Shown: in pieces, positions 1-64,000 of the stretch
How positions within the stretch are numbered: position 1 is the first letter of the stretch
How the letters are laid out: each line of letters opens with the position of its first letter
DNA from: Arthrobacter sp. SO5
GTDB lineage: Bacteria > Actinomycetota > Actinomycetes > Actinomycetales > Micrococcaceae
Assembly (NCBI RefSeq): GCF_020532805.1
Contig: NZ_MQTQ01000041.1
Coordinates: forward strand, 82,283-146,282
Direction: 5' to 3'
Length of the DNA stretch: 64,000 nucleotides
The notes under the pieces: model-generated
What the model saw: only the letters and a program-made list of their open reading frames with translations
Databases searched by the model: none
Told to the model about the DNA's origin: nothing
Made by a program: the position numbers and the translations under genes

Positions 1-151
1 AGGGCAGTTATGCCCGTTCCGGCGGGCGACTTGGTGGCGGCCGCCGTTGCGGAGGCAGCTCGGAAGGGTCCGTCGGTGTAAGGGTCAAACAACATATCCA
101 TGGTGTTAACAAGTCTAGGCGGTGCCGCTGACACCTCCGTCCGCCCGTCCG

Positions 152-300
152 GCACATGCCCTCCCCTGCCCGCGGCCACTGGACATAGTGCCCACATGCC
201 CACGCACCGCCGCCACCACAGAGCATGTCCCGCGGAGCTCCAAGCGGCCACTGAGCATGTCCAGTCGTGAGCCCGGGAAACGAGCATGTCCCGCGGTGCT
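152..300. repeat. Cluster of short palindromic intergenic repeats (left copy)
   Basis: Bases 1-319 hold no gene I can support. The stretch is dominated by variants of one short element: CCACTGGACATAGTGCCC around 176-192, GAGCATGTCCCGCGG at 221-235, CCACTGAGCATGTCCAG at 248-264, and CGAGCATGTCCCGCGG again at 281-296. The same family reappears at 1911-2086, on the other side of the two genes between. Function is unknown; it resembles a dispersed intergenic repeat family rather than an operator for one gene. Confidence 0.6.
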
Positions 301-319
301 GGGCGCTCACCGCCTGCAG

Positions 320-1201
320 CTAAGCGACGGAGCCGGACTCAAGCGCGTCGCGGAGCTGCCGGACCGCCGTCGTGCCTCCGGCGAGGAACCACTCGAACCC
401 GTTGACCCGCACGACGTCGGCCGCGCCGCCGGCCGCGAGGACGATGGCCTTGCCCGGCAGCCAGTCCCATTCCGGGCAGCTGTGCTGGAACCAGCAGTCC
501 AGGTCGCCGTCGGCCACCCGGCCGAGGTCGCAGGAGCCCGAGCCGAACATGCGCAACGACGCTGCCGAGGTCGCGGCGGCGTGCCACGGCATCGCGCACA
601 GCGGGTCGGCGAGCCAGGTGGGATGGATGTAGGTGGCGGCACCGAGTTCTGACAAGGGTGTGTCGGACCGGCTGGCGCCCTGAACCTCACCCGGGCCGAA
701 GGTGCTCAGCCGTACGCCGTTGAGTGTTGACGGCCTGTCCGTTCCGCCAAGCCAGAGCTTGTCCTCCTCAGGCTGGAAGATCCCGCCGAGCAGCACTCCG
801 GATGAGTCCTTCAGGGCAATCGCGGAGCACCAGTAAGTGGAGCCGTGCAGGAAGTTGTAGGTGCCGTCGACCGGATCAATAACCCAGGTCCTGCCGCTGG
901 TGCCTGTCACGGAGGCACCCTCTTCGCCGAGGATGCCGTCGTGGGGCCGGCAGCGCTGGAGTTGTTCGAGCACATAGGCCTCGGCCGCATGGTCCGCTGC
1001 AGTGACGACATCCGAAACCGACGTCTTTTGCCGGCCTTCCAGCCCGGCCTGGCGCATGAGCAGCGCCAGGGTTCCGGCCTCCCGCACGAGGGCCTCGGCG
1101 AGCTGGTAGTCATCCAGGTCGGGGTTGAGTTCAGCAGTGCTGTGCCGGCCGAGCCGGTGCTTTCCTAGTTCGGTCACGCGCTCCAGCCTATCGGTGGCCA
1201 T
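320..1201 (-). CDS. Inositol monophosphatase family protein
   Basis: This 293-residue protein has the signatures of the Mg-dependent, Li-sensitive phosphatase family (IMPase/FBPase/HisN): GEEGAS for metal and nucleophilic water, DPVDGTYNF as the central metal-binding DPxDGT motif, and a C-terminal WDWLPGKAIVLAAGG corresponding to the WDxAxGxxLxxxAGG motif. It should hydrolyse a small phosphomonoester such as inositol-1-phosphate or histidinol phosphate in the cytoplasm; the true substrate cannot be read from the sequence. I start at the ATG at 1201 because the family begins close to MATDRLERV and the upstream extension to 1294 is low-quality and would run into the divergent gene. Single gene, divergent from the membrane-protein gene starting at 1276. 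Confidence 0.85.
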   Translation of the reverse strand: MATDRLERVTELGKHRLGRHSTAELNPDLDDYQLAEALVREAGTLALLMRQAGLEGRQKTSVSDVVTAADHAAEAYVLEQLQRCRPHDGILGEEGASVTGTSGRTWVIDPVDGTYNFLHGSTYWCSAIALKDSSGVLLGGIFQPEEDKLWLGGTDRPSTLNGVRLSTFGPGEVQGASRSDTPLSELGAATYIHPTWLADPLCAMPWHAAATSAASLRMFGSGSCDLGRVADGDLDCWFQHSCPEWDWLPGKAIVLAAGGAADVVRVNGFEWFLAGGTTAVRQLRDALESGSVA

Positions 1202-1275
1202 GGGTCCGCGCACAGACAACCGTGAGCGGCCGGAATCGGGCCTGGAGACAATGGAGAACGGGCGATAATGGAGCC

Positions 1276-1929
1276 ATGGCCAAGACACCAGCACAGCGGA
1301 TCAAGAAGCACGGCGCCAACGCGGCCGTCCCCCAGCACCGGCTGCCGTCGGTGATCAATCCGAGCACGAGCCGGTCCCCGCAGAAGGCGCAGAGCAACAG
1401 CAACCTGATCCTGATTGCCGGCGTCGTCGCCAGCCTCTTCCTGTTCTGGTACCTCCACCTGCTCACCCTGAACCAGCTCACCCAGCTCTCCGGCGGCTTG
1501 CCCATGCCCGATTCGCAGTTCGGGGGCTTCGACCAAGGGTTCGTGGACCAGCTGCGCTCTGCCATGGACGCGGACGCCCGCGGGCAGCTCAACTATGTCC
1601 ACAAGACCGCCGGCACGCTGTTCCCGCTGATTTTCGGCTTCACCTGGCTGCTGTTGATTGGAACGAATGTCGCCCGGAAGAGCCTACGCTGGGCCCTGTG
1701 GGCTGTCCCCGTCCTGTTTGCCGCCGTGCGGCTGTGGAGCAACTCGGCCATCGACACGATGCTCTCGGCGGACGCCGTCGACGCCGGCCAGGTGGCCTTG
1801 GCGTCGGCGCTCACCGTGGCAGGCTGGGTGCTTCTGGTCGTCAGCCTGCTGATTGGCGGCGCCGCGGTGTTCCTGGGCCGGAAGCCTGCACGCCCGGCCT
1901 CGCCCGCCGCGGGACATGTCCAGTCCTAG
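1276..1929 (+). CDS. Small multi-pass membrane protein, hypothetical
   Basis: A 217-residue protein with a charged, proline-rich cytoplasmic N-terminus (about residues 1-40) and four apparent hydrophobic segments: around 45-65 (ILIAGVVASLFLFWYLH), 115-135, 145-160 and 180-205. The loop between the first two segments is polar and contains LNYVHKTAGTLFP. I do not recognise a characterised family. The ATG at 1276 is chosen because MAKTPAQRIKKHG gives a natural basic start. It shares a 74-bp divergent intergenic region with the phosphatase gene. Its last codons overlap the first unit (1911-1923) of the right-hand repeat cluster. Confidence 0.7.
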   Translation: MAKTPAQRIKKHGANAAVPQHRLPSVINPSTSRSPQKAQSNSNLILIAGVVASLFLFWYLHLLTLNQLTQLSGGLPMPDSQFGGFDQGFVDQLRSAMDADARGQLNYVHKTAGTLFPLIFGFTWLLLIGTNVARKSLRWALWAVPVLFAAVRLWSNSAIDTMLSADAVDAGQVALASALTVAGWVLLVVSLLIGGAAVFLGRKPARPASPAAGHVQS

Positions 1930-2086
1930 TTACGACCGAGGGACATAATCCCACTATGTGCATCCGCGGCGGGGCCTGGAGGGCATGCTCAGTGGTTCAC
2001 ACCGGGGGACACGCCGAGTCCTTGCAGCAACCAAAGGACATAGTGCCACTATGCCCAACGGGCACGGCGACCGGAGGGCATGCCCC
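1911..2086. repeat. Cluster of short palindromic intergenic repeats (right copy)
   Basis: Several variants of one element lie here: GGGACATGTCCAG at 1911-1923 (inside the 3' end of the upstream gene), an imperfect inverted repeat at 1940-1961, GAGGGCATGCTCAGTGG at 1979-1995, the clearest copy at 2036-2056 with arms GGACATAGTG and CACTATGCCC around one central base, and GAGGGCATGCCCC at 2074-2086. They match the units at 152-300. No gene lies in 1930-2133. Confidence 0.6.
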
Positions 2087-2133
2087 CAGGAGGGGTGATC
2101 CGGGGTACCGTCGAAACGCTCCGCCAGCTGGGC

Positions 2134-3156
2134 TCAGAGCTCGTTTGCAAGGTATTCGAGGGCTAGGGCTCCCCGCTGCTGGGCGCCAGCCCTGTCGAAG
2201 TGACCAGCTGCCGCGAGCAAGTGCTGCTCCGCCGCTGCCGAGTCACCAATGGCTTTTTGCGCCCGACCTAGAAGGAGGCATGCTTCCCCCAATGTCTGGG
2301 GCGGCAGCCCGTCAGTGTCGCAGCAGACTTCTTCCAGGATCTCAACCGCAGCCGTCCAGTCGCCTGCCAGATAATTCCAATGACCGCGGTTCAACTTCTG
2401 CAACAGCATGCTTTCTTCGCTTCCGCCGATGACATCTGTCGCAAGCTCTGCTCGTTCGATGCAGCGAAGCGTCGCCGCATCGGCAACTTCAGCCGCCAGC
2501 CGCATGGCAGCCGAGGCGTTGTTGAATTTGGCCCAGACATGAAGATTTCTTGCTGGCGAAAAGGTAGTCGCGGCCAGCTCATGGTATTGGAGCCCGTCGG
2601 CTACTCTGCCACTAAGGAATGCTGAATTGCCTATCGCCCAGTAGGCCTTACCCAAGAGCTGATCGTCCACTTCTGCTGATATCACGTCGGCGAGGATGAG
2701 ACTTTCCGCCCAAGCGTCGTCCACTTTGCCGCTTTCGCCCAAGGCCGCGACCAAAGCAAGCCGGGCAGTCACATTGATCTCAATATCGACTTCATCGGCG
2801 ACCAGCTCTGCGGCTTCCCTGGCTTCGTCGGCCGCCCTTTCAAGAAGGCCGGCCCCCTGCCACGCCTTGGACAACATAATTCTGACGCGTGCGTGGAGCT
2901 GACCGCCGCCGACGGGTGGCGCGCTGAGTAGTAGAGATGCAACAAAAGCACACTGCTCGAACTCGCCGGCGGCGAGCAAACATTCGGCTTGGAAGAAGGT
3001 CATATTCCACCAAGAGTCGGGGTCGCCTTCGGCCACGGCTATTTCCGCCGCACTGCGCGCGCTTCCGGCAGCATGGCCGAAGTCGTGATTGGTCCACTGT
3101 TCCCGCGCGAGTAGCTCTGCTGCGACATACTGTGGCGAAACGGAATTTTGTTGCAT
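2134..3156 (-). CDS. Stand-alone TPR-repeat protein, possible peptide-responsive regulator
   Basis: A 340-residue soluble protein that is helical throughout, with repeated helix-turn-helix hairpins of TPR type (ALAEYL-, CLLLGRAQKAIGD-, GDWTAAVEILEE-, AYWAIGNSAFLSGRVADGLQYHELA-like units). No DNA-binding domain, membrane segment or enzyme motif is visible; it starts directly with the helical repeats at MQQNSVSPQYVAAELLARE. Such an all-TPR protein resembles the receptor portion of Rap/RRNPP-type peptide sensors. It is divergent, across 211 bp, from a gene for a secreted repeat peptide (3368-3592), which suggests a ligand-receptor pair; this is inference. Codon use and base composition look less GC-rich than the neighbours, hinting at transfer. 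A terminator-like hairpin lies in its leader (3202-3234). Confidence 0.75.
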   Translation of the reverse strand: MQQNSVSPQYVAAELLAREQWTNHDFGHAAGSARSAAEIAVAEGDPDSWWNMTFFQAECLLAAGEFEQCAFVASLLLSAPPVGGGQLHARVRIMLSKAWQGAGLLERAADEAREAAELVADEVDIEINVTARLALVAALGESGKVDDAWAESLILADVISAEVDDQLLGKAYWAIGNSAFLSGRVADGLQYHELAATTFSPARNLHVWAKFNNASAAMRLAAEVADAATLRCIERAELATDVIGGSEESMLLQKLNRGHWNYLAGDWTAAVEILEEVCCDTDGLPPQTLGEACLLLGRAQKAIGDSAAAEQHLLAAAGHFDRAGAQQRGALALEYLANEL

Positions 3157-3201
3157 GTGCTAATTATCCGTTGCGGCGGGACCGGAAACGTACAAGACAT
3201 T

Positions 3202-3234
3202 CAAAAATGCCCCGCGCAGTATTTGCGCAGGGGC
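3202..3234 (-). terminator. Terminator-like hairpin in the leader of the TPR gene
   Basis: Read on the minus strand, GCCCC-T-GCGCA pairs with TGCGC-GGGGC (one bulged base) around a five-base loop and is followed by ATTTTTG. This has intrinsic-terminator form but sits about 45 bases before the ATG of the TPR gene it would precede. It could be an attenuator of that gene or the end of a short minus-strand RNA started near 3300. Confidence 0.55.
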
Positions 3235-3281
3235 TTCGCAGGAATCCTGCCATAACATGTAGATTTTCGCCGCCCCGCAAA

Positions 3282-3361
3282 TTGTTACATCACGGCGTGT
3301 CGATTGTCCCTATACTGAACTCGCACCACTCAAGTAACAACAGTCACTTACGTATCAGGAG
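3282..3361 (+). promoter_or_regulatory. Candidate promoter and ribosome-binding site of the repeat-peptide gene
   Basis: TATACT at 3311-3316 is a good -10 hexamer; a matching -35 at 17 bp is not obvious, so an activator may be needed. On the opposite strand TATAGG overlaps the same bases with TTACTT 17 bp upstream, giving overlapping divergent promoters. AGGAG at 3357-3361 lies six bases before the ATG at 3368. A perfect 13-bp palindrome GCAGGAATCCTGC lies nearby at 3238-3250. Confidence 0.4.
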
Positions 3362-3367
3362 CACTCC

Positions 3368-3592
3368 ATGAAGAAGTCCATCGCGATCCTCCTTGCCGCC
3401 GGTGCGCTGGCTGCTGCGGGTGTCTCCGCAACGGCCGCGATCTCGGCAACCGGCGACAATTCAGAGCAGACTTCGGTCTCAGCTCCGGGCTGGTGGCCGG
3501 ATCTCAAGCCCAGCGCAGCCCCGGGCTGGTGGCCGGATCTCAAGCCCAGCGCAGCCCCGGGCTGGTGGCCGGACGCCAAGCCAAGCGTCTAA
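3368..3592 (+). CDS. Secreted small protein with three 12-residue APGWWPDLKPSA repeats; candidate peptide-signal precursor
   Basis: A 74-residue protein. Residues 1-27 (MKKSIAILLAAGALAAAGVSATAA...) form a classic Sec signal peptide with a likely cleavage after Ala near 24-27. A short linker TGDNSEQTSVS follows, then three tandem 12-residue units: APGWWPDLKPSA, the same again, and APGWWPDAKPSV at the C-terminus. The DNA repeat period is 36 bp and the first two copies are nearly identical. The start has a good AGGAG site. The layout (signal peptide, spacer, tandem identical short peptides) is that of multicopy pheromone or peptide precursors such as yeast alpha-factor. With a divergent TPR gene next door, an export-processing-sensing circuit is plausible but unproven. 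Alternatives are a wall-bound or carbohydrate-binding Trp-rich peptide or a bacteriocin-like product. Confidence 0.8.
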   Translation: MKKSIAILLAAGALAAAGVSATAAISATGDNSEQTSVSAPGWWPDLKPSAAPGWWPDLKPSAAPGWWPDAKPSV

Positions 3593-3613
3593 AGTCGCCG
3601 CGACAACTGGAGT

Positions 3614-3645
3614 GGTGGGTATCGGAAAAGAATCCGATACCCACC
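3614..3645. terminator. Intrinsic terminator hairpin between convergent genes
   Basis: A perfect 13-bp stem, GGTGGGTATCGGA against TCCGATACCCACC, with loop AAAGAA, lies 21 bases after the stop of the repeat-peptide gene and before the convergent GGDEF-EAL gene. The T-tract is weak on both sides; it probably works in both directions. Confidence 0.75.
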
Positions 3646-3701
3646 GCTCTGGCTTTCCCGGGTTCCTCTTGCGTCCCGAAGACCGAAGCGCGGCCCCGCA
3701 C

Positions 3702-5222
3702 TCAGCGGACGCTGATAAGCCGCTCGATCTCGCTGGCCTGCACGGGCCGGCTGAAGTAGTAGCCCTGGCCGCTCGCGCAGCCAAGCCGGGTCAGTTCGGC
3801 CGCCTGCTCCGCCGTCTCGATACCTTCGGCAACAGCCTTGAGCCCGCACGCGTGGATGAGGTGCAGCACGGCCTCGACAAAGTTGCTCTGCTCCACATCT
3901 GTGCCCAGCCCGTCAATCAGGCTCTTGTCGATTTTGACCACGTTGACCGGCAGTTTCCGCAGATAGCTGATGGACGAGTAGCCGGTGCCGAAGTCGTCAA
4001 TTTCAAGCTGTACACCCAGTCGGCGCAGCCCGCTCAGGGAGTATTGGTCCACGTCCCCTCCGTTGACGGCCATGGACTCAGTCAGCTCGACAATGAGGTT
4101 TGCCGCGTCCACGCCGGTCTCCCGCAGGATGTCGCGGACATGTTCGATCAGGTCCAGGTTCTGCAGTTCAGTTGTTGAGACGTTGACCCGGACGTTGAAG
4201 CTGCTGTCCACGTTCAGCCTCAGCTGCCAGTCGCGAAGTTGGCGCACCGCGTTGCGCAGCACCCAGTGGCCCAGGTCCAAAATCATGCCGGTTTCCTCGG
4301 CAAGCGGAATGAACGAGTCCGGCATCAGGAGTCCGCGCTCCGGGTGGTTCCACCGCACCAGCGCTTCGACGCCTTCAATGATGCCGGTCGCGAGCTCAAC
4401 CACCGGCTGGTAGTGCAGGGTGAGCTGGTCCTGGCGGATGGCTTCACGCATTTCCGTCACCATGGCACTCTGCAACCGCCGGGCATACAGCAGTGCGGGT
4501 TCGAACACCTTGATACTGCTGTGCGGCTGTGCCTTGGCGGCATACATTGCCGTGTCCGCCTCCATCACCAGTTCGTCGGCGGACTGGCCAGCTTCCGCGA
4601 CGCGCAGGCCGATGCTGGTGCCGCACGTAATCCTCAGATCCCCGATTTCCAGGCTCTCGCCGAGCGCCTTGAGTATCCTGTTGGCCACCCGCCGGGCCCG
4701 GACGAGATTGGACTTGGGCAGCATGATCGCGAATTCGTCGCCGCCGAGGCGCGCGACGGTATCTGTTTCACGGACGGCGTCCTGCAGCCTTCGGGCGATC
4801 AGCCGGAGGACGTCGTCGCCTGCGCTGTGGCCCAGGGTGTCGTTGATGCCCTTAAAGGAATCGAGGTCGAGGATCAGCAGGGCCGGGGGCATTTCACCCC
4901 GGGCCGTCTCCGCGAGGGCGTGACTAAGCACCGAATTGAGCGCGGTCCGGTTGGCAAGCTGAGTCAGCGGATCTGTCAGCGCCATCCGCTCGAGCTCCAC
5001 CTGGGCCTCGCGCAGCATGGCCGTGCGGCTCTCGACGCGTTCCTCGAGCTCCTGGTAGATGGTCTGCAGATCGTCTGCCATCAGGTTGATGCCGGCGATG
5101 ACGGCGGCGACGTCGTCCCTCTTGCCGGAGGGGGGAATCCTGGTGGTCAGGTCGCCGCCTGCGATACGGACGATGCCCTCGACGAGCGCGTGAAGCCTGG
5201 GGTCCGGAGGATCAGTGGTCAC
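3702..5222 (-). CDS. GGDEF-EAL protein (c-di-GMP synthesis/hydrolysis)
   Basis: A 506-residue cytoplasmic protein with no membrane segment. Residues about 10-60 look HAMP-like, followed by a coiled coil (QELEERVESRTAMLREAQ) that leads into a GGDEF domain. The active site GGDEF (160-164) is intact, and RETD (151-154) five residues upstream matches the RxxD inhibitory site. The EAL domain carries EAL (286-288) and DDFGTGYSS (409-417), so both activities look possible. It is the last gene of an overlapping operon: its GTG start lies inside the end of the STAS-like gene (11-bp overlap), which is itself behind a membrane glycosyltransferase. The context suggests it sets local c-di-GMP for polysaccharide export. 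Which activity dominates in vivo cannot be told. Confidence 0.9.
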   Translation of the reverse strand: MTTDPPDPRLHALVEGIVRIAGGDLTTRIPPSGKRDDVAAVIAGINLMADDLQTIYQELEERVESRTAMLREAQVELERMALTDPLTQLANRTALNSVLSHALAETARGEMPPALLILDLDSFKGINDTLGHSAGDDVLRLIARRLQDAVRETDTVARLGGDEFAIMLPKSNLVRARRVANRILKALGESLEIGDLRITCGTSIGLRVAEAGQSADELVMEADTAMYAAKAQPHSSIKVFEPALLYARRLQSAMVTEMREAIRQDQLTLHYQPVVELATGIIEGVEALVRWNHPERGLLMPDSFIPLAEETGMILDLGHWVLRNAVRQLRDWQLRLNVDSSFNVRVNVSTTELQNLDLIEHVRDILRETGVDAANLIVELTESMAVNGGDVDQYSLSGLRRLGVQLEIDDFGTGYSSISYLRKLPVNVVKIDKSLIDGLGTDVEQSNFVEAVLHLIHACGLKAVAEGIETAEQAAELTRLGCASGQGYYFSRPVQASEIERLISVR

Positions 5223-5739
5223 TTGCGTAACGTCCTAACCACTCGACGGCGTCCGCCGCGGAGGTGAAGAATTCGGCCGGAATAGTCTCGGATCTGGACC
5301 GCAGGAGGTAGTGGGCGAAGACCCTGTCCACCGGACTTTCACCCACCAGGGCAAACGCGGAGGCCGCGATCGAGGTGGCAAAGACATGCCGGGCTTCGGC
5401 GCTGACGCCGACAACGCCGGTGATGACGAGCAGTGCAGGCATCCGGCGCCCGCCGGCCAGTGCCCGGACCGCTGCACCGGCGATCCGCGCCTCAGGACCC
5501 TGGATCTCCACGTTGGCCGGCAGCGTCACTTCGATGATCCCGCCGTCGAGCATCCGGACACCGACCGGCAGTGCCGCCGGAACGGCCGCAGCCACAACGG
5601 CAGCTGTCACAACGGCAGCGGTCACCGCCACGGACGGCACAACGCCGGCCCCGGGCACAACGCCGGCCCCGGGCACGACGCCGGCCCCAGGTCCGTCGGG
5701 GGTTCGCCCGTCGGGCCAGGCCAGGGCCTCAGTCGTCAT
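5212..5739 (-). CDS. STAS/DUF7793-like protein with PGAGVV repeats
   Basis: A 175-residue protein. The N-terminus (about 15-60) is low complexity, with three PGAGVV units encoded by an 18-bp DNA repeat followed by an alanine/valine-rich run. Residues about 65-175 resemble the STAS/SpoIIAA-like DUF7793 fold (GGIIEVTLPANVEIQGPEARIAGAA..., then ALLVITGVVGVSAEARHVFAT). Such domains usually bind partners or small ligands rather than catalyse. It overlaps the upstream glycosyltransferase by ATGA and the downstream GGDEF-EAL gene by 11 bp, so the three are translationally coupled and probably form one regulatory unit. The family assignment is moderate. Confidence 0.65.
   Translation of the reverse strand: MTTEALAWPDGRTPDGPGAGVVPGAGVVPGAGVVPSVAVTAAVVTAAVVAAAVPAALPVGVRMLDGGIIEVTLPANVEIQGPEARIAGAAVRALAGGRRMPALLVITGVVGVSAEARHVFATSIAASAFALVGESPVDRVFAHYLLRSRSETIPAEFFTSAADAVEWLGRYASDH
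5636..5689. repeat. Three 18-bp tandem repeats inside the STAS-like gene
   Basis: Units at 5636-5653, 5654-5671 and 5672-5689; the first two are identical (GGCACAACGCCGGCCCCG) and the third differs at two bases. They encode the PGAGVV repeats on the minus strand. In-frame length change is possible by slippage. Confidence 0.8.
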
Positions 5740-8081
5740 CGGACGGCAATCCGACGGCGGCGGTCGGCAGAGCCGCGGAGATCACGGTTCAGCCGGCGGT
5801 CGCCATGATAGAGGATTGTTTCCCAGTCGATTTCCTCCGCTGTCTTGGGGATCACGGGGCTCTCCTTGACTTTCGCGGGCCGCGGGCTGACGTAGAGCCA
5901 GTTGACCATGCCAAGGAACGCATCCACTGCGGAGTTGAAGACTCCGATGTACGCGCGGATCGCGCCGGCGGCGAGGATCGCGTTCAGTGAGGCGAAGGCC
6001 ACGTTGCCCCAGTTTCCCAACTGGGCGTCGCGCCAGACAGTCAGCAGGGAGAACGCCACGATGGCGTAGGGCGTCAGCACGTACAGCGCCGGCGCGGACG
6101 TGCGGTTCTTGACCTTCGGAGTGCGGGCAAACGGGATCTTGTCGCCGGTGACGGCCTGCTGCAGTGACTTGAGTACACCGGCCAGGTTCACGGGAAGCAG
6201 GACAAGGTTGAAGCCGTAGATCCGAAGGATGTCGCTGAAGCGGTGCCCGCAGTCGCGAAGGTCGCTTCCCATGGCCAGGAAGTAGGGCAGCGCGGCGAGG
6301 AAAACGATCGGGCTCAGCAGCCGGCTGTCGTACGGGTAGGCCAAAAGGAAGATCAGGCCGAAGCTCGCCCAGGCGATGGATGCCATGTAGTTCACCCGCA
6401 GCAGCACCTCGCGGAACAGGATGGCCCGGCGTTCGGAGCGGTGCTGGCGGAGCTGGGTCCACAGCTTGGGCAAGATCAGCAGTCCGCCGTTGGCCCAGCG
6501 CCTTCGTTGGACCACGAGGGAGCCGAAGTCCGGCGGGGTGGCGCTGTAGCTGAGCCGTTCCGGGTAGTTGACCAGGGTCCAGCCGTGCTGGCCGAGGTCG
6601 ATGCTGGATTCGGTGTCCTCGATGACCGTGCGGTCCTGGATGTAGGTCCGGATCTCGAAGCCGCCGCTGCTCTCGACCTCGACAATGTCCTCCAGCGAAC
6701 GTTTCCGGATGACCGCGTTGGCGCCGACCCAGAACGTGGCACCGTAGTACGTCATGCCCTGGTGCAGGATGTGCTGAATGTCCGTCGTGGCCCCGGCGAT
6801 GCGTTCGATCCGCGTCGGTGCGCCGCGGAAAGAGGAGTACGGCGTCTGGGTCACGGCGACGCGCTCGTTGCCGGCCGATTCCAGGAAGTACACCAAACGC
6901 AGGCAGTAGTCGCGCAGCAGCAGCGAGTCGGCGTCAAGCGTCAGCAGATAAGTGGTGTCCGGAGCTTCCAGGACCGGGCCACGGCCTTCAAGTTCGACGC
7001 CGGGCGGCAGCTTCCGCAGGACCACACCGTCGGCTGTGGTTTCCTCTTTCCAGGAATGCCCCATGAGGGAGATGTAGGCGTTGAGGTTCATCGCTTTGTT
7101 GGCCTCGTGCGAGAGGCTCGCGTACTTCTTGCGCTCGAAGGTCTCCGTGGACACGTTGAAGATCCAGGTTAGCCGCAGGTACAGCTCCTCCAGGCGGGAC
7201 CGCGGCGGGCACGCCTGCTGCACGGACGCCGCATTCAGTCCCACGAGCACCAGTCGCAGCTCGCGGGCCAGTCCCATGAGCACCAGGTCCACGAAGAACT
7301 CATCCACGTGGTCCTCGACCTGCTCGGCGGCCGCCATCGCCTCCAGCCAGCCGGCTGCGGCCTCGTACTCTTCAATGAGGAGGCCCAGTTCGGCGGCGTC
7401 ACTGCGGACACCGGCCGTGGCACGGCGCCGGAATTCCGCCACAGCGGCATTGCAGCGTTTCGCCGGTGCGTCCATGGCCGCGGCGATCTCCGCCGTCAGG
7501 GCCCGGGTTTTGTCCAGCCGGGCGAGGGTTGCGGGGTCCGCAGGGTACGGCGGATCATCCAGCAGGAGAACGACTTTGAGATCAGGGAATTCCTGCAGGG
7601 CAGCCGACCACAACGTGGCACGCACAACCTGCGGTTCCTCGGCATAGGAGGGCACCAGGACGGTGATGCCGTCGGCGTAGTCGGCGAAGTGGCGATCCAG
7701 TTCTCCGCGGGGAACCCGCTGGTGGTCCCGGAATCGATAAAGCGCCCCTTGCCTAGCCATGAGGTACATGAGTGCCGAAAATGTCAGGAATGTTACGACG
7801 ACGAGATAGGAAACCGTCTCGAATTGAAACCGAAAACCCGCATTCGGGTTATCCGCCAGTTCCTTCAGGATTGTCGAAACAACGTAGCTGATCCAGGCAA
7901 GTACCGTCGTGAGAATACCCAGCCGGCCAAGGATGATCTTGCGCCGCGAAGGACGCGGATGGACGATCGACAGCGGCTCGGACCGCCGCTCAGCCCCCCA
8001 TTGACGGCGCCGTGCGGCACCTTTTTGATCGGCTGTGACGATTTCTGCATCAAGGCGCGGCAAGACAAGCTGATCAGACAT
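5736..8081 (-). CDS. Membrane family-2 glycosyltransferase (cellulose-synthase-like)
   Basis: A 781-residue processive-type glycosyltransferase. Two N-terminal membrane helices (about 50-72 and 90-110) precede a GT-A domain with VPSY (143-146), first aspartates DD (175-176), DAD (383-385), the catalytic ED in VIEDTES (487-491) and QRRRW (525-529) for acceptor binding; further membrane helices lie at about 560-720. It should polymerise and extrude a beta-linked polysaccharide across the membrane. Unusually, about 200 residues, mostly helical and charged, separate the first Asp pair from the DxD, far more than in BcsA. No PilZ domain is visible, so c-di-GMP control, if any, would come through the coupled STAS-like and GGDEF-EAL genes. 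Start is ATG with GGGGACTA upstream. Confidence 0.85.
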   Translation of the reverse strand: MSDQLVLPRLDAEIVTADQKGAARRRQWGAERRSEPLSIVHPRPSRRKIILGRLGILTTVLAWISYVVSTILKELADNPNAGFRFQFETVSYLVVVTFLTFSALMYLMARQGALYRFRDHQRVPRGELDRHFADYADGITVLVPSYAEEPQVVRATLWSAALQEFPDLKVVLLLDDPPYPADPATLARLDKTRALTAEIAAAMDAPAKRCNAAVAEFRRRATAGVRSDAAELGLLIEEYEAAAGWLEAMAAAEQVEDHVDEFFVDLVLMGLARELRLVLVGLNAASVQQACPPRSRLEELYLRLTWIFNVSTETFERKKYASLSHEANKAMNLNAYISLMGHSWKEETTADGVVLRKLPPGVELEGRGPVLEAPDTTYLLTLDADSLLLRDYCLRLVYFLESAGNERVAVTQTPYSSFRGAPTRIERIAGATTDIQHILHQGMTYYGATFWVGANAVIRKRSLEDIVEVESSGGFEIRTYIQDRTVIEDTESSIDLGQHGWTLVNYPERLSYSATPPDFGSLVVQRRRWANGGLLILPKLWTQLRQHRSERRAILFREVLLRVNYMASIAWASFGLIFLLAYPYDSRLLSPIVFLAALPYFLAMGSDLRDCGHRFSDILRIYGFNLVLLPVNLAGVLKSLQQAVTGDKIPFARTPKVKNRTSAPALYVLTPYAIVAFSLLTVWRDAQLGNWGNVAFASLNAILAAGAIRAYIGVFNSAVDAFLGMVNWLYVSPRPAKVKESPVIPKTAEEIDWETILYHGDRRLNRDLRGSADRRRRIAVR

Positions 8082-8114
8082 TAGTCCCCATAGACGGCAA
8101 AGTCGGCTTTTCGG

Positions 8115-8161
8115 CGTGCGCTTATGTCAAATCGCGCACGATGCACCGGAATGTTCCGGTG
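8115..8161. promoter_or_regulatory. Two inverted repeats between divergent polysaccharide genes
   Basis: CACCGGAA (8144-8151) and TTCCGGTG (8154-8161) form a perfect palindrome with a 2-bp centre, the form of a dimeric regulator site. Next to it, CGTGCGC (8115-8121) and GCGCACG (8134-8140) form a second inverted repeat. Both lie in the 202-bp region shared by the glycosyltransferase operon and the GH18 gene, so one regulator could control both. Confidence 0.45.
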
Positions 8162-8283
8162 AGTGCCCTTATGATAATGCAAGGACAGGCCGTTTCCGGA
8201 CAACAGACACCCCGGAAATTACTCGAACTGATCCCGATGGCCGGCGCATGACCGGCAGTTCACTAATGACATAAGGGGGCCCT

Positions 8284-9858
8284 GTGTCCGAAAGATTCCC
8301 AGGCCGCAAGTTATCGCTGGCCCGGCTGGGCGTACTCACGAGCATCGCGATCGCCGCCACAATCGGCGCAGTGGGTGCCTGGGGCAATTTCCAAGACGTC
8401 CGGGCGGCCGGGGCCATCCCGTCCATTTTCTCCGGCTACGTAGATGTCACGGCGACTCCGCGGTACGCCTTCGAGGCACCGGTCTCCAAGGAAGCCCAGA
8501 ATGTCCTGCTGTCCTTCATTGTGGCGGACGGCAAAGACGGCTGCGCGCCGAGCTGGGGCGCCGCGTACTCCCTGGACGGTGCCGGCTCGGCTCTTGACCT
8601 GGACCGGCGGGTGGCCCGGCTCCAGCAGCTGGGCGGGGCCGTGTCGGTCTCCTTCGGCGGACTGATCAACAGCGAATTGGCCACCAGCTGCACGGACCCG
8701 GTCCGGCTCGAGGCTGCCTACCGCGCCGTCGTCGACCGCTACAACGTCAGCAGCATCGATCTCGACATTGAGGGTGAAGCACTCGGGGACGTCGCTTCCC
8801 TGGACAGGCGCTCGGCGGCGATCGCGGCGCTGCAGCTGGACCGCCGCCGCGACGGCAAGGACCTGAGCGTCTGGCTGACGCTTCCGGCCGACCCGAACGG
8901 GATGACGACGGCGGGCACCGAGGCGGTACGCCGGATGATCGCGGCCGGCACCGATCTCGCGGGAGTCAACGTCATGACCATGGACTACGGCGGAAGCAAG
9001 CTGCCGGGCCGCTCGATGTATGAGAACGCCGTCTCGGCAGCCGAGGCCACCCACGGGCAGCTCACCACCTTGTACAAGGCGGCGGGCAGCGAGCTGGGCA
9101 GCGGGACGGTATGGCGCAAGGTTGGCCTGACCCCGATGATCGGCCAGAACGACATCGCGGGCGAAATTTTCACCCTCCAGGACGCGCAGGAGCTCAGCAG
9201 CTATGCGAGCACCAAGGGAGTGGGCCGGTTGTCCATGTGGTCCCTCAACCGCGACCGCACCTGCAGCCCGAACTACCCCGACGTCAAGCAGGTCTCTGAC
9301 GGCTGCAGCGGCGTGGAGCAGGGGTCACCGAGCTTCGCGACGATTCTCGGCGCCGGCGTCAGCGCCCCGTCCGCCGATCCGGCCGCGTCTGCGCAGCCGA
9401 CCTCGGCTCCGGCCGTTACGGACGATCCGTCCACCAGCCCGTTCCCGGTATGGAGCGAAGCCGCCGCGTACACGGCCGGCGAGCGGATCGTCTGGCACTC
9501 CAACGTTTACGAGGCCAAGTGGTGGACCCGCGCTGACACCCCGGATGATCCGGTACTCCAGGGCGCGGCAACGCCATGGCGCATCATCGGCCCCGTACTG
9601 CCCGGCGACAGGCCGACCACCCAGCTCACCGCACCAGCCGGTACCGCGCCGCAGTGGCAGCCGGCAACCGTCTACCGCAAGGGTGACCGCGTGCTGTTCG
9701 AGGGCCGCGTCTTCGAAGCCAAGTGGTGGACCCAGACAGACAGCCCGGAAGCGGCGCTCCAGGGCTCGCCGGACTCGCCCTGGTCCAAGCTGCGGGACGA
9801 GGAGCTGCTCAAGATCATCGCGACGGCGTCCGCGTCCCCGACGGCTACGCCCAAGTAA
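8284..9858 (+). CDS. Secreted GH18-type glycoside hydrolase with two C-terminal carbohydrate-binding modules
   Basis: A 524-residue exported protein starting at GTG 8284 behind TAAGGGGG. Residues 1-42 form a signal anchor or signal peptide (SLARLGVLTSIAIAATIGAVGAW). The catalytic domain (about 45-350) carries the GH18 motif DLDIE (159-163), with E163 as presumed acid/base, and ends in the typical MWSLNRD strand. After a Ser/Pro/Ala linker come two CBM5/12-like modules (about 388-440 and 458-515), each with YxxGxRVxxxxxxYEAKWWT. Known relatives hydrolyse chitin or other GlcNAc polymers. The divergent placement beside a polysaccharide synthase suggests trimming or release of the product, which would then contain GlcNAc; that link is inference. 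Confidence 0.85.
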   Translation: MSERFPGRKLSLARLGVLTSIAIAATIGAVGAWGNFQDVRAAGAIPSIFSGYVDVTATPRYAFEAPVSKEAQNVLLSFIVADGKDGCAPSWGAAYSLDGAGSALDLDRRVARLQQLGGAVSVSFGGLINSELATSCTDPVRLEAAYRAVVDRYNVSSIDLDIEGEALGDVASLDRRSAAIAALQLDRRRDGKDLSVWLTLPADPNGMTTAGTEAVRRMIAAGTDLAGVNVMTMDYGGSKLPGRSMYENAVSAAEATHGQLTTLYKAAGSELGSGTVWRKVGLTPMIGQNDIAGEIFTLQDAQELSSYASTKGVGRLSMWSLNRDRTCSPNYPDVKQVSDGCSGVEQGSPSFATILGAGVSAPSADPAASAQPTSAPAVTDDPSTSPFPVWSEAAAYTAGERIVWHSNVYEAKWWTRADTPDDPVLQGAATPWRIIGPVLPGDRPTTQLTAPAGTAPQWQPATVYRKGDRVLFEGRVFEAKWWTQTDSPEAALQGSPDSPWSKLRDEELLKIIATASASPTATPK

Positions 9859-9905
9859 GGCCCGTCCAACCAGCGCCCGTCAGGGCCGCAGCCGACAGGT
9901 TTTGT

Positions 9906-9935
9906 GGCCGTGGAGAAACCCTTTTCTCCACGGCC
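9906..9935. terminator. Intrinsic terminator between convergent genes
   Basis: A perfect 13-bp stem, GGCCGTGGAGAAA against TTTCTCCACGGCC, with a four-base loop lies between the GH18 gene and the DUF998 gene. It can serve both. Confidence 0.8.
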
Positions 9936-9936
9936 G

Positions 9937-10707
9937 TCAGCTGCGCTGCGCCCTGGCAATCTTCCGCGCGGCCAGCGCAAGCCGGACGCGCTGCGCGACG
10001 ACGAGGCCCACTGCGGCCATGCCGACGGTGATGGGGTACCCCATGAGGCGCTCCAGGGTGCCGGGTTCCGGCACCCTCATCCCTGTCACGCCGCCCGTGA
10101 TCAGGGCGGCCAGCGACACCAGTCCGCACGCCAGGATGAACCAGCCCAAGGGAGTCTGCCGGAGCCACAGCCAGCCCAGCAGCAGTAGGGCCAGCGCCCC
10201 GGCGGCGAAATACATGACGGCCCCGACACCATGCCACGCGGAGCCGGCGTCCTCGGGCACAAACCCCACCACCACGGTCCCCACGCCTGCCACGCCGGCG
10301 AAGACCCGTGCCGCGAGCGCCGCCCGCCAGGGCGCCCGGCTGGCGTGCCCCGGGACGAACCGAACGCCCGGCCGCGCGGCCGTACAGAGCAGGGCAGCAC
10401 TAAGCAGCAGCGCTCCGACGATCATCCCGAGGCCCTGAACCACGAACGAGGCGTTCATCAGCAGGTGGGCGGGGGAACAGACGTCCCGGCCCTCGAAATC
10501 CCCGCAGCCCGTGGCGCCAAGATCGCTGATGTATCCGGTCCGGCGGCTGTACGGCGCGGCCCCCGCCCAGGCCCCGATCACAGCGGCCTCGGCGACAAAG
10601 TACTGCAGCACGCTGAGCTTGGCGAGCGCGCCCAGATAGAACCGGGTGGACGCGACGTCGGGGAGGTAGATGATGTCCTGGGCAGGCGCGGCGGCTGGTG
10701 CGGTCAT
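9937..10707 (-). CDS. DUF998-family membrane protein
   Basis: A 256-residue polytopic protein with about six hydrophobic segments, in the DUF998 arrangement: an N-terminal helix, an extracellular loop with two cysteines (ATGCGDFEGRDVCSPAHLLMN), then paired helices (LLMNASFVVQGLGMIVGALLL, AGVAGVGTVVVGFVPED, WHGVGAVMYFAAGALALLLLGW, and two more). VGFVPED-x-H in the centre is typical. Function of the family is unknown. The ATG at 10707 (MTAPAAAPAQDII) is preferred over an upstream start at 10782. The gene ends almost at the shared terminator. Confidence 0.75.
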   Translation of the reverse strand: MTAPAAAPAQDIIYLPDVASTRFYLGALAKLSVLQYFVAEAAVIGAWAGAAPYSRRTGYISDLGATGCGDFEGRDVCSPAHLLMNASFVVQGLGMIVGALLLSAALLCTAARPGVRFVPGHASRAPWRAALAARVFAGVAGVGTVVVGFVPEDAGSAWHGVGAVMYFAAGALALLLLGWLWLRQTPLGWFILACGLVSLAALITGGVTGMRVPEPGTLERLMGYPITVGMAAVGLVVAQRVRLALAARKIARAQRS

Positions 10708-10793
10708 GACAAGAGCGTAGTACGTGCCCTCACCTTGTATGCTTATATCCGTGTCCAAACGGGCCGGCCCGCGGCCGGCCACCGCGGATGCGC

Positions 10794-10866
10794 GCCCTCG
10801 TAGCTCAGTGGATAGAGCACGGCTCTCCTAAAGCCGGTGTCGTTGGTTCGATTCCAATCGAGGGCA
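10794..10866 (+). tRNA. tRNA-Arg (anticodon CCU)
   Basis: A full cloverleaf: acceptor GCCCTCG/CGAGGGC, D-arm GCTC/GAGC, anticodon stem CGGCT/AGCCG with loop CTCCTAA (anticodon CCT at 10827-10829), T-arm GTTGG/CCAAT with loop TTCGATT, discriminator A. CCA is not encoded. It reads AGG codons. The next protein gene appears to begin one base after it. Confidence 0.97.
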
Positions 10867-10867
10867 C

Positions 10868-11389
10868 TTGAACGCACCAGCGCCGGAAACTGCTCCGGAT
10901 CTTGACCTTCGTGGCTACCTGCTGGGCATCTGGACCGTGGAACGCACCCTGCTGGACCGGGCCAACGGAACCCGCGGTACCTTCACCGGCGTCGTCAGCT
11001 TCACCCCGCTCGGTGGCGGGGATGTGCAGCACGGTACCGACGGACCGCACGACGGCGGTCTCCGCCTCCACGAAGAAGGCACCATCTCCTGGACCTCCTT
11101 CACCGGCAAGCCCTTCACCGGTCCAGCCACCCGCGACTACCTGCTGCGGGGCACCGAATCTCCGGAAACGATGGACATGTTCTTCCCTGACGGCCGCCCC
11201 TTCCACCGCATGGGCTTTGGCGCGCAGGACTGCCTCGCCCAGCATTGGTGCGACCCGGACACCTACCGCGTGAGCTACGCACGAACCGGCGCCGACGAAT
11301 TCCGCTACCGCTGGGACGTGACGGGACCTGCCAAGGACCAAGTGTTGGATTCCGTCCTGCGCCGCCGGCACCCCGGGTCCCGCGGGTGA
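10868..11389 (+). CDS. DUF6314 family protein
   Basis: A 173-residue soluble protein with the lipocalin-like pattern of DUF6314: LRGYLLGIWTVERTLLDR near the N-terminus, GTFTGVVSFTP, the central DYLLRGTESPETMDMFFPDGRPFHRM, and HWCDPDTYRVSY near the C-terminus. Function is unknown. The only start that keeps the conserved LRGYL region complete is TTG at 10868, one base after the tRNA-Arg; no Shine-Dalgarno sequence can exist outside the tRNA, so translation may be leaderless after tRNA processing. The stop overlaps the Nudix gene start (GTGA), so the two are coupled. Confidence 0.75.
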   Translation: MNAPAPETAPDLDLRGYLLGIWTVERTLLDRANGTRGTFTGVVSFTPLGGGDVQHGTDGPHDGGLRLHEEGTISWTSFTGKPFTGPATRDYLLRGTESPETMDMFFPDGRPFHRMGFGAQDCLAQHWCDPDTYRVSYARTGADEFRYRWDVTGPAKDQVLDSVLRRRHPGSRG

Positions 11390-11784
11390 ATCCGCTGATT
11401 GTGGTCTCGGCCGTCTGCGTCTTCGATGCGGCCGGGCGGCTTCTCACCGTGCGCAAGAAGGGCACGGACAAGTTCATGCATCCCGGCGGTAAGCCCGAGG
11501 CGGGCGAGAGTCCTGCCCAGGCCGCCGCGCGGGAGCTGGCGGAGGAAGTCGGGATCGTCCTGGCGCCCGAGGAGCTGGAGCTGCTGGGCGTCTGGTGTGC
11601 GGACGCCGCCAATGAGGCCGCGACGCAGATCCAGGCCACCGTCTTCACCGCCCCGGGGACCTGGAGTGCCCGCCCCCGTGCAGAAATTGCCGAAATCCGC
11701 TGGCTGGACCTCGCCGCGGACCTCCCGGATGATCTGGCCCCGCTGCTCACCGATCACGTCCTGCCGGCCCTCTCCGCAAAGTAG
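11386..11784 (+). CDS. Nudix hydrolase
   Basis: A 132-residue protein with a complete Nudix box (GKPEAGE, seven residues, REL-AEEVGI: Gx5Ex7REUxEExGU) at about residues 27-49. It hydrolyses a nucleoside diphosphate linked to another moiety; the MutT-like size suggests oxidised dNTP sanitation, but the substrate is not determinable. The start is GTG 11386, overlapping the stop of the DUF6314 gene by the GTGA pattern. The longer frame upstream is antisense-type filler. Confidence 0.88.
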   Translation: MNPLIVVSAVCVFDAAGRLLTVRKKGTDKFMHPGGKPEAGESPAQAAARELAEEVGIVLAPEELELLGVWCADAANEAATQIQATVFTAPGTWSARPRAEIAEIRWLDLAADLPDDLAPLLTDHVLPALSAK

Positions 11785-11935
11785 CAGCCGGCTCCCCAAC
11801 CCGTTGTCTGGGAATGCGCCGAGGAGTACGGTTCGCGTATGGGCGGGGCCACGCGGGGCAATCGGCACCATGCCCGGGCCGGGTGGCCGCTTCCGGAACG
11901 TTCGATGGTCCCGTCCCGACGGGGAGGCGCAGGCC

Positions 11936-13027
11936 ATGAAGAAGCAGTCGAAACTGGCGGCAATGGTCGGTGCCATTGCCGTTTCCGTTGCCGTGACGGT
12001 TGCCTCGTGCACCTTTGATGAGCCGCGACCGCCGACGCCGGCGCCCACGCCGCAAACCGTCACCTTGCGGATCGGAACGAATGACGACGGCGACGTCCCG
12101 ACGCGGCGTCAAATCGAGGAATACGCCCGGCAGGTGAACGCCGCCTCGTCGGGAAGGCTGCTGGTCGAGCCGGTCTACAAGGCGGCCGGAGATGTCCCCC
12201 GCGACTGGGACCAGGCCGTGGCCCGGAAGGTGGTGTCCGGTGACCTCGAGATGGGCCTTATCCCCGCCCGCGCGTGGGACACCGAAGGGGTGACGTCGCT
12301 GCGGGCACTGAACGCGCCGTTCCTCGTGACTTCAGAGGCAGCCATGAAAGCGGTGGCAGCCCCGGCAATAGCAACGGAAATGCTGGCCGGACTCGATGCT
12401 ATCGGGCTGTCCGGACTGGCGCTCTTCCCGGAGGGTCCCCGCTTCCTTTTTTCGTTCGGCGCTCCGGTTCTGGTCCCCGCGGACCTCAAGGGCGCAACCG
12501 TCCGGTCGCCGCGCTCCGCCACGAGCTATGCCTTGTTCTCCACACTCGGCGCCACCGCCGACGACCTTTCGTCCCAACAGATGACCGACCTCGTGGCCCG
12601 GGGGGCGCTGCGGGCGGCCGAATCCTCGTTCGCCTACGAGCCAACGCTGCCCAAGCCGTCGACGGTCACGGGCAACCTGGTCCTGTTCCCCAAGATCAAC
12701 ACCCTGGTGATCAACGCGGCCGTCCTGGCAGCCCTCAGCGCCAACCAGCAACGGATCCTCCGGGAGGCCGCCGAGATCACCAGGGAGTGGTCTGTGGCCC
12801 TGCTGCCCTCCACAGCCAATGACGCGAAGCAGTTCTGCCAGGGTGGCGGAACGGTCGTACTGGCTTCGGAGGCGCAGCTCGCAGGATTCAGGGACGCCGC
12901 GGCCCCCGTCTATGCAGAACTCGAAAAGGATCCCCCCACGCGGGCGCTGATCGCCAAACTCCGGACCATCGCGGCGGCCGCCCCGGCCCAGGCGCCGCCC
13001 GGCGCCTGCGACCTCGAACACCAATGA
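11936..13027 (+). CDS. TRAP-type substrate-binding lipoprotein (DctP-like), orphan
   Basis: A 363-residue protein with a lipoprotein signal (about 1-25, lipobox VASC) and the DctP/TRAP periplasmic-binding layout: TVTLRIGTNDDGD at the start of the mature domain, DWDQAVARKVVSGDLEMGLIPARAW, LNAPFLVTSEAAM, GLALFPEGPRFLFS, DLKGATVRSPRSATSYALFSTLGA, and INTLVINAAVLAALSANQQRILREAA. It would bind an organic acid or similar ligand at the cell surface. The ATG at 11936 follows GGGGAGGCGCAGGCC. No DctQ or DctM permease genes lie within the window, so it may work with a distant transporter or as a sensor. Confidence 0.8.
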   Translation: MKKQSKLAAMVGAIAVSVAVTVASCTFDEPRPPTPAPTPQTVTLRIGTNDDGDVPTRRQIEEYARQVNAASSGRLLVEPVYKAAGDVPRDWDQAVARKVVSGDLEMGLIPARAWDTEGVTSLRALNAPFLVTSEAAMKAVAAPAIATEMLAGLDAIGLSGLALFPEGPRFLFSFGAPVLVPADLKGATVRSPRSATSYALFSTLGATADDLSSQQMTDLVARGALRAAESSFAYEPTLPKPSTVTGNLVLFPKINTLVINAAVLAALSANQQRILREAAEITREWSVALLPSTANDAKQFCQGGGTVVLASEAQLAGFRDAAAPVYAELEKDPPTRALIAKLRTIAAAAPAQAPPGACDLEHQ

Positions 13028-13040
13028 CCGCGCCCTCCGC

Positions 13041-14954
13041 TCAGTACTCGGGGACTGCTTCCTCGGCGACGGCGCTGGCCTCGGCAAACTGGGTCCGGTA
13101 CAGCTCCGCGTAACGGCCGTCGGCGGCGAGCAGCTCGGTGTGGGTACCGCGCTCCACGATCGAGCCCTCCTCCACCACCAGGATGACGTCGGCGGCGCGG
13201 ATGGTGGAGAGCCGGTGGGCGATCACGACCGCGGTGCGGCCCTCCAGCGCGGCACCGAGCGCCTCCTGAACCGCCGCTTCGCTGGTGGAGTCCAGGGCGG
13301 CTGTTGCCTCGTCCAGGATGACGACGCGCGGATGGGCGATCAGGAGGCGGGCAATGGTCAGGCGCTGGCGTTCGCCGCCGGAGAGCCGGTAGCCGCGCTC
13401 CCCCACGACGGTGTCCAACCCGTCCGGCAGGGACCGGATCATGTATTCGAGCCGGGCGCGGCGCAGCACGTCCCACATCTGCTCCTCGGTGGCGTCCGGC
13501 CGCGCCAGGCGCAAGTTCGAGGCGATGCTTTCGTGGAACAGGTGACCGTCCTGCGTCACCATGCCCAGGGTTTCCCGCATCGAGTCGAACGTGAGGTCCC
13601 GGACGTCCACGCCCGTGCCTGGACCCGTGCCGCCGAAGCGGACGGCGCCCGAATCGACGTCGTACAGCCGGGAAAGCAGCTGCGCGATGGTGGACTTGCC
13701 GGCGCCCGAGGAACCCACGAGGGCCACCGTCTGGCCCGGTTCCACCCGGAAACTGATGCCGTGCAGCACCTCTTCGCCGCCGCGGGTATCCAGCGTGGAC
13801 ACATCCTCCAGCGAGGCCAGCGAGACCTTGTCCGCCGAGGGGTAGGCGAAGCGGACGTCGTCGAACTCCACGGACAGCGGACCGGGCGGCGAGGAGACCG
13901 CATCGGGCTTCTGCTGGATGAGCGGCTTGAGGTCCAGGATTTCGAAGACCCGCTCGAAGCTGACGAGGGCGCTCATGATTTCCACGCGGGCGCTGGAGAG
14001 CGCCGTGAGCGGCGCGTAGAGCCGTGTGAGCAGCAGCGCCAGCACCACGACGTCGCCCGCCGCCAGCTGCCCCTGCAGGGCCAGGACACCGCCCAGGCCG
14101 TAAACCAGGGCCAGGGCCAGCGCGGAGACAAGAGTCAGGGCCGTCACGAAGGTGAACTGCAGCATCGCGGTGCGGACGCCGATGTCCCGGACCCGTCCCG
14201 CACGGACCGCGAACTCGCGGGATTCCTCATCGGGACGGCCGAAGAGCTTCACCAGCGTGGCGCCGGGGGCGGAGAAGCGCTCCGTCATCTGGGTGCCCAT
14301 GGCGGCGTTGTGCTCGGCGGCTTCGCGGCGCAGGTCGGCCAGCTTGGAGCCCATCCGGCGGGCCGGAATCAGGAAGATCGGCAGCAGGATCATGGCGAGC
14401 ACCGTCACCAGCCACGACGTGTTCAGCATGACCACGAGGGTGAGGGCCAGGGCCACGACGTTGCTGACCACGCCGGACAGCGTGCCGGCGAAGGCCGACT
14501 GCGCCCCGATCACGTCGTTGTTCAGCCGGCTGACGAGCGCCCCGGTGCGGGTTCTGGTGAAGAAGGCAATCGGCATCTTCTGCACGTGGTCGAACACCTT
14601 GGTCCGCAGGTCCACAATCACGCCCTCACCGATGGTGGAGGACAGCCAGCGTGTCACCAGGCCGATCCCGGCCTCGGCCACGGCAACAACGGCGATCAGC
14701 ACGGCGAGGCGGATCACGACGTCCGCGCCCGTTCCGGCGATGATCGCATCCACCACCTGGCCGGCGAGGACCGGGGTGGCCACGGCCAGTACAGCCATCA
14801 CGATCGAGAGCAGCACGAAGGCGATCAGCCGGCCACGGTGCGGCCGGGCGAAGCTGAACACGCGCTTGAGCGTCTCCTTGGAGAACGGCTTGGAGCCGCT
14901 CGAGGCGCGCGTGATGTTGTAGAGGGAGCTCCAGGCTACCCGGTCCATGCTCAT
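13041..14954 (-). CDS. ABC exporter (fused membrane and ATPase domains)
   Basis: A 637-residue half transporter of the MsbA/MdlB type. A six-helix exporter domain (about 35-330) is followed by a nucleotide-binding domain with Walker A GSSGAGKST, Q-loop region VTQDGHLFH, signature LSGGERQRL, Walker B VVILDEATAALD and switch His in IAHRLST. It should form a homodimer exporting a hydrophobic compound. The substrate is unknown. Its start overlaps the stop of the ABC-F gene upstream by four bases, so the two are co-translated; together they resemble a drug-tolerance pair. Confidence 0.9.
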   Translation of the reverse strand: MSMDRVAWSSLYNITRASSGSKPFSKETLKRVFSFARPHRGRLIAFVLLSIVMAVLAVATPVLAGQVVDAIIAGTGADVVIRLAVLIAVVAVAEAGIGLVTRWLSSTIGEGVIVDLRTKVFDHVQKMPIAFFTRTRTGALVSRLNNDVIGAQSAFAGTLSGVVSNVVALALTLVVMLNTSWLVTVLAMILLPIFLIPARRMGSKLADLRREAAEHNAAMGTQMTERFSAPGATLVKLFGRPDEESREFAVRAGRVRDIGVRTAMLQFTFVTALTLVSALALALVYGLGGVLALQGQLAAGDVVVLALLLTRLYAPLTALSSARVEIMSALVSFERVFEILDLKPLIQQKPDAVSSPPGPLSVEFDDVRFAYPSADKVSLASLEDVSTLDTRGGEEVLHGISFRVEPGQTVALVGSSGAGKSTIAQLLSRLYDVDSGAVRFGGTGPGTGVDVRDLTFDSMRETLGMVTQDGHLFHESIASNLRLARPDATEEQMWDVLRRARLEYMIRSLPDGLDTVVGERGYRLSGGERQRLTIARLLIAHPRVVILDEATAALDSTSEAAVQEALGAALEGRTAVVIAHRLSTIRAADVILVVEEGSIVERGTHTELLAADGRYAELYRTQFAEASAVAEEAVPEY

Positions 14955-16624
14955 GTGTTGTTGTTGCCTTTCGAGGCGATCTGACCCAGTAATTCGGTGA
15001 CGACGCCGCTGTCCACATTCCAGCGCACATCCAGGCGCACGTTCTCCAGCAGCCGGCGGTCGTGCGTGACAAGCAGCAGCGCCCCCTCGTAGCTTTCGAG
15101 GGCTTCCTCGAGCTGTTCGATGGCGGGCAGGTCCAGGTGGTTGGTGGGTTCGTCGAGGACCAGCAGGTTCACGCCGCGGGCCTGCAGGAGGGCCAGGGCG
15201 GCCCGGGTCCGCTCCCCGGGGGACAGCGAATCCACCGGGCGGGACGTGTGGTCCGCCTTGAGGCCGAACTTCGCGAGCAGGGTGCGGACCTCCGCGGGGG
15301 TTTGATCGGTCAGCACGGCCTCGACGGCGTCCCCGAGCAACAGCCCGCCGGCCAGCAGCCCGCGGGCCTGATCGATCTCGCCGATGGCCACGGAGGCCCC
15401 CATGGACGCGCTGCCGGAGTCAGGCCGCTGCACGCCCAACAGGAGCCGGAGCAGCGTGGATTTGCCGGCGCCGTTGGGGCCGGTGATGCCGATCCGCTCG
15501 CCGGCGTTCAGCTGCAGGTTCACCGGGCCGAGGGTGAAGTCACCCTGCCGGACCATGGCGTCGCGGAGCGTGGCCACCACGGCGCTCGAGCGCGGCGCCT
15601 GGCCAATGCTGAACTGGAGCTGCCATTCCTTGCGCGGCTCGTCCACTTCCTCGAGCCGGGCAATCCGGGATTCCATCTGCCGGACTTTCTGGCCCTGCTT
15701 CTCGGAGGACTCGGTGCTGGCCGCGCGCCGGATCTTGTCATTGTCCGGGTTCTTCTTCATGGCGTTCCGGACGCCCTGGGAGCTCCATTCGCGCTGGGTA
15801 CGGGCACGGGAAACGAGATCGGCCTTGGTGTTGGCGAACTCCTCGTACCGTTCCCGGGCATGCCGGCGGGCCACTGCGCGTTCTTCCAGATACGCCTCAT
15901 AGCCGCCGTCGTAGACCGCCACGGCGTTCTGGGCGAGGTCCAGCTCGACGACGGTGCTCACGCAGCGGGCCAGGAACTCCCGGTCGTGGGAGACCAGCAC
16001 GACGCCGCCGCGCAGGCCCCGGACAAAGGCCTCAAGCTTGGCCAGCCCGTCCAGGTCCAGGTCGTTCGTGGGCTCGTCCAGGAGCACGACGTCGAAGCGG
16101 CTCAGCAGCAGTGCCGCGAGCGCCACGCGGGCCGCCTGGCCGCCGGAGAGCCCAGTCATCTCGGCATCCGGTCCTACCGTGAGGCCCAGATCGGCCAGGA
16201 CTGCCGGGATCCGGTCCTCGAGGTCGGCGGCACCGGAGGCCATCCAGCGGTCGAAGGCCAGGGAGTAGGCGTCGTCCGAGCCGGGGGCCCCGGCGCCCAA
16301 TGCTTCGGCGGAGGACTCCATGTCCGCTGTGGCCTGCGCACAGCCGGTCCGGCGGCCGATGTAGCCGCCTACTGTTTCACCGGAGATCCGTTCGTGTTCC
16401 TGCGGCAACCAGCCGACGAAGGCGTCTGCCGGGGCAAGGCTGACGCTGCCCTCCTGCGGCTCATCGACGCCGGCAAGGAGGCGGAGCAGCGTGGTTTTTC
16501 CCGCGCCGTTGGCACCCACGACGCCGACGACGTCGCCAGGGGCAACCGTCAGGGAGAGTTTGGCGAAAAGTGTGCGGTGGTCGTGACCACCGGAAAGGTC
16601 CTTGGCAACAAGGGTTGCAGTCAT
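14951..16624 (-). CDS. ABC-F family ATPase (ribosome-associated)
   Basis: A 557-residue soluble protein with two ABC ATPase domains and no membrane part. Domain one has GANGAGKTT, LSGGQAARVAL and VVLLDEPTNDLD; domain two has GPNGAGKST, LSPGERTRAAL and LLVLDEPTNHLD. Between them is a charged coiled linker (about 245-330), the ribosome-facing arm in ABC-F proteins. Members act in translation or protect the ribosome from antibiotics. Partnership with an ABC exporter favours a resistance role, but housekeeping EttA-like function is not excluded. A terminator-like hairpin 116 bases upstream may attenuate it. Confidence 0.88.
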   Translation of the reverse strand: MTATLVAKDLSGGHDHRTLFAKLSLTVAPGDVVGVVGANGAGKTTLLRLLAGVDEPQEGSVSLAPADAFVGWLPQEHERISGETVGGYIGRRTGCAQATADMESSAEALGAGAPGSDDAYSLAFDRWMASGAADLEDRIPAVLADLGLTVGPDAEMTGLSGGQAARVALAALLLSRFDVVLLDEPTNDLDLDGLAKLEAFVRGLRGGVVLVSHDREFLARCVSTVVELDLAQNAVAVYDGGYEAYLEERAVARRHARERYEEFANTKADLVSRARTQREWSSQGVRNAMKKNPDNDKIRRAASTESSEKQGQKVRQMESRIARLEEVDEPRKEWQLQFSIGQAPRSSAVVATLRDAMVRQGDFTLGPVNLQLNAGERIGITGPNGAGKSTLLRLLLGVQRPDSGSASMGASVAIGEIDQARGLLAGGLLLGDAVEAVLTDQTPAEVRTLLAKFGLKADHTSRPVDSLSPGERTRAALALLQARGVNLLVLDEPTNHLDLPAIEQLEEALESYEGALLLVTHDRRLLENVRLDVRWNVDSGVVTELLGQIASKGNNNT

Positions 16625-16739
16625 TAGTCCATCCTCTCACCGCGGCCCAAAGCGGGCGGCCCGCACGGCATCCCCCGCGGCGGCCCGCACGCCCGCCAGG
16701 GTACCGGCGGAGGCCGAAAGATCCGCCGGGCATAAGAAG

Positions 16740-16782
16740 AACCCGCTGGTCCGGACTTGGGGGGTGTACGGACCAGCGGGTT
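16740..16782. promoter_or_regulatory. Strong inverted repeat in the divergent leader; possible attenuator of the ABC-F gene
   Basis: A perfect 14-bp stem, AACCCGCTGGTCCG (16740-16753) against CGGACCAGCGGGTT (16769-16782), with a 15-base loop. Read on the minus strand it is followed by CTTCTTAT, a pyrimidine tract of terminator type, 116 bases before the ABC-F start. Since both neighbouring genes are transcribed away from it, it is not an ordinary gene-end terminator. Confidence 0.55.
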
Positions 16783-16895
16783 CGACCAACTAGCATAGTT
16801 CAATCAGGATCTCACGCAAAATCCCCGCCCACAGCTCCACAGTTCAGCCGCACTGCCTTTGCCGCCCGTCCAACCGAGTCTGCAGGAAGCCGTAG

Positions 16896-17639
16896 ATGCC
16901 ACTACCAGCCAAGGCGTTTCAACTCTGGCTTCACAGTGTCGCGCCGACAGCGAGCACGGCGGACATCTGCAGGATCTCCGGCATCAAACGCACCACCCTG
17001 GCCCAGCAGCTGGTGCGCGGGAAGGTGGCGGAAACAACCCTCGTGAGCATCAGCCGCGCCCTGCACCTGAGTCCCCTGGCGGCCCTCGCATCCTTCGACA
17101 GCTTCGCGGACCTTAGCAGCCCGCCGCTGCCGACTCCTGCCGAGCTGGTCAGCCAGATTGCCACCATGGATCTGCTGCGCGCGGTTATTTCCCGGTCTTC
17201 CCCGGCTTACGGCGGCTATGGCGACGACGGCAGCTCAAGGACCCCTGCGCTCAGCGCCGCGCCGCACGCCACCTCCGTCAGGAACTGGGTCGACTCGATC
17301 GACGACGGCGAATTGCGGCACCGGGTTTCTGCCGCCACCGGGATCGCACCGCAAAACTACTCGGCACAATTGACCGCCAACAGGATGTCTCCGGAGCTGG
17401 CCGTCGCGACAGCCCGCGCGGCGGGCATAGGATTCACAGGCGGACTCGTCGCGACCGGCTTGATCACCGAAGACGAGGCCGGCTGGCCGCCGGGGGCTAA
17501 GCAAGCCGCCCTCGACGCAGTCTCCGACGGCGAACTGACGGCCTTGGCCGGCGAGCGCCTGTTGTCGCTGGGCAAGACCCTGCGCCGCCAGGAGCAGGAA
17601 CAAGCACAAACACAAAAGATTTGGGAGAACCTCGGATGA
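16896..17639 (+). CDS. XRE-like helix-turn-helix protein, uncharacterised
   Basis: A 247-residue protein. Residues about 15-50 (TADICRISGIKRTTLAQQLVRGKVAETTLVSISRALHL, interrupted here only by reading) form an XRE-type helix-turn-helix. The rest (80-247) is helical with no motif I recognise; residues 115-165 (RNWVDSIDDGELRHRVSAATGIAPQNYSAQL) may be a second HTH-like unit. It is a likely transcription regulator of the cluster, since its stop overlaps the start of the next membrane gene (ATGA at 17636). Confidence 0.6.
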   Translation: MPLPAKAFQLWLHSVAPTASTADICRISGIKRTTLAQQLVRGKVAETTLVSISRALHLSPLAALASFDSFADLSSPPLPTPAELVSQIATMDLLRAVISRSSPAYGGYGDDGSSRTPALSAAPHATSVRNWVDSIDDGELRHRVSAATGIAPQNYSAQLTANRMSPELAVATARAAGIGFTGGLVATGLITEDEAGWPPGAKQAALDAVSDGELTALAGERLLSLGKTLRRQEQEQAQTQKIWENLG

Positions 17640-18385
17640 TCGCGATGCTGCAGTGGACCACTTTTGCGGTCTGCGCCCTTGCCGCAGTTGCCCGCATCCC
17701 CAGCGCCGTCCGGGGCGAGAACAGGTCAATCTTCGGCATCTTCGTGCTCGCGACCGTGGCCATCCTACTGAGCATCGATGCGGTCTACACGGTCATCGAT
17801 TCCTGGCTCGGTTCCGAAAACTACACGAATCTGCTGCTTCGCTTCCTGATCTACGGCGCGGTCCTGCTTTCCGGCTACCGGATTGCCAAGGCCTTCGACT
17901 CTGGGACGAGTATCCGCCGCATCGCTGGGCCGGTGGGCATTGGAGTCCTCTCCCTCATCTGCATCGCGACCGTTGCGCTCTTCCTCCTGGCCGATACCGC
18001 CGGGACAGTCACGGGGCTGACCACCCTCCCGGCACGAAGTCCCGAGAATGCCGCTCTTATCGAATCCTATGCGGCGGTAGGCAGGTTATATCCATCGTAT
18101 GTGGCGGTGTGCATCCTGCCCGCCACATACAGGGCCATCGGCCAGAGGCTGCCCAAGGCAATCCGCACCGGAGCCGCGCTGCTGACTGTCGCCTTCGCAT
18201 CCATGGCCGTCGCCACCCTCTTCCCACTGATCCCCTCGGACCTTGGATATGTTGAGTCAATCATCAACTACACAGCGGTACTGTGCCTCACCTCGGGACT
18301 AGCCTTTGTCTGGGTCTCCAGCCTCATGGCTAGTCGTGCGCTTCGCCGTCATCGAGCCCTTGGCTTGGCTGCACTTCCCCGGTGA
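17636..18385 (+). CDS. Polytopic membrane protein, first of two paralogues
   Basis: A 249-residue protein with about seven hydrophobic segments. The N-terminal half contains RIPSAVRGENRSIFGIFVL, IDAVYTVIDSWLG and LLLRFLIYGAVLL. The same pattern (RVPDAVRGRNRTVFGILLL, LILRFLVFATVLL) occurs in the protein encoded at 18569-19312, so the two are tandem paralogues. The layout recalls the membrane half of MAB_1171c/DUF6545-type proteins, which often neighbour XRE regulators; I hold that only loosely. It overlaps the upstream regulator by ATGA and a downstream small ORF by GTGA. Confidence 0.65.
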   Translation: MIAMLQWTTFAVCALAAVARIPSAVRGENRSIFGIFVLATVAILLSIDAVYTVIDSWLGSENYTNLLLRFLIYGAVLLSGYRIAKAFDSGTSIRRIAGPVGIGVLSLICIATVALFLLADTAGTVTGLTTLPARSPENAALIESYAAVGRLYPSYVAVCILPATYRAIGQRLPKAIRTGAALLTVAFASMAVATLFPLIPSDLGYVESIINYTAVLCLTSGLAFVWVSSLMASRALRRHRALGLAALPR

Positions 18386-18522
18386 TCCCCGCGTCGCCAG
18401 GCTTCCTGCGCTTCGTTTCCGCCTACACGGCGATTCTTGGTCCGGTCCTGCCCCTTGCCCTGATCCGGCTGGGGAAGACAGTGGCGCAGCGGACGTCAAA
18501 GACGCAAACTGGCTTCAGCTGA
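18382..18522 (+). CDS. Small single-pass membrane ORF between the paralogues
   Basis: A 46-codon frame starting at GTG 18382, which overlaps the stop of the upstream gene as GTGA, and ending at TGA 18520-18522. The product begins MIPASPGFLRFVSAYTAI and has one hydrophobic stretch (about residues 9-30, ending IRLGK) and a basic C-terminus. The exact stop-start coupling and a clean membrane helix favour a real small gene. It could instead be the remnant of a longer C-terminal domain. Confidence 0.4.
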   Translation: MIPASPGFLRFVSAYTAILGPVLPLALIRLGKTVAQRTSKTQTGFS

Positions 18523-18568
18523 TGAACGCTGCAGGCTGAGAAGGCGAGCAAAATTGGACGGATCCGGG

Positions 18569-19312
18569 ATGACGGCGTTCCTTGAGTGGGGCACGCTGGC
18601 GGTGTGCTGCACCGTTCTTCTCCTCCGCGTTCCTGATGCTGTGCGCGGACGGAACAGAACCGTTTTTGGAATCCTGCTCCTGGCAACGCTGTGCAGCCTG
18701 CTCGCGGTCTCCGGTCCCTATGAGGCGATCGACGGCGTGCTCGGCGGCTGGAACCTCACCCACCTCATCCTGCGGTTCCTCGTTTTCGCCACCGTCCTGC
18801 TGGTGGGCCTGCGGCTGACCCGGGGGCTGTCCGCGGCCACGGGCTACCGGCTGATAGCCGGAAGCATCGGGCGCTGGGCCCTGGGCATCAGCTGCGTGGC
18901 CGTCACCGTACTCTTCCTCCTCATGGACACGCGGGGGTCCTCTGCAGGCTTGGCGGCGCTTCAGGGCAGCGGCGGGCGGAACGCGTTCCTTGCCCCCTTC
19001 TATGCCGCCGCCGGCCGCAGCTACCCGGCTTTTGTCTCACTCATCCTCATGGCACCCCTGCTGGCTGCGGCCAGGAGCCAGATGCCGCGGCTCGTGCGGG
19101 CAGCGGCGCTCGTGACGCTCCTCGGCGCCCTCGCCGTCGTGCTCAGTATTCCGGCTTCCTTCGCCCCTCCCGATTGGGCGCTGGGGCAGCACGTGGTCAA
19201 TTACTCGGCGGTCTTGGCCTACGTCCTGGGCCTCGCCCTGTTCTGGTTCTCCGGGGTGATAGCCGGCAAATCAGGTAACACTAATGCAACATTTAGTAAG
19301 ATCACCGACTAG
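18569..19312 (+). CDS. Polytopic membrane protein, second of two paralogues
   Basis: A 247-residue protein with about seven hydrophobic segments, related along its length to the product of 17636-18385 (shared RxPxAVRGxNRxxFGI and LxLRFLxxxxVLL blocks, and the VVNYSAVLAYVLGLALFW/INYTAVLCLTSGLAFVW C-terminal helix). ATG 18569 is chosen by alignment of the two N-termini (MTAFLEWGTLAVC versus MIAMLQWTTFAVC). It is the last gene of the cluster. Function is unknown; a sensor or transporter subunit is possible. Confidence 0.65.
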   Translation: MTAFLEWGTLAVCCTVLLLRVPDAVRGRNRTVFGILLLATLCSLLAVSGPYEAIDGVLGGWNLTHLILRFLVFATVLLVGLRLTRGLSAATGYRLIAGSIGRWALGISCVAVTVLFLLMDTRGSSAGLAALQGSGGRNAFLAPFYAAAGRSYPAFVSLILMAPLLAAARSQMPRLVRAAALVTLLGALAVVLSIPASFAPPDWALGQHVVNYSAVLAYVLGLALFWFSGVIAGKSGNTNATFSKITD

Positions 19313-19430
19313 ACATTCACAAAATCATTAGACCGTGAGAGAATCATGAATGTGTGAAAGCGGCATTCGCTTCGTGTACGGGAATCAGCCGTGCGGAGCC
19401 GAGGCAGCCGCCCAAGCGCCATTGGGGGGA

Positions 19431-19466
19431 TGAGTGGTAGCGGTCCATCTGGACCGCTACCACTCA
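19431..19466. terminator. Bidirectional terminator hairpin
   Basis: A 16-bp perfect stem, TGAGTGGTAGCGGTCC against GGACCGCTACCACTCA, with loop ATCT, lies between the membrane-protein cluster and the convergent alpha-mannosidase gene. Only a weak T-run follows. Confidence 0.75.
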
Positions 19467-19535
19467 GCCTGTTTAAGCGGCCTTCCGCCTCCGGCCGCCG
19501 TCCGGCTGCCCGGCGGCGGCACGCCCGCCCGGATC

Positions 19536-22500
19536 TCAGCGCACGAACCTCAAAGTCACCAGCTGGAAGGGCCGGAGCACCAGATCCACCGAATCGCGGC
19601 CGGGCGTCACTCCCGCCGCCGCCACGGCTCTTTCCAGCAGATCGACGGTGTGGACGCTGGCGACGTCGAAGTGGGCCGTCACCACTCCGGTGGACCGCTC
19701 CCCCAGGGACTCGTACAGGCGCACAATCACATCGCCTGAACCGTCCTCCGCCAGCTTCACGGATTCGATGACCAGCGCCTGGTTGACCACGGTGAACAGC
19801 GGCACCACGCCGTGGGCTCCCCGGATCATCCGCGGCGACAGATTGGTCCGGTAGCCCTCCTCGACCGCGTCGGCGATGCTGGCGCCAGGCCGGATCGTCA
19901 CGTTGAGTTCATGGCGTCCGCGGTCCGCGGCGGGGTCCGGGAACTTCGGGGCCCGCAGGAGCGACAGGCGCACTGTGGTGGTGGTCCCGCCGTCGTCCGC
20001 CCGGATAGTCCGGGTGACATCGTGGCCATAGCTGGCGGAGTTGGAGACCGCCACGCCGTAGCCGGGCTCGGCAACGTGGATCCAGCGGTGCGCGCAGATC
20101 TCAAATTTTGCCACCTCCCACGAGGTGTTGAGGTGCGTCGGCCGGAACACGTGACCGAACTGGGTCTCCGACGCCGAGCGGTCCGCCCGGACGTCGAGGG
20201 CAAAGCCGAGTTTGAGCAGCTTCTCGCTTTCCTGCCAGTCCACGGCAGTGGAAATCGCCAGGGACCCGGATCCCGGCTCAAGCGAGATCCGCTGCGTCAC
20301 CGCTGAGCTTCCGGCGAGCCGTTCCACCACGACGACGGCGTCCGGGCTGTCCCCCCGGGCGTCCCGTTCCAGCGTCACCGACCTCGCCTCGGTCAGCGCC
20401 GTGACGTTCCGGCGGTAGAAGGCGTCGATGTCCCAGGCGTCCCATTCGTTGGGGGTGTCCCGGTGCAGTTCCAGGAGATTTCCGAACTGCCCGGGCGCAA
20501 TGGCCTCGCGCCCGCTGGCGTGATCCAGCAGGGAAGTCAGCAGCCCGCGGGCGTCGATGACGGCCCGGATGATCCCGTTGTCCAGGACGTAGCCGCCCTC
20601 GGCCTCGGTAACCAGCACGGCCTGCCCGGCGCGGACCGGCTCGGCGATCCCGAGGGCGGGAACACCCGCGCGCTCGTGCGGGGCGGCGTTGAGCAGGAAG
20701 TTCCGCCCGCCGGCACCCAGGACTGCCGTGCCGGCGTCGGCGATGATGGCCTCAAGCTGCCTGCCGACGGCGGCATAGTTCCGTTCGGCGTCCTGGTGCA
20801 CCCACGCGATGGAGCTCCCGGGGAGGATGTCGTGGAACTGCTGCAACAGGACCAGGCGCCACAAGCGCTTGAGCTCCGCTGCTGGATAGGGGTGGCCCGT
20901 GCGCACGGCGGCGGTGGCGCACCACAGCTCCGCCTCACGCAACAGGTGCTCGCTGCGCCGGTTCCCCAGCTTGGTCTTGGCCTGGCTCGTATACGTGCCA
21001 CGGTGCAGTTCCAGATACATTTCGCCGACCCAGACAGGCAGCGACTCGTAGTCGGCCTCCGCCCGCGCGAAAAAGTTCGCGGCGGAACCCACCTGGACCT
21101 TCGGGGACCCTTCGAGGTCCGCGGTGCGGCGCGCCGCCGCCAGCATTTCACGTGTGGGGCCCCCGCCGCCGTCGCCATAGCCGAAGGGAACAAGCGAAAC
21201 GTTCCCGCGTCCATGGTCACGGTAGTTCCGCTCCGCGTGCGCGAGTTCCCGGGCGCTCAGCTCCGAGTTGTAGGTGTCCACCGGCGGGAAATGCGTGAAC
21301 AGCCTGGTGCCGTCAATCCCCTCCCAGTTGAACGTGTGGTGGGGCATCCGGTTGACCTGGTTCCAGGAGATCTTCTGGGTCAGGAACCATCTGCTGCCGG
21401 CGGACTTGACGATCTGCGGCATGGCCGCGGAGTAGCCGAAGGAATCGGGAAGCCAGGCTTCCTGGCATTCGACGCCGAATTCGGCCAGGAAAAAGCTCTT
21501 CCCTTCGAGGAACTGCCGTGCCATGGCCTCGCCCCCGGGCATGTTCGTGTCCGATTCGACCCACATGCCGCCCACCGGTACGAACTGGCCGGTCTTGACT
21601 TTCTCCCGGATCCGCCCGAATAGCTCCGGATACAGTTCCTTGATCCAGGCAAGCTGCTGGGCCGACGAGCAGGAAAAAACGAAGTCCGGATCCTCGTCCA
21701 TCAGTGCCAGGACGTTGGAGAAAGTCCGGGCGCATTTTCGGACGGTTTCCCGGACCGGCCACAGCCAGGCTGAGTCGATGTGCGCGTGTCCGGTGGCCAC
21801 GAGCTGATGGGCCGAGGCGTACGCCGGACGGGCCAGGACGGCAGCGAGCGCCGCACGGCCGGCGGCCGCGGTTCCCGGCACATCGTCTGGGTCCAGGATG
21901 TCCAGCATCCGTTCGAGCGCCCGCAGGATCTCGTGGCGGCGGGGCAGTTCCGTGGGCAGCTCGTGCATCAGTCCGCTGAGCGTCCAGATGTCCTGCTGGA
22001 GCTCCCATACCGCCTGGTTGAGCTCGGCGATGACGATGCGGCCCAGCCGGTAATTCGGTTCAGCGCCCGCGGTGGCCTTGTCGCCGTATGGCGTGGCGGC
22101 AAAACTCCACCCCTGGGTTAGGTCCGGGTTCGCCGCCGCCTCGACGTAGAAATCGACGGACATGCCGCCGCCCAGCAGCTTCAGCGGGATGTACTGGTTG
22201 CGCGGGGAGATGGCCTTGATGATGGTGCCGTCGGACCGCCAGGCGATTCCCTCGCACTGGAAACCGGGAAGGATCCCGCTGAACCCGAGGTCCACCACGA
22301 TTTCCACCGCCGTGTCCGCCCCGCTCCCCCAGGCGTCCGGGACCTCGCCCTGGAGCCTCAGCCACTTGGTGCTCCACGGCCTGCCCCAGGCCGCGCCGTG
22401 CTCCTGCGGGGTGAAGTCCTGGCGGAGCGCCTCCAGGACCGGCACCGGCTCGTCCGGGACGTCCGGGACGTCCCAGCTGCTCAGGGCCAGCGGTACACTG

Positions 22501-22580
22501 CGCGGGTAGACGGCGGGAATGATGCGATCGCGCACAAAGCGCTCCAGCCGGACTTCCGTGAGACGGCGGTCATCGTGCAA
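19536..22580 (-). CDS. Alpha-mannosidase, GH38 family
   Basis: A protein of about 1,014 residues with the GH38 layout: an N-terminal jelly-roll, then a catalytic domain with GHAHIDSAWLWP (zinc ligands His and Asp), WLPDSFGYSAAMPQI (Asp nucleophile), and LQQFHDILPGSSI (metal-binding His-Asp), followed by a large beta domain. It removes alpha-mannose residues, here likely in cytoplasmic glycan recycling since there is no signal peptide. I start at TTG 22580 because AGAGG lies six bases upstream and relatives begin at HDDRxLT; a GTG at 22628 gives 16 more residues but lacks a ribosome site. Single gene. Confidence 0.88.
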   Translation of the reverse strand: MHDDRRLTEVRLERFVRDRIIPAVYPRSVPLALSSWDVPDVPDEPVPVLEALRQDFTPQEHGAAWGRPWSTKWLRLQGEVPDAWGSGADTAVEIVVDLGFSGILPGFQCEGIAWRSDGTIIKAISPRNQYIPLKLLGGGMSVDFYVEAAANPDLTQGWSFAATPYGDKATAGAEPNYRLGRIVIAELNQAVWELQQDIWTLSGLMHELPTELPRRHEILRALERMLDILDPDDVPGTAAAGRAALAAVLARPAYASAHQLVATGHAHIDSAWLWPVRETVRKCARTFSNVLALMDEDPDFVFSCSSAQQLAWIKELYPELFGRIREKVKTGQFVPVGGMWVESDTNMPGGEAMARQFLEGKSFFLAEFGVECQEAWLPDSFGYSAAMPQIVKSAGSRWFLTQKISWNQVNRMPHHTFNWEGIDGTRLFTHFPPVDTYNSELSARELAHAERNYRDHGRGNVSLVPFGYGDGGGGPTREMLAAARRTADLEGSPKVQVGSAANFFARAEADYESLPVWVGEMYLELHRGTYTSQAKTKLGNRRSEHLLREAELWCATAAVRTGHPYPAAELKRLWRLVLLQQFHDILPGSSIAWVHQDAERNYAAVGRQLEAIIADAGTAVLGAGGRNFLLNAAPHERAGVPALGIAEPVRAGQAVLVTEAEGGYVLDNGIIRAVIDARGLLTSLLDHASGREAIAPGQFGNLLELHRDTPNEWDAWDIDAFYRRNVTALTEARSVTLERDARGDSPDAVVVVERLAGSSAVTQRISLEPGSGSLAISTAVDWQESEKLLKLGFALDVRADRSASETQFGHVFRPTHLNTSWEVAKFEICAHRWIHVAEPGYGVAVSNSASYGHDVTRTIRADDGGTTTTVRLSLLRAPKFPDPAADRGRHELNVTIRPGASIADAVEEGYRTNLSPRMIRGAHGVVPLFTVVNQALVIESVKLAEDGSGDVIVRLYESLGERSTGVVTAHFDVASVHTVDLLERAVAAAGVTPGRDSVDLVLRPFQLVTLRFVR

Positions 22581-22691
22581 GGTAAACCTCTTCAGGGCTG
22601 GTGCGGAAGGGCGCCGGTGTGCATCCACTCGCTGGATAAAACATACGGCGCCGCAGGCCCAGGACCAAGCGGTCCGCCTCGGGCGGAACCG

Positions 22692-23564
22692 TCAGCGGAC
22701 CGCGGAGACCGGGACGGAGACGCGGTGGCGGCCGGTGTAGACGTTGAGGCTGGTGCCGCGGCTGAACCCTGCCAACGTCATTCCGCTGGCTTCCGCCAGT
22801 TCGGCGGCCAGGCTGGACGGCGCGCTGACCGCCGCCAGCACGGGGATTCCGGCCAGCGCGGCCTTCTGGACCAGCTCGAAGGAAGCCCGGCCGGAGACCT
22901 GCAGCACGGTTCCGCTCAGCGGCAGCATCCTCTCACGCAGGGCCCAGCCCACCACCTTGTCCACGGCATTGTGCCGGCCGACGTCCTCACGCAGGCAGAG
23001 CAGCTCGGCTGAGCCGTCGGCGGCGATCCGGAACAGCCCGGCAGCGTGGACGCCGCCGGTGACATCGAACACGGCCTGCGCCTCCCGCAGGCGCTCCGGC
23101 AGGGACGCGAGCGTTTCCACCGGAACCGTGAGCGGGTCGGCGGCAGGGCTGAAGTGCGAGGACTTGTGCACGGCCTCGATGGATTCCGTCCCGCAGATTC
23201 CGCAGGAGCTGGAGGTGAAGACGTTTCGGCCGGTGTCGGGACGCTCGACGTCGGGCCGGAGCTGGGCTTCGACGACGTTGAACGTCTGGACGCCGTCCTC
23301 GTCTTCGCCGGCGCAGAACCGGAGGGAGACCAGCTGATCAGGCTCCCAGATGACGCCCTCGGAGACCAGGAATCCGGCCACGAGGTCGAAATCGTTGCCG
23401 GGGGTCCGCATCGTGACGGAGAAGGACAGGCTGCCGATCCGGATCTCCAGCGGCTCCTCGACAGCGAGGACGTCCTCGCGGAACCGGACCGGGAATTCGA
23501 GGGCCTGGGGGGAGCCGTCCAGGACAAACTTGTGCACCTTGCGGCGTTGCGTGACGCGGCCCAT
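22692..23564 (-). CDS. fdhD: FdhD sulfurtransferase for formate dehydrogenase
   Basis: A 290-residue cytoplasmic protein. The CGIC motif (Cys121, Cys124) within SSSCGICGTESIEAV is the conserved sulfur-carrying site; LREDVGRHNAVDKVVG and LQVSGRASFELVQKA are family hallmarks. FdhD passes sulfur from IscS to the molybdenum cofactor, needed for formate dehydrogenase activity. It lies downstream of moeA and a mobA fusion on the same strand, so the three form a molybdenum-cofactor group. No formate dehydrogenase gene is in the window. Confidence 0.93.
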   Translation of the reverse strand: MGRVTQRRKVHKFVLDGSPQALEFPVRFREDVLAVEEPLEIRIGSLSFSVTMRTPGNDFDLVAGFLVSEGVIWEPDQLVSLRFCAGEDEDGVQTFNVVEAQLRPDVERPDTGRNVFTSSSCGICGTESIEAVHKSSHFSPAADPLTVPVETLASLPERLREAQAVFDVTGGVHAAGLFRIAADGSAELLCLREDVGRHNAVDKVVGWALRERMLPLSGTVLQVSGRASFELVQKAALAGIPVLAAVSAPSSLAAELAEASGMTLAGFSRGTSLNVYTGRHRVSVPVSAVR

Positions 23565-23677
23565 CAGGTACTCCTAACCAACATGTATCCATCATTGCAA
23601 GCACGTGGCCGGGTGGCCAGTACAGGGATTCCGCGGAGCAGCCCCGGGACGGGGCAGCCCGCTGCCGGCGCTGCCGG

Positions 23678-25159
23678 CTAAAGCAGCGCGCTCCAGTCCA
23701 CGGGCCCCTCGGAGCCGGACGGCTTCCGGGGGGTCCTTTTCGGGGCGGGCTTGGCATGGGCGCCCGCCGCCTGCTCCGGAATGGGGGCGCCCCACGGAAG
23801 AGCGAAGGCCGGGACCGGCTGGCCCAGCTGCACGCCGTGGGGCGGGACCACCAGCACACCGTCGGCCGCCGCCAGGCCCCGCATCATGCCGGGGCCCGTG
23901 TGCTGCGCTGGCGACGCCATGCCGTAGAGCAGGCGGAACGGCATCAGCCTGGTGCGGCCGGGTTCGGGTTCGATCATCGAACCGCACGGCACTTCGGCGA
24001 CAGGCGGCAGCACCCGGTGGCCCAGGGCCGCCAAAAGCGGGGCTCCCAACGTCGAGAGCGCCATCATGGCCGCAAGCGGATTGCCCGGCAGGCCGATGAC
24101 GAAACGGCCGTCCGGCAGTTCGGCGAGGACAGCCGGATGGCCAGGGCGCATGGCGATGCCGTCGACCAGCAGCCGTCCGCCGAGTTCGGCCACCGAGCGC
24201 CTCAGGTGGTCCGTCCCTGAGCGGCCTGTCCCCCCGGTGGTGATCACGACGTCGGCGGGCAGCGCCTGCTCGCCGGGTCCGGCGCCGGGCTCAGCGGCCG
24301 GTGCACCGGCCGGTGCACCGGCCGGCCAGGGGACCGGCTCACCGGCGGCGCCGGGTTCGGTGTCCTCGAGCGCCGCCAGCCACTCGGCGTAGCTGTCGCC
24401 GATCTTGACCTCTTCGGAACAAATCCCGCCGAGCATGTTCACGACGCCGGCCAGTTGGGGGCCGAAGGTATCGCGGACCTGCCCCGGCTGGGGAAGTCCC
24501 GCGGCAACGACCTCGGAGCCCGTGAGCACCAGCCGGACCATGGCTTTGCCGAGGACCGGCAGTGTGTCGTGGCCGGCCAGCGCGGCGAGGGCCAGATGGG
24601 CGGGGTTGAGCAGGGTGCCTGCCTTGATGAGGACGTCGCCAGCGCCGGCTTCCTCTGCGGCCCTGCGGATGTGTTCTCCGTTGCGGGGTTCACCGGGTTT
24701 GGCGGCGCTGCCGGTCCGCAGGACCGGGAGCCCGTCCTCGTCTGTGCCGATCCTGCCGCTCTCACTGCGCAAGACGGCCTTCGCGCCGGGCGGGATCAGC
24801 CCTCCGGTGACGATCGGGCTCGCCTGATGCGGGGCCAGCCGCTGGCCGGGCTCGGCCAGGATCCAGGGTCCGCCGCCGTTGACTGCCCAGCCGTCCATGG
24901 CGGAGGAGGCATAGTGGGGCATATCGTGGAGCGCCGCGACGTCGGCCGCGAGCGTCCGCCCCAGCGCGCTGCGCAGGGCCACGGGGGCGGCCGGGATGGG
25001 CACGGCGCTGTCGAACGCGAGCTGCCGGGCTTCCTGCCAGGTGTGGGCGAGGCGCCGGTGGGGCGCCTCGGGTTCGGGCGGCTCCTGTTCGCCGCTGGCG
25101 TCAGTGCCGTACTCATCCCCGGCTGCCTCCGCTCCGCCCGGAAGAGGTGCAGCCGTCAT
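23678..25159 (-). CDS. moeA: Molybdopterin molybdotransferase MoeA
   Basis: A 493-residue protein with the MoeA order: domain with RSALGRTLAADVAALHDMPHYASSAMDGWAV, a central MPT-binding domain with VVITTGGTGRSGTDHLRRSV and RPGHPAVLAELPDGRFVIGLPGNPLAAMMAL, and a C-terminal beta domain. It inserts molybdate into adenylylated molybdopterin. Both ends are longer than usual: a Pro/Glu-rich N-terminal 30 residues and a basic C-terminal tail (HAKPAPKRTPRKPSG). A Pro/Ala/Gly-rich insert (WPAGAPAGAPAAEPGAG) precedes the TGGTG motif. The start overlaps the stop of the mobA fusion by four bases. Confidence 0.92.
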   Translation of the reverse strand: MTAAPLPGGAEAAGDEYGTDASGEQEPPEPEAPHRRLAHTWQEARQLAFDSAVPIPAAPVALRSALGRTLAADVAALHDMPHYASSAMDGWAVNGGGPWILAEPGQRLAPHQASPIVTGGLIPPGAKAVLRSESGRIGTDEDGLPVLRTGSAAKPGEPRNGEHIRRAAEEAGAGDVLIKAGTLLNPAHLALAALAGHDTLPVLGKAMVRLVLTGSEVVAAGLPQPGQVRDTFGPQLAGVVNMLGGICSEEVKIGDSYAEWLAALEDTEPGAAGEPVPWPAGAPAGAPAAEPGAGPGEQALPADVVITTGGTGRSGTDHLRRSVAELGGRLLVDGIAMRPGHPAVLAELPDGRFVIGLPGNPLAAMMALSTLGAPLLAALGHRVLPPVAEVPCGSMIEPEPGRTRLMPFRLLYGMASPAQHTGPGMMRGLAAADGVLVVPPHGVQLGQPVPAFALPWGAPIPEQAAGAHAKPAPKRTPRKPSGSEGPVDWSALL

Positions 25160-26142
25160 GCCCCGGAGGCTTCGCTGGCCTCGTAGTCCTTGGCGAGCCT
25201 CCGTGCCACGGCCATGGCGGCCTGCATCGAGACGGCGTCCGTGGCCTGCCCGGAGCCAGCGGCCAGGCCGGCGGCGAAGCCGGCGATGAAGGTTGTCAGG
25301 GGTGCGGCCGGGCGCACTACGGCGTGCGCCACCACACCGGCCAGGGCAAGGACCTCGTTGACGTCCACTTCGACCCCCTCAAGCTCCAGTGCCTGAAGCA
25401 GGGCACGGCACCAGTCTTCCAGCGTTTCATCCTGGCTTTTCACCGTTGCCTCCAAGGTCGGGTTCAGTTGAGCGGTACCGGACGGGCGGCCCGGTTCATG
25501 GCCGTGGCCCGGGCCGGATACCCCGAGCACGGCGGCGTCGTCCCACGTATCCACATCGTCGGTGGACCCGGTGGGGACGGTAACTTCCCGTACCTCAAGA
25601 CTAGCAAGAAGGGCGAATACCGAGGCGTTTGTGAGCGCGCCACGGCGCGCGGCATCGCCAGCGCAGCGTTGTAGCGCAGCTGTGTTATATAAACCGACCA
25701 GTGGTTGCTTCCTGCCGTCGGGGCACGCCATGAGCCCGTCGTGGGGTTGGCCGCTTCCCGGGGCGGGGCCGTCCGTGCGAGGGCCGTCCGCGGCTTCAAG
25801 GAGAGCCTCCACTGCGGCAGCCACCCGCGGCATATCGCAGGCCAGGACGAGGGTCACCGGCGCGGCGCGGCCAGCGCGGCCGGCATGGTGGGCCCGGAGG
25901 GCAGCCAGTCCGGCCGCGATCGCTGCGGCGGGACCGGCAAAGGGAGGGTCTTCACGGCAGCTCAGCACGCCGGCGGGAAGCGTTCCCTGCTCCGGCCCGA
26001 CGACGACGACGGCGCCCGCCCCGCGGGCAGCCTGCAGCGACCGCTCAAGGAGCGTGGCGCCGTCGAACACCAGGGCTGACTTGGGCACTCCGCCCAGCCG
26101 GGAGGAGCGCCCGCCGGCGAGAATGACAGCATCGAATTCCAC
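25156..26142 (-). CDS. mobA: MobA-type nucleotidyltransferase fused to DUF6457
   Basis: A 328-residue fusion. Residues 1-205 form a MobA-like nucleotidyltransferase, with ILAGGRSSRLGGVPKSAL (GTP/Mg site and Lys) and LACDMPR (metal Asp). It would attach GMP to molybdopterin or transfer a nucleotide to a related cofactor. Residues about 240-328 (TLEDWCRALLQALELEGVEVDVNEVLALAGVVAHAVVRPAAPLTTFIAGFAAGLAAG) are a helical DUF6457 domain, known to accompany molybdenum-cofactor genes in actinobacteria but of unknown role. GTG start. First gene of the mobA-moeA-fdhD group. Confidence 0.85.
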   Translation of the reverse strand: MEFDAVILAGGRSSRLGGVPKSALVFDGATLLERSLQAARGAGAVVVVGPEQGTLPAGVLSCREDPPFAGPAAAIAAGLAALRAHHAGRAGRAAPVTLVLACDMPRVAAAVEALLEAADGPRTDGPAPGSGQPHDGLMACPDGRKQPLVGLYNTAALQRCAGDAARRGALTNASVFALLASLEVREVTVPTGSTDDVDTWDDAAVLGVSGPGHGHEPGRPSGTAQLNPTLEATVKSQDETLEDWCRALLQALELEGVEVDVNEVLALAGVVAHAVVRPAAPLTTFIAGFAAGLAAGSGQATDAVSMQAAMAVARRLAKDYEASEASGA

Positions 26143-26191
26143 CGGCCCAGCCTAGCGCGACAGAAGCGCGGAAACCCCGCAGGCGGAGCGT

Positions 26192-26698
26192 TCAGGCAGC
26201 AGATTCCGGCAGCAGGAACGGGTCCCAGGCCGGCGCCGGCTTCTCCAGTTCCTTGATCTGCCAGATGGTTCCTTTGGGCGGCGCCGGGACAAAGCTCAGC
26301 TTCCAGCCCATCTCGGCCGGCGTATGGTCGCCCTTGGCGTTGTTGCACCGCAGGCAGGCAGCGACGAGGTTCTCCCACGAATCCGCGCCGCCCCTGGACT
26401 TGGGGTGGACATGGTCGATGGTGTGCGCGGCATTGCCGCAATAGGCGCAGCGCTGCCCGTCCCGGCGGAGCACACCGCGGCGGCTGACGGCCGTCCTGGT
26501 GTTGTACCGGGGCCGGATGTAGCGGTGGAGCAGAATCACCGACGGGCGGCCAAGGATGTCCGTGGGCCCTACGACCGGTTCATCGCCTTCGGCTACGACG
26601 CTTGCCTTTCCGGTCAGCACAAGAACCAGCGCCCGGCGGAAGGTGATAACCGCCAGCGGTTCATATCCAGCATTCAGAACGAGAGTGCGCATCCGCAT
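26192..26698 (-). CDS. HNH endonuclease family protein
   Basis: A 168-residue protein with an HNH nuclease fold in the C-terminal half: CAYCGNAAHTIDHVHPKSRGG, then NLVAACLRCNNAKGD, giving the zinc CxxC pairs and the catalytic DH-N-N residues. The N-terminal part (MRMRTLVLNAGYEPLAVITFRRALVLVLTGKA) is typical of small actinobacterial HNH proteins. It probably nicks or cuts DNA, with an unknown housekeeping or repair role. It is monocistronic; no restriction partner is nearby. Confidence 0.88.
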   Translation of the reverse strand: MRMRTLVLNAGYEPLAVITFRRALVLVLTGKASVVAEGDEPVVGPTDILGRPSVILLHRYIRPRYNTRTAVSRRGVLRRDGQRCAYCGNAAHTIDHVHPKSRGGADSWENLVAACLRCNNAKGDHTPAEMGWKLSFVPAPPKGTIWQIKELEKPAPAWDPFLLPESAA

Positions 26699-26860
26699 AC
26701 CTCTTCACGGCCGCACCCGCCAGGGGCACAGGGCCGGCTGCCTTGTGCATGGTCGGGCTATGGATCGACACCACAAGAGTAAACACCCAAGTGCCGGATC
26801 TCCGAATTTTTCTTTCCGCAGGACGCCCGAGTCGGCCGGCGGGCAGGGATCGGCAACGCA

Positions 26861-26891
26861 AAGGACCCCTGCCGCCGGGGCAGGGGTCCTT
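26861..26891 (-). terminator. Terminator of the NlpC/P60 gene
   Basis: AAGGACCCCTGCC (26861-26873) pairs perfectly with GGCAGGGGTCCTT (26879-26891). The hairpin is 32 bases past the stop of the minus-strand gene at 26924. Confidence 0.8.
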
Positions 26892-26923
26892 GGGTCAATC
26901 AGCTTCGTTCGAAGCCGTGCGGC

Positions 26924-27703
26924 TTAGCCGCCGACGCGGATGAAGACCGGGCCGGAGCCGACGTTGACGCTGTAGAGCGCGGTGGTTCCGCCGTTCCAGC
27001 CGCCGTGGACTGCCATGCCGTTGCCGACGTAGACCGCGATGTGGGCCATGCCCACGCCACCGTTCTGGTAGTAGGCGAGATCGCCCGGCTGTGCCTCAGC
27101 GGCGCTCACGGTGCGGCCGAGGGACAGGTAACCTGCCGGCCAGCCGTGGTAGTTGATGCCGGCGGCGGCCAGTGCGTTTGTGGCCAGCGCGGTGCAGTCC
27201 TGCGCAACGCCGATTTGGGCGTAGGCGGCAGCGGCGATCGTGGAGCCCATGCCGCTGGCAACACCGGTCGCGGCCGGGGCGGCCACCGTAGCGGCGGTGC
27301 CGACCTTGGTGCCGGCGGTCTTCGTGGCCGCTGCAGCCTCCTGGACCTTGACGACGGGCTTCGGGGCCTCAACGACGGGAGCCGGAGCCTCAACGACGGG
27401 GGCCGGGGTGGTGGTGACTGCCGGCTTTTCGTAGGAAATCGCGATGCTGGACGCAGCCGAAATCGTTGCCGGGGCAGCCGACTGGACTTCAATGGCGGAG
27501 GCGGAGGTGGATTCACGCTGAACGTTCGTCTCAGCAGCGTTCGCTGCGATACCGCTGGTCAGGACCAGACCGGAAGCGGCAGCGATAACTGCAGCCTGGC
27601 GGCCCATGCCGCCGGCGTTGTCGCCGACAGCCTTGGCAATGACAGCCAGCGAGTTGGTCTTGGTGACCTCGGCGCGGTGCCGTGCGATAGCACGAGTAGT
27701 CAT
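26924..27703 (-). CDS. Secreted NlpC/P60 cell-wall peptidase
   Basis: A 259-residue exported protein. An Arg/Lys-rich N-terminus and hydrophobic segment (about 35-55, AAVIAAASGLVLTSGIAANAAE) form a long signal peptide. A Pro/Val/Ala linker with repeated PAPVVEAP (about 95-130) leads to the NlpC/P60 domain (about 155-259), with nucleophile Cys in QDCTALATNAL and His in GMAHIAVYVG. It should cleave peptidoglycan stem peptides during growth or division. ATG 27703 has GAAAGAGAG upstream; the longer open frame to 27925 runs into the riboswitch leader. Expression is expected to fall when c-di-AMP is high, from the ydaO element upstream. Confidence 0.88.
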   Translation of the reverse strand: MTTRAIARHRAEVTKTNSLAVIAKAVGDNAGGMGRQAAVIAAASGLVLTSGIAANAAETNVQRESTSASAIEVQSAAPATISAASSIAISYEKPAVTTTPAPVVEAPAPVVEAPKPVVKVQEAAAATKTAGTKVGTAATVAAPAATGVASGMGSTIAAAAYAQIGVAQDCTALATNALAAAGINYHGWPAGYLSLGRTVSAAEAQPGDLAYYQNGGVGMAHIAVYVGNGMAVHGGWNGGTTALYSVNVGSGPVFIRVGG

Positions 27704-27965
27704 TAAGTTCTCTCTTTCGTGTTCCTGGGAAAGCGCTCTGAAGGCGCGTTTCTGAGGACGCTCCGGCATCTTGGGGGTACGCCGGATCGCCCCGAATGGG
27801 TTACTTAGCGAAGGGTGTACTGCGAAGACGCGCCAGAAGCGGGCACTGCGGAATGTGATCCAATCCGGGCGCCGGCAAGGGCAGCACGAAAGTCGGATTC
27901 CAGCGGGCTCGAAAGAGCCGCGCAAGCGCGGTGACGCGCAGCATTGTGGCGTGAAGACACGAAAG

Positions 27966-28157
27966 TAGCCTCTCCCAATGCCTACGAGGTGAGCTGTCGG
28001 ATTCGGATGGGAGTCACCCGGCCGCGCGGCTTCCTGGGAAGCTTGTGCGACTTAACCCCAAGGCCTTCTTTCGAAGGCCAAAATTGGTTCCCCCGCCCCT
28101 GCCAGACGATGTCATGCGAACGGACCTTGAGCGGTGGCAGAGCTAGGCAATCCACTC
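27966..28157 (-). ncRNA. c-di-AMP riboswitch (ydaO/yuaA type), leader of the NlpC/P60 gene
   Basis: On the minus strand the ydaO hallmarks appear in order: CTCTGCCACCG, TGGCAGGGGCGGGGGAACCA, TTGGGGTTAAGTCG, then CCGAATCCGACAGCTCACCTCGTAGGC. The leader spans 27704-28273 and holds no protein gene. A separate hairpin (CGCCAACTT with AAGTTGGCG, 28163-28185) lies just 5' of the aptamer. In known cases c-di-AMP binding turns off downstream wall-hydrolase and osmotic genes. Confidence 0.9.
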
Positions 28158-28273
28158 AAGAGCGCCAACTTCGGAAAAGTTGGCGTACCCCATACGGTAC
28201 AGCAGTTCGGATTCAATGTCACATTCAGATCACGGCGTGTCGGGCGAATGCGAGAGTGATGCCTCGGCTTGGT

Positions 28274-29095
28274 TTAGAGCCAGCCGGTGGGGTCAACGAC
28301 GTCGCCGTTGACCATGACCTCGAAGTGCAGGTGGCAGCCGGTGGAGGCCCCGGTGGTCCCGCTCATCGCGACGACATCGCCGCGGGAGACCTGCTGGCCC
28401 ACCTTGACGCTCGATGACGACAAGTGGTTGTAGGTGGTCTCCAGGCCGTTGCCGTGGTCGATCACCACTCGGTTGCCACCGCCGTAGGGGTGCCATCCAC
28501 TAAACGTGACCTTGCCGGCGGCAGCAGCGTGGACGGTGGTTCCGCACTGAGCCGCAAAGTCCTGGCCGCGGTGGAACTCGCCGGATCCGCCGGTGATGGG
28601 GCTCACTCGCAGCCCGAAGGCCGAGACGGTGGTCATGGCCTCCAGCGGAGCGCCGAGGCTTCCGGAGGAGGCGGCACGGGTGATACTGCCGGCGGACTGG
28701 GCGCCCAGCAATTGCTTGAGCTTTCCGTCCGGATCGCCCTGGGTGGTGACGGCCGTCCGGTTGAAGTCGAGCTTCGCGCCTGCTGCCGCGGTGACGTCGG
28801 GCTGCGCGGCGGAGACAGAGCCTGCGGGCGAGGCTTCGCTGGTGGCCATCACCGGGCCGGTGGCAGGTACCGCAACCGTCAGGACCAGACCAGTGGCAGC
28901 CAGGGCCATACCGGCTTTCTGACCAACACCGCTGGCGGCCGCGAACTCTGTTACCTGACGGAACGGGCTCCGGCGGCCCCGCCGTTCATTGCGGTGCGCG
29001 TCGCGTGGGCGGTCGCCCGAGGCGGCGACGCCCGGGCGCGGCTCCGGAGCGGGGCCGGTCGAACGGCGGCGGCCCCTGGCGGTCTGGGTGGTCAA
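28274..29095 (-). CDS. Secreted M23 (LytM-type) peptidase
   Basis: A 273-residue exported protein. A very basic N-terminus (RGRRRST..., RRGRRSPFRQ) is followed by a hydrophobic segment (about 60-85, AGMALAATGLVLTVAVPATGPVM). After a linker, the M23 domain (about 155-273) has zinc ligands in HRGQDFAAQCGT and HLHFEVMVNG, plus YNHLSS. It should cut peptidoglycan cross-bridges, or activate another hydrolase, at the cell surface. The start is TTG 29095 behind GAGAGGAA. It sits behind its own c-di-AMP riboswitch and upstream of the NlpC/P60 unit. Confidence 0.87.
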   Translation of the reverse strand: MTTQTARGRRRSTGPAPEPRPGVAASGDRPRDAHRNERRGRRSPFRQVTEFAAASGVGQKAGMALAATGLVLTVAVPATGPVMATSEASPAGSVSAAQPDVTAAAGAKLDFNRTAVTTQGDPDGKLKQLLGAQSAGSITRAASSGSLGAPLEAMTTVSAFGLRVSPITGGSGEFHRGQDFAAQCGTTVHAAAAGKVTFSGWHPYGGGNRVVIDHGNGLETTYNHLSSSSVKVGQQVSRGDVVAMSGTTGASTGCHLHFEVMVNGDVVDPTGWL

Positions 29096-29112
29096 GAACG
29101 GTTCCTCTCTGG

Positions 29113-29335
29113 ATAGCCTGCGAAGTTAGCTGTCGGATTCGGGTCGGAGAAATCCAAGACCCGGTCCGCCGCGGCAAGCGCCCAGGCTCGGAGGCATCCA
29201 AAAAGAGCTCCTACTGCAGTGCTTGCCGCTGGCGGACTTCACCCCGAGGCTGCTTTGCAACAGCCGGAAGTGGTTCCCCCGCCCCTGCCAGTAGGTGACT
29301 CTGCAACTGATCCGCTGGCAGAGCTCGGCTTCGGA
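29113..29335 (-). ncRNA. c-di-AMP riboswitch (ydaO/yuaA type), leader of the M23 peptidase gene
   Basis: The same ordered elements as the neighbour at 27966-28157: CTCTGCCAGCG, TGGCAGGGGCGGGGGAACCA, CTCGGGGTGAAGTCCG, then CCCGAATCCGACAGCTAACTTCGCAGGC, with a longer variable arm between. It ends just before the AGAGAGGAA of the M23 gene. The 29096-29461 interval has no protein gene. Confidence 0.9.
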
Positions 29336-29461
29336 TCAGATAACGCTTTGGTATCGGTACTAGCCACCAACTATAGGCGATTAAGCAGCCCAGTAATAAA
29401 TCCGTTACCGACCCTGTGCATAACGTGTGGGTCGTCCCACCACCGGCCCGGTGACGGCTGG

Positions 29462-30157
29462 TTAACCGACGGTAACAAACACGTGGGCGGCGACTTCGGG
29501 GGGCAACTCGAGTGCACCTTCGATGTCCGGCACACGCACCGAGATGTACTCCCCCACCCGCTCCAGCGACACGAGGGCCCCGGGACGGATTCCTCCCTCG
29601 TCCAGCTGGACGAGGAGTTCGGGCTCTACCTGGATGGGCTCGGCAAGACGGTTGACGGTGATCCGGGAATCGGCGCCGTAGCCTGCCATGGCTTCGAGCA
29701 GGTTGACGGCGCCGTCCGCGTGCGGCTGGGACGGCAGGCCGCCGAGTTCCGCGAGGCCTGGAATCGGGTTGCCGTAAGGGGAAACGGTCGGGTGGTCGAG
29801 CAGTTCGAAGATGCGCCGCTCCACGCGTTCACTCATGACGTGCTCCCACCGGCAGGCCTCCTCGTGGACGTAGGCCCAGTCGAGTCCGATCACGTCGGCC
29901 AGCAGGCGCTCCGCGAGCCGGTGCTTGCGCATGACTCCGATGGCACGTTTCCGGCCGGTTTCCGTCAGCTCAAGGTGGCGGTCGCCGGAAACAACTACCA
30001 GGCCGTCGCGCTCCATGCGGCCAATGGTCTGGGAAACAGTCGGGCCGGAATGGCGCAGCCTTTCGGCGATGCGGGCGCGGAGCGCGACGATGTTTTCTTC
30101 TTCAAGTTCCAGGATGGTCCGAAGATACATCTCCGTAGTATCGATCAGATCCGTCAT
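29462..30157 (-). CDS. DtxR/IdeR-type iron-dependent repressor
   Basis: A 231-residue regulator: winged helix-turn-helix (1-70), dimer domain (75-140) and C-terminal SH3-like FeoA domain (150-231). The two metal sites fall at the DtxR positions exactly: Met10, Cys102, Glu105, His106 for the primary site and His79, Glu83, His98 for the ancillary site. Cys102 points to iron rather than manganese. When Fe(II)-loaded it should bind iron-box operators and repress iron-uptake genes. It is monocistronic; a siderophore-interacting gene lies 19 kb away. I did not find a convincing iron box within its own upstream 296 bp. Confidence 0.92.
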   Translation of the reverse strand: MTDLIDTTEMYLRTILELEEENIVALRARIAERLRHSGPTVSQTIGRMERDGLVVVSGDRHLELTETGRKRAIGVMRKHRLAERLLADVIGLDWAYVHEEACRWEHVMSERVERRIFELLDHPTVSPYGNPIPGLAELGGLPSQPHADGAVNLLEAMAGYGADSRITVNRLAEPIQVEPELLVQLDEGGIRPGALVSLERVGEYISVRVPDIEGALELPPEVAAHVFVTVG

Positions 30158-30375
30158 TCAGCTCAGCTCCTCGAGCGCCGTCCTTGCGTCATTCCCACCG
30201 TACCGCGGGCAAGATGAGCCCTGGCGAGCTCGGCCGTGCGTCCGCAGGACAGCTTAGCCTGTTTTGAATTTGTCCGGATAATCCCGCAGCCGCCTCCGGC
30301 ACCGCCGGGGGCGTCTCGATGACCGGACTGTGACGGGCTCCTTTCCCGCCCGCCCGGCGCAGTCAGGCAGAATGA

Positions 30376-31581
<1,206 letters not shown>

Positions 31582-31610
31582 CCACGCAACACTGTGCCCG
31601 CGCTGGTGCG

Positions 31611-32879
31611 TCAGCGTTCGACGGATCGAACGCGGAAGTAGCGGAGTCCGCGGGCCCGGCGGTCGAAGCCGATCCGCAGCCGCTTGGCCCGGATGATCCA
31701 GAGCAGCCCGATCAGGGCTGCGATCAAGCCTGAGGCCGCCGCGACGCTCATGGACCAGCGGGGGCCGGCGACGTTCGCGACCCACCCCACGAGCGGCGCC
31801 CCGATCGGTGTGCCGCCCATGAAGATGGCCATGTAGAGCGCCATCACCCGGCCCCGCATCACCGGGTCCGTGGTGGTCTGGACATAGCCGTTGGCGCTGG
31901 TCATCATGGTGATCGCGAACAGACCCACCGGGACCAGCGCGACGCCGAACCAGAAGTAGCTGGGGGCCAGCGCCGCCAGGCCCGAGGTCACGCCAAAGGC
32001 TGCGGCGGCCCCGAAGATGACCCGGAGCCTTGGCTTCTTCCGGCCGGCAGCGAGCAACGCCCCGGTGACAGAGCCGATGGCCATGATCGAGTTCATCAGT
32101 CCGAAGGCGCCGGCGTCGAGGCCGAATTCCGTCCCGACCATGGCCGCGATGAACAGCACAAAGTTAAGTCCCAGGGTCCCCACAATGAAGACCGCCACGA
32201 GCACCACCACAAGGTCCGGGCGGAGCCGGACATAACGCAACCCTTCCCGGATCCGGCCCTTGCCGGCCGCCGCCCGCGGAAGCTGGCGGAGCGAGTCCGA
32301 GGGAATCATTCTCAGGCTCAGCAGGAGTGCCACGAACGTCAAGGTGTTGATCAGGAAGACCCAGCCGGGGCCGACGGCCACCGTCAGGACGCCGGCGACG
32401 GCTGGTCCAATCATTCTGGCCACGTTGAAGGAGGCGCTGTTGAGGGCCACCGCGTTGGGCAGGTAGTCGTCCCGGACGAGCTCGGAGACGAAGGTCTGGC
32501 GCACCGGGGCATCGAGGGCTGAGACGACGCCGAGCAGCAGGGCAAAGCCGTACACATGCCAGAGCTGCACTGCGCCGGAGACCACCAGGATTCCCAGCGC
32601 CGCGCTGAGCAGCGCCATCGCGGACTGCGTGGCGACAAGCAGTTGTTTTCGGTTGAACCGGTCGGCTACCAGTCCCGCCACGGGCGCCAGGAAGAGCTGC
32701 GGCCCGAGCTGCAGGGCCATGGTGATGCCCATGGCCCCCGCGTCCTGCCCGGTCAGGTGGTCAAAGACCAGCCAATCCTGCGCGGTGCGCTGCATCCAGG
32801 TGCCGATGTTGGAGATCAGGGCACCGATGAACCAGATCCGGTAGTTCAGGATGTGCAAGGACTTGAAGGTGGACATCAT
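31611..32879 (-). CDS. MFS exporter (EntS-like, MFS_3)
   Basis: A 422-residue transporter with twelve predicted helices. The start LHILNYRIWFIGALISNIGTWMQRTAQDWLVF, the loop ADRFNRKQLL (motif A), and RQTFVSELVRDDYLPNAVALNS are typical of the enterobactin-exporter-like DHA3 group. It probably exports a small molecule by proton antiport; substrate unknown. It lies 41 bp downstream of the DUF3027 gene on the same strand and may be co-transcribed with it. The C-terminus is basic. Confidence 0.85.
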   Translation of the reverse strand: MMSTFKSLHILNYRIWFIGALISNIGTWMQRTAQDWLVFDHLTGQDAGAMGITMALQLGPQLFLAPVAGLVADRFNRKQLLVATQSAMALLSAALGILVVSGAVQLWHVYGFALLLGVVSALDAPVRQTFVSELVRDDYLPNAVALNSASFNVARMIGPAVAGVLTVAVGPGWVFLINTLTFVALLLSLRMIPSDSLRQLPRAAAGKGRIREGLRYVRLRPDLVVVLVAVFIVGTLGLNFVLFIAAMVGTEFGLDAGAFGLMNSIMAIGSVTGALLAAGRKKPRLRVIFGAAAAFGVTSGLAALAPSYFWFGVALVPVGLFAITMMTSANGYVQTTTDPVMRGRVMALYMAIFMGGTPIGAPLVGWVANVAGPRWSMSVAAASGLIAALIGLLWIIRAKRLRIGFDRRARGLRYFRVRSVER

Positions 32880-32920
32880 GCCCGGCCCTCAGAGTTCATC
32901 GCCCCTGACAGTTCCAATCC

Positions 32921-33487
32921 CTAGTCGACCTCGTTGAATGGCTCGTCACCGGCGCCGTCGGCGTCATCGCCGTCATCGTCACCGGCTCCGGCGGCGTCCG
33001 CAGCGCCGGACTCCTCGGCAGGGGCTGCGTCCTCGGCCACGGCCGCGGCGGCGTCCGCCGGCGCCTCGTCCTCCTGCTCGTCGCCCGGGCGCACACGCTC
33101 GGCCCACGGGACCCAAACGGGTGCCAGGACCGAGTCTTCGGAAGGCAGCAGGCCGAGCTCATCGACGGTGACCACCTTGGACCGTGAGTTGCGGGTCAGC
33201 ACGGCATACCACTGCCAGCCCAGGTAGCCGGGCAGCTGCGATTCGAAGAGGTGGGTGACCAGCCGGTCGCCCTCACTCTTGGCGCCCAGGTGCCGGCCAA
33301 CCTGCCCGGCCGGGGCGATGCCTTCCACAGCCGTGCGGGCGACGTCGACGGCGCCGGCCAGGACGGCGTCGGGTTTGCCGGTGCGCCAGCGAGGAACGCC
33401 GGCGCGCGGGGTGGACCCTGCTGCCTTGGATCCGGCAGCCGGCATTCCGGCTGCGCCGGAGGAGTTCTGTTCAGGTTCCGGGGTCAT
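32921..33487 (-). CDS. DUF3027 family protein
   Basis: A 188-residue protein. The conserved core (about 35-130) has KPDAVLAGAVDVARTAVEGIA, GRHLG, LVTHLFESQLPGYLGWQWYAVLTR, KVVTVDELGLLPSEDSVLAPVWVPWAERVRPGD, as in actinobacterial DUF3027 proteins. A short acidic tail rich in Asp/Glu/Ala follows. Function is unknown. It follows the cold-shock-domain gene by eight bases, a conserved pairing in actinobacteria. Confidence 0.82.
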   Translation of the reverse strand: MTPEPEQNSSGAAGMPAAGSKAAGSTPRAGVPRWRTGKPDAVLAGAVDVARTAVEGIAPAGQVGRHLGAKSEGDRLVTHLFESQLPGYLGWQWYAVLTRNSRSKVVTVDELGLLPSEDSVLAPVWVPWAERVRPGDEQEDEAPADAAAAVAEDAAPAEESGAADAAGAGDDDGDDADGAGDEPFNEVD

Positions 33488-33495
33488 CAGGTACC

Positions 33496-33879
33496 TTACG
33501 CGTCCAGCTCGTCGGCAACCTTACGCAGGGCGATGGCGATCGCCTTGCCCTTGGTGCCTTCCGGGTACTTGCCCGCCGAAAGCGTCCCGGACAAGTTGTC
33601 CAGCACGGTGACGAGGTCCTGCACCAGCGGGGCCAGATCCTTCGCACTTGGCCGCTTGGCCTTGGCGATGGACGGCGTCTTGTCCAGCACGCGCAGTCCG
33701 AGCGCCTGGGCGCCCTTGCGGCCGTCGGCCACGCCGAACTCGACGCGGGTCCCGGGCTTGAGGTCCGTTACGCCCTCGGGCAGTGCGGACTTGGGCAGGA
33801 AGACTTCCTGGCCGTCCTCGCCGGCCAGGAAGCCGAAGCCTTTTTCCTTGTCATACCACTTGACCTTGCCGGTAGGCAC
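33496..33879 (-). CDS. Cold-shock-domain protein with C-terminal extension
   Basis: A 127-residue protein. Residues 1-66 are a CspA-type domain: PTGKVKWYDKEKGFGFLAGEDGQEVFLPKSAL has the RNP1 and RNP2-like motifs for single-stranded nucleic acid binding. Residues about 70-127 form a helical extension (KRPSAKDLAPLVQDLVTVLDNLSGTLSAGKYPEG) not present in CspA itself. GTG 33879 is chosen because the domain begins there and GAAGAAGG lies eight bases upstream; the open frame extends further but is not conserved-looking. Divergent from the small membrane gene at 34058. Confidence 0.85.
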   Translation of the reverse strand: MPTGKVKWYDKEKGFGFLAGEDGQEVFLPKSALPEGVTDLKPGTRVEFGVADGRKGAQALGLRVLDKTPSIAKAKRPSAKDLAPLVQDLVTVLDNLSGTLSAGKYPEGTKGKAIAIALRKVADELDA

Positions 33880-34057
33880 GTAATCAACCTTCTTCGTTCT
33901 GCTGGGGACTTGGCCGGCTGTCACCGCATCTGCAGTGATGTGCGGGTTCAGGGTGTGACTGCCCGGACCATGTTGGTCTGTTCCCCCAAGGTTATCCTGC
34001 CCGACCCACTTTGACGGTTTGGGGCGCGGGAGAAGCCGTGCTGTTAGCGTTACTCCC

Positions 34058-34291
34058 ATGACACCACTGCGTTTCCGGCGGCCCCTGTTGTTCATCGCGG
34101 CCGCTGTCGCCGTGCTGTCCCTCGTTGCCGTCGGCGTCGTGATGGCCATGGCCTTCAACCACGCGGTGGCCCCCGTCTGGATCACCTCCACAGCCCTCTA
34201 TGGGCTGCCGCTGGCTTTCCTGCTTATGCTTTTCCTCGTGATCGACGGCGTCGCAGCCCGACGCCGGACGCAAGGACCAGGCGAAAGGTAA
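34058..34291 (+). CDS. Small two-helix membrane protein, hypothetical
   Basis: A 77-residue protein with two hydrophobic helices (about 8-32, LLFIAAAVAVLSLVAVGVVMAMAF, and 42-64) separated by a short loop and flanked by basic residues (FRRP, ARRRTQ). It lies ten bases upstream of the helicase-associated gene and may share its transcript. No family recognised. Confidence 0.65.
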   Translation: MTPLRFRRPLLFIAAAVAVLSLVAVGVVMAMAFNHAVAPVWITSTALYGLPLAFLLMLFLVIDGVAARRRTQGPGER

Positions 34292-34301
34292 CGTTGGACC
34301 G

Positions 34302-36794
34302 ATGTCCCTTATCCGCGCGCTCAGCAAAGAACTCCAGGCACGCAGCGACGACTCGTTGCGGGCGCTGTTCTCCGCGCGGCCGGACCTCATCTCCCCAGGC
34401 GTCCCGGACTTCGCCGCCCTCGCAGCGCGGGCAAGCGGCCGGGTGAGCGTGCAGCGGGCCCTTGAGCGGCTCAACCGGCCCGAGATGCAGGTGCTGGAAA
34501 CCCTGCATCTGTGCACCAACACGGACACCGGACACAGCGCCACGGCGGCGATGCTGAAGAAGCTCATCAACGGCTCCTCGATCGCCGCCATCGAACGGTT
34601 CCTGCACGCCCTCCAGGAACTTGCCCTCGTCCACCGGGCCGACCCGCCGCACGGCGCCGGCCCGGCCGCAGCAAAGCAGCGCCACTACTTGCCCGTGGGA
34701 AGCCTCAAGGACGTCATCGGCATCTACCCGGCCGGGCTGGGCCGCAGCTACACCGAGCTGGTCAGGCTCCAGCCCGCGTTCTCCGCGCACGTCGTCCAGC
34801 TCGTCGCGGAACTGCACCGCAGCGGCGCCGCGATCTCCCCCGCCACCACGCCGATGGATGCGGCCCTGTCCCTGCAGCACTGGACAGCCACGCCGGAATC
34901 CCTCCAGCAGATCCTTGCCGGCGCCCCCGACCGCACCGGCGCGCTCCTCGCGCGGTTCGGGAACTGGGCCATGGGCGCCGTCCCCCAGGCACAGCGCCGC
35001 GCCTCCGTGCTTCACGAGGGCTCCGACGTCGGACCCGTGGACTGGCTGCTGGCCCGCGGCCTCCTGGTGCCGCTGGACGCCGCCCACGTTGAACTCCCGC
35101 ACAGCGTGGGCGTCTCGCTGCGCGGCGGCTTCGTCATCGAGAACTTCGCCCTGGTGCCTCCCGTGCCGCAGCTGGGCTGCACGAGTGCCGCGCTGCGTCG
35201 CAACGCGGCCCTGGGCGCGATCGCCGAAACCCTGCGGCTCGTGGGCGAGCTGCTGTACAGCGTCCACAATCAGCCCCTCATCACCCTCCGCAGCGGCGGT
35301 GTCGGCGTCCGCGAAATGAAACGGCTGGCCGATGCCCTGCGGATCGAGCTGCCTGAGGCCGGGATCCTCGCCGAGCTCTGCGCCCTCGCCGGGCTGCTGC
35401 GGCTGGACGTGGACAGTTCCGCATGGGTGCAGCCACCTCAGCTCGAATGGCTGACGCTCCCGCGGCAGGAGCAATGGCTCTGGCTTGTCAACGCCTGGCT
35501 CGCCAGCGAACGGGCGCCCTCGCTCGTGGGCCAGCCCGTCAACGGCGTCGCCTCGGGCCCGGGCATGCACCGCGGCACAGCAGGCACCACCATCAACGCG
35601 CTCTCCGCCGAAGCCCAGCGGCCCGACGCCCCCGTGGTCCGGAAGCGGATCCTGGAAATCCTCAACGAACTCACCAGGGAAGCCGCGGCTGCAGACGGCC
35701 AGGCCCCCGTGCTGGATGCCGCGGCCGTGCTGGAGCGTGCCGACTGGAGCCAGCCCAGGATGGCACGGCGCTTCAGCTCGCTGGTCCGCGGAGTCCTGTC
35801 CGAGGCGGAGATGCTGGGCCTGATCGGCTCCGGCGCCCTGTCCCAGATCGGGGCGGCGATCGCCGACGAACAGCCCGACGAGGCCCTCGGAATACTGGGT
35901 GAACACCTCCCGGCAGCACTGAACCACGTCCTGCTCCAGGCGGACCTGACCGCGGTGGCCCCTGGGTATCTCGCGCCGGAACTCAGCGAGAAGCTCCTGA
36001 CGATGGCCGACGCCGAAGGCCAGGGGCCTGCCACCATCTACCGGTTCTCTGTCGCCTCGGTCCGACGTGCGCTCGACGCCGGCCAGGACGCGAAGGCCCT
36101 GCTGGACTTCCTGCGCCTGCATTCGGCCACGGCCATCCCGCAGCCCCTCAGCTACCTCATTGAAGACACCGCCGCCCGCCACGCCAGGCTCCGGGTGGGG
36201 ACCGCCGCCAGCTTCATCCAGAGCGACGACGAGACCGCGCTGCTGGAACTCCTGAACACCTCCGCCGCCTCCGGCCTGGGCCTCGTGGAAATCGCGCCCA
36301 CGGTGCTGATTTCGCACTCGCCCCCGCGGGAAACCGCTCACGTCCTGCGGGGGCTTGGGCTGTCCCCGGCGGTGGAAGAACCCGAGTCCGGCCTGGTCCG
36401 GCTGCGCCGCAGCACCGCGGTCCCGGGCAGTGCCCGCCCGATCTACAGCGCCCCGCGCACCGCCCCTCCGGAGGCCGACGTTGACGCCCAGCTGGCCGTG
36501 CTGCGCGCCGAACGGCCCGCCGGCAGCGGGACCGCCAGTCACCCCGCAGCGGCCCGCGGGAGCGAAGAGGCGACCCAGCTGGGGCTCGAGACGCTCCAGA
36601 AGGCCATCCGGCTCAAACAGCGCGTGATGATGAACATCGTGGACAGCATGGGGAATGCCGTCCGCGAAACGGTTGTTCCGGTAGCAGTGAGCGGTGGGCG
36701 GGTCCGCATCTTCGATCCGGACAAGGAAATCGAACGCGTCGTGTCCATCCACCGGATTATCGACGTCGAAGCCGTAGAGGAATTGCTCCAGTGA
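34302..36794 (+). CDS. Helicase_C_3 (XPB/Ssl2-like) partner protein
   Basis: An 830-residue protein found next to XPB in actinobacteria. It has an N-terminal winged-helix region (ALERLNRPEMQVLETLHLC, SIAAIERFLHALQELALV), a long helical middle, and a C-terminal Helicase_C_3-type domain (about 515-640, ALNHVLLQADLTAVAPGYLAPELSEKLLTMADAEGQGPATIYRFS...). No Walker motifs are present, so it is not itself an ATPase; it may load or regulate XPB on DNA. Its stop overlaps the XPB start (GTGA at 36791). Confidence 0.82.
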   Translation: MSLIRALSKELQARSDDSLRALFSARPDLISPGVPDFAALAARASGRVSVQRALERLNRPEMQVLETLHLCTNTDTGHSATAAMLKKLINGSSIAAIERFLHALQELALVHRADPPHGAGPAAAKQRHYLPVGSLKDVIGIYPAGLGRSYTELVRLQPAFSAHVVQLVAELHRSGAAISPATTPMDAALSLQHWTATPESLQQILAGAPDRTGALLARFGNWAMGAVPQAQRRASVLHEGSDVGPVDWLLARGLLVPLDAAHVELPHSVGVSLRGGFVIENFALVPPVPQLGCTSAALRRNAALGAIAETLRLVGELLYSVHNQPLITLRSGGVGVREMKRLADALRIELPEAGILAELCALAGLLRLDVDSSAWVQPPQLEWLTLPRQEQWLWLVNAWLASERAPSLVGQPVNGVASGPGMHRGTAGTTINALSAEAQRPDAPVVRKRILEILNELTREAAAADGQAPVLDAAAVLERADWSQPRMARRFSSLVRGVLSEAEMLGLIGSGALSQIGAAIADEQPDEALGILGEHLPAALNHVLLQADLTAVAPGYLAPELSEKLLTMADAEGQGPATIYRFSVASVRRALDAGQDAKALLDFLRLHSATAIPQPLSYLIEDTAARHARLRVGTAASFIQSDDETALLELLNTSAASGLGLVEIAPTVLISHSPPRETAHVLRGLGLSPAVEEPESGLVRLRRSTAVPGSARPIYSAPRTAPPEADVDAQLAVLRAERPAGSGTASHPAAARGSEEATQLGLETLQKAIRLKQRVMMNIVDSMGNAVRETVVPVAVSGGRVRIFDPDKEIERVVSIHRIIDVEAVEELLQ

Positions 36795-38446
36795 ACGACG
36801 GACCGCTGATCGTCCAGAGTGACAAAACCATCCTGCTTGAGGTCGAGCACGAACTGGCCACCGAGGCACGCCACGCCATAGCGCCCTTCGCAGAGCTGGA
36901 GCGTGCCCCCGAGCACATGCACAGCTACCGGCTCACGCCGCTGGGCCTCTGGAACGCCCGGGCTGCCGGGCTCGACGCCGAAAAGGTGCTCGACACGCTC
37001 CTGAAGTACTCGCGCTTCCCTGTCCCGCATTCCCTGCTGATCGACGTCGAAGAGACGATGTCCCGCTACGGACGGCTGCGGCTCGAGAAGGACCCGCAGC
37101 ACGGACTCGTTATGCGGACATCGGACTACCCGGTGCTTGAGGAGGTCAGCCGGGCCAAGAAGATCGCTCCCCTGCTGGGGCCCAGGATCGACGGCGAAAC
37201 CGTGGTGGTGCATTCCTCCCAGCGCGGCCAGCTCAAGCAGCTGCTGCTCAAGATCGGCTGGCCGGCGGAGGACCTGGCCGGCTACGTCAACGGCACGCCC
37301 CACCCCATCATGCTCAACGAAACCGGTTGGAAGCTCCGGCCCTACCAGCAGCTGGCCATGGAGAACTTCTGGGCCGGCGGCAGCGGCGTCGTCGTGCTCC
37401 CCTGCGGCGCCGGCAAGACGCTCGTGGGTGCGGCCGCGATGGCCACGAGCTCCACGACGACGCTCATCCTGGTCACCAACACCGTGTCCGCCCGGCAGTG
37501 GAAGGACGAGCTGCTCAAGCGGACGTCCCTCACCGAAGGCGAGATTGGCGAGTACTCCGGCTCCGTCAAGGAAGTCCGCCCCGTCACGATCGCCACCTAC
37601 CAGGTGCTGACCACCAAGCGCGGCGGGCTCTACCCGCACCTGGAGCTCGTGGACGGCAACGACTGGGGGCTGATCATCTACGACGAGGTCCATCTGCTGC
37701 CCGCCCCGATCTTCCGGATGACGGCGGACCTGCAGGCCCGGCGCCGGCTTGGCCTCACCGCCACACTGGTCCGCGAGGACGGCCGCGAGGGCGAGGTATT
37801 CAGCCTGATCGGCCCGAAACGCTACGACGCCCCGTGGAAGGACATCGAGGCCCAGGGCTACATCGCCCCGGCGGACTGCGTCGAGGTCCGGATCGACCTG
37901 CCCCGCGACGAACGGGTGGCCTACGCGATGGCCGAGGATGCGGACAAGTACCGGCTGTGCGCCACCTCCGAGTCCAAGACGCTCGTGGTGGAACAGCTGG
38001 TGGCACAACACGCCGGCGAGCAGCTGCTGGTGATCGGCCAGTACATCGACCAGCTCGATGAGATCGGCGAGCGCCTGCAGGCCCCGGTCATCAAGGGCGA
38101 CACCCCGGTGAAGGAACGCCAGAAGCTCTTTGATGCCTTCCGTGCCGGCGACGTGCAGACGCTCGTGGTATCCAAGGTCGCCAACTTCTCCATCGACTTG
38201 CCCGAGGCCTCGGTCGCCATCCAGGTCTCCGGTTCCTTCGGCTCCCGCCAGGAGGAGGCCCAGCGCCTGGGCAGGCTGCTTCGGCCCAAGAAAGACGGCC
38301 GTGCCGCCCGATTCTATTCGCTGGTGGCCCGGGACACCCTGGATCAGGACTTCGCAGCCAAGCGCCAGCGCTTCCTCGCGGAGCAGGGCTACGCGTACCG
38401 CATCATGGACGCCAACGACGTCGGGACCAGCTCCTCCACCGACTGA
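36791..38446 (+). CDS. DNA repair helicase XPB
   Basis: A 551-residue superfamily-2 helicase. Residues 1-175 contain the damage-recognition-like N-terminal domain; Walker A is PCGAGKT (204-210), DEVH (298-301), the XPB-specific RED motif at 328-330 (TATLVRED), and a C-terminal helicase domain with QRLGRLLRPK. It should unwind 3' to 5' in excision repair. It is translationally coupled to the upstream Helicase_C_3 gene. A terminator was not recognised before the convergent FHA gene 25 bases on. Confidence 0.93.
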   Translation: MNDGPLIVQSDKTILLEVEHELATEARHAIAPFAELERAPEHMHSYRLTPLGLWNARAAGLDAEKVLDTLLKYSRFPVPHSLLIDVEETMSRYGRLRLEKDPQHGLVMRTSDYPVLEEVSRAKKIAPLLGPRIDGETVVVHSSQRGQLKQLLLKIGWPAEDLAGYVNGTPHPIMLNETGWKLRPYQQLAMENFWAGGSGVVVLPCGAGKTLVGAAAMATSSTTTLILVTNTVSARQWKDELLKRTSLTEGEIGEYSGSVKEVRPVTIATYQVLTTKRGGLYPHLELVDGNDWGLIIYDEVHLLPAPIFRMTADLQARRRLGLTATLVREDGREGEVFSLIGPKRYDAPWKDIEAQGYIAPADCVEVRIDLPRDERVAYAMAEDADKYRLCATSESKTLVVEQLVAQHAGEQLLVIGQYIDQLDEIGERLQAPVIKGDTPVKERQKLFDAFRAGDVQTLVVSKVANFSIDLPEASVAIQVSGSFGSRQEEAQRLGRLLRPKKDGRAARFYSLVARDTLDQDFAAKRQRFLAEQGYAYRIMDANDVGTSSSTD

Positions 38447-38470
38447 GCCGGTGCCTCCCCCTCCCCGCGC

Positions 38471-39346
38471 CTAGCGGGTGAACGTTGAGCCGTCCTGTTC
38501 AAGTGCTCCCGTGCGGGGGTCGCGCTGGGGCCGCTGGTAGGCGAATTCACCGCCGCTCCTCCCGCCGAAGGGGCGGCCATGGTCGGCGAATTCCTCGCGG
38601 AAGAAGGCCAGGCACCACTCGCCCAGCTGGATCCTCGCGCCGGTGCGCAGCACAGACGTGGATCCCTGGCCGAAGCTTCCGCTGATCTTCCCGTGCCGGA
38701 CCAGGACGTATTCGTCCCGGTCGTTGTGGACGATCTCTGCGTGCACGGGATCGAGTCCCGGGAGCTGCAATTCCGCGGCTTGGTCGCTGCCGATGCGCAC
38801 GCGCTCAGCGGTGAGGTTGAACTCACGCGGAATCTGTCCGTTCCAGGACACGGCATTTTGAACGAAGATGAGCCGCGGCCGGCCGCCACCGCGGGTGTAG
38901 TGGGTCGTGGTGATCCGCCGCGGGATGGTGCGCTTCACGGTCGGCAACAGGGGAAACATGGTCCCCGGAGGCAGCAGTGAAAAACTCCGGGCAGGTGTCC
39001 GACGGCGGCGCTTCAGCATGGGTGCCAAGGCACCCAATTTGCCGAGCCTGATGTGCGGGGAGCGGGTAAGTGCGCGTTGCGGTCTGGGCACGTCAACGGC
39101 CCCCAGGCTCATAATCCGGCCGTGCGGCCCCTCCACGACAACCGTGATGTTCTGGTCGGACAACGCTTTGGCCAGGGGCCTGATGGCAGCCAGGGAAGGC
39201 AGGCGCTGCGAGCGCAGCGCGTCGATGCGGTCCACCGAGACCACGACTTCGGTTCCGGCGGCGTGCACCGACCCCTTTGTCTCCGCCCCGGAATCCTCCA
39301 GCAGCGAAAAGTCCAGGTTGATGTCGGCCCGGAACCGAGGGGCCAT
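38471..39346 (-). CDS. FHA-domain protein
   Basis: A 291-residue protein. The C-terminal FHA domain (about 175-255) has RVRIGSDQAAELQLPGLDPVHAEIVHNDRDEYVLVRHG, where the GSD and HAEI blocks are the phosphothreonine-binding core. The N-terminal half (ADINLDFSLLEDSGAETKGSVHAAGTEVVVSVDRIDAL) has no recognised domain; the middle is basic (LKRRRRTPARSF). It likely reads Ser/Thr kinase signals, though no kinase is nearby. It follows a small gene by three bases and is probably in its operon. Confidence 0.75.
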   Translation of the reverse strand: MAPRFRADINLDFSLLEDSGAETKGSVHAAGTEVVVSVDRIDALRSQRLPSLAAIRPLAKALSDQNITVVVEGPHGRIMSLGAVDVPRPQRALTRSPHIRLGKLGALAPMLKRRRRTPARSFSLLPPGTMFPLLPTVKRTIPRRITTTHYTRGGGRPRLIFVQNAVSWNGQIPREFNLTAERVRIGSDQAAELQLPGLDPVHAEIVHNDRDEYVLVRHGKISGSFGQGSTSVLRTGARIQLGEWCLAFFREEFADHGRPFGGRSGGEFAYQRPQRDPRTGALEQDGSTFTR

Positions 39347-39349
39347 GCT

Positions 39350-39607
39350 TCAGCCCCTGTTCTCGTCGGAGCCGGCTGCGTCCTTGTCGCTGGTGGTCAC
39401 CCGGAGGCTGCCGTTCAGTTTCCAGGTGGCACGCGGCGCGTCGGGCCCGATGTCGCGGGGCACCTCAATGGTCATATCGACGAAGTTGTAGTTAATGGCG
39501 GCGCCTTTACCCGTCAGGTAGGACCACATCTCTTCGGCAAGGTCCGCCCAGTCCCGGATGCTCCGGTCAGGGTTGCCTGTGCTGTTCATCCCAGTGCTTT
39601 CGGTCAT
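39350..39607 (-). CDS. Small hypothetical protein upstream of the FHA gene
   Basis: An 85-residue acidic protein (MTESTGMNSTGNPDRSIRD...). The region WADLAEEMWSYLTGKGAAINYNFVDMTIEVPRD looks folded and the tail is polar. No family recognised. ATG 39607 is likely; a second ATG lies at 39589. It is tightly coupled to the FHA gene downstream, which suggests a shared complex. Confidence 0.6.
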   Translation of the reverse strand: MTESTGMNSTGNPDRSIRDWADLAEEMWSYLTGKGAAINYNFVDMTIEVPRDIGPDAPRATWKLNGSLRVTTSDKDAAGSDENRG

Positions 39608-39825
39608 CTGTTCTCGTGTCCTCTTCTTGAGTCGGGGCAAGCAGCCGCCGGTCCGAGTCGTGCCAGTGACTTCACTCTAGTGTCCCTGCCAGCAAAGCGG
39701 AATGACTTCCGGCCGACGGAAACCAGGGGTGACCGACGCCGCAGCCTGGGGCTGCCAGGGGGCTGCGTCGCGGCACATGCAACACACATCTTTCGTTCAG
39801 AAAACTCACAGAGTCTGGGAGGATC

Positions 39826-40545
39826 ATGGGAACCATGAAAAAGATCAGCCCGGAAGCCAAGCTGCTCGTCGTCGATGACGAACCCAACATCCGCGAACTG
39901 CTGTCCACCTCACTGCGCTTTGCCGGCTTTGAAGTGGTCTCGGCGTCCAACGGTCGCGAGGCCCTCGCCGCTGCGGAGCTCCACGCCCCCGACCTCGCCG
40001 TGCTGGACGTCATGCTGCCGGACATGGACGGTTTTACCGTCACCCGCCGCCTCCGCGCCTCCGGCAAGCACTTCCCCGTCCTGTTCCTGACCGCAAAGGA
40101 CGACACCGAGGACAAGGTCATGGGCCTGACGGTGGGCGGCGACGACTACGTCACCAAGCCCTTCAGCCTCGACGAGGTGGTGGCGCGCATCCGCGCCGTA
40201 CTCCGGCGGACCCAGCCGCTGCAGGACGACGACGCCGTCATCCGCGTCGATGACCTGCAGCTCGACGACGACGCCCACGAGGTGCGCCGTGGCGGAACCG
40301 TGATTGAGCTTTCCCCCACGGAATTCAAGCTCCTGCGCTATCTCATGCTCAACCCGAACCGGGTGTTGTCCAAGTCGCAGATCCTGGACCATGTCTGGGA
40401 ATACGACTTCAACGGAGACGCCTCGATCGTGGAGTCCTACATCTCCTACCTGCGCCGCAAGGTGGACATCGACCCCGATGCGCCTGCGCTGATCCAGACC
40501 AAGCGCGGCGTCGGCTACGTGCTGCGGACGGCCGAGAAGCGCTGA
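39826..40545 (+). CDS. OmpR/PhoB-family response regulator
   Basis: A 239-residue regulator. The receiver domain (12-125) has acidic pair DDE, phospho-acceptor Asp in VLDVMLPDMDGF, and Lys in TKPFS; the C-terminal winged helix (about 140-235) has LSPTEFKLLRYLMLNPNRVLSKSQILDHVW and YISYLRRKVD. It pairs with the histidine kinase starting two bases after its stop. GGGAGG lies four bases before ATG 39826. The signal and regulon are unknown. Confidence 0.93.
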   Translation: MGTMKKISPEAKLLVVDDEPNIRELLSTSLRFAGFEVVSASNGREALAAAELHAPDLAVLDVMLPDMDGFTVTRRLRASGKHFPVLFLTAKDDTEDKVMGLTVGGDDYVTKPFSLDEVVARIRAVLRRTQPLQDDDAVIRVDDLQLDDDAHEVRRGGTVIELSPTEFKLLRYLMLNPNRVLSKSQILDHVWEYDFNGDASIVESYISYLRRKVDIDPDAPALIQTKRGVGYVLRTAEKR

Positions 40546-40547
40546 CC

Positions 40548-42077
40548 TTGTTGCTGAAGCGTTGGAAGGCGGCCTCGCTCCGCTCGCAGCTGGTCGCCAT
40601 CATGACGGCGCTGATGCTGGTGGCGCTCACCGCCACGGGCGCCGGAACGCTGACGCTGCTGCACAGCTACCTCCAGGGCCAGGTGGATGACAAACTCAAG
40701 GCGGCGGTCGATTCGGTGGTCCGCCAGCAGTCGTTCAGCCAGCTGCAGGACCAGAACCAGAGCATCCCCACGGACTATTCCCTGATGCTCCTGCCCCAGG
40801 GGCAGTCCGCCATCCCCTTCGGCGGTGACAAGGAACTGCACCCGGCCATCAGCAGCATGAGCGCTGCGGAAGCCAAGGACCGCGCACAGGTACCGTTCCA
40901 GGTCCGCGGGACGGACGGACGCAACTGGCGGGTGGTTGCCCTGAGCGTCGTCGACAACAGCCAGCGCAGCTCCGTCGTGGTGATCGGGCTGCCGCTCTGG
41001 CCAGTGGATTCCGTGATGGAACACGCCGTGCTGGTGGTGGTGGGTGTGGGCCTGCTGACACTCGTGCTGGCCTTCTTCATCGCCACGTGGAGCATCTCCA
41101 GGTCCTTCCGGCCGCTGGCCCGGGTGGAGAAGACCGCGGCGGCCATTGCCGCCGGCGACCTCTCGAGGCGCGTCAAGATCGAAAACCCCGGCACGGAGGT
41201 AGGCCGGCTGGGCAGCTCGCTCAACGCCATGCTGGCGCACATCGAAACAGCCTTCGCCGCCCGGATGGCGTCCGAGGCACGGATGCGCCGCTTCGCCGCC
41301 GACGCCTCCCATGAACTGCGCACCCCGCTGGTGACCATCCGTGGCTTCTCCGAGTTGTACCGGCAAGGCGCACTGTCCACCCCGGAGGACGTCGCCACCG
41401 CCATGGGGCGGATCGAAAGCGAAGCCAAACGGATGGGCTCCATGGTGGAGGACCTGCTGCTGCTTGCCCGGATCGACGAACAGCGTCCGCTGCAGCAACA
41501 ACCCGCCGATCTGCTGCTGATTGCCAACGACGCGGTGGTGGACACGCAGGCCAGCGACCAGGGCCGCGCCATCGTACTCACCGGGCTCGACGGCGGCCCC
41601 GCCGCACCGGCGCCGGTCCTCGGCGACGAGGCCAAGCTTCGCCAAGTGGTGGGCAACCTCGTGGGCAACGCCCTGCGCTACACCCCCGGAGGCACGCCGA
41701 TTGAACTGGCGGTCGGCGTCCGTGCCGGCGAGGACGGCGCCAGGTACTCGGTCATCGAGGTCCGCGACCACGGCCCCGGCGTCCCGGACGAGGAAGCCGC
41801 CCGGATCTTCGAGCGCTTCTACCGTTCGGACACGTCGCGGACCAGGGAAACGGGCGGCAGCGGGCTGGGGCTGGCGATCGTGGCGGCCATTGTCGGCTCC
41901 CACTCCGGCACCGTCCGGGTCGAGGAGACCGACGGCGGCGGCGCCACGCTAGTGGTCAGCCTTCCGTTCCTGGACGAGTCAACCGCGGACCGTCCCGGAG
42001 ACGGCCTCCAGGACACTGTCGATGACAGCGCGGCCGACGCCGTCCCCGACGCTGCCCGTGATGCCGCCGACCGTTAG
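40548..42077 (+). CDS. Sensor histidine kinase
   Basis: A 509-residue membrane kinase. Helix one (about 15-40) and helix two (about 165-185) bracket an extracytoplasmic sensor domain; then a HAMP domain (SFRPLARVEKTAAAIAAGDLSRRV), H-box ASHELRTPL with the phospho-His, N-box NALRYTPGG, G1 DHGPGVPDE and G2 GGSGLGLAI. The acidic tail (after residue 475) is an unusual Asp/Ala-rich extension. TTG start, two bases after the response-regulator stop. Confidence 0.92.
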   Translation: MLLKRWKAASLRSQLVAIMTALMLVALTATGAGTLTLLHSYLQGQVDDKLKAAVDSVVRQQSFSQLQDQNQSIPTDYSLMLLPQGQSAIPFGGDKELHPAISSMSAAEAKDRAQVPFQVRGTDGRNWRVVALSVVDNSQRSSVVVIGLPLWPVDSVMEHAVLVVVGVGLLTLVLAFFIATWSISRSFRPLARVEKTAAAIAAGDLSRRVKIENPGTEVGRLGSSLNAMLAHIETAFAARMASEARMRRFAADASHELRTPLVTIRGFSELYRQGALSTPEDVATAMGRIESEAKRMGSMVEDLLLLARIDEQRPLQQQPADLLLIANDAVVDTQASDQGRAIVLTGLDGGPAAPAPVLGDEAKLRQVVGNLVGNALRYTPGGTPIELAVGVRAGEDGARYSVIEVRDHGPGVPDEEAARIFERFYRSDTSRTRETGGSGLGLAIVAAIVGSHSGTVRVEETDGGGATLVVSLPFLDESTADRPGDGLQDTVDDSAADAVPDAARDAADR

Positions 42078-42217
42078 CCGGCCGGTCCGTCCCGGCGGCG
42101 CCGTCTGAAGGCTTTTCCACATAGCCCACGTGGCCCCGCCGCGTGCTGCGGCAGCCTGCCTAGGCTCGAGGGGTCCGGACAGCCCGGGCGGGTCACTCCC
42201 TCGAGAGGCAATCTTCC

Positions 42218-42505
42218 ATGAGCATTATCTCCGTCGACACGGAACTCCTCCAGCTCAAGTCAGCCAACGTCAAAGCCACGGTCGACCGGATCAGCGCTGA
42301 CGTCCAGATGATGAAGCGCGGCCTGGACGAACTGCAGTCCACGTGGCGCGGCTCGGCCGCCACGAACTTCCAGGCGCTCGTCGCCGAGTGGACCCTGACG
42401 CAAGGCAAGGTCGAGGCGTCCCTGGCCTCCATCAACCTGGCGCTCAACTCCGCTGCGGCCAGCTACGCGCAGGCCGAACTGAACAACACCCAGCGTTTCA
42501 GCTAG
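42218..42505 (+). CDS. WXG100-family (ESAT-6-like) secreted protein
   Basis: A 95-residue helical hairpin protein with W-R-G at residues 43-45 (STWRGSA) between two helices, and YAQAE near the C-terminus, matching the YxxxD/E export signal. Such proteins are dimeric ESX/type VII substrates. GAGAGG precedes the ATG. No EccC, EccD or other ESX gene is in the window, so it is an orphan substrate here. Confidence 0.85.
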   Translation: MSIISVDTELLQLKSANVKATVDRISADVQMMKRGLDELQSTWRGSAATNFQALVAEWTLTQGKVEASLASINLALNSAAASYAQAELNNTQRFS

Positions 42506-42532
42506 GCGGCCCTCGGCGGCCCGCTGCGTCAA

Positions 42533-43504
42533 TCAGGCTTCGGGGGTGCCCTGGTGGAAGCGGAGCCGCCATTGCGCGCCGTCGTGGACCCATAGGGAGC
42601 TACGGAGTGACGTTCCGGTGCGTGCGTAGCTGCGGTAGGTCAGCAGAACGGTACCTTCGCCCACCCGTTCCGCCCCCAGCAGCTCCAGCTCGGTGGGCGC
42701 GCCCGGGCCCTCTTCCAGCGCCATCATCATGGCGTCGCGGGTCCAGATCCGGCCCGAGCTGCCGATTTCGGTGAAGTCCGGGTGCAACAGAACGCCGGTG
42801 CGTCCCGTGTCGGCCCTGGTTTCCGGGCGCAGCAGCTCGCGCTCGAGTGCTTCAACAATCGCTTCCGGGCTGGAATCCGTGCCGGGCGCCGGCGTCGGGT
42901 CCTCCTCCAGCTCACTGAAAAGGTCGGGCTCATCGAACATTCCGGGTCCCCCGAACAGTCCCTGCTGGGCCGCGGGGACCGGGGAGGGCTGCGGCACCGG
43001 GGGTGCGGCCCCCGCCGCAGGGGGCTCACCTTCCGCCTCGGCACCGAAACCGGGGCCCTGGCGGACGGCAACACGCTGCTGGTAGGCCGTGGCCGCGGCC
43101 CGGGCGCGGTCATCGGCCGCCTCGTTCAGGTCATGCCCGGCGTGGCCGCGCACCCACTCGAAGGTGTACTTGCGCCCGGCCAGTTCCCGGTCGATGTCCT
43201 TGAGCAGCTCCACGTTCATCACGGGCTTGCCGTCGGACTTGCGCCACCCCTTCCGCTTCCAGCCAGGCATCCACTTGGTCACCGAGTTGATGACGTACTG
43301 GCTGTCACAGAGGATGTGCAGCTCCTCCCCGGCGAGGTGCTTGGTGGACCGGAACAGGTCCAGGACGGCCATCAGCTCGCCCTGGTTGTTGGTGCCGTGC
43401 GGCCATCCTCCGGCGCGCCAGCAGTCCTCGTCCACGTACCAGGCCCATCCGGCCGGACCGGGATTTCCTAAAGCCGAACCGTCGGCTGCTGCTGTAATCG
43501 TCAC
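42533..43504 (-). CDS. Ribonuclease HI fused to a DUF4440-like domain
   Basis: A 323-residue fusion. Residues 1-145 are an RNase H1 domain with the four metal acidic residues Asp8, Glu43, Asp67, Asp131 and catalytic His121, so it should cut RNA in RNA-DNA hybrids. A Pro/Gly/Glu-rich linker (about 150-215) follows. The C-terminal domain (about 215-323, EAIVEALERELLRPETRADTGRTGVLLHPDFTEIGSSGRIW) is of DUF4440/SnoaL type and probably binds a small ligand. GTG start. The fusion is unusual outside this group of actinobacteria. Confidence 0.85.
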   Translation of the reverse strand: MTITAAADGSALGNPGPAGWAWYVDEDCWRAGGWPHGTNNQGELMAVLDLFRSTKHLAGEELHILCDSQYVINSVTKWMPGWKRKGWRKSDGKPVMNVELLKDIDRELAGRKYTFEWVRGHAGHDLNEAADDRARAAATAYQQRVAVRQGPGFGAEAEGEPPAAGAAPPVPQPSPVPAAQQGLFGGPGMFDEPDLFSELEEDPTPAPGTDSSPEAIVEALERELLRPETRADTGRTGVLLHPDFTEIGSSGRIWTRDAMMMALEEGPGAPTELELLGAERVGEGTVLLTYRSYARTGTSLRSSLWVHDGAQWRLRFHQGTPEA

Positions 43505-43580
43505 TGCACTATCCTGCCAGACTGCTGAGCCACAATAGCCGGCCGGCGAAGGCCGGCCCGCACCGGCCTCCGGTTAACGC

Positions 43581-43616
43581 CGACGGCGGCCCCACCCGAA
43601 GGTGGGACCGCCGTCG
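43581..43616 (-). terminator. Terminator of groEL
   Basis: On the minus strand CGACGGCGGUCCCACC pairs with GGUGGGGCCGCCGUCG around a UUCG tetraloop (one U-G wobble), 37 bases past the groEL stop. The fit is better on the minus strand than on the plus strand. Confidence 0.8.
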
Positions 43617-43652
43617 TCGAACGATGCGTTCAGGTGGCCGGGAGCCGGGTGG

Positions 43653-45398
<1,746 letters not shown>

Positions 45399-45472
45399 TC
45401 ACCACAGCCAGGTATTTCTCTCGCTCCCGGACCGGCTGCTTCACTTCGCGGCCGGGCGAACCGGGCGTCGTT

Positions 45473-45499
45473 TTAGCAGTCAATACGCGGGAGTGCTAA
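45473..45499. promoter_or_regulatory. CIRCE operator (copy 1) upstream of groEL
   Basis: TTAGCAGTC, nine bases, GAGTGCTAA: one mismatch to the consensus TTAGCACTC-N9-GAGTGCTAA bound by HrcA. It lies 183 bases upstream of the groEL start; the leader 45291-45606 holds no other gene. Confidence 0.85.
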
Positions 45500-45507
45500 G
45501 TCAATAA

Positions 45508-45534
45508 TTAGCACTCCCCCGGGGAGAGTGCAAG
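45508..45534. promoter_or_regulatory. CIRCE operator (copy 2) upstream of groEL
   Basis: TTAGCACTC, nine bases, GAGTGCAAG: a second CIRCE with a perfect left arm and two differences in the right arm. It is separated from copy 1 by eight bases, so the sites start 35 bp apart. Confidence 0.82.
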
Positions 45535-45606
45535 CAGTGGGCGTGCCGGATGGCTAGGTATCTGCGCCACGGCGGGCAGCGCGGGGCCACAATTCGCTAC
45601 GGGCGA

Positions 45607-46953
45607 TTAACTCCCCTTACGGCTTGCTGTTTCGCTTCCGCTCATGGTGGCCAGGTTCTCTGGTCCATAGGTGTAGACAACGTAGTTCGCGGAGGTGACG
45701 TCTCCGTTGGAGTCGAAGCTGATCCGCCCGGATTCGCCGTCGTAATCCGGTCGCTTGCCGGCGCGGAGCGCATCGCTGCATTCCTTGTAGCTCGTGCACA
45801 CGGCGGCCTCCCCGGCGGGCAGGGCGCCGCCGGACACGGGGGCCGTACCGCCGGAGACGGCGATCAGCTTCGACGCGATGGACGTGCCGGCGTCGTCCTG
45901 GGCCGCGGCGGCCGCAACAGCGGCCAGGTTGACGGCGTCGTACGTCTCGGCGGCGAACGCCATGTCCTTCAGCCCGGGATCGACCGACACCAGCTCACCC
46001 TGGAAGTGCGCGGAGGCGAAGATCCCGGGAAGGATCCCCCTCGCGCCGTCCAGCGCCCGGGAACCGAGGCCGGACCCGTACTGGTTGATGGCGCCATCGC
46101 TGAGGATCAGCTTTTTCCCGGCCAGGCCGACGTTGTTCAGTTCGGCAATGGCCCCCTGCGCACCGTCCCGGGAAACCAGGACGACGGCGTCGGGACCCGC
46201 GGCCTCGGCGGCGGCAGCGGCCTGCTGGGCCTGTCCCGGCGTGAATTCGGCGACTGTTACCGGGCCGAGCCCGGCCTGCTTGGCGGCGGCGGAGACGGCA
46301 GCGGAGACGTCCTTGCCGTAGCTGCCTTCCTCGAACACGACGGCGATCGCTGACGCGCCGCCGTCCTTCGCGAGCTTGACGAGCACGGGGGCCTGCGCGA
46401 TGTCAGCGGCCGAGGTGCGGAAATAGTAGCCGTTGCTCTTGTAGCTGCTGAGCCCGCTGGCCGAGTTCGCGGGGGAAATCAGGGCGATCCTGGCGTTGGA
46501 GAGCACGTCGATGGCGCCGGGCGCCCGGCTGGAATCGGTCGGGCCGATCACAACGTCCGCCTTGGCCGCCACCAGCTCCTTGGCCTGGGCCGCCGTGTCC
46601 GCGCCGATTCGTGCCGGGAGCAGCTCCACCGGCTTGCCCTTGTGGCCGCCCGCGGCGTTGATCTCCTTGACGGCGAGTTTCGCCGCGGCCAGCTGGGGCG
46701 CGTTGAGGAAGTTTTGCTGGCCCGTGTTGTCCAGGATCAGCCCGATCCTCAGGGTGCCGTCTCCGCTGGCATCGGCCGGCCCCACGCGGGCGCCGCCGGC
46801 CGGGCCCCCGCAGGCCGTCAGGGCAAGCACAGCCGCAGCGGCCGAGGCGGCCGCAGCCGCGGTGCGGCGGAGGCGCGGCGCACGGGAGCCGGCGTTGCCG
46901 GACGCGGCGTCCGGGGACGGGTGCGGGCTGCGCTCAGCAGCGGGACGTGACAC
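45607..46953 (-). CDS. Branched-chain amino-acid-type ABC binding lipoprotein
   Basis: A 448-residue lipoprotein with a basic N-terminal region and lipobox LTAC, then a type I periplasmic-binding fold of LivJ type (TLRIGLILDNTGQQNF..., AAKLAVKEINAAGG, DVVIGPTDSS, LISPANSASGL, VVFEEGSYGKD). It would capture an amino acid or related ligand. GTG 46953 is used because it overlaps the cspA stop (TAGTG), so the two are coupled. No LivHMGF permease genes are nearby. The long Arg-rich frame upstream of this start is the antisense-like part of cspA. Confidence 0.82.
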   Translation of the reverse strand: MSRPAAERSPHPSPDAASGNAGSRAPRLRRTAAAAASAAAAVLALTACGGPAGGARVGPADASGDGTLRIGLILDNTGQQNFLNAPQLAAAKLAVKEINAAGGHKGKPVELLPARIGADTAAQAKELVAAKADVVIGPTDSSRAPGAIDVLSNARIALISPANSASGLSSYKSNGYYFRTSAADIAQAPVLVKLAKDGGASAIAVVFEEGSYGKDVSAAVSAAAKQAGLGPVTVAEFTPGQAQQAAAAAEAAGPDAVVLVSRDGAQGAIAELNNVGLAGKKLILSDGAINQYGSGLGSRALDGARGILPGIFASAHFQGELVSVDPGLKDMAFAAETYDAVNLAAVAAAAAQDDAGTSIASKLIAVSGGTAPVSGGALPAGEAAVCTSYKECSDALRAGKRPDYDGESGRISFDSNGDVTSANYVVYTYGPENLATMSGSETASRKGS

Positions 46954-47156
46954 TACGCTGGCCGGACGCTTTCGGCCTGCGGGCCCTTCTCGCCCTCGCC
47001 GATTTCCAGCTCCACGCGCTGGCCCTCGTCGAGTGCGCGGTAGCCCTCCCCCGCGATCGCGGACCAGTGCACGAAGACGTCGGCCCCGGAGCTGTCCACC
47101 GTGATGAAACCGTAGCCCTTTTCGGCGTTGAACCATTTGACGGTTCCCAATGCCAT
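46953..47156 (-). CDS. Cold-shock protein CspA family
   Basis: A 67-residue cold-shock domain, complete: [33 protein letters not shown] has RNP1 KGYGFI and RNP2 VFVHW. It binds single-stranded RNA or DNA and eases translation in the cold. ATG 47156 is the natural start. Its stop codon overlaps the start of the binding-lipoprotein gene, an odd functional pairing. Confidence 0.92.
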
Positions 47157-47315
47157 GCTGTCCACGCTTTCAGTTTGCTGGCGAACGGCCCACCACACTG
47201 TGCGCCGCGGAATGCGATAAGAAGTCCGAAAATACTGTACCCGCAGCATCGGGCCGGAGTGCAGGCCGCGTGCCGGGGCCGCGGCTAATAGTTATTCAGG
47301 CGTAACCGGAAACGG

Positions 47316-47942
47316 CTACTGGAAGCCGGGGCCAAGCACCACAACAAGCGGCATCTTGAACTCGGCGGACTCCACCATCGCCGGGATACCGAGCAGCGAG
47401 CCGAGGGCCTCGGCGTTGCCCTTCTGCGCAGCGCTGCTGTAGAAGATCACGGAGGCCTGCTGGCGAACGCCACCCCAGTTTCCAGTCGGGCCGAGGTTCC
47501 AGCCTGCCGTGGTCACCGTTCCGCCCACGCGGCCCGCAAGTCCCGCTGTGGTGGTGCCGTTGTAAATCGCGACAGGCTGGGTTTTGTCGACGGCGGCGGC
47601 GGCCGGCTTGGGCGTGCCCGACGGCGTTGCGGCGGCGGAGGGCACCTCGCTCGGCGCGGGGCTGGCCGGCGCGGGGCTGGCCGGGGCGGCGCTGGCCGGG
47701 GCGGACGATGCGGTGGCGCTGCTGCCCTGGCCGGCCGAGACGGCCGCGGTGGTTCCGGCGGGCGTCGTGCCCAGCTTCGGCATGATCAGGAAGGCCACCA
47801 GCCCCACGGCCAGTGCCGCGGCACCGGCGGCCAGGACGGGGCCCAGACGGCGGCGGCGGGATTCGGCGACCGTCCGGTGGACACCCTGCCGTGTGGAGGT
47901 TTCAGGGACCCGATCAAATTCATCCCGAGCGTATTTGGTCAT
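47316..47942 (-). CDS. LytR C-terminal-domain membrane protein
   Basis: A 208-residue protein with a cytoplasmic basic N-terminus, one membrane helix (about 35-55, LGPVLAAGAAALAVGLVAFLIM), an Ala/Pro/Ser-rich extracellular linker (60-115) and a LytR_C domain (about 120-208, QPVAIYNGTTTAGLAGRVGGTVTTAGW). LytR_C domains accompany wall-polymer ligases; no LCP catalytic domain is fused here. It lies downstream of the DUF3263 gene on the same strand. Confidence 0.82.
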   Translation of the reverse strand: MTKYARDEFDRVPETSTRQGVHRTVAESRRRRLGPVLAAGAAALAVGLVAFLIMPKLGTTPAGTTAAVSAGQGSSATASSAPASAAPASPAPASPAPSEVPSAAATPSGTPKPAAAAVDKTQPVAIYNGTTTAGLAGRVGGTVTTAGWNLGPTGNWGGVRQQASVIFYSSAAQKGNAEALGSLLGIPAMVESAEFKMPLVVVLGPGFQ

Positions 47943-48024
47943 GGTAAAAAAGACGTCCTTGCTGATTTCTTACGAATTTCCCAAGGCCGGTCTGTGCGCA
48001 GGAAGATGCGCTACGGCCATGGTT

Positions 48025-48342
48025 TTACGCGTCTGTTCCCAACCGGCGAGCAGTGCGCGCGCGTTGGCGTGACGTACGTAGTCTACGCAATCTCTTGACC
48101 AACATGGGATCGTGGGCCAGCGCATCATCGGTGTCGATGAGCGCGTTCAGGATCTGGTAGTAGTGCGTGGCGGACAGGTCGAAGAGCTCCCGAATGGCCT
48201 GTTCCTTGGCCCCGGCGTACTTCCACCACTGCCGTTCCAGAGCCAGCATCTGCTGGTCCCGGCTGCTCAGCGCCGACTCATTGCCGGTCTCCGCGGCGGC
48301 TGCGTCCGCCGTCGAAGGATGCTCTTGCGCTTGTTCGGCCAC
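48025..48342 (-). CDS. DUF3263 family protein
   Basis: A 105-residue protein with the conserved actinobacterial core (LSSRDQQMLALERQWWKYAGAKEQAIRELFDLSATHYYQILNALIDTDDALAHDPMLVKRLRRLR). The layout is helix-turn-helix-like, so DNA binding is likely. GTG start. It is divergent from ung and upstream of the LytR_C gene, a common actinobacterial pairing. Confidence 0.88.
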   Translation of the reverse strand: MAEQAQEHPSTADAAAAETGNESALSSRDQQMLALERQWWKYAGAKEQAIRELFDLSATHYYQILNALIDTDDALAHDPMLVKRLRRLRTSRQRARTARRLGTDA

Positions 48343-48433
48343 GACACACTCCCTGGCTGGCTCCGATAAGAATCTCCCCCATGTTACGGGCGAATAACAG
48401 GCTTGTCATTTGGGACCCTGCGAGAATGGAGCC

Positions 48434-49204
48434 GTGTTTGATTCCGAGGCGTTGTTCGAACTGGAGCCCGCAGCGGCTGAACCGGTGGGCTTTGCCGGGC
48501 TGGCCCGGCTCCCCCTCAGCGAGCTCGTGGCGCCGGACTGGGCTGAGGCGCTTGCCGGGGTCGATGCGCAGCTGCGGGGCGTGCTGGAGTTCCTGGCGGG
48601 CGAGGTCGCCGGAGGGCATGAGGTGCTGCCTTCCCCGTCGAACGTGTTGCGCGCGTTCCGGCAACCACTGGCGGGCGTCCGGATCCTGGTCGTTGGCCAG
48701 GACCCCTACCCGACGCCCGGGCACGCGATCGGACTGTCCTTCGCGGTGGACGGCGCAACCCGCCCCATTCCCCGCAGCCTCGCCAATATCTACAAAGAGC
48801 TCGACGCCGACCTCGGACTGCCGCCGCGGGTCCATGGGGACCTGAGCCGCTGGGCGGACCAGGGAGTCCTGCTCCTGAACAGGGTCCTCAGCGTCCGCGC
48901 CGGCGCTGCCGGCTCGCACCGGAACAGGGGGTGGGAGGCGATCACGGCGGCGGCCATCACCGCCGTCGCGAACCGTCGTGCCGCGGACGGGGCACCGGCG
49001 CCGCTTGTCGCGATCCTCTGGGGCAAAGACGCGGGGTCCGTCACGCCGCTGCTGGGGGCTGCGCCGGTGATCGCCAGCGCCCACCCCAGCCCCCTGTCGG
49101 CCTCGCGGGGATTTTTCGGTTCCCGGCCCTTCAGCCGCGCCAACGGCCTGCTCCAGGAACAAGGTGGCGGTGAAGTGGACTGGGAACTCCCGCCGCTTCC
49201 CTGA
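48434..49204 (+). CDS. ung: Uracil-DNA glycosylase
   Basis: A 256-residue family-1 glycosylase: GQDPYP (water-activating Asp), the uracil-binding block [14 protein letters not shown] and [11 protein letters not shown] (His and leucine wedge). It removes uracil from DNA to start base-excision repair. The N-terminus is longer than in E. coli (extra about 25 residues). Start GTG 48434 has GGAG only two bases away; a TTG at 48410 in frame is the alternative. Confidence 0.93.
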
Positions 49205-49282
49205 CGGGCTGGCCGTCGGGTGGTTGCTGCCGGGCTTGCCGGCCGGGACCGGCCGTCAGGCTTCTTCGTTAGGCTTGTCCCC

Positions 49283-50122
49283 ATGACTTCAGTCCCCGCC
49301 ACCACCTCGGCCTCCCGGAAATCGCGTCCGCAGACGAACCTCGCGGTCCTGCGGCGCGAGCAGCTCTCACCGCACATGGTCCGGATCGTGGCGGGCGGCC
49401 CGGGCTTTGCCGAGTTCGTCAATAACGGGTTCGTGGACCGGTACGTCAAGATTGTGTTCCCGCAGCCCGGCGTCGACTACCCGCAGCCGCTGGACCTCTG
49501 GGAAGTGCGGGACTCCATGCCGCGCGATCAGTGGCCGCACACCCGGACTTACACCGTCCGCTGGGTGGATGAGGCCGCCGGCGAACTCGCCATTGATTTT
49601 GTCATCCATGGCGAAGATGGCCTCGCGGGGCCCTGGGCGGCCTCGGCCGAACCCGGGGACACCCTCATCTTCACCGGCCCGGGCGGCGGCTACAACCCGG
49701 ACCCGGCGGCGGACTGGCACCTTTTCGCGGGCGACGAATCCGCGCTGCCGGCCATCGGGGCCGCGATCGAATACCTGCCCGAAGACGCGCGCGGCCTCGC
49801 CTTCCTGGAGGTGGACAGCGCGGCCGACATCCAGGCCATCGCCGCTCCCGCCGGCGTCGAACTACGCTGGCTCCAGCGTGACGGCGTCCCGGCCGGGGCC
49901 GCCGAACTGTTAGTCAGCGCCGTCCGCGACGCCGCCTGGCCCGAGGGCCGGGTCCAGGTCTTCGCCCACGGGGAGCGCGGCTCCATGAAAGGCCTCCGCG
50001 ATGTCCTGTTCACAGAGCGCGGACTCGAACGTGGACAGGTCTCACTGTCCGGCTATTGGGCCCGGGGCAGGGTCGAGGACGATTTCCAGGCCGAGAAGAA
50101 GCTGCCGATAGGCAAGATCTAA
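49283..50122 (+). CDS. Siderophore-interacting FAD protein
   Basis: A 279-residue flavoprotein of the ViuB/SIP type: an FAD-binding domain with RTYTVRWVDEAAGELAIDFVIHG (RxYTxR) and DTLIFTGPGGGYNP, and a C-terminal SIP domain (GDESALPAIGAAIEYLPE, FAHGERGSMKGLRDVLF, GYWARGRVEDDF). It uses NAD(P)H or ferredoxin electrons to reduce ferric siderophores and release iron. ATG 49283 fits the family start. No siderophore transporter is adjacent; an IdeR-type repressor lies at 29.5 kb. Confidence 0.92.
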   Translation: MTSVPATTSASRKSRPQTNLAVLRREQLSPHMVRIVAGGPGFAEFVNNGFVDRYVKIVFPQPGVDYPQPLDLWEVRDSMPRDQWPHTRTYTVRWVDEAAGELAIDFVIHGEDGLAGPWAASAEPGDTLIFTGPGGGYNPDPAADWHLFAGDESALPAIGAAIEYLPEDARGLAFLEVDSAADIQAIAAPAGVELRWLQRDGVPAGAAELLVSAVRDAAWPEGRVQVFAHGERGSMKGLRDVLFTERGLERGQVSLSGYWARGRVEDDFQAEKKLPIGKI

Positions 50123-50148
50123 GGGCGCACGACGGCGCCGGCCAGGCG

Positions 50149-51645
50149 TTAGCGGCGCCGGGCCCGCCGTCGTTCGTTACTGGCAAGGCTCCGGGTGAGG
50201 GGCCGCGCGAGCGTGTCGCCGAGCACGATCCCGGCCGCGACGCCGAGGACGATCGCCCCAGCGTTGAGCATGCCGCCGGCTCCTATCAGGATCTCCGACT
50301 CCTCGATGGTCAAGACATACATCGAACGGAATATGGTGAGGCCGGGCAGCAGGATCAGGGCGGCGGGGACGGCCACCACCAGCTGCGGGGCGCCCATCCG
50401 CAGCGCGACCACCCGGGCCAGCAAGCCGATCACGACGGCGGCGAGAGCCGGCGCGAATCGCGGGCCGATGCCGAGGGCGTCTCCTCCGATGAGCACCAGA
50501 TAGCCCACAACGCCGACGGCTGCCGTCGGCAGCAGCAGGGTCCAGCTGGTCTGCTCGGTGATGCCAATCATGAGCACTGCAATGGCGATCAGGAGGACGA
50601 TGACCCACAAGTCATACTTGGGCGGGAATGTTTCCGTGACGTCGATGGGCTCCATTCCGGTCATATCCCCGACCACGAAACCGATGGCAATTCCGGCGAC
50701 GAGCGCCCCGAAGGTCAGCATGGTGGACACGAAACGGCCGGCCGCCGTGACCGGGAATCCGTTGATGGCGTCCTGCACCGACGAGACAAGCCGCCCGGTC
50801 GGAAGCAGCAGCAAGATGCCGCCCACCACCACGATGGCGGGGGCGATCTGAATCCCCACCGGGCTGCCGAACCGCCACAGCAGCAGGGCGACGATGGTGA
50901 CAAGGAAGGAGCAGGACGCGGTGACGAAGAAGTCCGGAGTGCGCCAGCGCCCCAATTGCCGGGCCAGCAGGCTGACCAGCAGATTGGAGAAGAACGCCAC
51001 CACAGAGGCGCCCAGTCCGCCACCGAGGACTCCGACGAAGACGGCGGAGAACACCCCGAAGGCCACCGTGACCATCCAGCGCGGGAACGGCTTGGCACTT
51101 TGGGTGATGTCCTCGAGCCGGCGAACGGCCTCCTCACGGCCCACTCCTCCGGCCACGATGTCCGTGACCAGGGAATGGACCTGGGCCAGCCCTGCGTAGT
51201 TGTTGGTCCAGGACCGCACGACGCGCAGCAGCGTGATGGGCGTCTGGTCCTTGGGCGCATAGTTGATGGCCACCGACTGGTTCGTGATGTCCACCTCGAT
51301 GTTTTTGAGCCCCAGCGCGGCAGTGATCGCGATGATGCTCGTCTCGACTTCGAGGGCGCCGGCGCCGTAGCGGAACATCGATTCGGCCAGGTGCAGCGCG
51401 AAGTCGATGGTCTTGCGGGCGGAGGTGTCCACCCCGCCTACCTGGATCATCGGGTTCGCATAGGGGCTGCCGGCCAGGCGGTCCACGATGCTCATCGGGG
51501 CTGTCGGCGGGTTTTCGCCCTGGACCAGCCGGCGCAGCATGCGCTTCGCGGCGGCGTTCTGGCGCACCTGCAGAGGCGACATGGGCTCGGTCATGGGCAA
51601 TCCGTCGGTGTGCGGCCTGCGGCGGCCGTCGGCTTCCTTGGTCAT
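50149..51645 (-). CDS. ThrE-type threonine/serine exporter
   Basis: A 498-residue protein. The N-terminal soluble DUF1212 domain (about 60-190, DFALHLAESMFRYGAGALEVETSIIAITAALGL) leads into ten hydrophobic helices (DUF1212 C-part plus DUF3815). It matches ThrE of Corynebacterium, which exports threonine and serine by proton motive force. Nearby serine/glycine genes fit a serine-handling role. Strand and spacing suggest its own promoter. Confidence 0.88.
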   Translation of the reverse strand: MTKEADGRRRPHTDGLPMTEPMSPLQVRQNAAAKRMLRRLVQGENPPTAPMSIVDRLAGSPYANPMIQVGGVDTSARKTIDFALHLAESMFRYGAGALEVETSIIAITAALGLKNIEVDITNQSVAINYAPKDQTPITLLRVVRSWTNNYAGLAQVHSLVTDIVAGGVGREEAVRRLEDITQSAKPFPRWMVTVAFGVFSAVFVGVLGGGLGASVVAFFSNLLVSLLARQLGRWRTPDFFVTASCSFLVTIVALLLWRFGSPVGIQIAPAIVVVGGILLLLPTGRLVSSVQDAINGFPVTAAGRFVSTMLTFGALVAGIAIGFVVGDMTGMEPIDVTETFPPKYDLWVIVLLIAIAVLMIGITEQTSWTLLLPTAAVGVVGYLVLIGGDALGIGPRFAPALAAVVIGLLARVVALRMGAPQLVVAVPAALILLPGLTIFRSMYVLTIEESEILIGAGGMLNAGAIVLGVAAGIVLGDTLARPLTRSLASNERRRARRR

Positions 51646-51676
51646 TCCGGCGTCCTCAGTTTCCGTGGCAACCGGT

Positions 51677-52765
51677 TTAGTAGAACTGCTGGCCTGTGCG
51701 GCGGGTATAGATCTGGCGGGCCAGGCGTTCCCCGGCGGCCATCCAGGCCTTGTACCTTGACGGGCTCAGCACCTGGTCGTAGCAGCCGACGAAGTCGGTG
51801 ACGGTCTTGCTGAAGCTGGTCTTGAACAGGCCCAGCCCGTGGAACGGGTTGGACGTGTCCTTCAGCTGGTCGCTCGGAGGAGTACCGCAGAAATCGTAGT
51901 CGGTGCAGCCGATTTGCTTGAGCTGGTTGATGGCTGTCCACTGCACCAGGTGGGAATCCCCGTATTGGCTGCGCTTCTGCAGCGAGCCGCCGTCCTTGTA
52001 GGTGCCCTTCCGGCCGTAGTTGATGACGAAGGCGCCCACTGAGGGCACGCCGTTCTCGTAGACGAAGAGGAGCCTGCCCTGGCCCCGGTTGATGAAATTC
52101 GTCCAGAACTGGCGGTAATACTCATACTCGCGGACCCGGACCTGGGACTTGGCCTCCACGGTGGTGGTCATCAGCGCGTACATGGCGCGGAAGTTCTCTT
52201 CGGTGGGTTCCACGGTGCTGACCTCGACACCTTCGCGGATGGCACGGCGGACGGCATTGCGGCCCCGGGAGTGCAGGTTGCGCAGCAGCTGGTTCTCCTC
52301 CGGGGAGATATCCAGCAGGGCCGTCGAGTCATTGGGCTGCAGGTTGGGGGTCTTGATCAGCCCGGCGCCTTCGAGGACGCGCCGGGCCTCCTCGGAGAGG
52401 ACGATGTCCGGCTCGATCTTGATGGCGAAGACTCCCAGCCGGGCGCGCTTGACGAACTCGGCGTTGGCTGCGGCGATGCCGGGGATGTCCTCAACGGACG
52501 CCACGTCCGGGCCCTTGATGAGGTACCAGAGCTTGCCCAGGAGGGGAAAGGACTTCTCCAGGACGAGGTTGTAACTTGTGTACTCGGCGCTCTCGTAGAC
52601 AAGGTGCAGGGGTTTCCAGCCGAAGTGCTGCTTGACCTCGGCAAAGGCTGCCGATTGCAGCAGGTTGCCGCCATTGGGGTTCGCGGTGACGTGGGCGTCC
52701 CAGTTGGCGATCTCTTCGGAAGAGGCAAAGCGGGCAGTGAATTCACGCAAGGGTGCGGCATCCAA
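51677..52765 (-). CDS. FemAB-family peptidoglycan-bridge aminoacyltransferase
   Basis: A 362-residue protein with two GNAT-like halves of the FemX/FmhB type (NPNGGNLLQSAAFAEVKQHFGWKPLHLVYE; WYLIKGPD; LLRNLHSRGRNAVRRAIREGV; DYDFCGTPPSD). It transfers an amino acid from aminoacyl-tRNA to the stem peptide of a wall precursor. Start is TTG 52765. It is divergent from tspO and lies 31 bp upstream of the ThrE gene. Confidence 0.88.
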   Translation of the reverse strand: MDAAPLREFTARFASSEEIANWDAHVTANPNGGNLLQSAAFAEVKQHFGWKPLHLVYESAEYTSYNLVLEKSFPLLGKLWYLIKGPDVASVEDIPGIAAANAEFVKRARLGVFAIKIEPDIVLSEEARRVLEGAGLIKTPNLQPNDSTALLDISPEENQLLRNLHSRGRNAVRRAIREGVEVSTVEPTEENFRAMYALMTTTVEAKSQVRVREYEYYRQFWTNFINRGQGRLLFVYENGVPSVGAFVINYGRKGTYKDGGSLQKRSQYGDSHLVQWTAINQLKQIGCTDYDFCGTPPSDQLKDTSNPFHGLGLFKTSFSKTVTDFVGCYDQVLSPSRYKAWMAAGERLARQIYTRRTGQQFY

Positions 52766-52864
52766 TCATTGCTGTTCGAGCGTCGGCGGCATGTGGACAT
52801 GCAGAGTCAAGTCTATCCGCCCGGGTCCCTGTTCCCGCCCGGAGCGGAACGCTACTCTGGAAGC

Positions 52865-53419
52865 ATGCCCTCTGATCAGCAATCATTGGCCACAGGATCC
52901 GGAAGCCAGGAACGCGCGGCCGGACACCGCACGCCTGGCGCCCAGGTGCTGGGGCTGCTGGTCTTCCTCGCGGCCTCCGCTCTGGTCGCAGGGCTGGGCG
53001 GACTGGCCTCGGCCAGCAATGTCGACGGCTGGTATACCACCGCGGACAAGGCGCCCTGGTCTCCGCCGAACTGGGTGTTCGGGCCGGCATGGACCATTCT
53101 TTATAGCGCGATGGCCGTGGCCGCGTGGCTTGTCTGGCGCCGCGGCACCGCAAGGACCAGGCCCGCTCTCACCGCCTACGCTGTGCAGCTGGTGTTGAAC
53201 CTGCTGTGGACACCGGCCTTCTTCGGCCTGTACCCGGCACTCGGCACGCCCGCCCTGTGGATCGCGTTCGTGATCATTGTGGCCCTGGCCGTTGCCGTGG
53301 CCGTGACCGCCCTGTACTTCTGGCCCATCAGCCGCGCCGCCGGGCTGCTGATGCTGCCCTACCTCGCCTGGGTCGTCTTTGCCTCGTCGTTGAACCTCTG
53401 GGCGGCGCTGCACAACTGA
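52865..53419 (+). CDS. tspO: TspO/MBR family membrane protein
   Basis: A 184-residue five-helix membrane protein. The signature WYTTADKAPWSPPNWVFGPAWTILYSAMAVAAWLVWRR and LQLVLNLLWTPAFF-like block (here VQLVLNLLWTPAFFGLYP) are diagnostic. It binds tetrapyrroles such as haem or porphyrins and is linked to stress. An N-terminal 30-residue polar extension precedes the first helix. It is convergent with sdaA, ends one base apart. Confidence 0.92.
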   Translation: MPSDQQSLATGSGSQERAAGHRTPGAQVLGLLVFLAASALVAGLGGLASASNVDGWYTTADKAPWSPPNWVFGPAWTILYSAMAVAAWLVWRRGTARTRPALTAYAVQLVLNLLWTPAFFGLYPALGTPALWIAFVIIVALAVAVAVTALYFWPISRAAGLLMLPYLAWVVFASSLNLWAALHN

Positions 53420-53420
53420 C

Positions 53421-54833
53421 CTAGCATTCCACCACGTTCACGGCGAGGCCGCCCATGGCCGTTTCCTTGTACTTGGAGCTCATGTCCCTGCCGGTTTCCC
53501 GCATGGTGACGATGACCTCGTCGAGGGAGACCCGGTGCGTGCCGTCGCCCCACAGCGCCATCTTGGCGGCGTTGATGGCCTTCGCCGCCGCAATGGCGTT
53601 GCGTTCGATGCACGGGATCTGCACGAGCCCGCCGATGGGATCGCAGGTCAGTCCGAGGTTGTGCTCCATGGCGATTTCCGCGGCGTTTTCGACCTGCTGG
53701 GGCGTCCCGCCCATGACCTCCGCGAGGCCTGCTGCGGCCATCGACGACGCCGAGCCGACCTCGCCCTGGCAGCCCACCTCGGCGCCGGAGATTGACGCCT
53801 GTTCCTTATACAGCACCCCGATGGCACCGGCGGTCAGCAGGAATTTGACCACAACGTCGTCGCGGTCGGCCTGGCTGGCCTTGTCCATGCCGGGGGCGAA
53901 GTGCAGGGCGTAATAAAGCACCGCGGGGATGATGCCGGCCGCGCCGTTGGTGGGGGCGGTGACCACGCGGCCGCCCGAGGCGTTTTCCTCGTTCACGGCA
54001 AGTGCAATCAGATTCACCCATTCCTGCCAGTACTTGGGGTCCCGGTAGTCGGGGTCCTGCCCGCGGTTTTCCTTCATGAGGCGTTCGTGCCAGTCGGGTG
54101 CACGACGGCGGACCTTGAGCCCTCCCGGGAGCAGTCCCTCGCGCTTGAGGCTGACTTCGACGCAGCCTTCCATCACGGAGTAGATGTGCAGGAGCCCGTC
54201 GCGGATCTCCGCCTCGGTCCGGGAGGCGCGCTCGTTGACGAACATGATCTCACCGATCGAGAGGCCCTTGGACTGGCAGCGGCCCAGTAGTTCCGCGGCG
54301 GTGCGGAAAGGCAGTGGAAGTTCCTTCTTGGATTCGTCGAGTTCCTTCAGCGCGGCATCCTCCTCGCCCTCGCGGACGATGAAGCCGCCGCCGACCGAGA
54401 AGAACGTCGCCGTGTGGAGGACTTCCCCGTCGGCGTCGGAGACCGTGAAGGTCATCCCGTTCGTGTGCCGGGGCAGGATGGTCAGGGGGCGCAGGATCAT
54501 GTCCTGCACCGCGTAGGGCAGCGCGACGGCGCCGGCAAGCTGCAGGGTGCCGGTCTCGGCGATCGTGGCCAGCCGCTCCTCCACTTCCTCGGGGAGGATC
54601 AGCTCGGGGTGGAATCCTTCCAGGCCCAGCAAAATGGCGGTCATCGTCCCGTGGCCATGCCCCGTCGCGGCGAGCGAGCCATACAGGTCAACCCGGAGCG
54701 ACGCCACCTTCTCCAGGTCCCTGGCGGCCTTCAGCTCCTCCGCGAAAACCGCGGCAGCTCGCATCGGGCCCACCGTATGCGAACTCGAAGGCCCGATCCC
54801 AATGGAAAAAAGATCAAAGACGCCAACAGCCAT
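53421..54833 (-). CDS. sdaA: L-serine ammonia-lyase (iron-sulfur)
   Basis: A 470-residue single-chain L-serine dehydratase. The beta domain (1-155, [18 protein letters not shown]) is joined to the catalytic alpha domain. Cysteines in [12 protein letters not shown] and [19 protein letters not shown] bind the [4Fe-4S] cluster, and the C-terminal Cys (VVEC) is the known tail-in-mouth ligand. It deaminates serine to pyruvate and ammonia. It is the last gene of the glycine-riboswitch operon; AGGAA lies seven bases before ATG. Confidence 0.94.
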
Positions 54834-55006
54834 GGCCGGGTTCCTAACTAATATTCGTGGTCGGTCGGCGGAGGGAACCGGACATCCTCTGCATGCTCGG
54901 TCGCGAAGACGCCCGCTGCGCGGACGTGACGCTCCCTTGGACGCAGGCTGCCGGATGCCCGGCCCCCTCCGAGGCCAGCCGGTCCCGGAGCGGGCCCGGA
55001 CAACAG

Positions 55007-56335
55007 TCAGCTGACGTTGGCAACCGAGGGGTAGAGCGGGTGGGCGGCGGCGAGGGCCTGCACCCTGGTGCGCAGGCCTGCCAGCTCCGCACCGGCGTCG
55101 GCGGTCAGCGCCTCAGCGATGATATCCGCAACCTCGGCGAAGGCTGCTTCGCCGAAGCCGCGGGTGGCCAGGGCCGGGGTGCCGATCCGCAGGCCCGAGG
55201 TGACCATCGGCGGGCGCGGGTCGAACGGGACGGCGTTGCGGTTGACGGTGATGTCGATGTCCGCGAGGCGGTCCTCGGCTTCCTGGCCGTTGAGTTCGCA
55301 GTTGCGCAGGTCCACGAGGACCAGGTGCACGTCGGTGCCGCCGGAGATCACGTTGATGCCCCGGGCGGTGACGTCCGGCTGGACCAGCCGGTCGGCGAGG
55401 ATCCGGGCGCCGGCGAGGACACGTTCCTGGCGTTCCTTGAACTCCGGGGACGCGGCGATCTTGAAGGCCACGGCCTTACCGGCGATAACGTGCTCGAGCG
55501 GTCCGCCCTGCTGGCCCGGGAACACAGCCGAGTTGATCTTCTTGGCGATGGCGGCGTCGTTGGAAAGGATGATGCCGCCGCGCGGACCCGCAAGGGTCTT
55601 GTGCGTGGTGGAGGTGGTGACGTGCGCGTGCGGCACCGGTGACGGGTGCAGCCCTGCGGCCACGAGCCCGGCGAAGTGGGCCATGTCCACCATGAGGTAG
55701 GCGCCCACGGAGTCGGCGATCCTGCGGAACTCGGCGAAGTCCAACTGGCGGGCGTACGCGGACCAGCCGGCAACAATCAGCTGCGGCTTGTGCTCCTGGG
55801 CCAGGCGTTCGACCTCTGCCATGTCGATCCGGTGGTCCTCTTCCCGGACCTGGTACGGGATCACGTTGTACAAACGGCCGGAGAAGTTGATCTTCATGCC
55901 GTGCGTCAGGTGACCGCCGTGAGCCAGGTTCAGGCCCATGATGGTGTCGCCCGGACGGATCAGCGCGTGCATGACCGAAGCGTTGGCCTGGGCGCCGGAG
56001 TGCGGCTGGACGTTGGCGTACGCGGCGCCGAAGAGGGCCTTGACCCTGTCGATCGCGAGCTGTTCGATCACGTCGACGTGCTCGCAGCCGCCGTAGTAGC
56101 GCTTGCCCGGGTACCCCTCGGCGTACTTGTTGGTCAGCACCGAACCCTGTGCCTGCATGACGGCCTTGGCGGTGTGGTTTTCCGAGGCGATCATTTCCAG
56201 GCCGTCGCGCTGGCGGGTCAGCTCGGCGTCGATCTGAACGGCGATCTCGGGGTCCAGGGCCGACAGCTCGGCGTCCAGGCTCGGGGAGAGAACCTGCTCA
56301 AAAGTTACTGTCCCTGCGGTCCCTGCGCCGCTCAC
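55007..56335 (-). CDS. glyA: Serine hydroxymethyltransferase
   Basis: A 442-residue PLP enzyme ([35 protein letters not shown] lysine in [15 protein letters not shown]). It joins glycine and 5,10-methylene-tetrahydrofolate to make serine. GTG 56335 overlaps the gcvH stop (GTGA), which decides the start. Its position after gcvPTH means the one-carbon unit released from one glycine is used to turn a second into serine. Confidence 0.95.
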
Positions 56336-56727
56336 AGCTCGCCGCCGTTCTTGGAGGCGTACTCCTGGGCCGAGAGCAGGGGGCCGTCGGATTCGGCGGC
56401 CACCTTGAAGAGCCAGCCGGCACCGTACGGATCGCTGTTGATCAGCGACGGGTCGTCGACGACGGCGGGGTTGGTTTCGGTGACCTCGCCGGTGACGGGG
56501 GCGTAGAGGTCCGAGACGGACTTGGTCGATTCGACTTCGCCGCAGGTCTCCCCCGCGGTCACCGCGGCGCCAACCTCGGGCAGGTCCACGTAGACGATGT
56601 CGCCGAGGGCGTCGGTGGCGACGGCGGAGATGCCGATGGACACAATGTTGGATCCGGCGTTGCCGGAGTCCCGGGCAACCCACTCGTGCTCGTCGGAGTA
56701 CTGCAGTTCAGGGGCAACTTTTGCCAT
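56332..56727 (-). CDS. gcvH: Glycine cleavage H protein
   Basis: A 131-residue lipoyl carrier. The lipoylated Lys lies in [20 protein letters not shown]. It shuttles the methylamine group between GcvP and GcvT. It overlaps glyA by four bases and lies 81 bp after gcvT. Confidence 0.96.
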
Positions 56728-56808
56728 GTGTTTTTCCTTTAAGTCTAAAGATTCGTGGGCTACATCTATTGTGGCTGGGTGACGCGGCGGGGTCCGCCAC
56801 CCTCAGGG

Positions 56809-57957
56809 CTACTTGACGCGCTTGTAGAACGGCAGTGCGACCACTTCGAAGGGCTCGGCCTTGCCGCGGAGGTCGATGTCCAGGGCGGTGCCGGGCTCGG
56901 CGAACGCGACGTCGACGTAGGCCATGGCCACTGGGTAGCCCAGGGTCGGTGAGGGCTGGCCGGAGGTGACTTCGCCAACCTTGCTGCCGTCCTTGAGCAC
57001 CGGGTAGTGGCCGCGGCCGGCCCGGCGTCCAAGGCCCCTGAGGCCGACGAGTTTGCGGCCTTTGGTGGTGCCGGCGCCGGCTTCCTTCGTGGCGGCGAGG
57101 GCGGCCTTCCCGACGAAGTCGCGTTCCTTGGAGAGCGCGACGACGGGACCCAGGCCTGCGCTGAAGGGGTCACCTTCGAGGGAGAGTTCGTTGCCGTAGA
57201 GCGGCATGCCGGCTTCGAGCCGGAGGGAGTCGCGCGAGGCGAGTCCGGCGGGGGTGAGCTCACCTTCCTCGGCGACCGCGACGAGCGACTGCCAGAGGGC
57301 GGCGGCGTCGTCGTTGGCCACAAAGATCTCAAAGCCGTCCTCACCGGTGTACCCGGTCCGGGCCAGCAGGAGTTCCTGGCTGGTGCCGCCCACCAGGAAG
57401 GGGACGTCCACGGCAGCGTAGTACTTCAGCCCGGTCACGAGCTCGTGCTGCGCGGCAGGGACCAGGCGCAGCAGGATGTCCTGCGCCCTGGGCCCCTGCA
57501 CGGCGATCAGCGAGGTTTCGGCGGAGGCGTCCCGGACGGCGACGTCGAAACCGCCTTCGTGGGCAGAACCCGCTCGCTCGGCGAGGGCAGCGGCCACCAC
57601 CGTGGCGTTGCCGGCGTTGGGGACGACGAGGAACTTCTGCTCGCCCCGGCGGTAGGTGATGAGGTCATCGATGATGCCGCCGTCCTCGTTGGCGATCAGC
57701 GAGTACTTGGCTTTGCCGATCGCCATGGCGGAGATCTTGCCCACGAGGGCGTAGTCCAGGAAGGCGGCGGCGTCCGGGCCGGTGACCCAGACTTCGCCCA
57801 TATGGGAGAGGTCGAAGAGGCCTGCGGATTTTCGGACGGCGTGGTGCTCGGCCAGTTCGGAGCTGTACTTGAGCGGCATCTGCCAGCCGCCAAAGTCCGT
57901 GAAGGAGGCGCCGAGCTTCTTGTGCTCTTCGTAAAGTGCCGTGTAATTCTCAGTCAT
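56809..57957 (-). CDS. gcvT: Glycine cleavage T protein (aminomethyltransferase)
   Basis: A 382-residue protein (GGWQMPLKYSSELAEHHAVRKSAGLFDLSHMGEVWVTG; DGGIIDDLITYR; RTGYTGEDGFEIF). It moves the methylene carbon to tetrahydrofolate, giving 5,10-methylene-THF and ammonia. It starts 12 bases after the gcvP stop, in the same operon. Confidence 0.96.
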   Translation of the reverse strand: MTENYTALYEEHKKLGASFTDFGGWQMPLKYSSELAEHHAVRKSAGLFDLSHMGEVWVTGPDAAAFLDYALVGKISAMAIGKAKYSLIANEDGGIIDDLITYRRGEQKFLVVPNAGNATVVAAALAERAGSAHEGGFDVAVRDASAETSLIAVQGPRAQDILLRLVPAAQHELVTGLKYYAAVDVPFLVGGTSQELLLARTGYTGEDGFEIFVANDDAAALWQSLVAVAEEGELTPAGLASRDSLRLEAGMPLYGNELSLEGDPFSAGLGPVVALSKERDFVGKAALAATKEAGAGTTKGRKLVGLRGLGRRAGRGHYPVLKDGSKVGEVTSGQPSPTLGYPVAMAYVDVAFAEPGTALDIDLRGKAEPFEVVALPFYKRVK

Positions 57958-57969
57958 CGGTGGCTGTCC

Positions 57970-60882
<2,913 letters not shown>

Positions 60883-60927
60883 AAGGAACTCCATAACTAA
60901 GGCGGCGCAGGGTACGCCGCATTGATT

Positions 60928-61145
60928 CGGGTTCCTCCCCGCTCTGTATTGGACCTGAGAGTTTCCGCGCCGCATGCTTTCGCATTGCTCCGCTTGCACC
61001 GTCGGTGAGCACAGCATGTCACGGGACAGCCTGCTACTTTCCAGAGTCGCCTCGCCGCGGCGGTACATGGGCCTGAGAGATTCCTGGGGAGGATTTGCTC
61101 CTACGGCGCCTGCTTGTACCTACTTGCAGGACTCTCCCGCCGCAG
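60928..61145 (-). ncRNA. Tandem glycine riboswitch (two aptamers)
   Basis: On the minus strand aptamer 1 (about 61145-61055) begins GCGGGAGAGTCCTGC and ends CCAGGAATCTCTCAGGCCCATGTACCGC; aptamer 2 (about 61050-60928) begins GGCGACTCTGGAAAG and ends GCGGAAACTCTCAGGTCCAATACAGAGCGGGG. These GAGA...CTCTCAGG-N-AATAC patterns are the glycine class. It turns on gcvPTH when glycine is high. The rest of 60883-61349 is the promoter region shared with the aldo/keto reductase gene. Confidence 0.95.
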
Positions 61146-61349
61146 ATCAAAGGCATATTCAATTGGGGGTGACAGCAGTCACAAGTTCCATTGTCCTATG
61201 CCCGGCCCCGCTCCGCAAACTAATGAGTCCGCCCACGCGAATTCGCCGGACAGCGCCGGGGTCGCCGTACCCTTACGGCTTCCCCGCAGGCTTCCGGCGA
61301 ATTCGGCGCGGGCTATGGTTGAACGGTCGCCGAGATGAGGAGAAAAGTC

Positions 61350-62228
61350 ATGCTGGAGCGAAGGCCATTTGGGGCCACCGGTTTGGAGGTCTCCGTTGTG
61401 GGGCTCGGCGCTGGCCAGATCGGCGAGAGTGACGTCGCCGAGGCCGAGGCCGCAGAGGTGCTCAACGGAGCATTAGATCTCGGCGTCACGCTGATCGATA
61501 CCGCCGCCAGTTACGGGTTGAGCGAAGAGCGGATCGGCCGGCACATCGGCCGACGTCGGGATGAGTTCGTCCTGTCCACCAAGGGTGGGCCCAAGATCAA
61601 CGGGCAACGGGATTGGTCCCCGGGCAGCGTGCTGGAGAGTATCGAACAGTCATTGCGCTTGACCCGGTCGGAGCGGATCGACGTCTTCTATCTGCATTCT
61701 TGCCCGCTTGAAATCCTGCGCCGTGGGGATCTGCAGGACGCCCTGGACGCCGCCGTCGCCGCCGGCAAGATCGGTGTCGCGGGCTACAGCGGAGACAATG
61801 AGCCCCTCGCATTCGCCGTGGACTCCGGTCGGTTCGGTGCCATCGAAACCAGCGTCAACATCGCCGACCAGTGGAACCTCCGAAATGTTCTGCGCCCCCG
61901 GCCCGACCTGGGCGTGATCGCCAAACGTCCGATCGCGAACGCGCCGTGGCGGTTCGCTGAGCGGCCAACCGGGAACTACGCGGAACTGTACTGGGAACGG
62001 CTTCAGTCGCTGGCACTCGACCCCGGCGACATGGATTGGGCCGAGTTCGCCTTGCGCTTCACGGTGTACGCGCCGGGTGTGGACACCGCAATTGCCGGGA
62101 CGGCCAAGTTGGCCCACCTGCGCGCGAACATTAGGGCCGCCAGCCAGGGCCCCCTTCCGGCGTCGGCGCTGGAAAGCATCGACAGCGCTTGGCGCACCGC
62201 CGGGTCCGGCTGGCCGGCCTCGACCTAA
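61350..62228 (+). CDS. Aldo/keto reductase
   Basis: A 292-residue TIM-barrel NADPH-dependent reductase. The tetrad is present: Asp and Tyr in LIDTAASYGLSEERIG, Lys in LSTKGG, His in YLHSC. The C-terminus has the AGVDTAIAGTAKLAHLRAN block. It reduces an aldehyde, ketone or sugar; substrate unknown. ATG 61350 has GAGGAGA about eight bases upstream. It is divergent from the gcv riboswitch and convergent with the TetR gene. Confidence 0.88.
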   Translation: MLERRPFGATGLEVSVVGLGAGQIGESDVAEAEAAEVLNGALDLGVTLIDTAASYGLSEERIGRHIGRRRDEFVLSTKGGPKINGQRDWSPGSVLESIEQSLRLTRSERIDVFYLHSCPLEILRRGDLQDALDAAVAAGKIGVAGYSGDNEPLAFAVDSGRFGAIETSVNIADQWNLRNVLRPRPDLGVIAKRPIANAPWRFAERPTGNYAELYWERLQSLALDPGDMDWAEFALRFTVYAPGVDTAIAGTAKLAHLRANIRAASQGPLPASALESIDSAWRTAGSGWPAST

Positions 62229-62250
62229 CCTACCGGCCGCAAGCCCGCCC

Positions 62251-62790
62251 TCAGCCGCGCAGACGTTCGACGGCGGCCAGCAGGCTCCCGAGGTCGGCGC
62301 CGACCTCCGGAAGCGGGCCGCCGGGGCCACGGGCAAGCATGGCGTTGAAGTACAGGCCGTCCCCCATATAGAGGACAGCCTTGGCCATGGCGGGCCCGAC
62401 GTCCCCGGCGAGCAGTTCCAGCCAGCGACCCTGGGCGGCCGCAAAACGGTGGAGGGCTTCTTCATGCGCCACTTCGGCCAGCCGAGTGGCGGCGACGAAC
62501 GCCCGGTCCAGCCGGGTATCCGCCCACAGCGAGGACTTGATGAAGTACGCCGCCGCCCCCTCCGGCGCGTCCGCCATGGCCTTGACGTCTTCCGCCAGCA
62601 ACCCGTCCAGGCGCTCGAGCAGCACCGAGATCATCGCCTCCTTGCTCGGGAAGTGGTAAAGCAAGCCGCCCTTGGAGACGCCGGCCCGCCTGGCAACGGC
62701 GTCCAGGGTGGCGGCGCGTTCGCCTTCCTCGATGAGCAGCGATTCGAAGGCGTCCAGGACGGCTTCGCGGGCGACGGGTTTTCTGGGCAT
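62251..62790 (-). CDS. TetR-family repressor
   Basis: A 179-residue regulator: N-terminal HTH (about 8-50, AATLDAVARRAGVSKGGLLYHFPSKEAMI) and a helical ligand domain (60-179). It faces the MFS gene across a 68-bp region that holds a clear palindrome, so it should repress that exporter and itself, and release when the exported compound binds. ATG 62790 (MPRKPVAREAV) is chosen; in-frame ATGs at 62799-62802 are alternatives. Confidence 0.88.
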   Translation of the reverse strand: MPRKPVAREAVLDAFESLLIEEGERAATLDAVARRAGVSKGGLLYHFPSKEAMISVLLERLDGLLAEDVKAMADAPEGAAAYFIKSSLWADTRLDRAFVAATRLAEVAHEEALHRFAAAQGRWLELLAGDVGPAMAKAVLYMGDGLYFNAMLARGPGGPLPEVGADLGSLLAAVERLRG

Positions 62791-62825
62791 GGTTCCCATC
62801 ATGCCCGTCCGGCCACCCATTTCTT

Positions 62826-62851
62826 AACTGTACCGTCTGGACGGTATAGTT
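62826..62851. promoter_or_regulatory. TetR operator over the MFS promoter
   Basis: AACTGTACCGTC and GACGGTATAGTT form an inverted repeat about a 2-bp centre, with one mismatch. TATAGT at 62845-62850 is a likely -10 of the MFS gene, so the operator covers it. The ATG is nine bases after this -10, which suggests a leaderless mRNA. Confidence 0.75.
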
Positions 62852-62858
62852 ATTTGTC

Positions 62859-64000
62859 ATGAGCACTACATTGACTCCCGCAACCGTCACAGAAGCCCCC
62901 GCCGCAGCCCGTGCGCCGTGGCGCGACTGGGTGGCACTGGCGCTGCTGATGTTTCCGGTCCTGCTCGTGGCGGTCGACAACACGGCCCTCACGTTTGCAC
63001 TGCCCGCCATCGCGCGGAGCCTGGACGCTTCCGGCGTGCAGCTGCTGTGGATCGTGGACGCCTACCCCCTGGTCCTCGCCGGACTGCTCGTAGCCATGGG
63101 CAGCCTGGGCGACAGGATCGGGCGGCGCCGGCTCCTCTTCATCGGCAGCACCGGATTCGCGGCCGTCTCCGCAGTCACCGCCTTCGCCCCGAGCGCCGAG
63201 TGGCTGATCGCCGGGCGGGCGGGTCTCGGCTTCTTCGGCGCGATGCTCATGCCCTCCACGCTCTCGCTGATCCGCAACATCTTCCCGGAGCCCAACCGCC
63301 GGCGGCTGGCCGTAGCCGTCTGGGCCGCGGGTTTCTCCGGCGGCGCCGCGCTCGGTCCGATCTTCGGCGGCTGGCTAGTGGAGAACTTCTGGTGGGGTGC
63401 GGTGCTGCTGGTTGCTGTGCCGATCATCCTGCCCCTGCTTGCCCTTGGCGCCTTCCTGATCCCGGAATCCCGCGATCCGCATCCCGGCCGGGTGGACGTC
63501 CCAAGCGTGCTCCTGTCCCTGCTGGTGATGGTGCCGGTGGTCTACGGCATCAAGGACCTGGCCACGCACGGCCTCGCCCCGGCACCGCTGGCCATCATCG
63601 GCCTCGGCCTGGCCATGGGCTATGTCTTCATCCGGCGGCAGCGGGCTCTGATGCGCGGCGGCGGGAGGGCTCCCCTGCTGGATGTCAGCCTGTTCGGGAA
63701 CCGCGTCTTCAGCACCGCCATTACGGCAAACGTGCTGGCACTGTTCTCCTTCAACGGCTTCATTCTGTTCCTGGCCCAGCACCTGCAGCTGCTCGAGGAC
63801 CAGTCCCCCTCCGAGTCCGGCATCGCGATGGTCCCGGCCCTCATCGCCACCGTCGTGGCCGGCCTGCTGGTGGTGCCGCTTGTGCGCAAGGTCCGCCCGG
63901 GCTTCGTGGTGGCCGGCGGGCTGCTGCTGAGCGCGGCGGGGTACTTCCTCGTGGCGTTCGGCGATCACAACAACGGCCCGGCCTTGCTGCTGGCCGCGCT
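62859..64000 (+). CDS. MFS drug exporter, DHA2 type (partial, cut by the window end)
   Basis: The first 380 residues of a 14-helix QacA/EmrB-type exporter: LVAVDNTALTFALPAIARSL (motif D1), GSLGDRIGRRRLL (motif A), and AAGFSGGAALGPIFGGWLVENFWW (motif C, antiporter signature). It continues past 64000. It should extrude cationic or hydrophobic drugs by proton antiport. Controlled by the divergent TetR gene. Confidence 0.9.
   Translation, partial: MSTTLTPATVTEAPAAARAPWRDWVALALLMFPVLLVAVDNTALTFALPAIARSLDASGVQLLWIVDAYPLVLAGLLVAMGSLGDRIGRRRLLFIGSTGFAAVSAVTAFAPSAEWLIAGRAGLGFFGAMLMPSTLSLIRNIFPEPNRRRLAVAVWAAGFSGGAALGPIFGGWLVENFWWGAVLLVAVPIILPLLALGAFLIPESRDPHPGRVDVPSVLLSLLVMVPVVYGIKDLATHGLAPAPLAIIGLGLAMGYVFIRRQRALMRGGGRAPLLDVSLFGNRVFSTAITANVLALFSFNGFILFLAQHLQLLEDQSPSESGIAMVPALIATVVAGLLVVPLVRKVRPGFVVAGGLLLSAAGYFLVAFGDHNNGPALLLAA

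Follow-up and report, generated by a model that had tools for sequence, protein, structure and literature searches.

The window, a 64,000-nucleotide stretch of DNA from the soil actinobacterium Arthrobacter sp. SO5, carries a gene for a secreted-looking repeat peptide precursor that is divergent from a gene for a TPR protein without an HTH, and the recurrence of this pair in related genomes exceeds chance. The pair belongs to a peptide-receptor family that is real, widespread and probably undescribed. We consider it likely that the family carries out RRNPP-like intracellular peptide signalling in Actinomycetota, with a Rap-like branch acting on c-di-GMP; the pairing is well supported, and the c-di-GMP output is the best current guess.

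The divergent pair and its recurrence

An earlier note on this DNA had described a precursor lying divergent from a TPR protein gene across 211 bp. Both ORFs and their layout were confirmed, and the pair comprises the following features:

2134-3156, minus strand: receptor of 340 aa without an HTH, with eight predicted TPRs (ORF, structure model and profile)
3157-3367, no strand: divergent intergenic region of 211 bp (sequence)
3368-3592, plus strand: precursor of 74 aa, with a signal sequence judged by eye and three peptide units (ORF and repeat finder)
3485-3502, plus strand: PGWWPD copy 1, predicted mature hexapeptide (boundaries from copy concordance)
3521-3538, plus strand: PGWWPD copy 2, predicted mature hexapeptide (boundaries from copy concordance)
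3557-3574, plus strand: PGWWPD copy 3, predicted mature hexapeptide (boundaries from copy concordance)

The window precursor protein, MKKSIAILLAAGALAAAGVSATAAISATGDNSEQTSVSAPGWWPDLKPSAAPGWWPDLKPSAAPGWWPDAKPSV (ORF 3368-3592, plus strand), runs from a lysine start through a hydrophobic stretch and an alanine-rich region to three 12-aa APGWWPDxKPSx units, and its N-terminus reads by eye as a signal sequence. A 36-bp array was found at 3480-3587 using TRF (3.0 copies, 93% matches). The protein matched no Pfam family, and its one NCBIfam match was far below the cut-off; when two other precursors were compared with NCBIfam, one was without a match and the other had sub-cut-off matches only.

With the precursor as query and E 0.01 as limit, 16 of 59 genomes matched. 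A few of these matches are plainly chance, for example those in G040 and G051, and the real ones include a second kind of precursor with GNWPDPM units. Receptor homologues were present at E 0.001 in 37 of 37 same-genus genomes and in none of 22 genomes of other genera. All 55 receptors of these 37 genomes have beside them a divergent xWP precursor with a signal-like start. The pair is directly divergent in 78 of 80 loci from Arthrobacter, Pseudarthrobacter and Paenarthrobacter, a set made up of the best 80 of 230 loci that overlaps the 37-genome set. About 1.6 kb separates the receptor and precursor genes at L116, and at L153 the precursor sits between two receptor genes. A profile search of the family Micrococcaceae found receptors in 88 of 197 genomes, representing 17 of 32 genera, and 60 further loci of other genera were taken from the longer match list.

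The precursors were also counted with a motif criterion, a divergent ORF no longer than 200 aa, containing [GNDV][NWDYLSIEGT]WP and lying no more than 700 nt upstream of the receptor. Such an ORF accompanies 184 of 221 receptors in a non-redundant set with a minimum length of 280 residues (22 short fragments of 243 were left out), while the control regions gave 6 matches on the other strand of the upstream region and 10 and 18 in the downstream region; five loci among the 18 contain real precursors of tandem arrangements. The idea that a repeat ORF came to lie beside a TPR gene by chance is refuted by these counts, 184 against 6, 10 and 18, together with the 55 of 55 pairs, and we give it a negligible probability. 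To recognise signal sequences in the precursors, we relied on inspection and on a hydrophobic-run pattern. Of the 37 receptors failing the strict criterion, inspection still shows a WP precursor for 13, elsewhere or with a different context, and short precursors without a signal sequence, such as those ending RVNWPF or RVGNWPD, occur among the failures. By eye no WP precursor was seen for 24 of the 221 receptors, 22 of them HTH types.

Several loci differ in form. Very short WP-ending peptides without a signal sequence accompany HTH-type receptors of other genera at L260, L263 and L185, and resemble SHP/ComS in this respect. Two adjoining receptor-precursor pairs with different signals occur at both L225 (e.g. 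DDWPH and GNWPG) and L228. Wider profile searches gave a match in 15 of 248 genomes of the order and in 7 of 296 genomes of the class. At L176, from another family of the order, an HTH-TPR protein has a divergent small secreted-looking ORF ending DTWPA, and this is possibly a distant outlier of the system; two other HTH-TPR proteins of that family had no WP-ending peptide.

Receptor fold, HTH paralogues and intergenic regions

Because Pfam gives just one sub-threshold TPR in the window receptor (TPR_7, E 0.046), the label 'TPR' rests on predicted structure. An AlphaFold2 model built from 48 aligned sequences (pLDDT 92.6, pTM 0.86) contains 17 helices, which can be read with high confidence as eight TPR pairs plus a cap in a predicted superhelix; eight units fall within the 5-9 TPR units given for RRNPP(A) receptors. 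No HTH was found in the window receptor using Pfam or an HTH profile built here. The best fold matches of the model are to LGN (Z 26.8, rmsd 3.3, 322 aligned) and not to Rap; NprR (Z 20.5, rmsd 5.2, 311 aligned), RapI (Z 20.1, rmsd 4.5, 271 aligned) and RapH (Z 20.1, rmsd 4.8, 289 aligned) also matched, as did other TPR proteins at Z 20-23. LGN, NprR, RapI and RapH are TPR proteins with a peptide groove, and a fold of the modelled kind, being common to many TPR proteins, is not diagnostic. The PDB sequences matched by receptor profiles, at limits of E 1 and E 0.01, were generic TPR, PPR and HTH chains; the names Rap, NprR, PlcR, PrgX, Rgg and AimR did not occur among them.

Across the receptors, the helices of lowest variability by entropy are B6, A5 and A6. 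A helices 5-6 carry the conserved residues W173, N177, W208, N212 and R219, and A7 carries R257 and W260, the inner face being assigned by the usual TPR layout and not from coordinates. The earlier note had staked its reading on a conserved groove. This stands to the extent that the inner helices A5 and A6 are among the least variable, but B6, the most conserved single helix, is an outer one, so that conservation extends beyond the groove.

The 55 same-genus receptors fall into three groups, A (the window type, 10 receptors), C (8 receptors, 44-46% identical) and B (37 receptors, 38-41% identical), with one group B receptor in every same-genus genome; the SO5 genome also has its group B copy, in L075. 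Group B proteins are about 420 aa long and consist of an XRE HTH followed by the TPR domain, the HTH scoring above the Pfam cut-offs (HTH_31, 44.4 bits with a cut-off of 27; HTH_3, 41.6 with a cut-off of 23). The profile built here detected an HTH in 103 of the 221 receptors, and 118 are HTH-less. A tree built quickly from 115 receptors places the HTH-less proteins on one side of a branch (SH-aLRT 79; none of 500 shuffles was as low), which suggests that the HTH-less state reflects a single change. Receptors from another family have the HTH, so that loss is more likely than gain. The receptor set therefore holds both an N-terminal HTH and a derived absence of the kind seen in Rap, as RRNPP(A) receptors do, and the description of the window receptor as Rap-like is borne out by its place in the HTH-less group. 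The HTH paralogues, which share the TPR domain and the kind of precursor, strengthen the reading of precursor and receptor as a signalling pair. That reading was the core claim made from the sequence, and it is supported by the recurrence (55/55, and 184/221 against the controls), the conserved inner helices and these paralogues.

Three further features were marked in the intergenic region of the window locus, where a consensus promoter scan found nothing:

3163-3168, minus strand: GATAAT just upstream of the receptor ATG, likely the -10 of a putatively leaderless transcript (sequence)
3311-3316, plus strand: TATACT, putative -10 element for the precursor gene (kept across the group A alignment)
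3357-3361, plus strand: AGGAG, ribosome-binding site of the precursor (sequence)

In 17 of the 18 group A and C intergenic regions of the first set, and in 0 of 37 of group B, ATAAT stands no more than 18 nt from the receptor ATG, a placement that would fit leaderless receptor transcripts in groups A and C. TTGACA-N(27-36)-TGTCAA, enclosing a ATTTTACAAT block, is common to all 37 group B intergenic regions; exact ACATTTTACAATGT is present in 19 of the 37 and CATTTTACAAT in 26. This element may plausibly be an operator for group B autoregulation. In the SO5 genome the operator was found within one mismatch at one site, the group B locus, and therefore no regulon was found. An operator shared across groups was considered and rejected, as CATTTTACAAT is present in 0 of 18 group A and C intergenic regions.

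Other non-coding elements were seen in the window. A terminator-like hairpin lies on the minus strand at 3210-3232, between the divergent genes, and short, partly palindromic intergenic elements, GGACATAGTGCCACTATG-like and GGACATGTCC-like, occur at 181-198, 221-294, 1909-1958 and 2036-2056 and exceed shuffles.

Predicted mature peptides and orphan precursors

At least two copies of the unit are present in 121 of 189 distinct precursors, and there are up to eight. Peptide copies also stand in tandem in the yeast alpha-factor precursor, which differs from the present system in having a membrane receptor and other processing. The multi-copy precursors were divided into 59 of NWPDP type, 36 of GWWP type and 26 others, and positions were numbered with the W of WP as 0. 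At -3, copies within a precursor agree in 98% (NWPDP), 95% (GWWP) and 100% (others) of copy pairs, compared with 44, 27 and 43% between precursors; at -4 the agreement is 52, 84 and 70% within and 42, 56 and 17% between. On the other side of the core, agreement at +2 is 95% within GWWP precursors and 100% within the others (65 and 26% between), dropping to 39 and 68% at +3. In the NWPDP class agreement at +4 is 92% within and 66% between, it drops to 55% at +5, and the last copy stops the protein exactly at +4 in 51 of the 59 precursors. Since agreement within precursors ends at -3 and at +2 or +4, the units are delimited as hexapeptides xGxWPx and octapeptides xGNWPDPx, which suggests that the mature peptide of the window is PGWWPD, with 6 residues, and that the IGNWPDPM type has 8. 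Duplication alone would not obviously stop copy agreement at such edges. The mature signal of about 12 residues that had been proposed is thus replaced by a predicted hexapeptide, the unit conserved by copy concordance.

As the repeats look secreted and are rich in Trp and Pro, the precursor could be read as an extracellular effector (an antimicrobial, surface or metal-binding repeat protein) that the TPR protein merely regulates or protects. We regard this as very improbable, given that single-copy precursors keep one xGxWPx unit at or near the C-terminus and that the HTH-TPR paralogues have a precursor of their own.

Five orphan precursors with neither a receptor neighbour nor a signal sequence by eye were found among the 37 same-genus genomes (G020, G028, G002, G029 and G036), and they repeat the octapeptide core with other flanks. 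All units of the G020, G028, G002 and G036 orphans begin with I, like the group B signal of the genome concerned, and two of three units of the G029 orphan begin with T, like its own signal, with just one being the exact octapeptide. The match in first residue is modest evidence, because most copies (104 of 170) have I at that position anyway. The middle unit of the G020 orphan, IGWWPDLM, contains IGWWPD, the group C signal of G020. The expectation that a repeat of the PGWWPD type would always adjoin a TPR gene holds for the most part, with 184 of 221 receptors paired against the 6, 10 and 18 of the controls, and fails for these five orphans. The orphan multi-copy loci are L039 (5968-6153, minus strand), L300, L301, L302 and L303. 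Those at L039, L300 and L302 come after an ORF whose product ends DPGSSPD, the L300 copy of which matched no Pfam family.

Copy number and orphans bear on another reading, in which the precursor reports secretion or envelope protease activity and its fragments are re-imported by the same cell. Such self-monitoring would show the same anatomy. A shared, diversifying signal is nevertheless the better fit to as many as eight copies that are uniform inside a precursor and vary between species, and a shared signal also fits better with orphan precursors that repeat the core; we hold self-monitoring to be quite unlikely.

The GGDEF-EAL neighbourhood and known systems

The gene order in the window is receptor, precursor, GGDEF-EAL, DUF7793, GT2 and GH18, the last four being:

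3702-5222, minus strand: HAMP-GGDEF-EAL protein of 506 aa, proposed partner of the receptor (Pfam, motifs and linkage)
5212-5739, minus strand: DUF7793 protein of 175 aa, linked with GGDEF-EAL (Pfam and synteny)
5736-8081, minus strand: GT2 glycosyltransferase of 781 aa, perhaps an exopolysaccharide synthase, linked in part of the loci (Pfam and synteny)
8284-9858, plus strand: GH18/CBM5_12 protein of 524 aa, linked in the same subset as GT2 (Pfam and synteny)

The 506-aa protein matches the Pfam GGDEF (E 7.3e-43) and EAL (E 2.7e-74) families, and GGDEF, EALVRW and DDFGTGYSS are readable in it; with both active-site motif sets present, it is predicted to be a c-di-GMP enzyme. A GGDEF-EAL gene lies within 1.2 kb of the receptor in 98 of 118 HTH-less loci and in 0 of 103 HTH loci, a distance chosen because the flanks are unequal (median shorter flank 4.7 kb for HTH-less and 1.3 kb for HTH receptors). 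At any distance within the sequence taken around each receptor, the gene is found in 115 of 118 HTH-less loci, ten of these only in the 19-kb regions, which were taken for HTH-less loci (12) and not for HTH receptors. L229, which is HTH-less by profile and is without GGDEF-EAL, encodes 474 aa and may be an HTH receptor that the profile missed; at L111 a GGDEF-EAL piece is present at a contig end, and L255, without GGDEF-EAL, has a stop inside the match. Among the Arthrobacter, Pseudarthrobacter and Paenarthrobacter loci with 6-kb flanks, every group A locus (36) and every group C locus (40) contains GGDEF-EAL, and none of the 12 group B loci examined does. Its place varies: group A has it on the far side of the precursor, group C on the downstream side of the receptor, and other genera 4-5 kb downstream. 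Of 95 GGDEF ORFs longer than 400 aa in the loci, 11 were without the EAL pattern used. Homologues of the window GT2 and GH18 genes are present in 10 of the 12 loci with 19-kb regions and DUF7793 in 5, and GT2 is present in 6 of the 37 same-genus genomes.

Among the 19 same-genus genomes whose only receptor is of group B, 17 likewise encode GGDEF-EAL homologues (E 1e-100; 58-59% identical where fully listed), and the five such loci examined contained neither receptor nor precursor. The enzyme therefore does not depend on the receptor, and our confidence in the signalling statement as a whole is slightly lowered accordingly; an exclusive co-occurrence of GGDEF-EAL with the HTH-less receptor was rejected. 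Nor does the linkage represent many independent events, because the HTH-less receptors are one side of a branch.

The flanking genes of the window locus are kept in 34-35 of 36 close relatives. The receptor gene is lower in GC (59.8%) than the window (67.3%), as had been noticed from the sequence. A transferable module had also been proposed, and this was rejected on the conserved synteny and on the absence of matches for the window receptor in plasmids, for the HTH paralogue in phages, and for receptor or precursor in PHROGs. The same ligand-receptor pair might instead act on another regulator, such as a response regulator or, as a heteromer, the HTH paralogue, with GGDEF-EAL merely a stable neighbour. 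This would agree with the presence of GGDEF-EAL homologues without a receptor in other same-genus genomes, with the clustering of HTH-less receptors on the tree and with the retention of further neighbours, too, in close relatives. We think it unlikely, since the GGDEF-EAL linkage survives the change in layout, while an IMPase and a 217-aa membrane protein are each found in only 1 of 40 group C loci.

For the preferred reading, with the neighbouring enzyme as target, we infer a route of export, processing, import, binding and output, direction of effect included. The precursor would leave the cell through Sec and be cleaved to hexapeptides PGWWPD, three from each molecule; these would be imported through an oligopeptide permease (the SO5 genome encodes five SBP_bac_5 uptake-type binding proteins) and would bind the groove of the adjacent cytoplasmic TPR superhelix. 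The HTH-less receptor would work in the manner of Rap, through contact with another protein, which is most likely the HAMP-GGDEF-EAL enzyme encoded next to it; the peptide level would then set c-di-GMP and, where the GT2 and GH18 genes exist, exopolysaccharide as well.

The closest comparison is with Rap-Phr of Bacillus, which likewise has an HTH-less TPR protein, an adjoining precursor gene, a short mature peptide (here predicted) and an action by protein contact (here presumed). The present system differs in its occurrence in Actinomycetota, its divergent genes, its Trp-Pro core and its GGDEF-EAL neighbour, and no sequence similarity was found. Rap proteins themselves carry an N-terminal 3-helix bundle and act on Spo0F or ComA. 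PlcR-PapR, NprR-NprX and Rgg-SHP resemble group B in the XRE HTH with TPRs, the adjoining precursor, the C-terminal octapeptide and an inverted repeat in the shared promoter region, whereas group B precursors are usually multi-copy (35/37) and belong to another phylum. As in RRNPP(A) systems there is an adjoining gene for a secreted propeptide, secretion being predicted by eye and by the hydrophobic-run pattern. The mature peptide of RRNPP(A) systems is short and mostly comes from the C-terminal end of its precursor; copy concordance here predicts 6 or 8 residues. In its working the system appears RRNPP-like; it is not counted among the RRNPP systems, since the profile searches of PDB sequences brought up no homology to known members.

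In the literature cited here, tandem Phr precursors also carry several pheromone copies each, but belong to phage-borne Rap systems of Bacillus (PMC11343458); loss of the HTH in Rap is treated as derived, RRNPPA is described and precursors have up to six copies (PMC9765709); the RRNPP survey covered Firmicutes and, for Actinomycetota, gives small enzymatic signals as typical (PMC10075063); the signals of Actinomycetota are given as cyclic or modified peptides and butyrolactones, the evidence for Arthrobacter being LuxR-type domains (PMC4748050); and LuxR solos occur in Arthrobacter (PMC9659744). Intracellular TPR receptors in Actinomycetota are not described in the available parts of PMC10075063 or PMC4748050. 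Within open-licence PubMed Central, which leaves most subscription papers and preprints outside, no description of this peptide-receptor system was found, nor were the peptide strings or RRNPP together with Arthrobacter.

The most detailed form of our proposal, which we see as about evenly balanced, is a Micrococcaceae-wide pheromone family without a detected RRNPP sequence link, in which a hexa- or octapeptide with a Trp-Pro core would be sensed by an ancestral self-regulating HTH-TPR receptor, a derived HTH-less branch would be wired directly to a c-di-GMP cyclase/phosphodiesterase and exopolysaccharide genes, and orphan precursors without a signal sequence would, in some species, repeat the species' own signals, in one case both.

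A family of receptors and pheromones present in roughly half the Micrococcaceae genera sampled would bring this kind of communication to light in Actinomycetota, and exact candidate peptides are available for synthesis. The HTH-less receptors would add to Rap a further example of HTH-TPR receptors that have apparently lost the HTH, and through a Rap-like receptor tied to GGDEF-EAL a peptide signal would feed directly into c-di-GMP.
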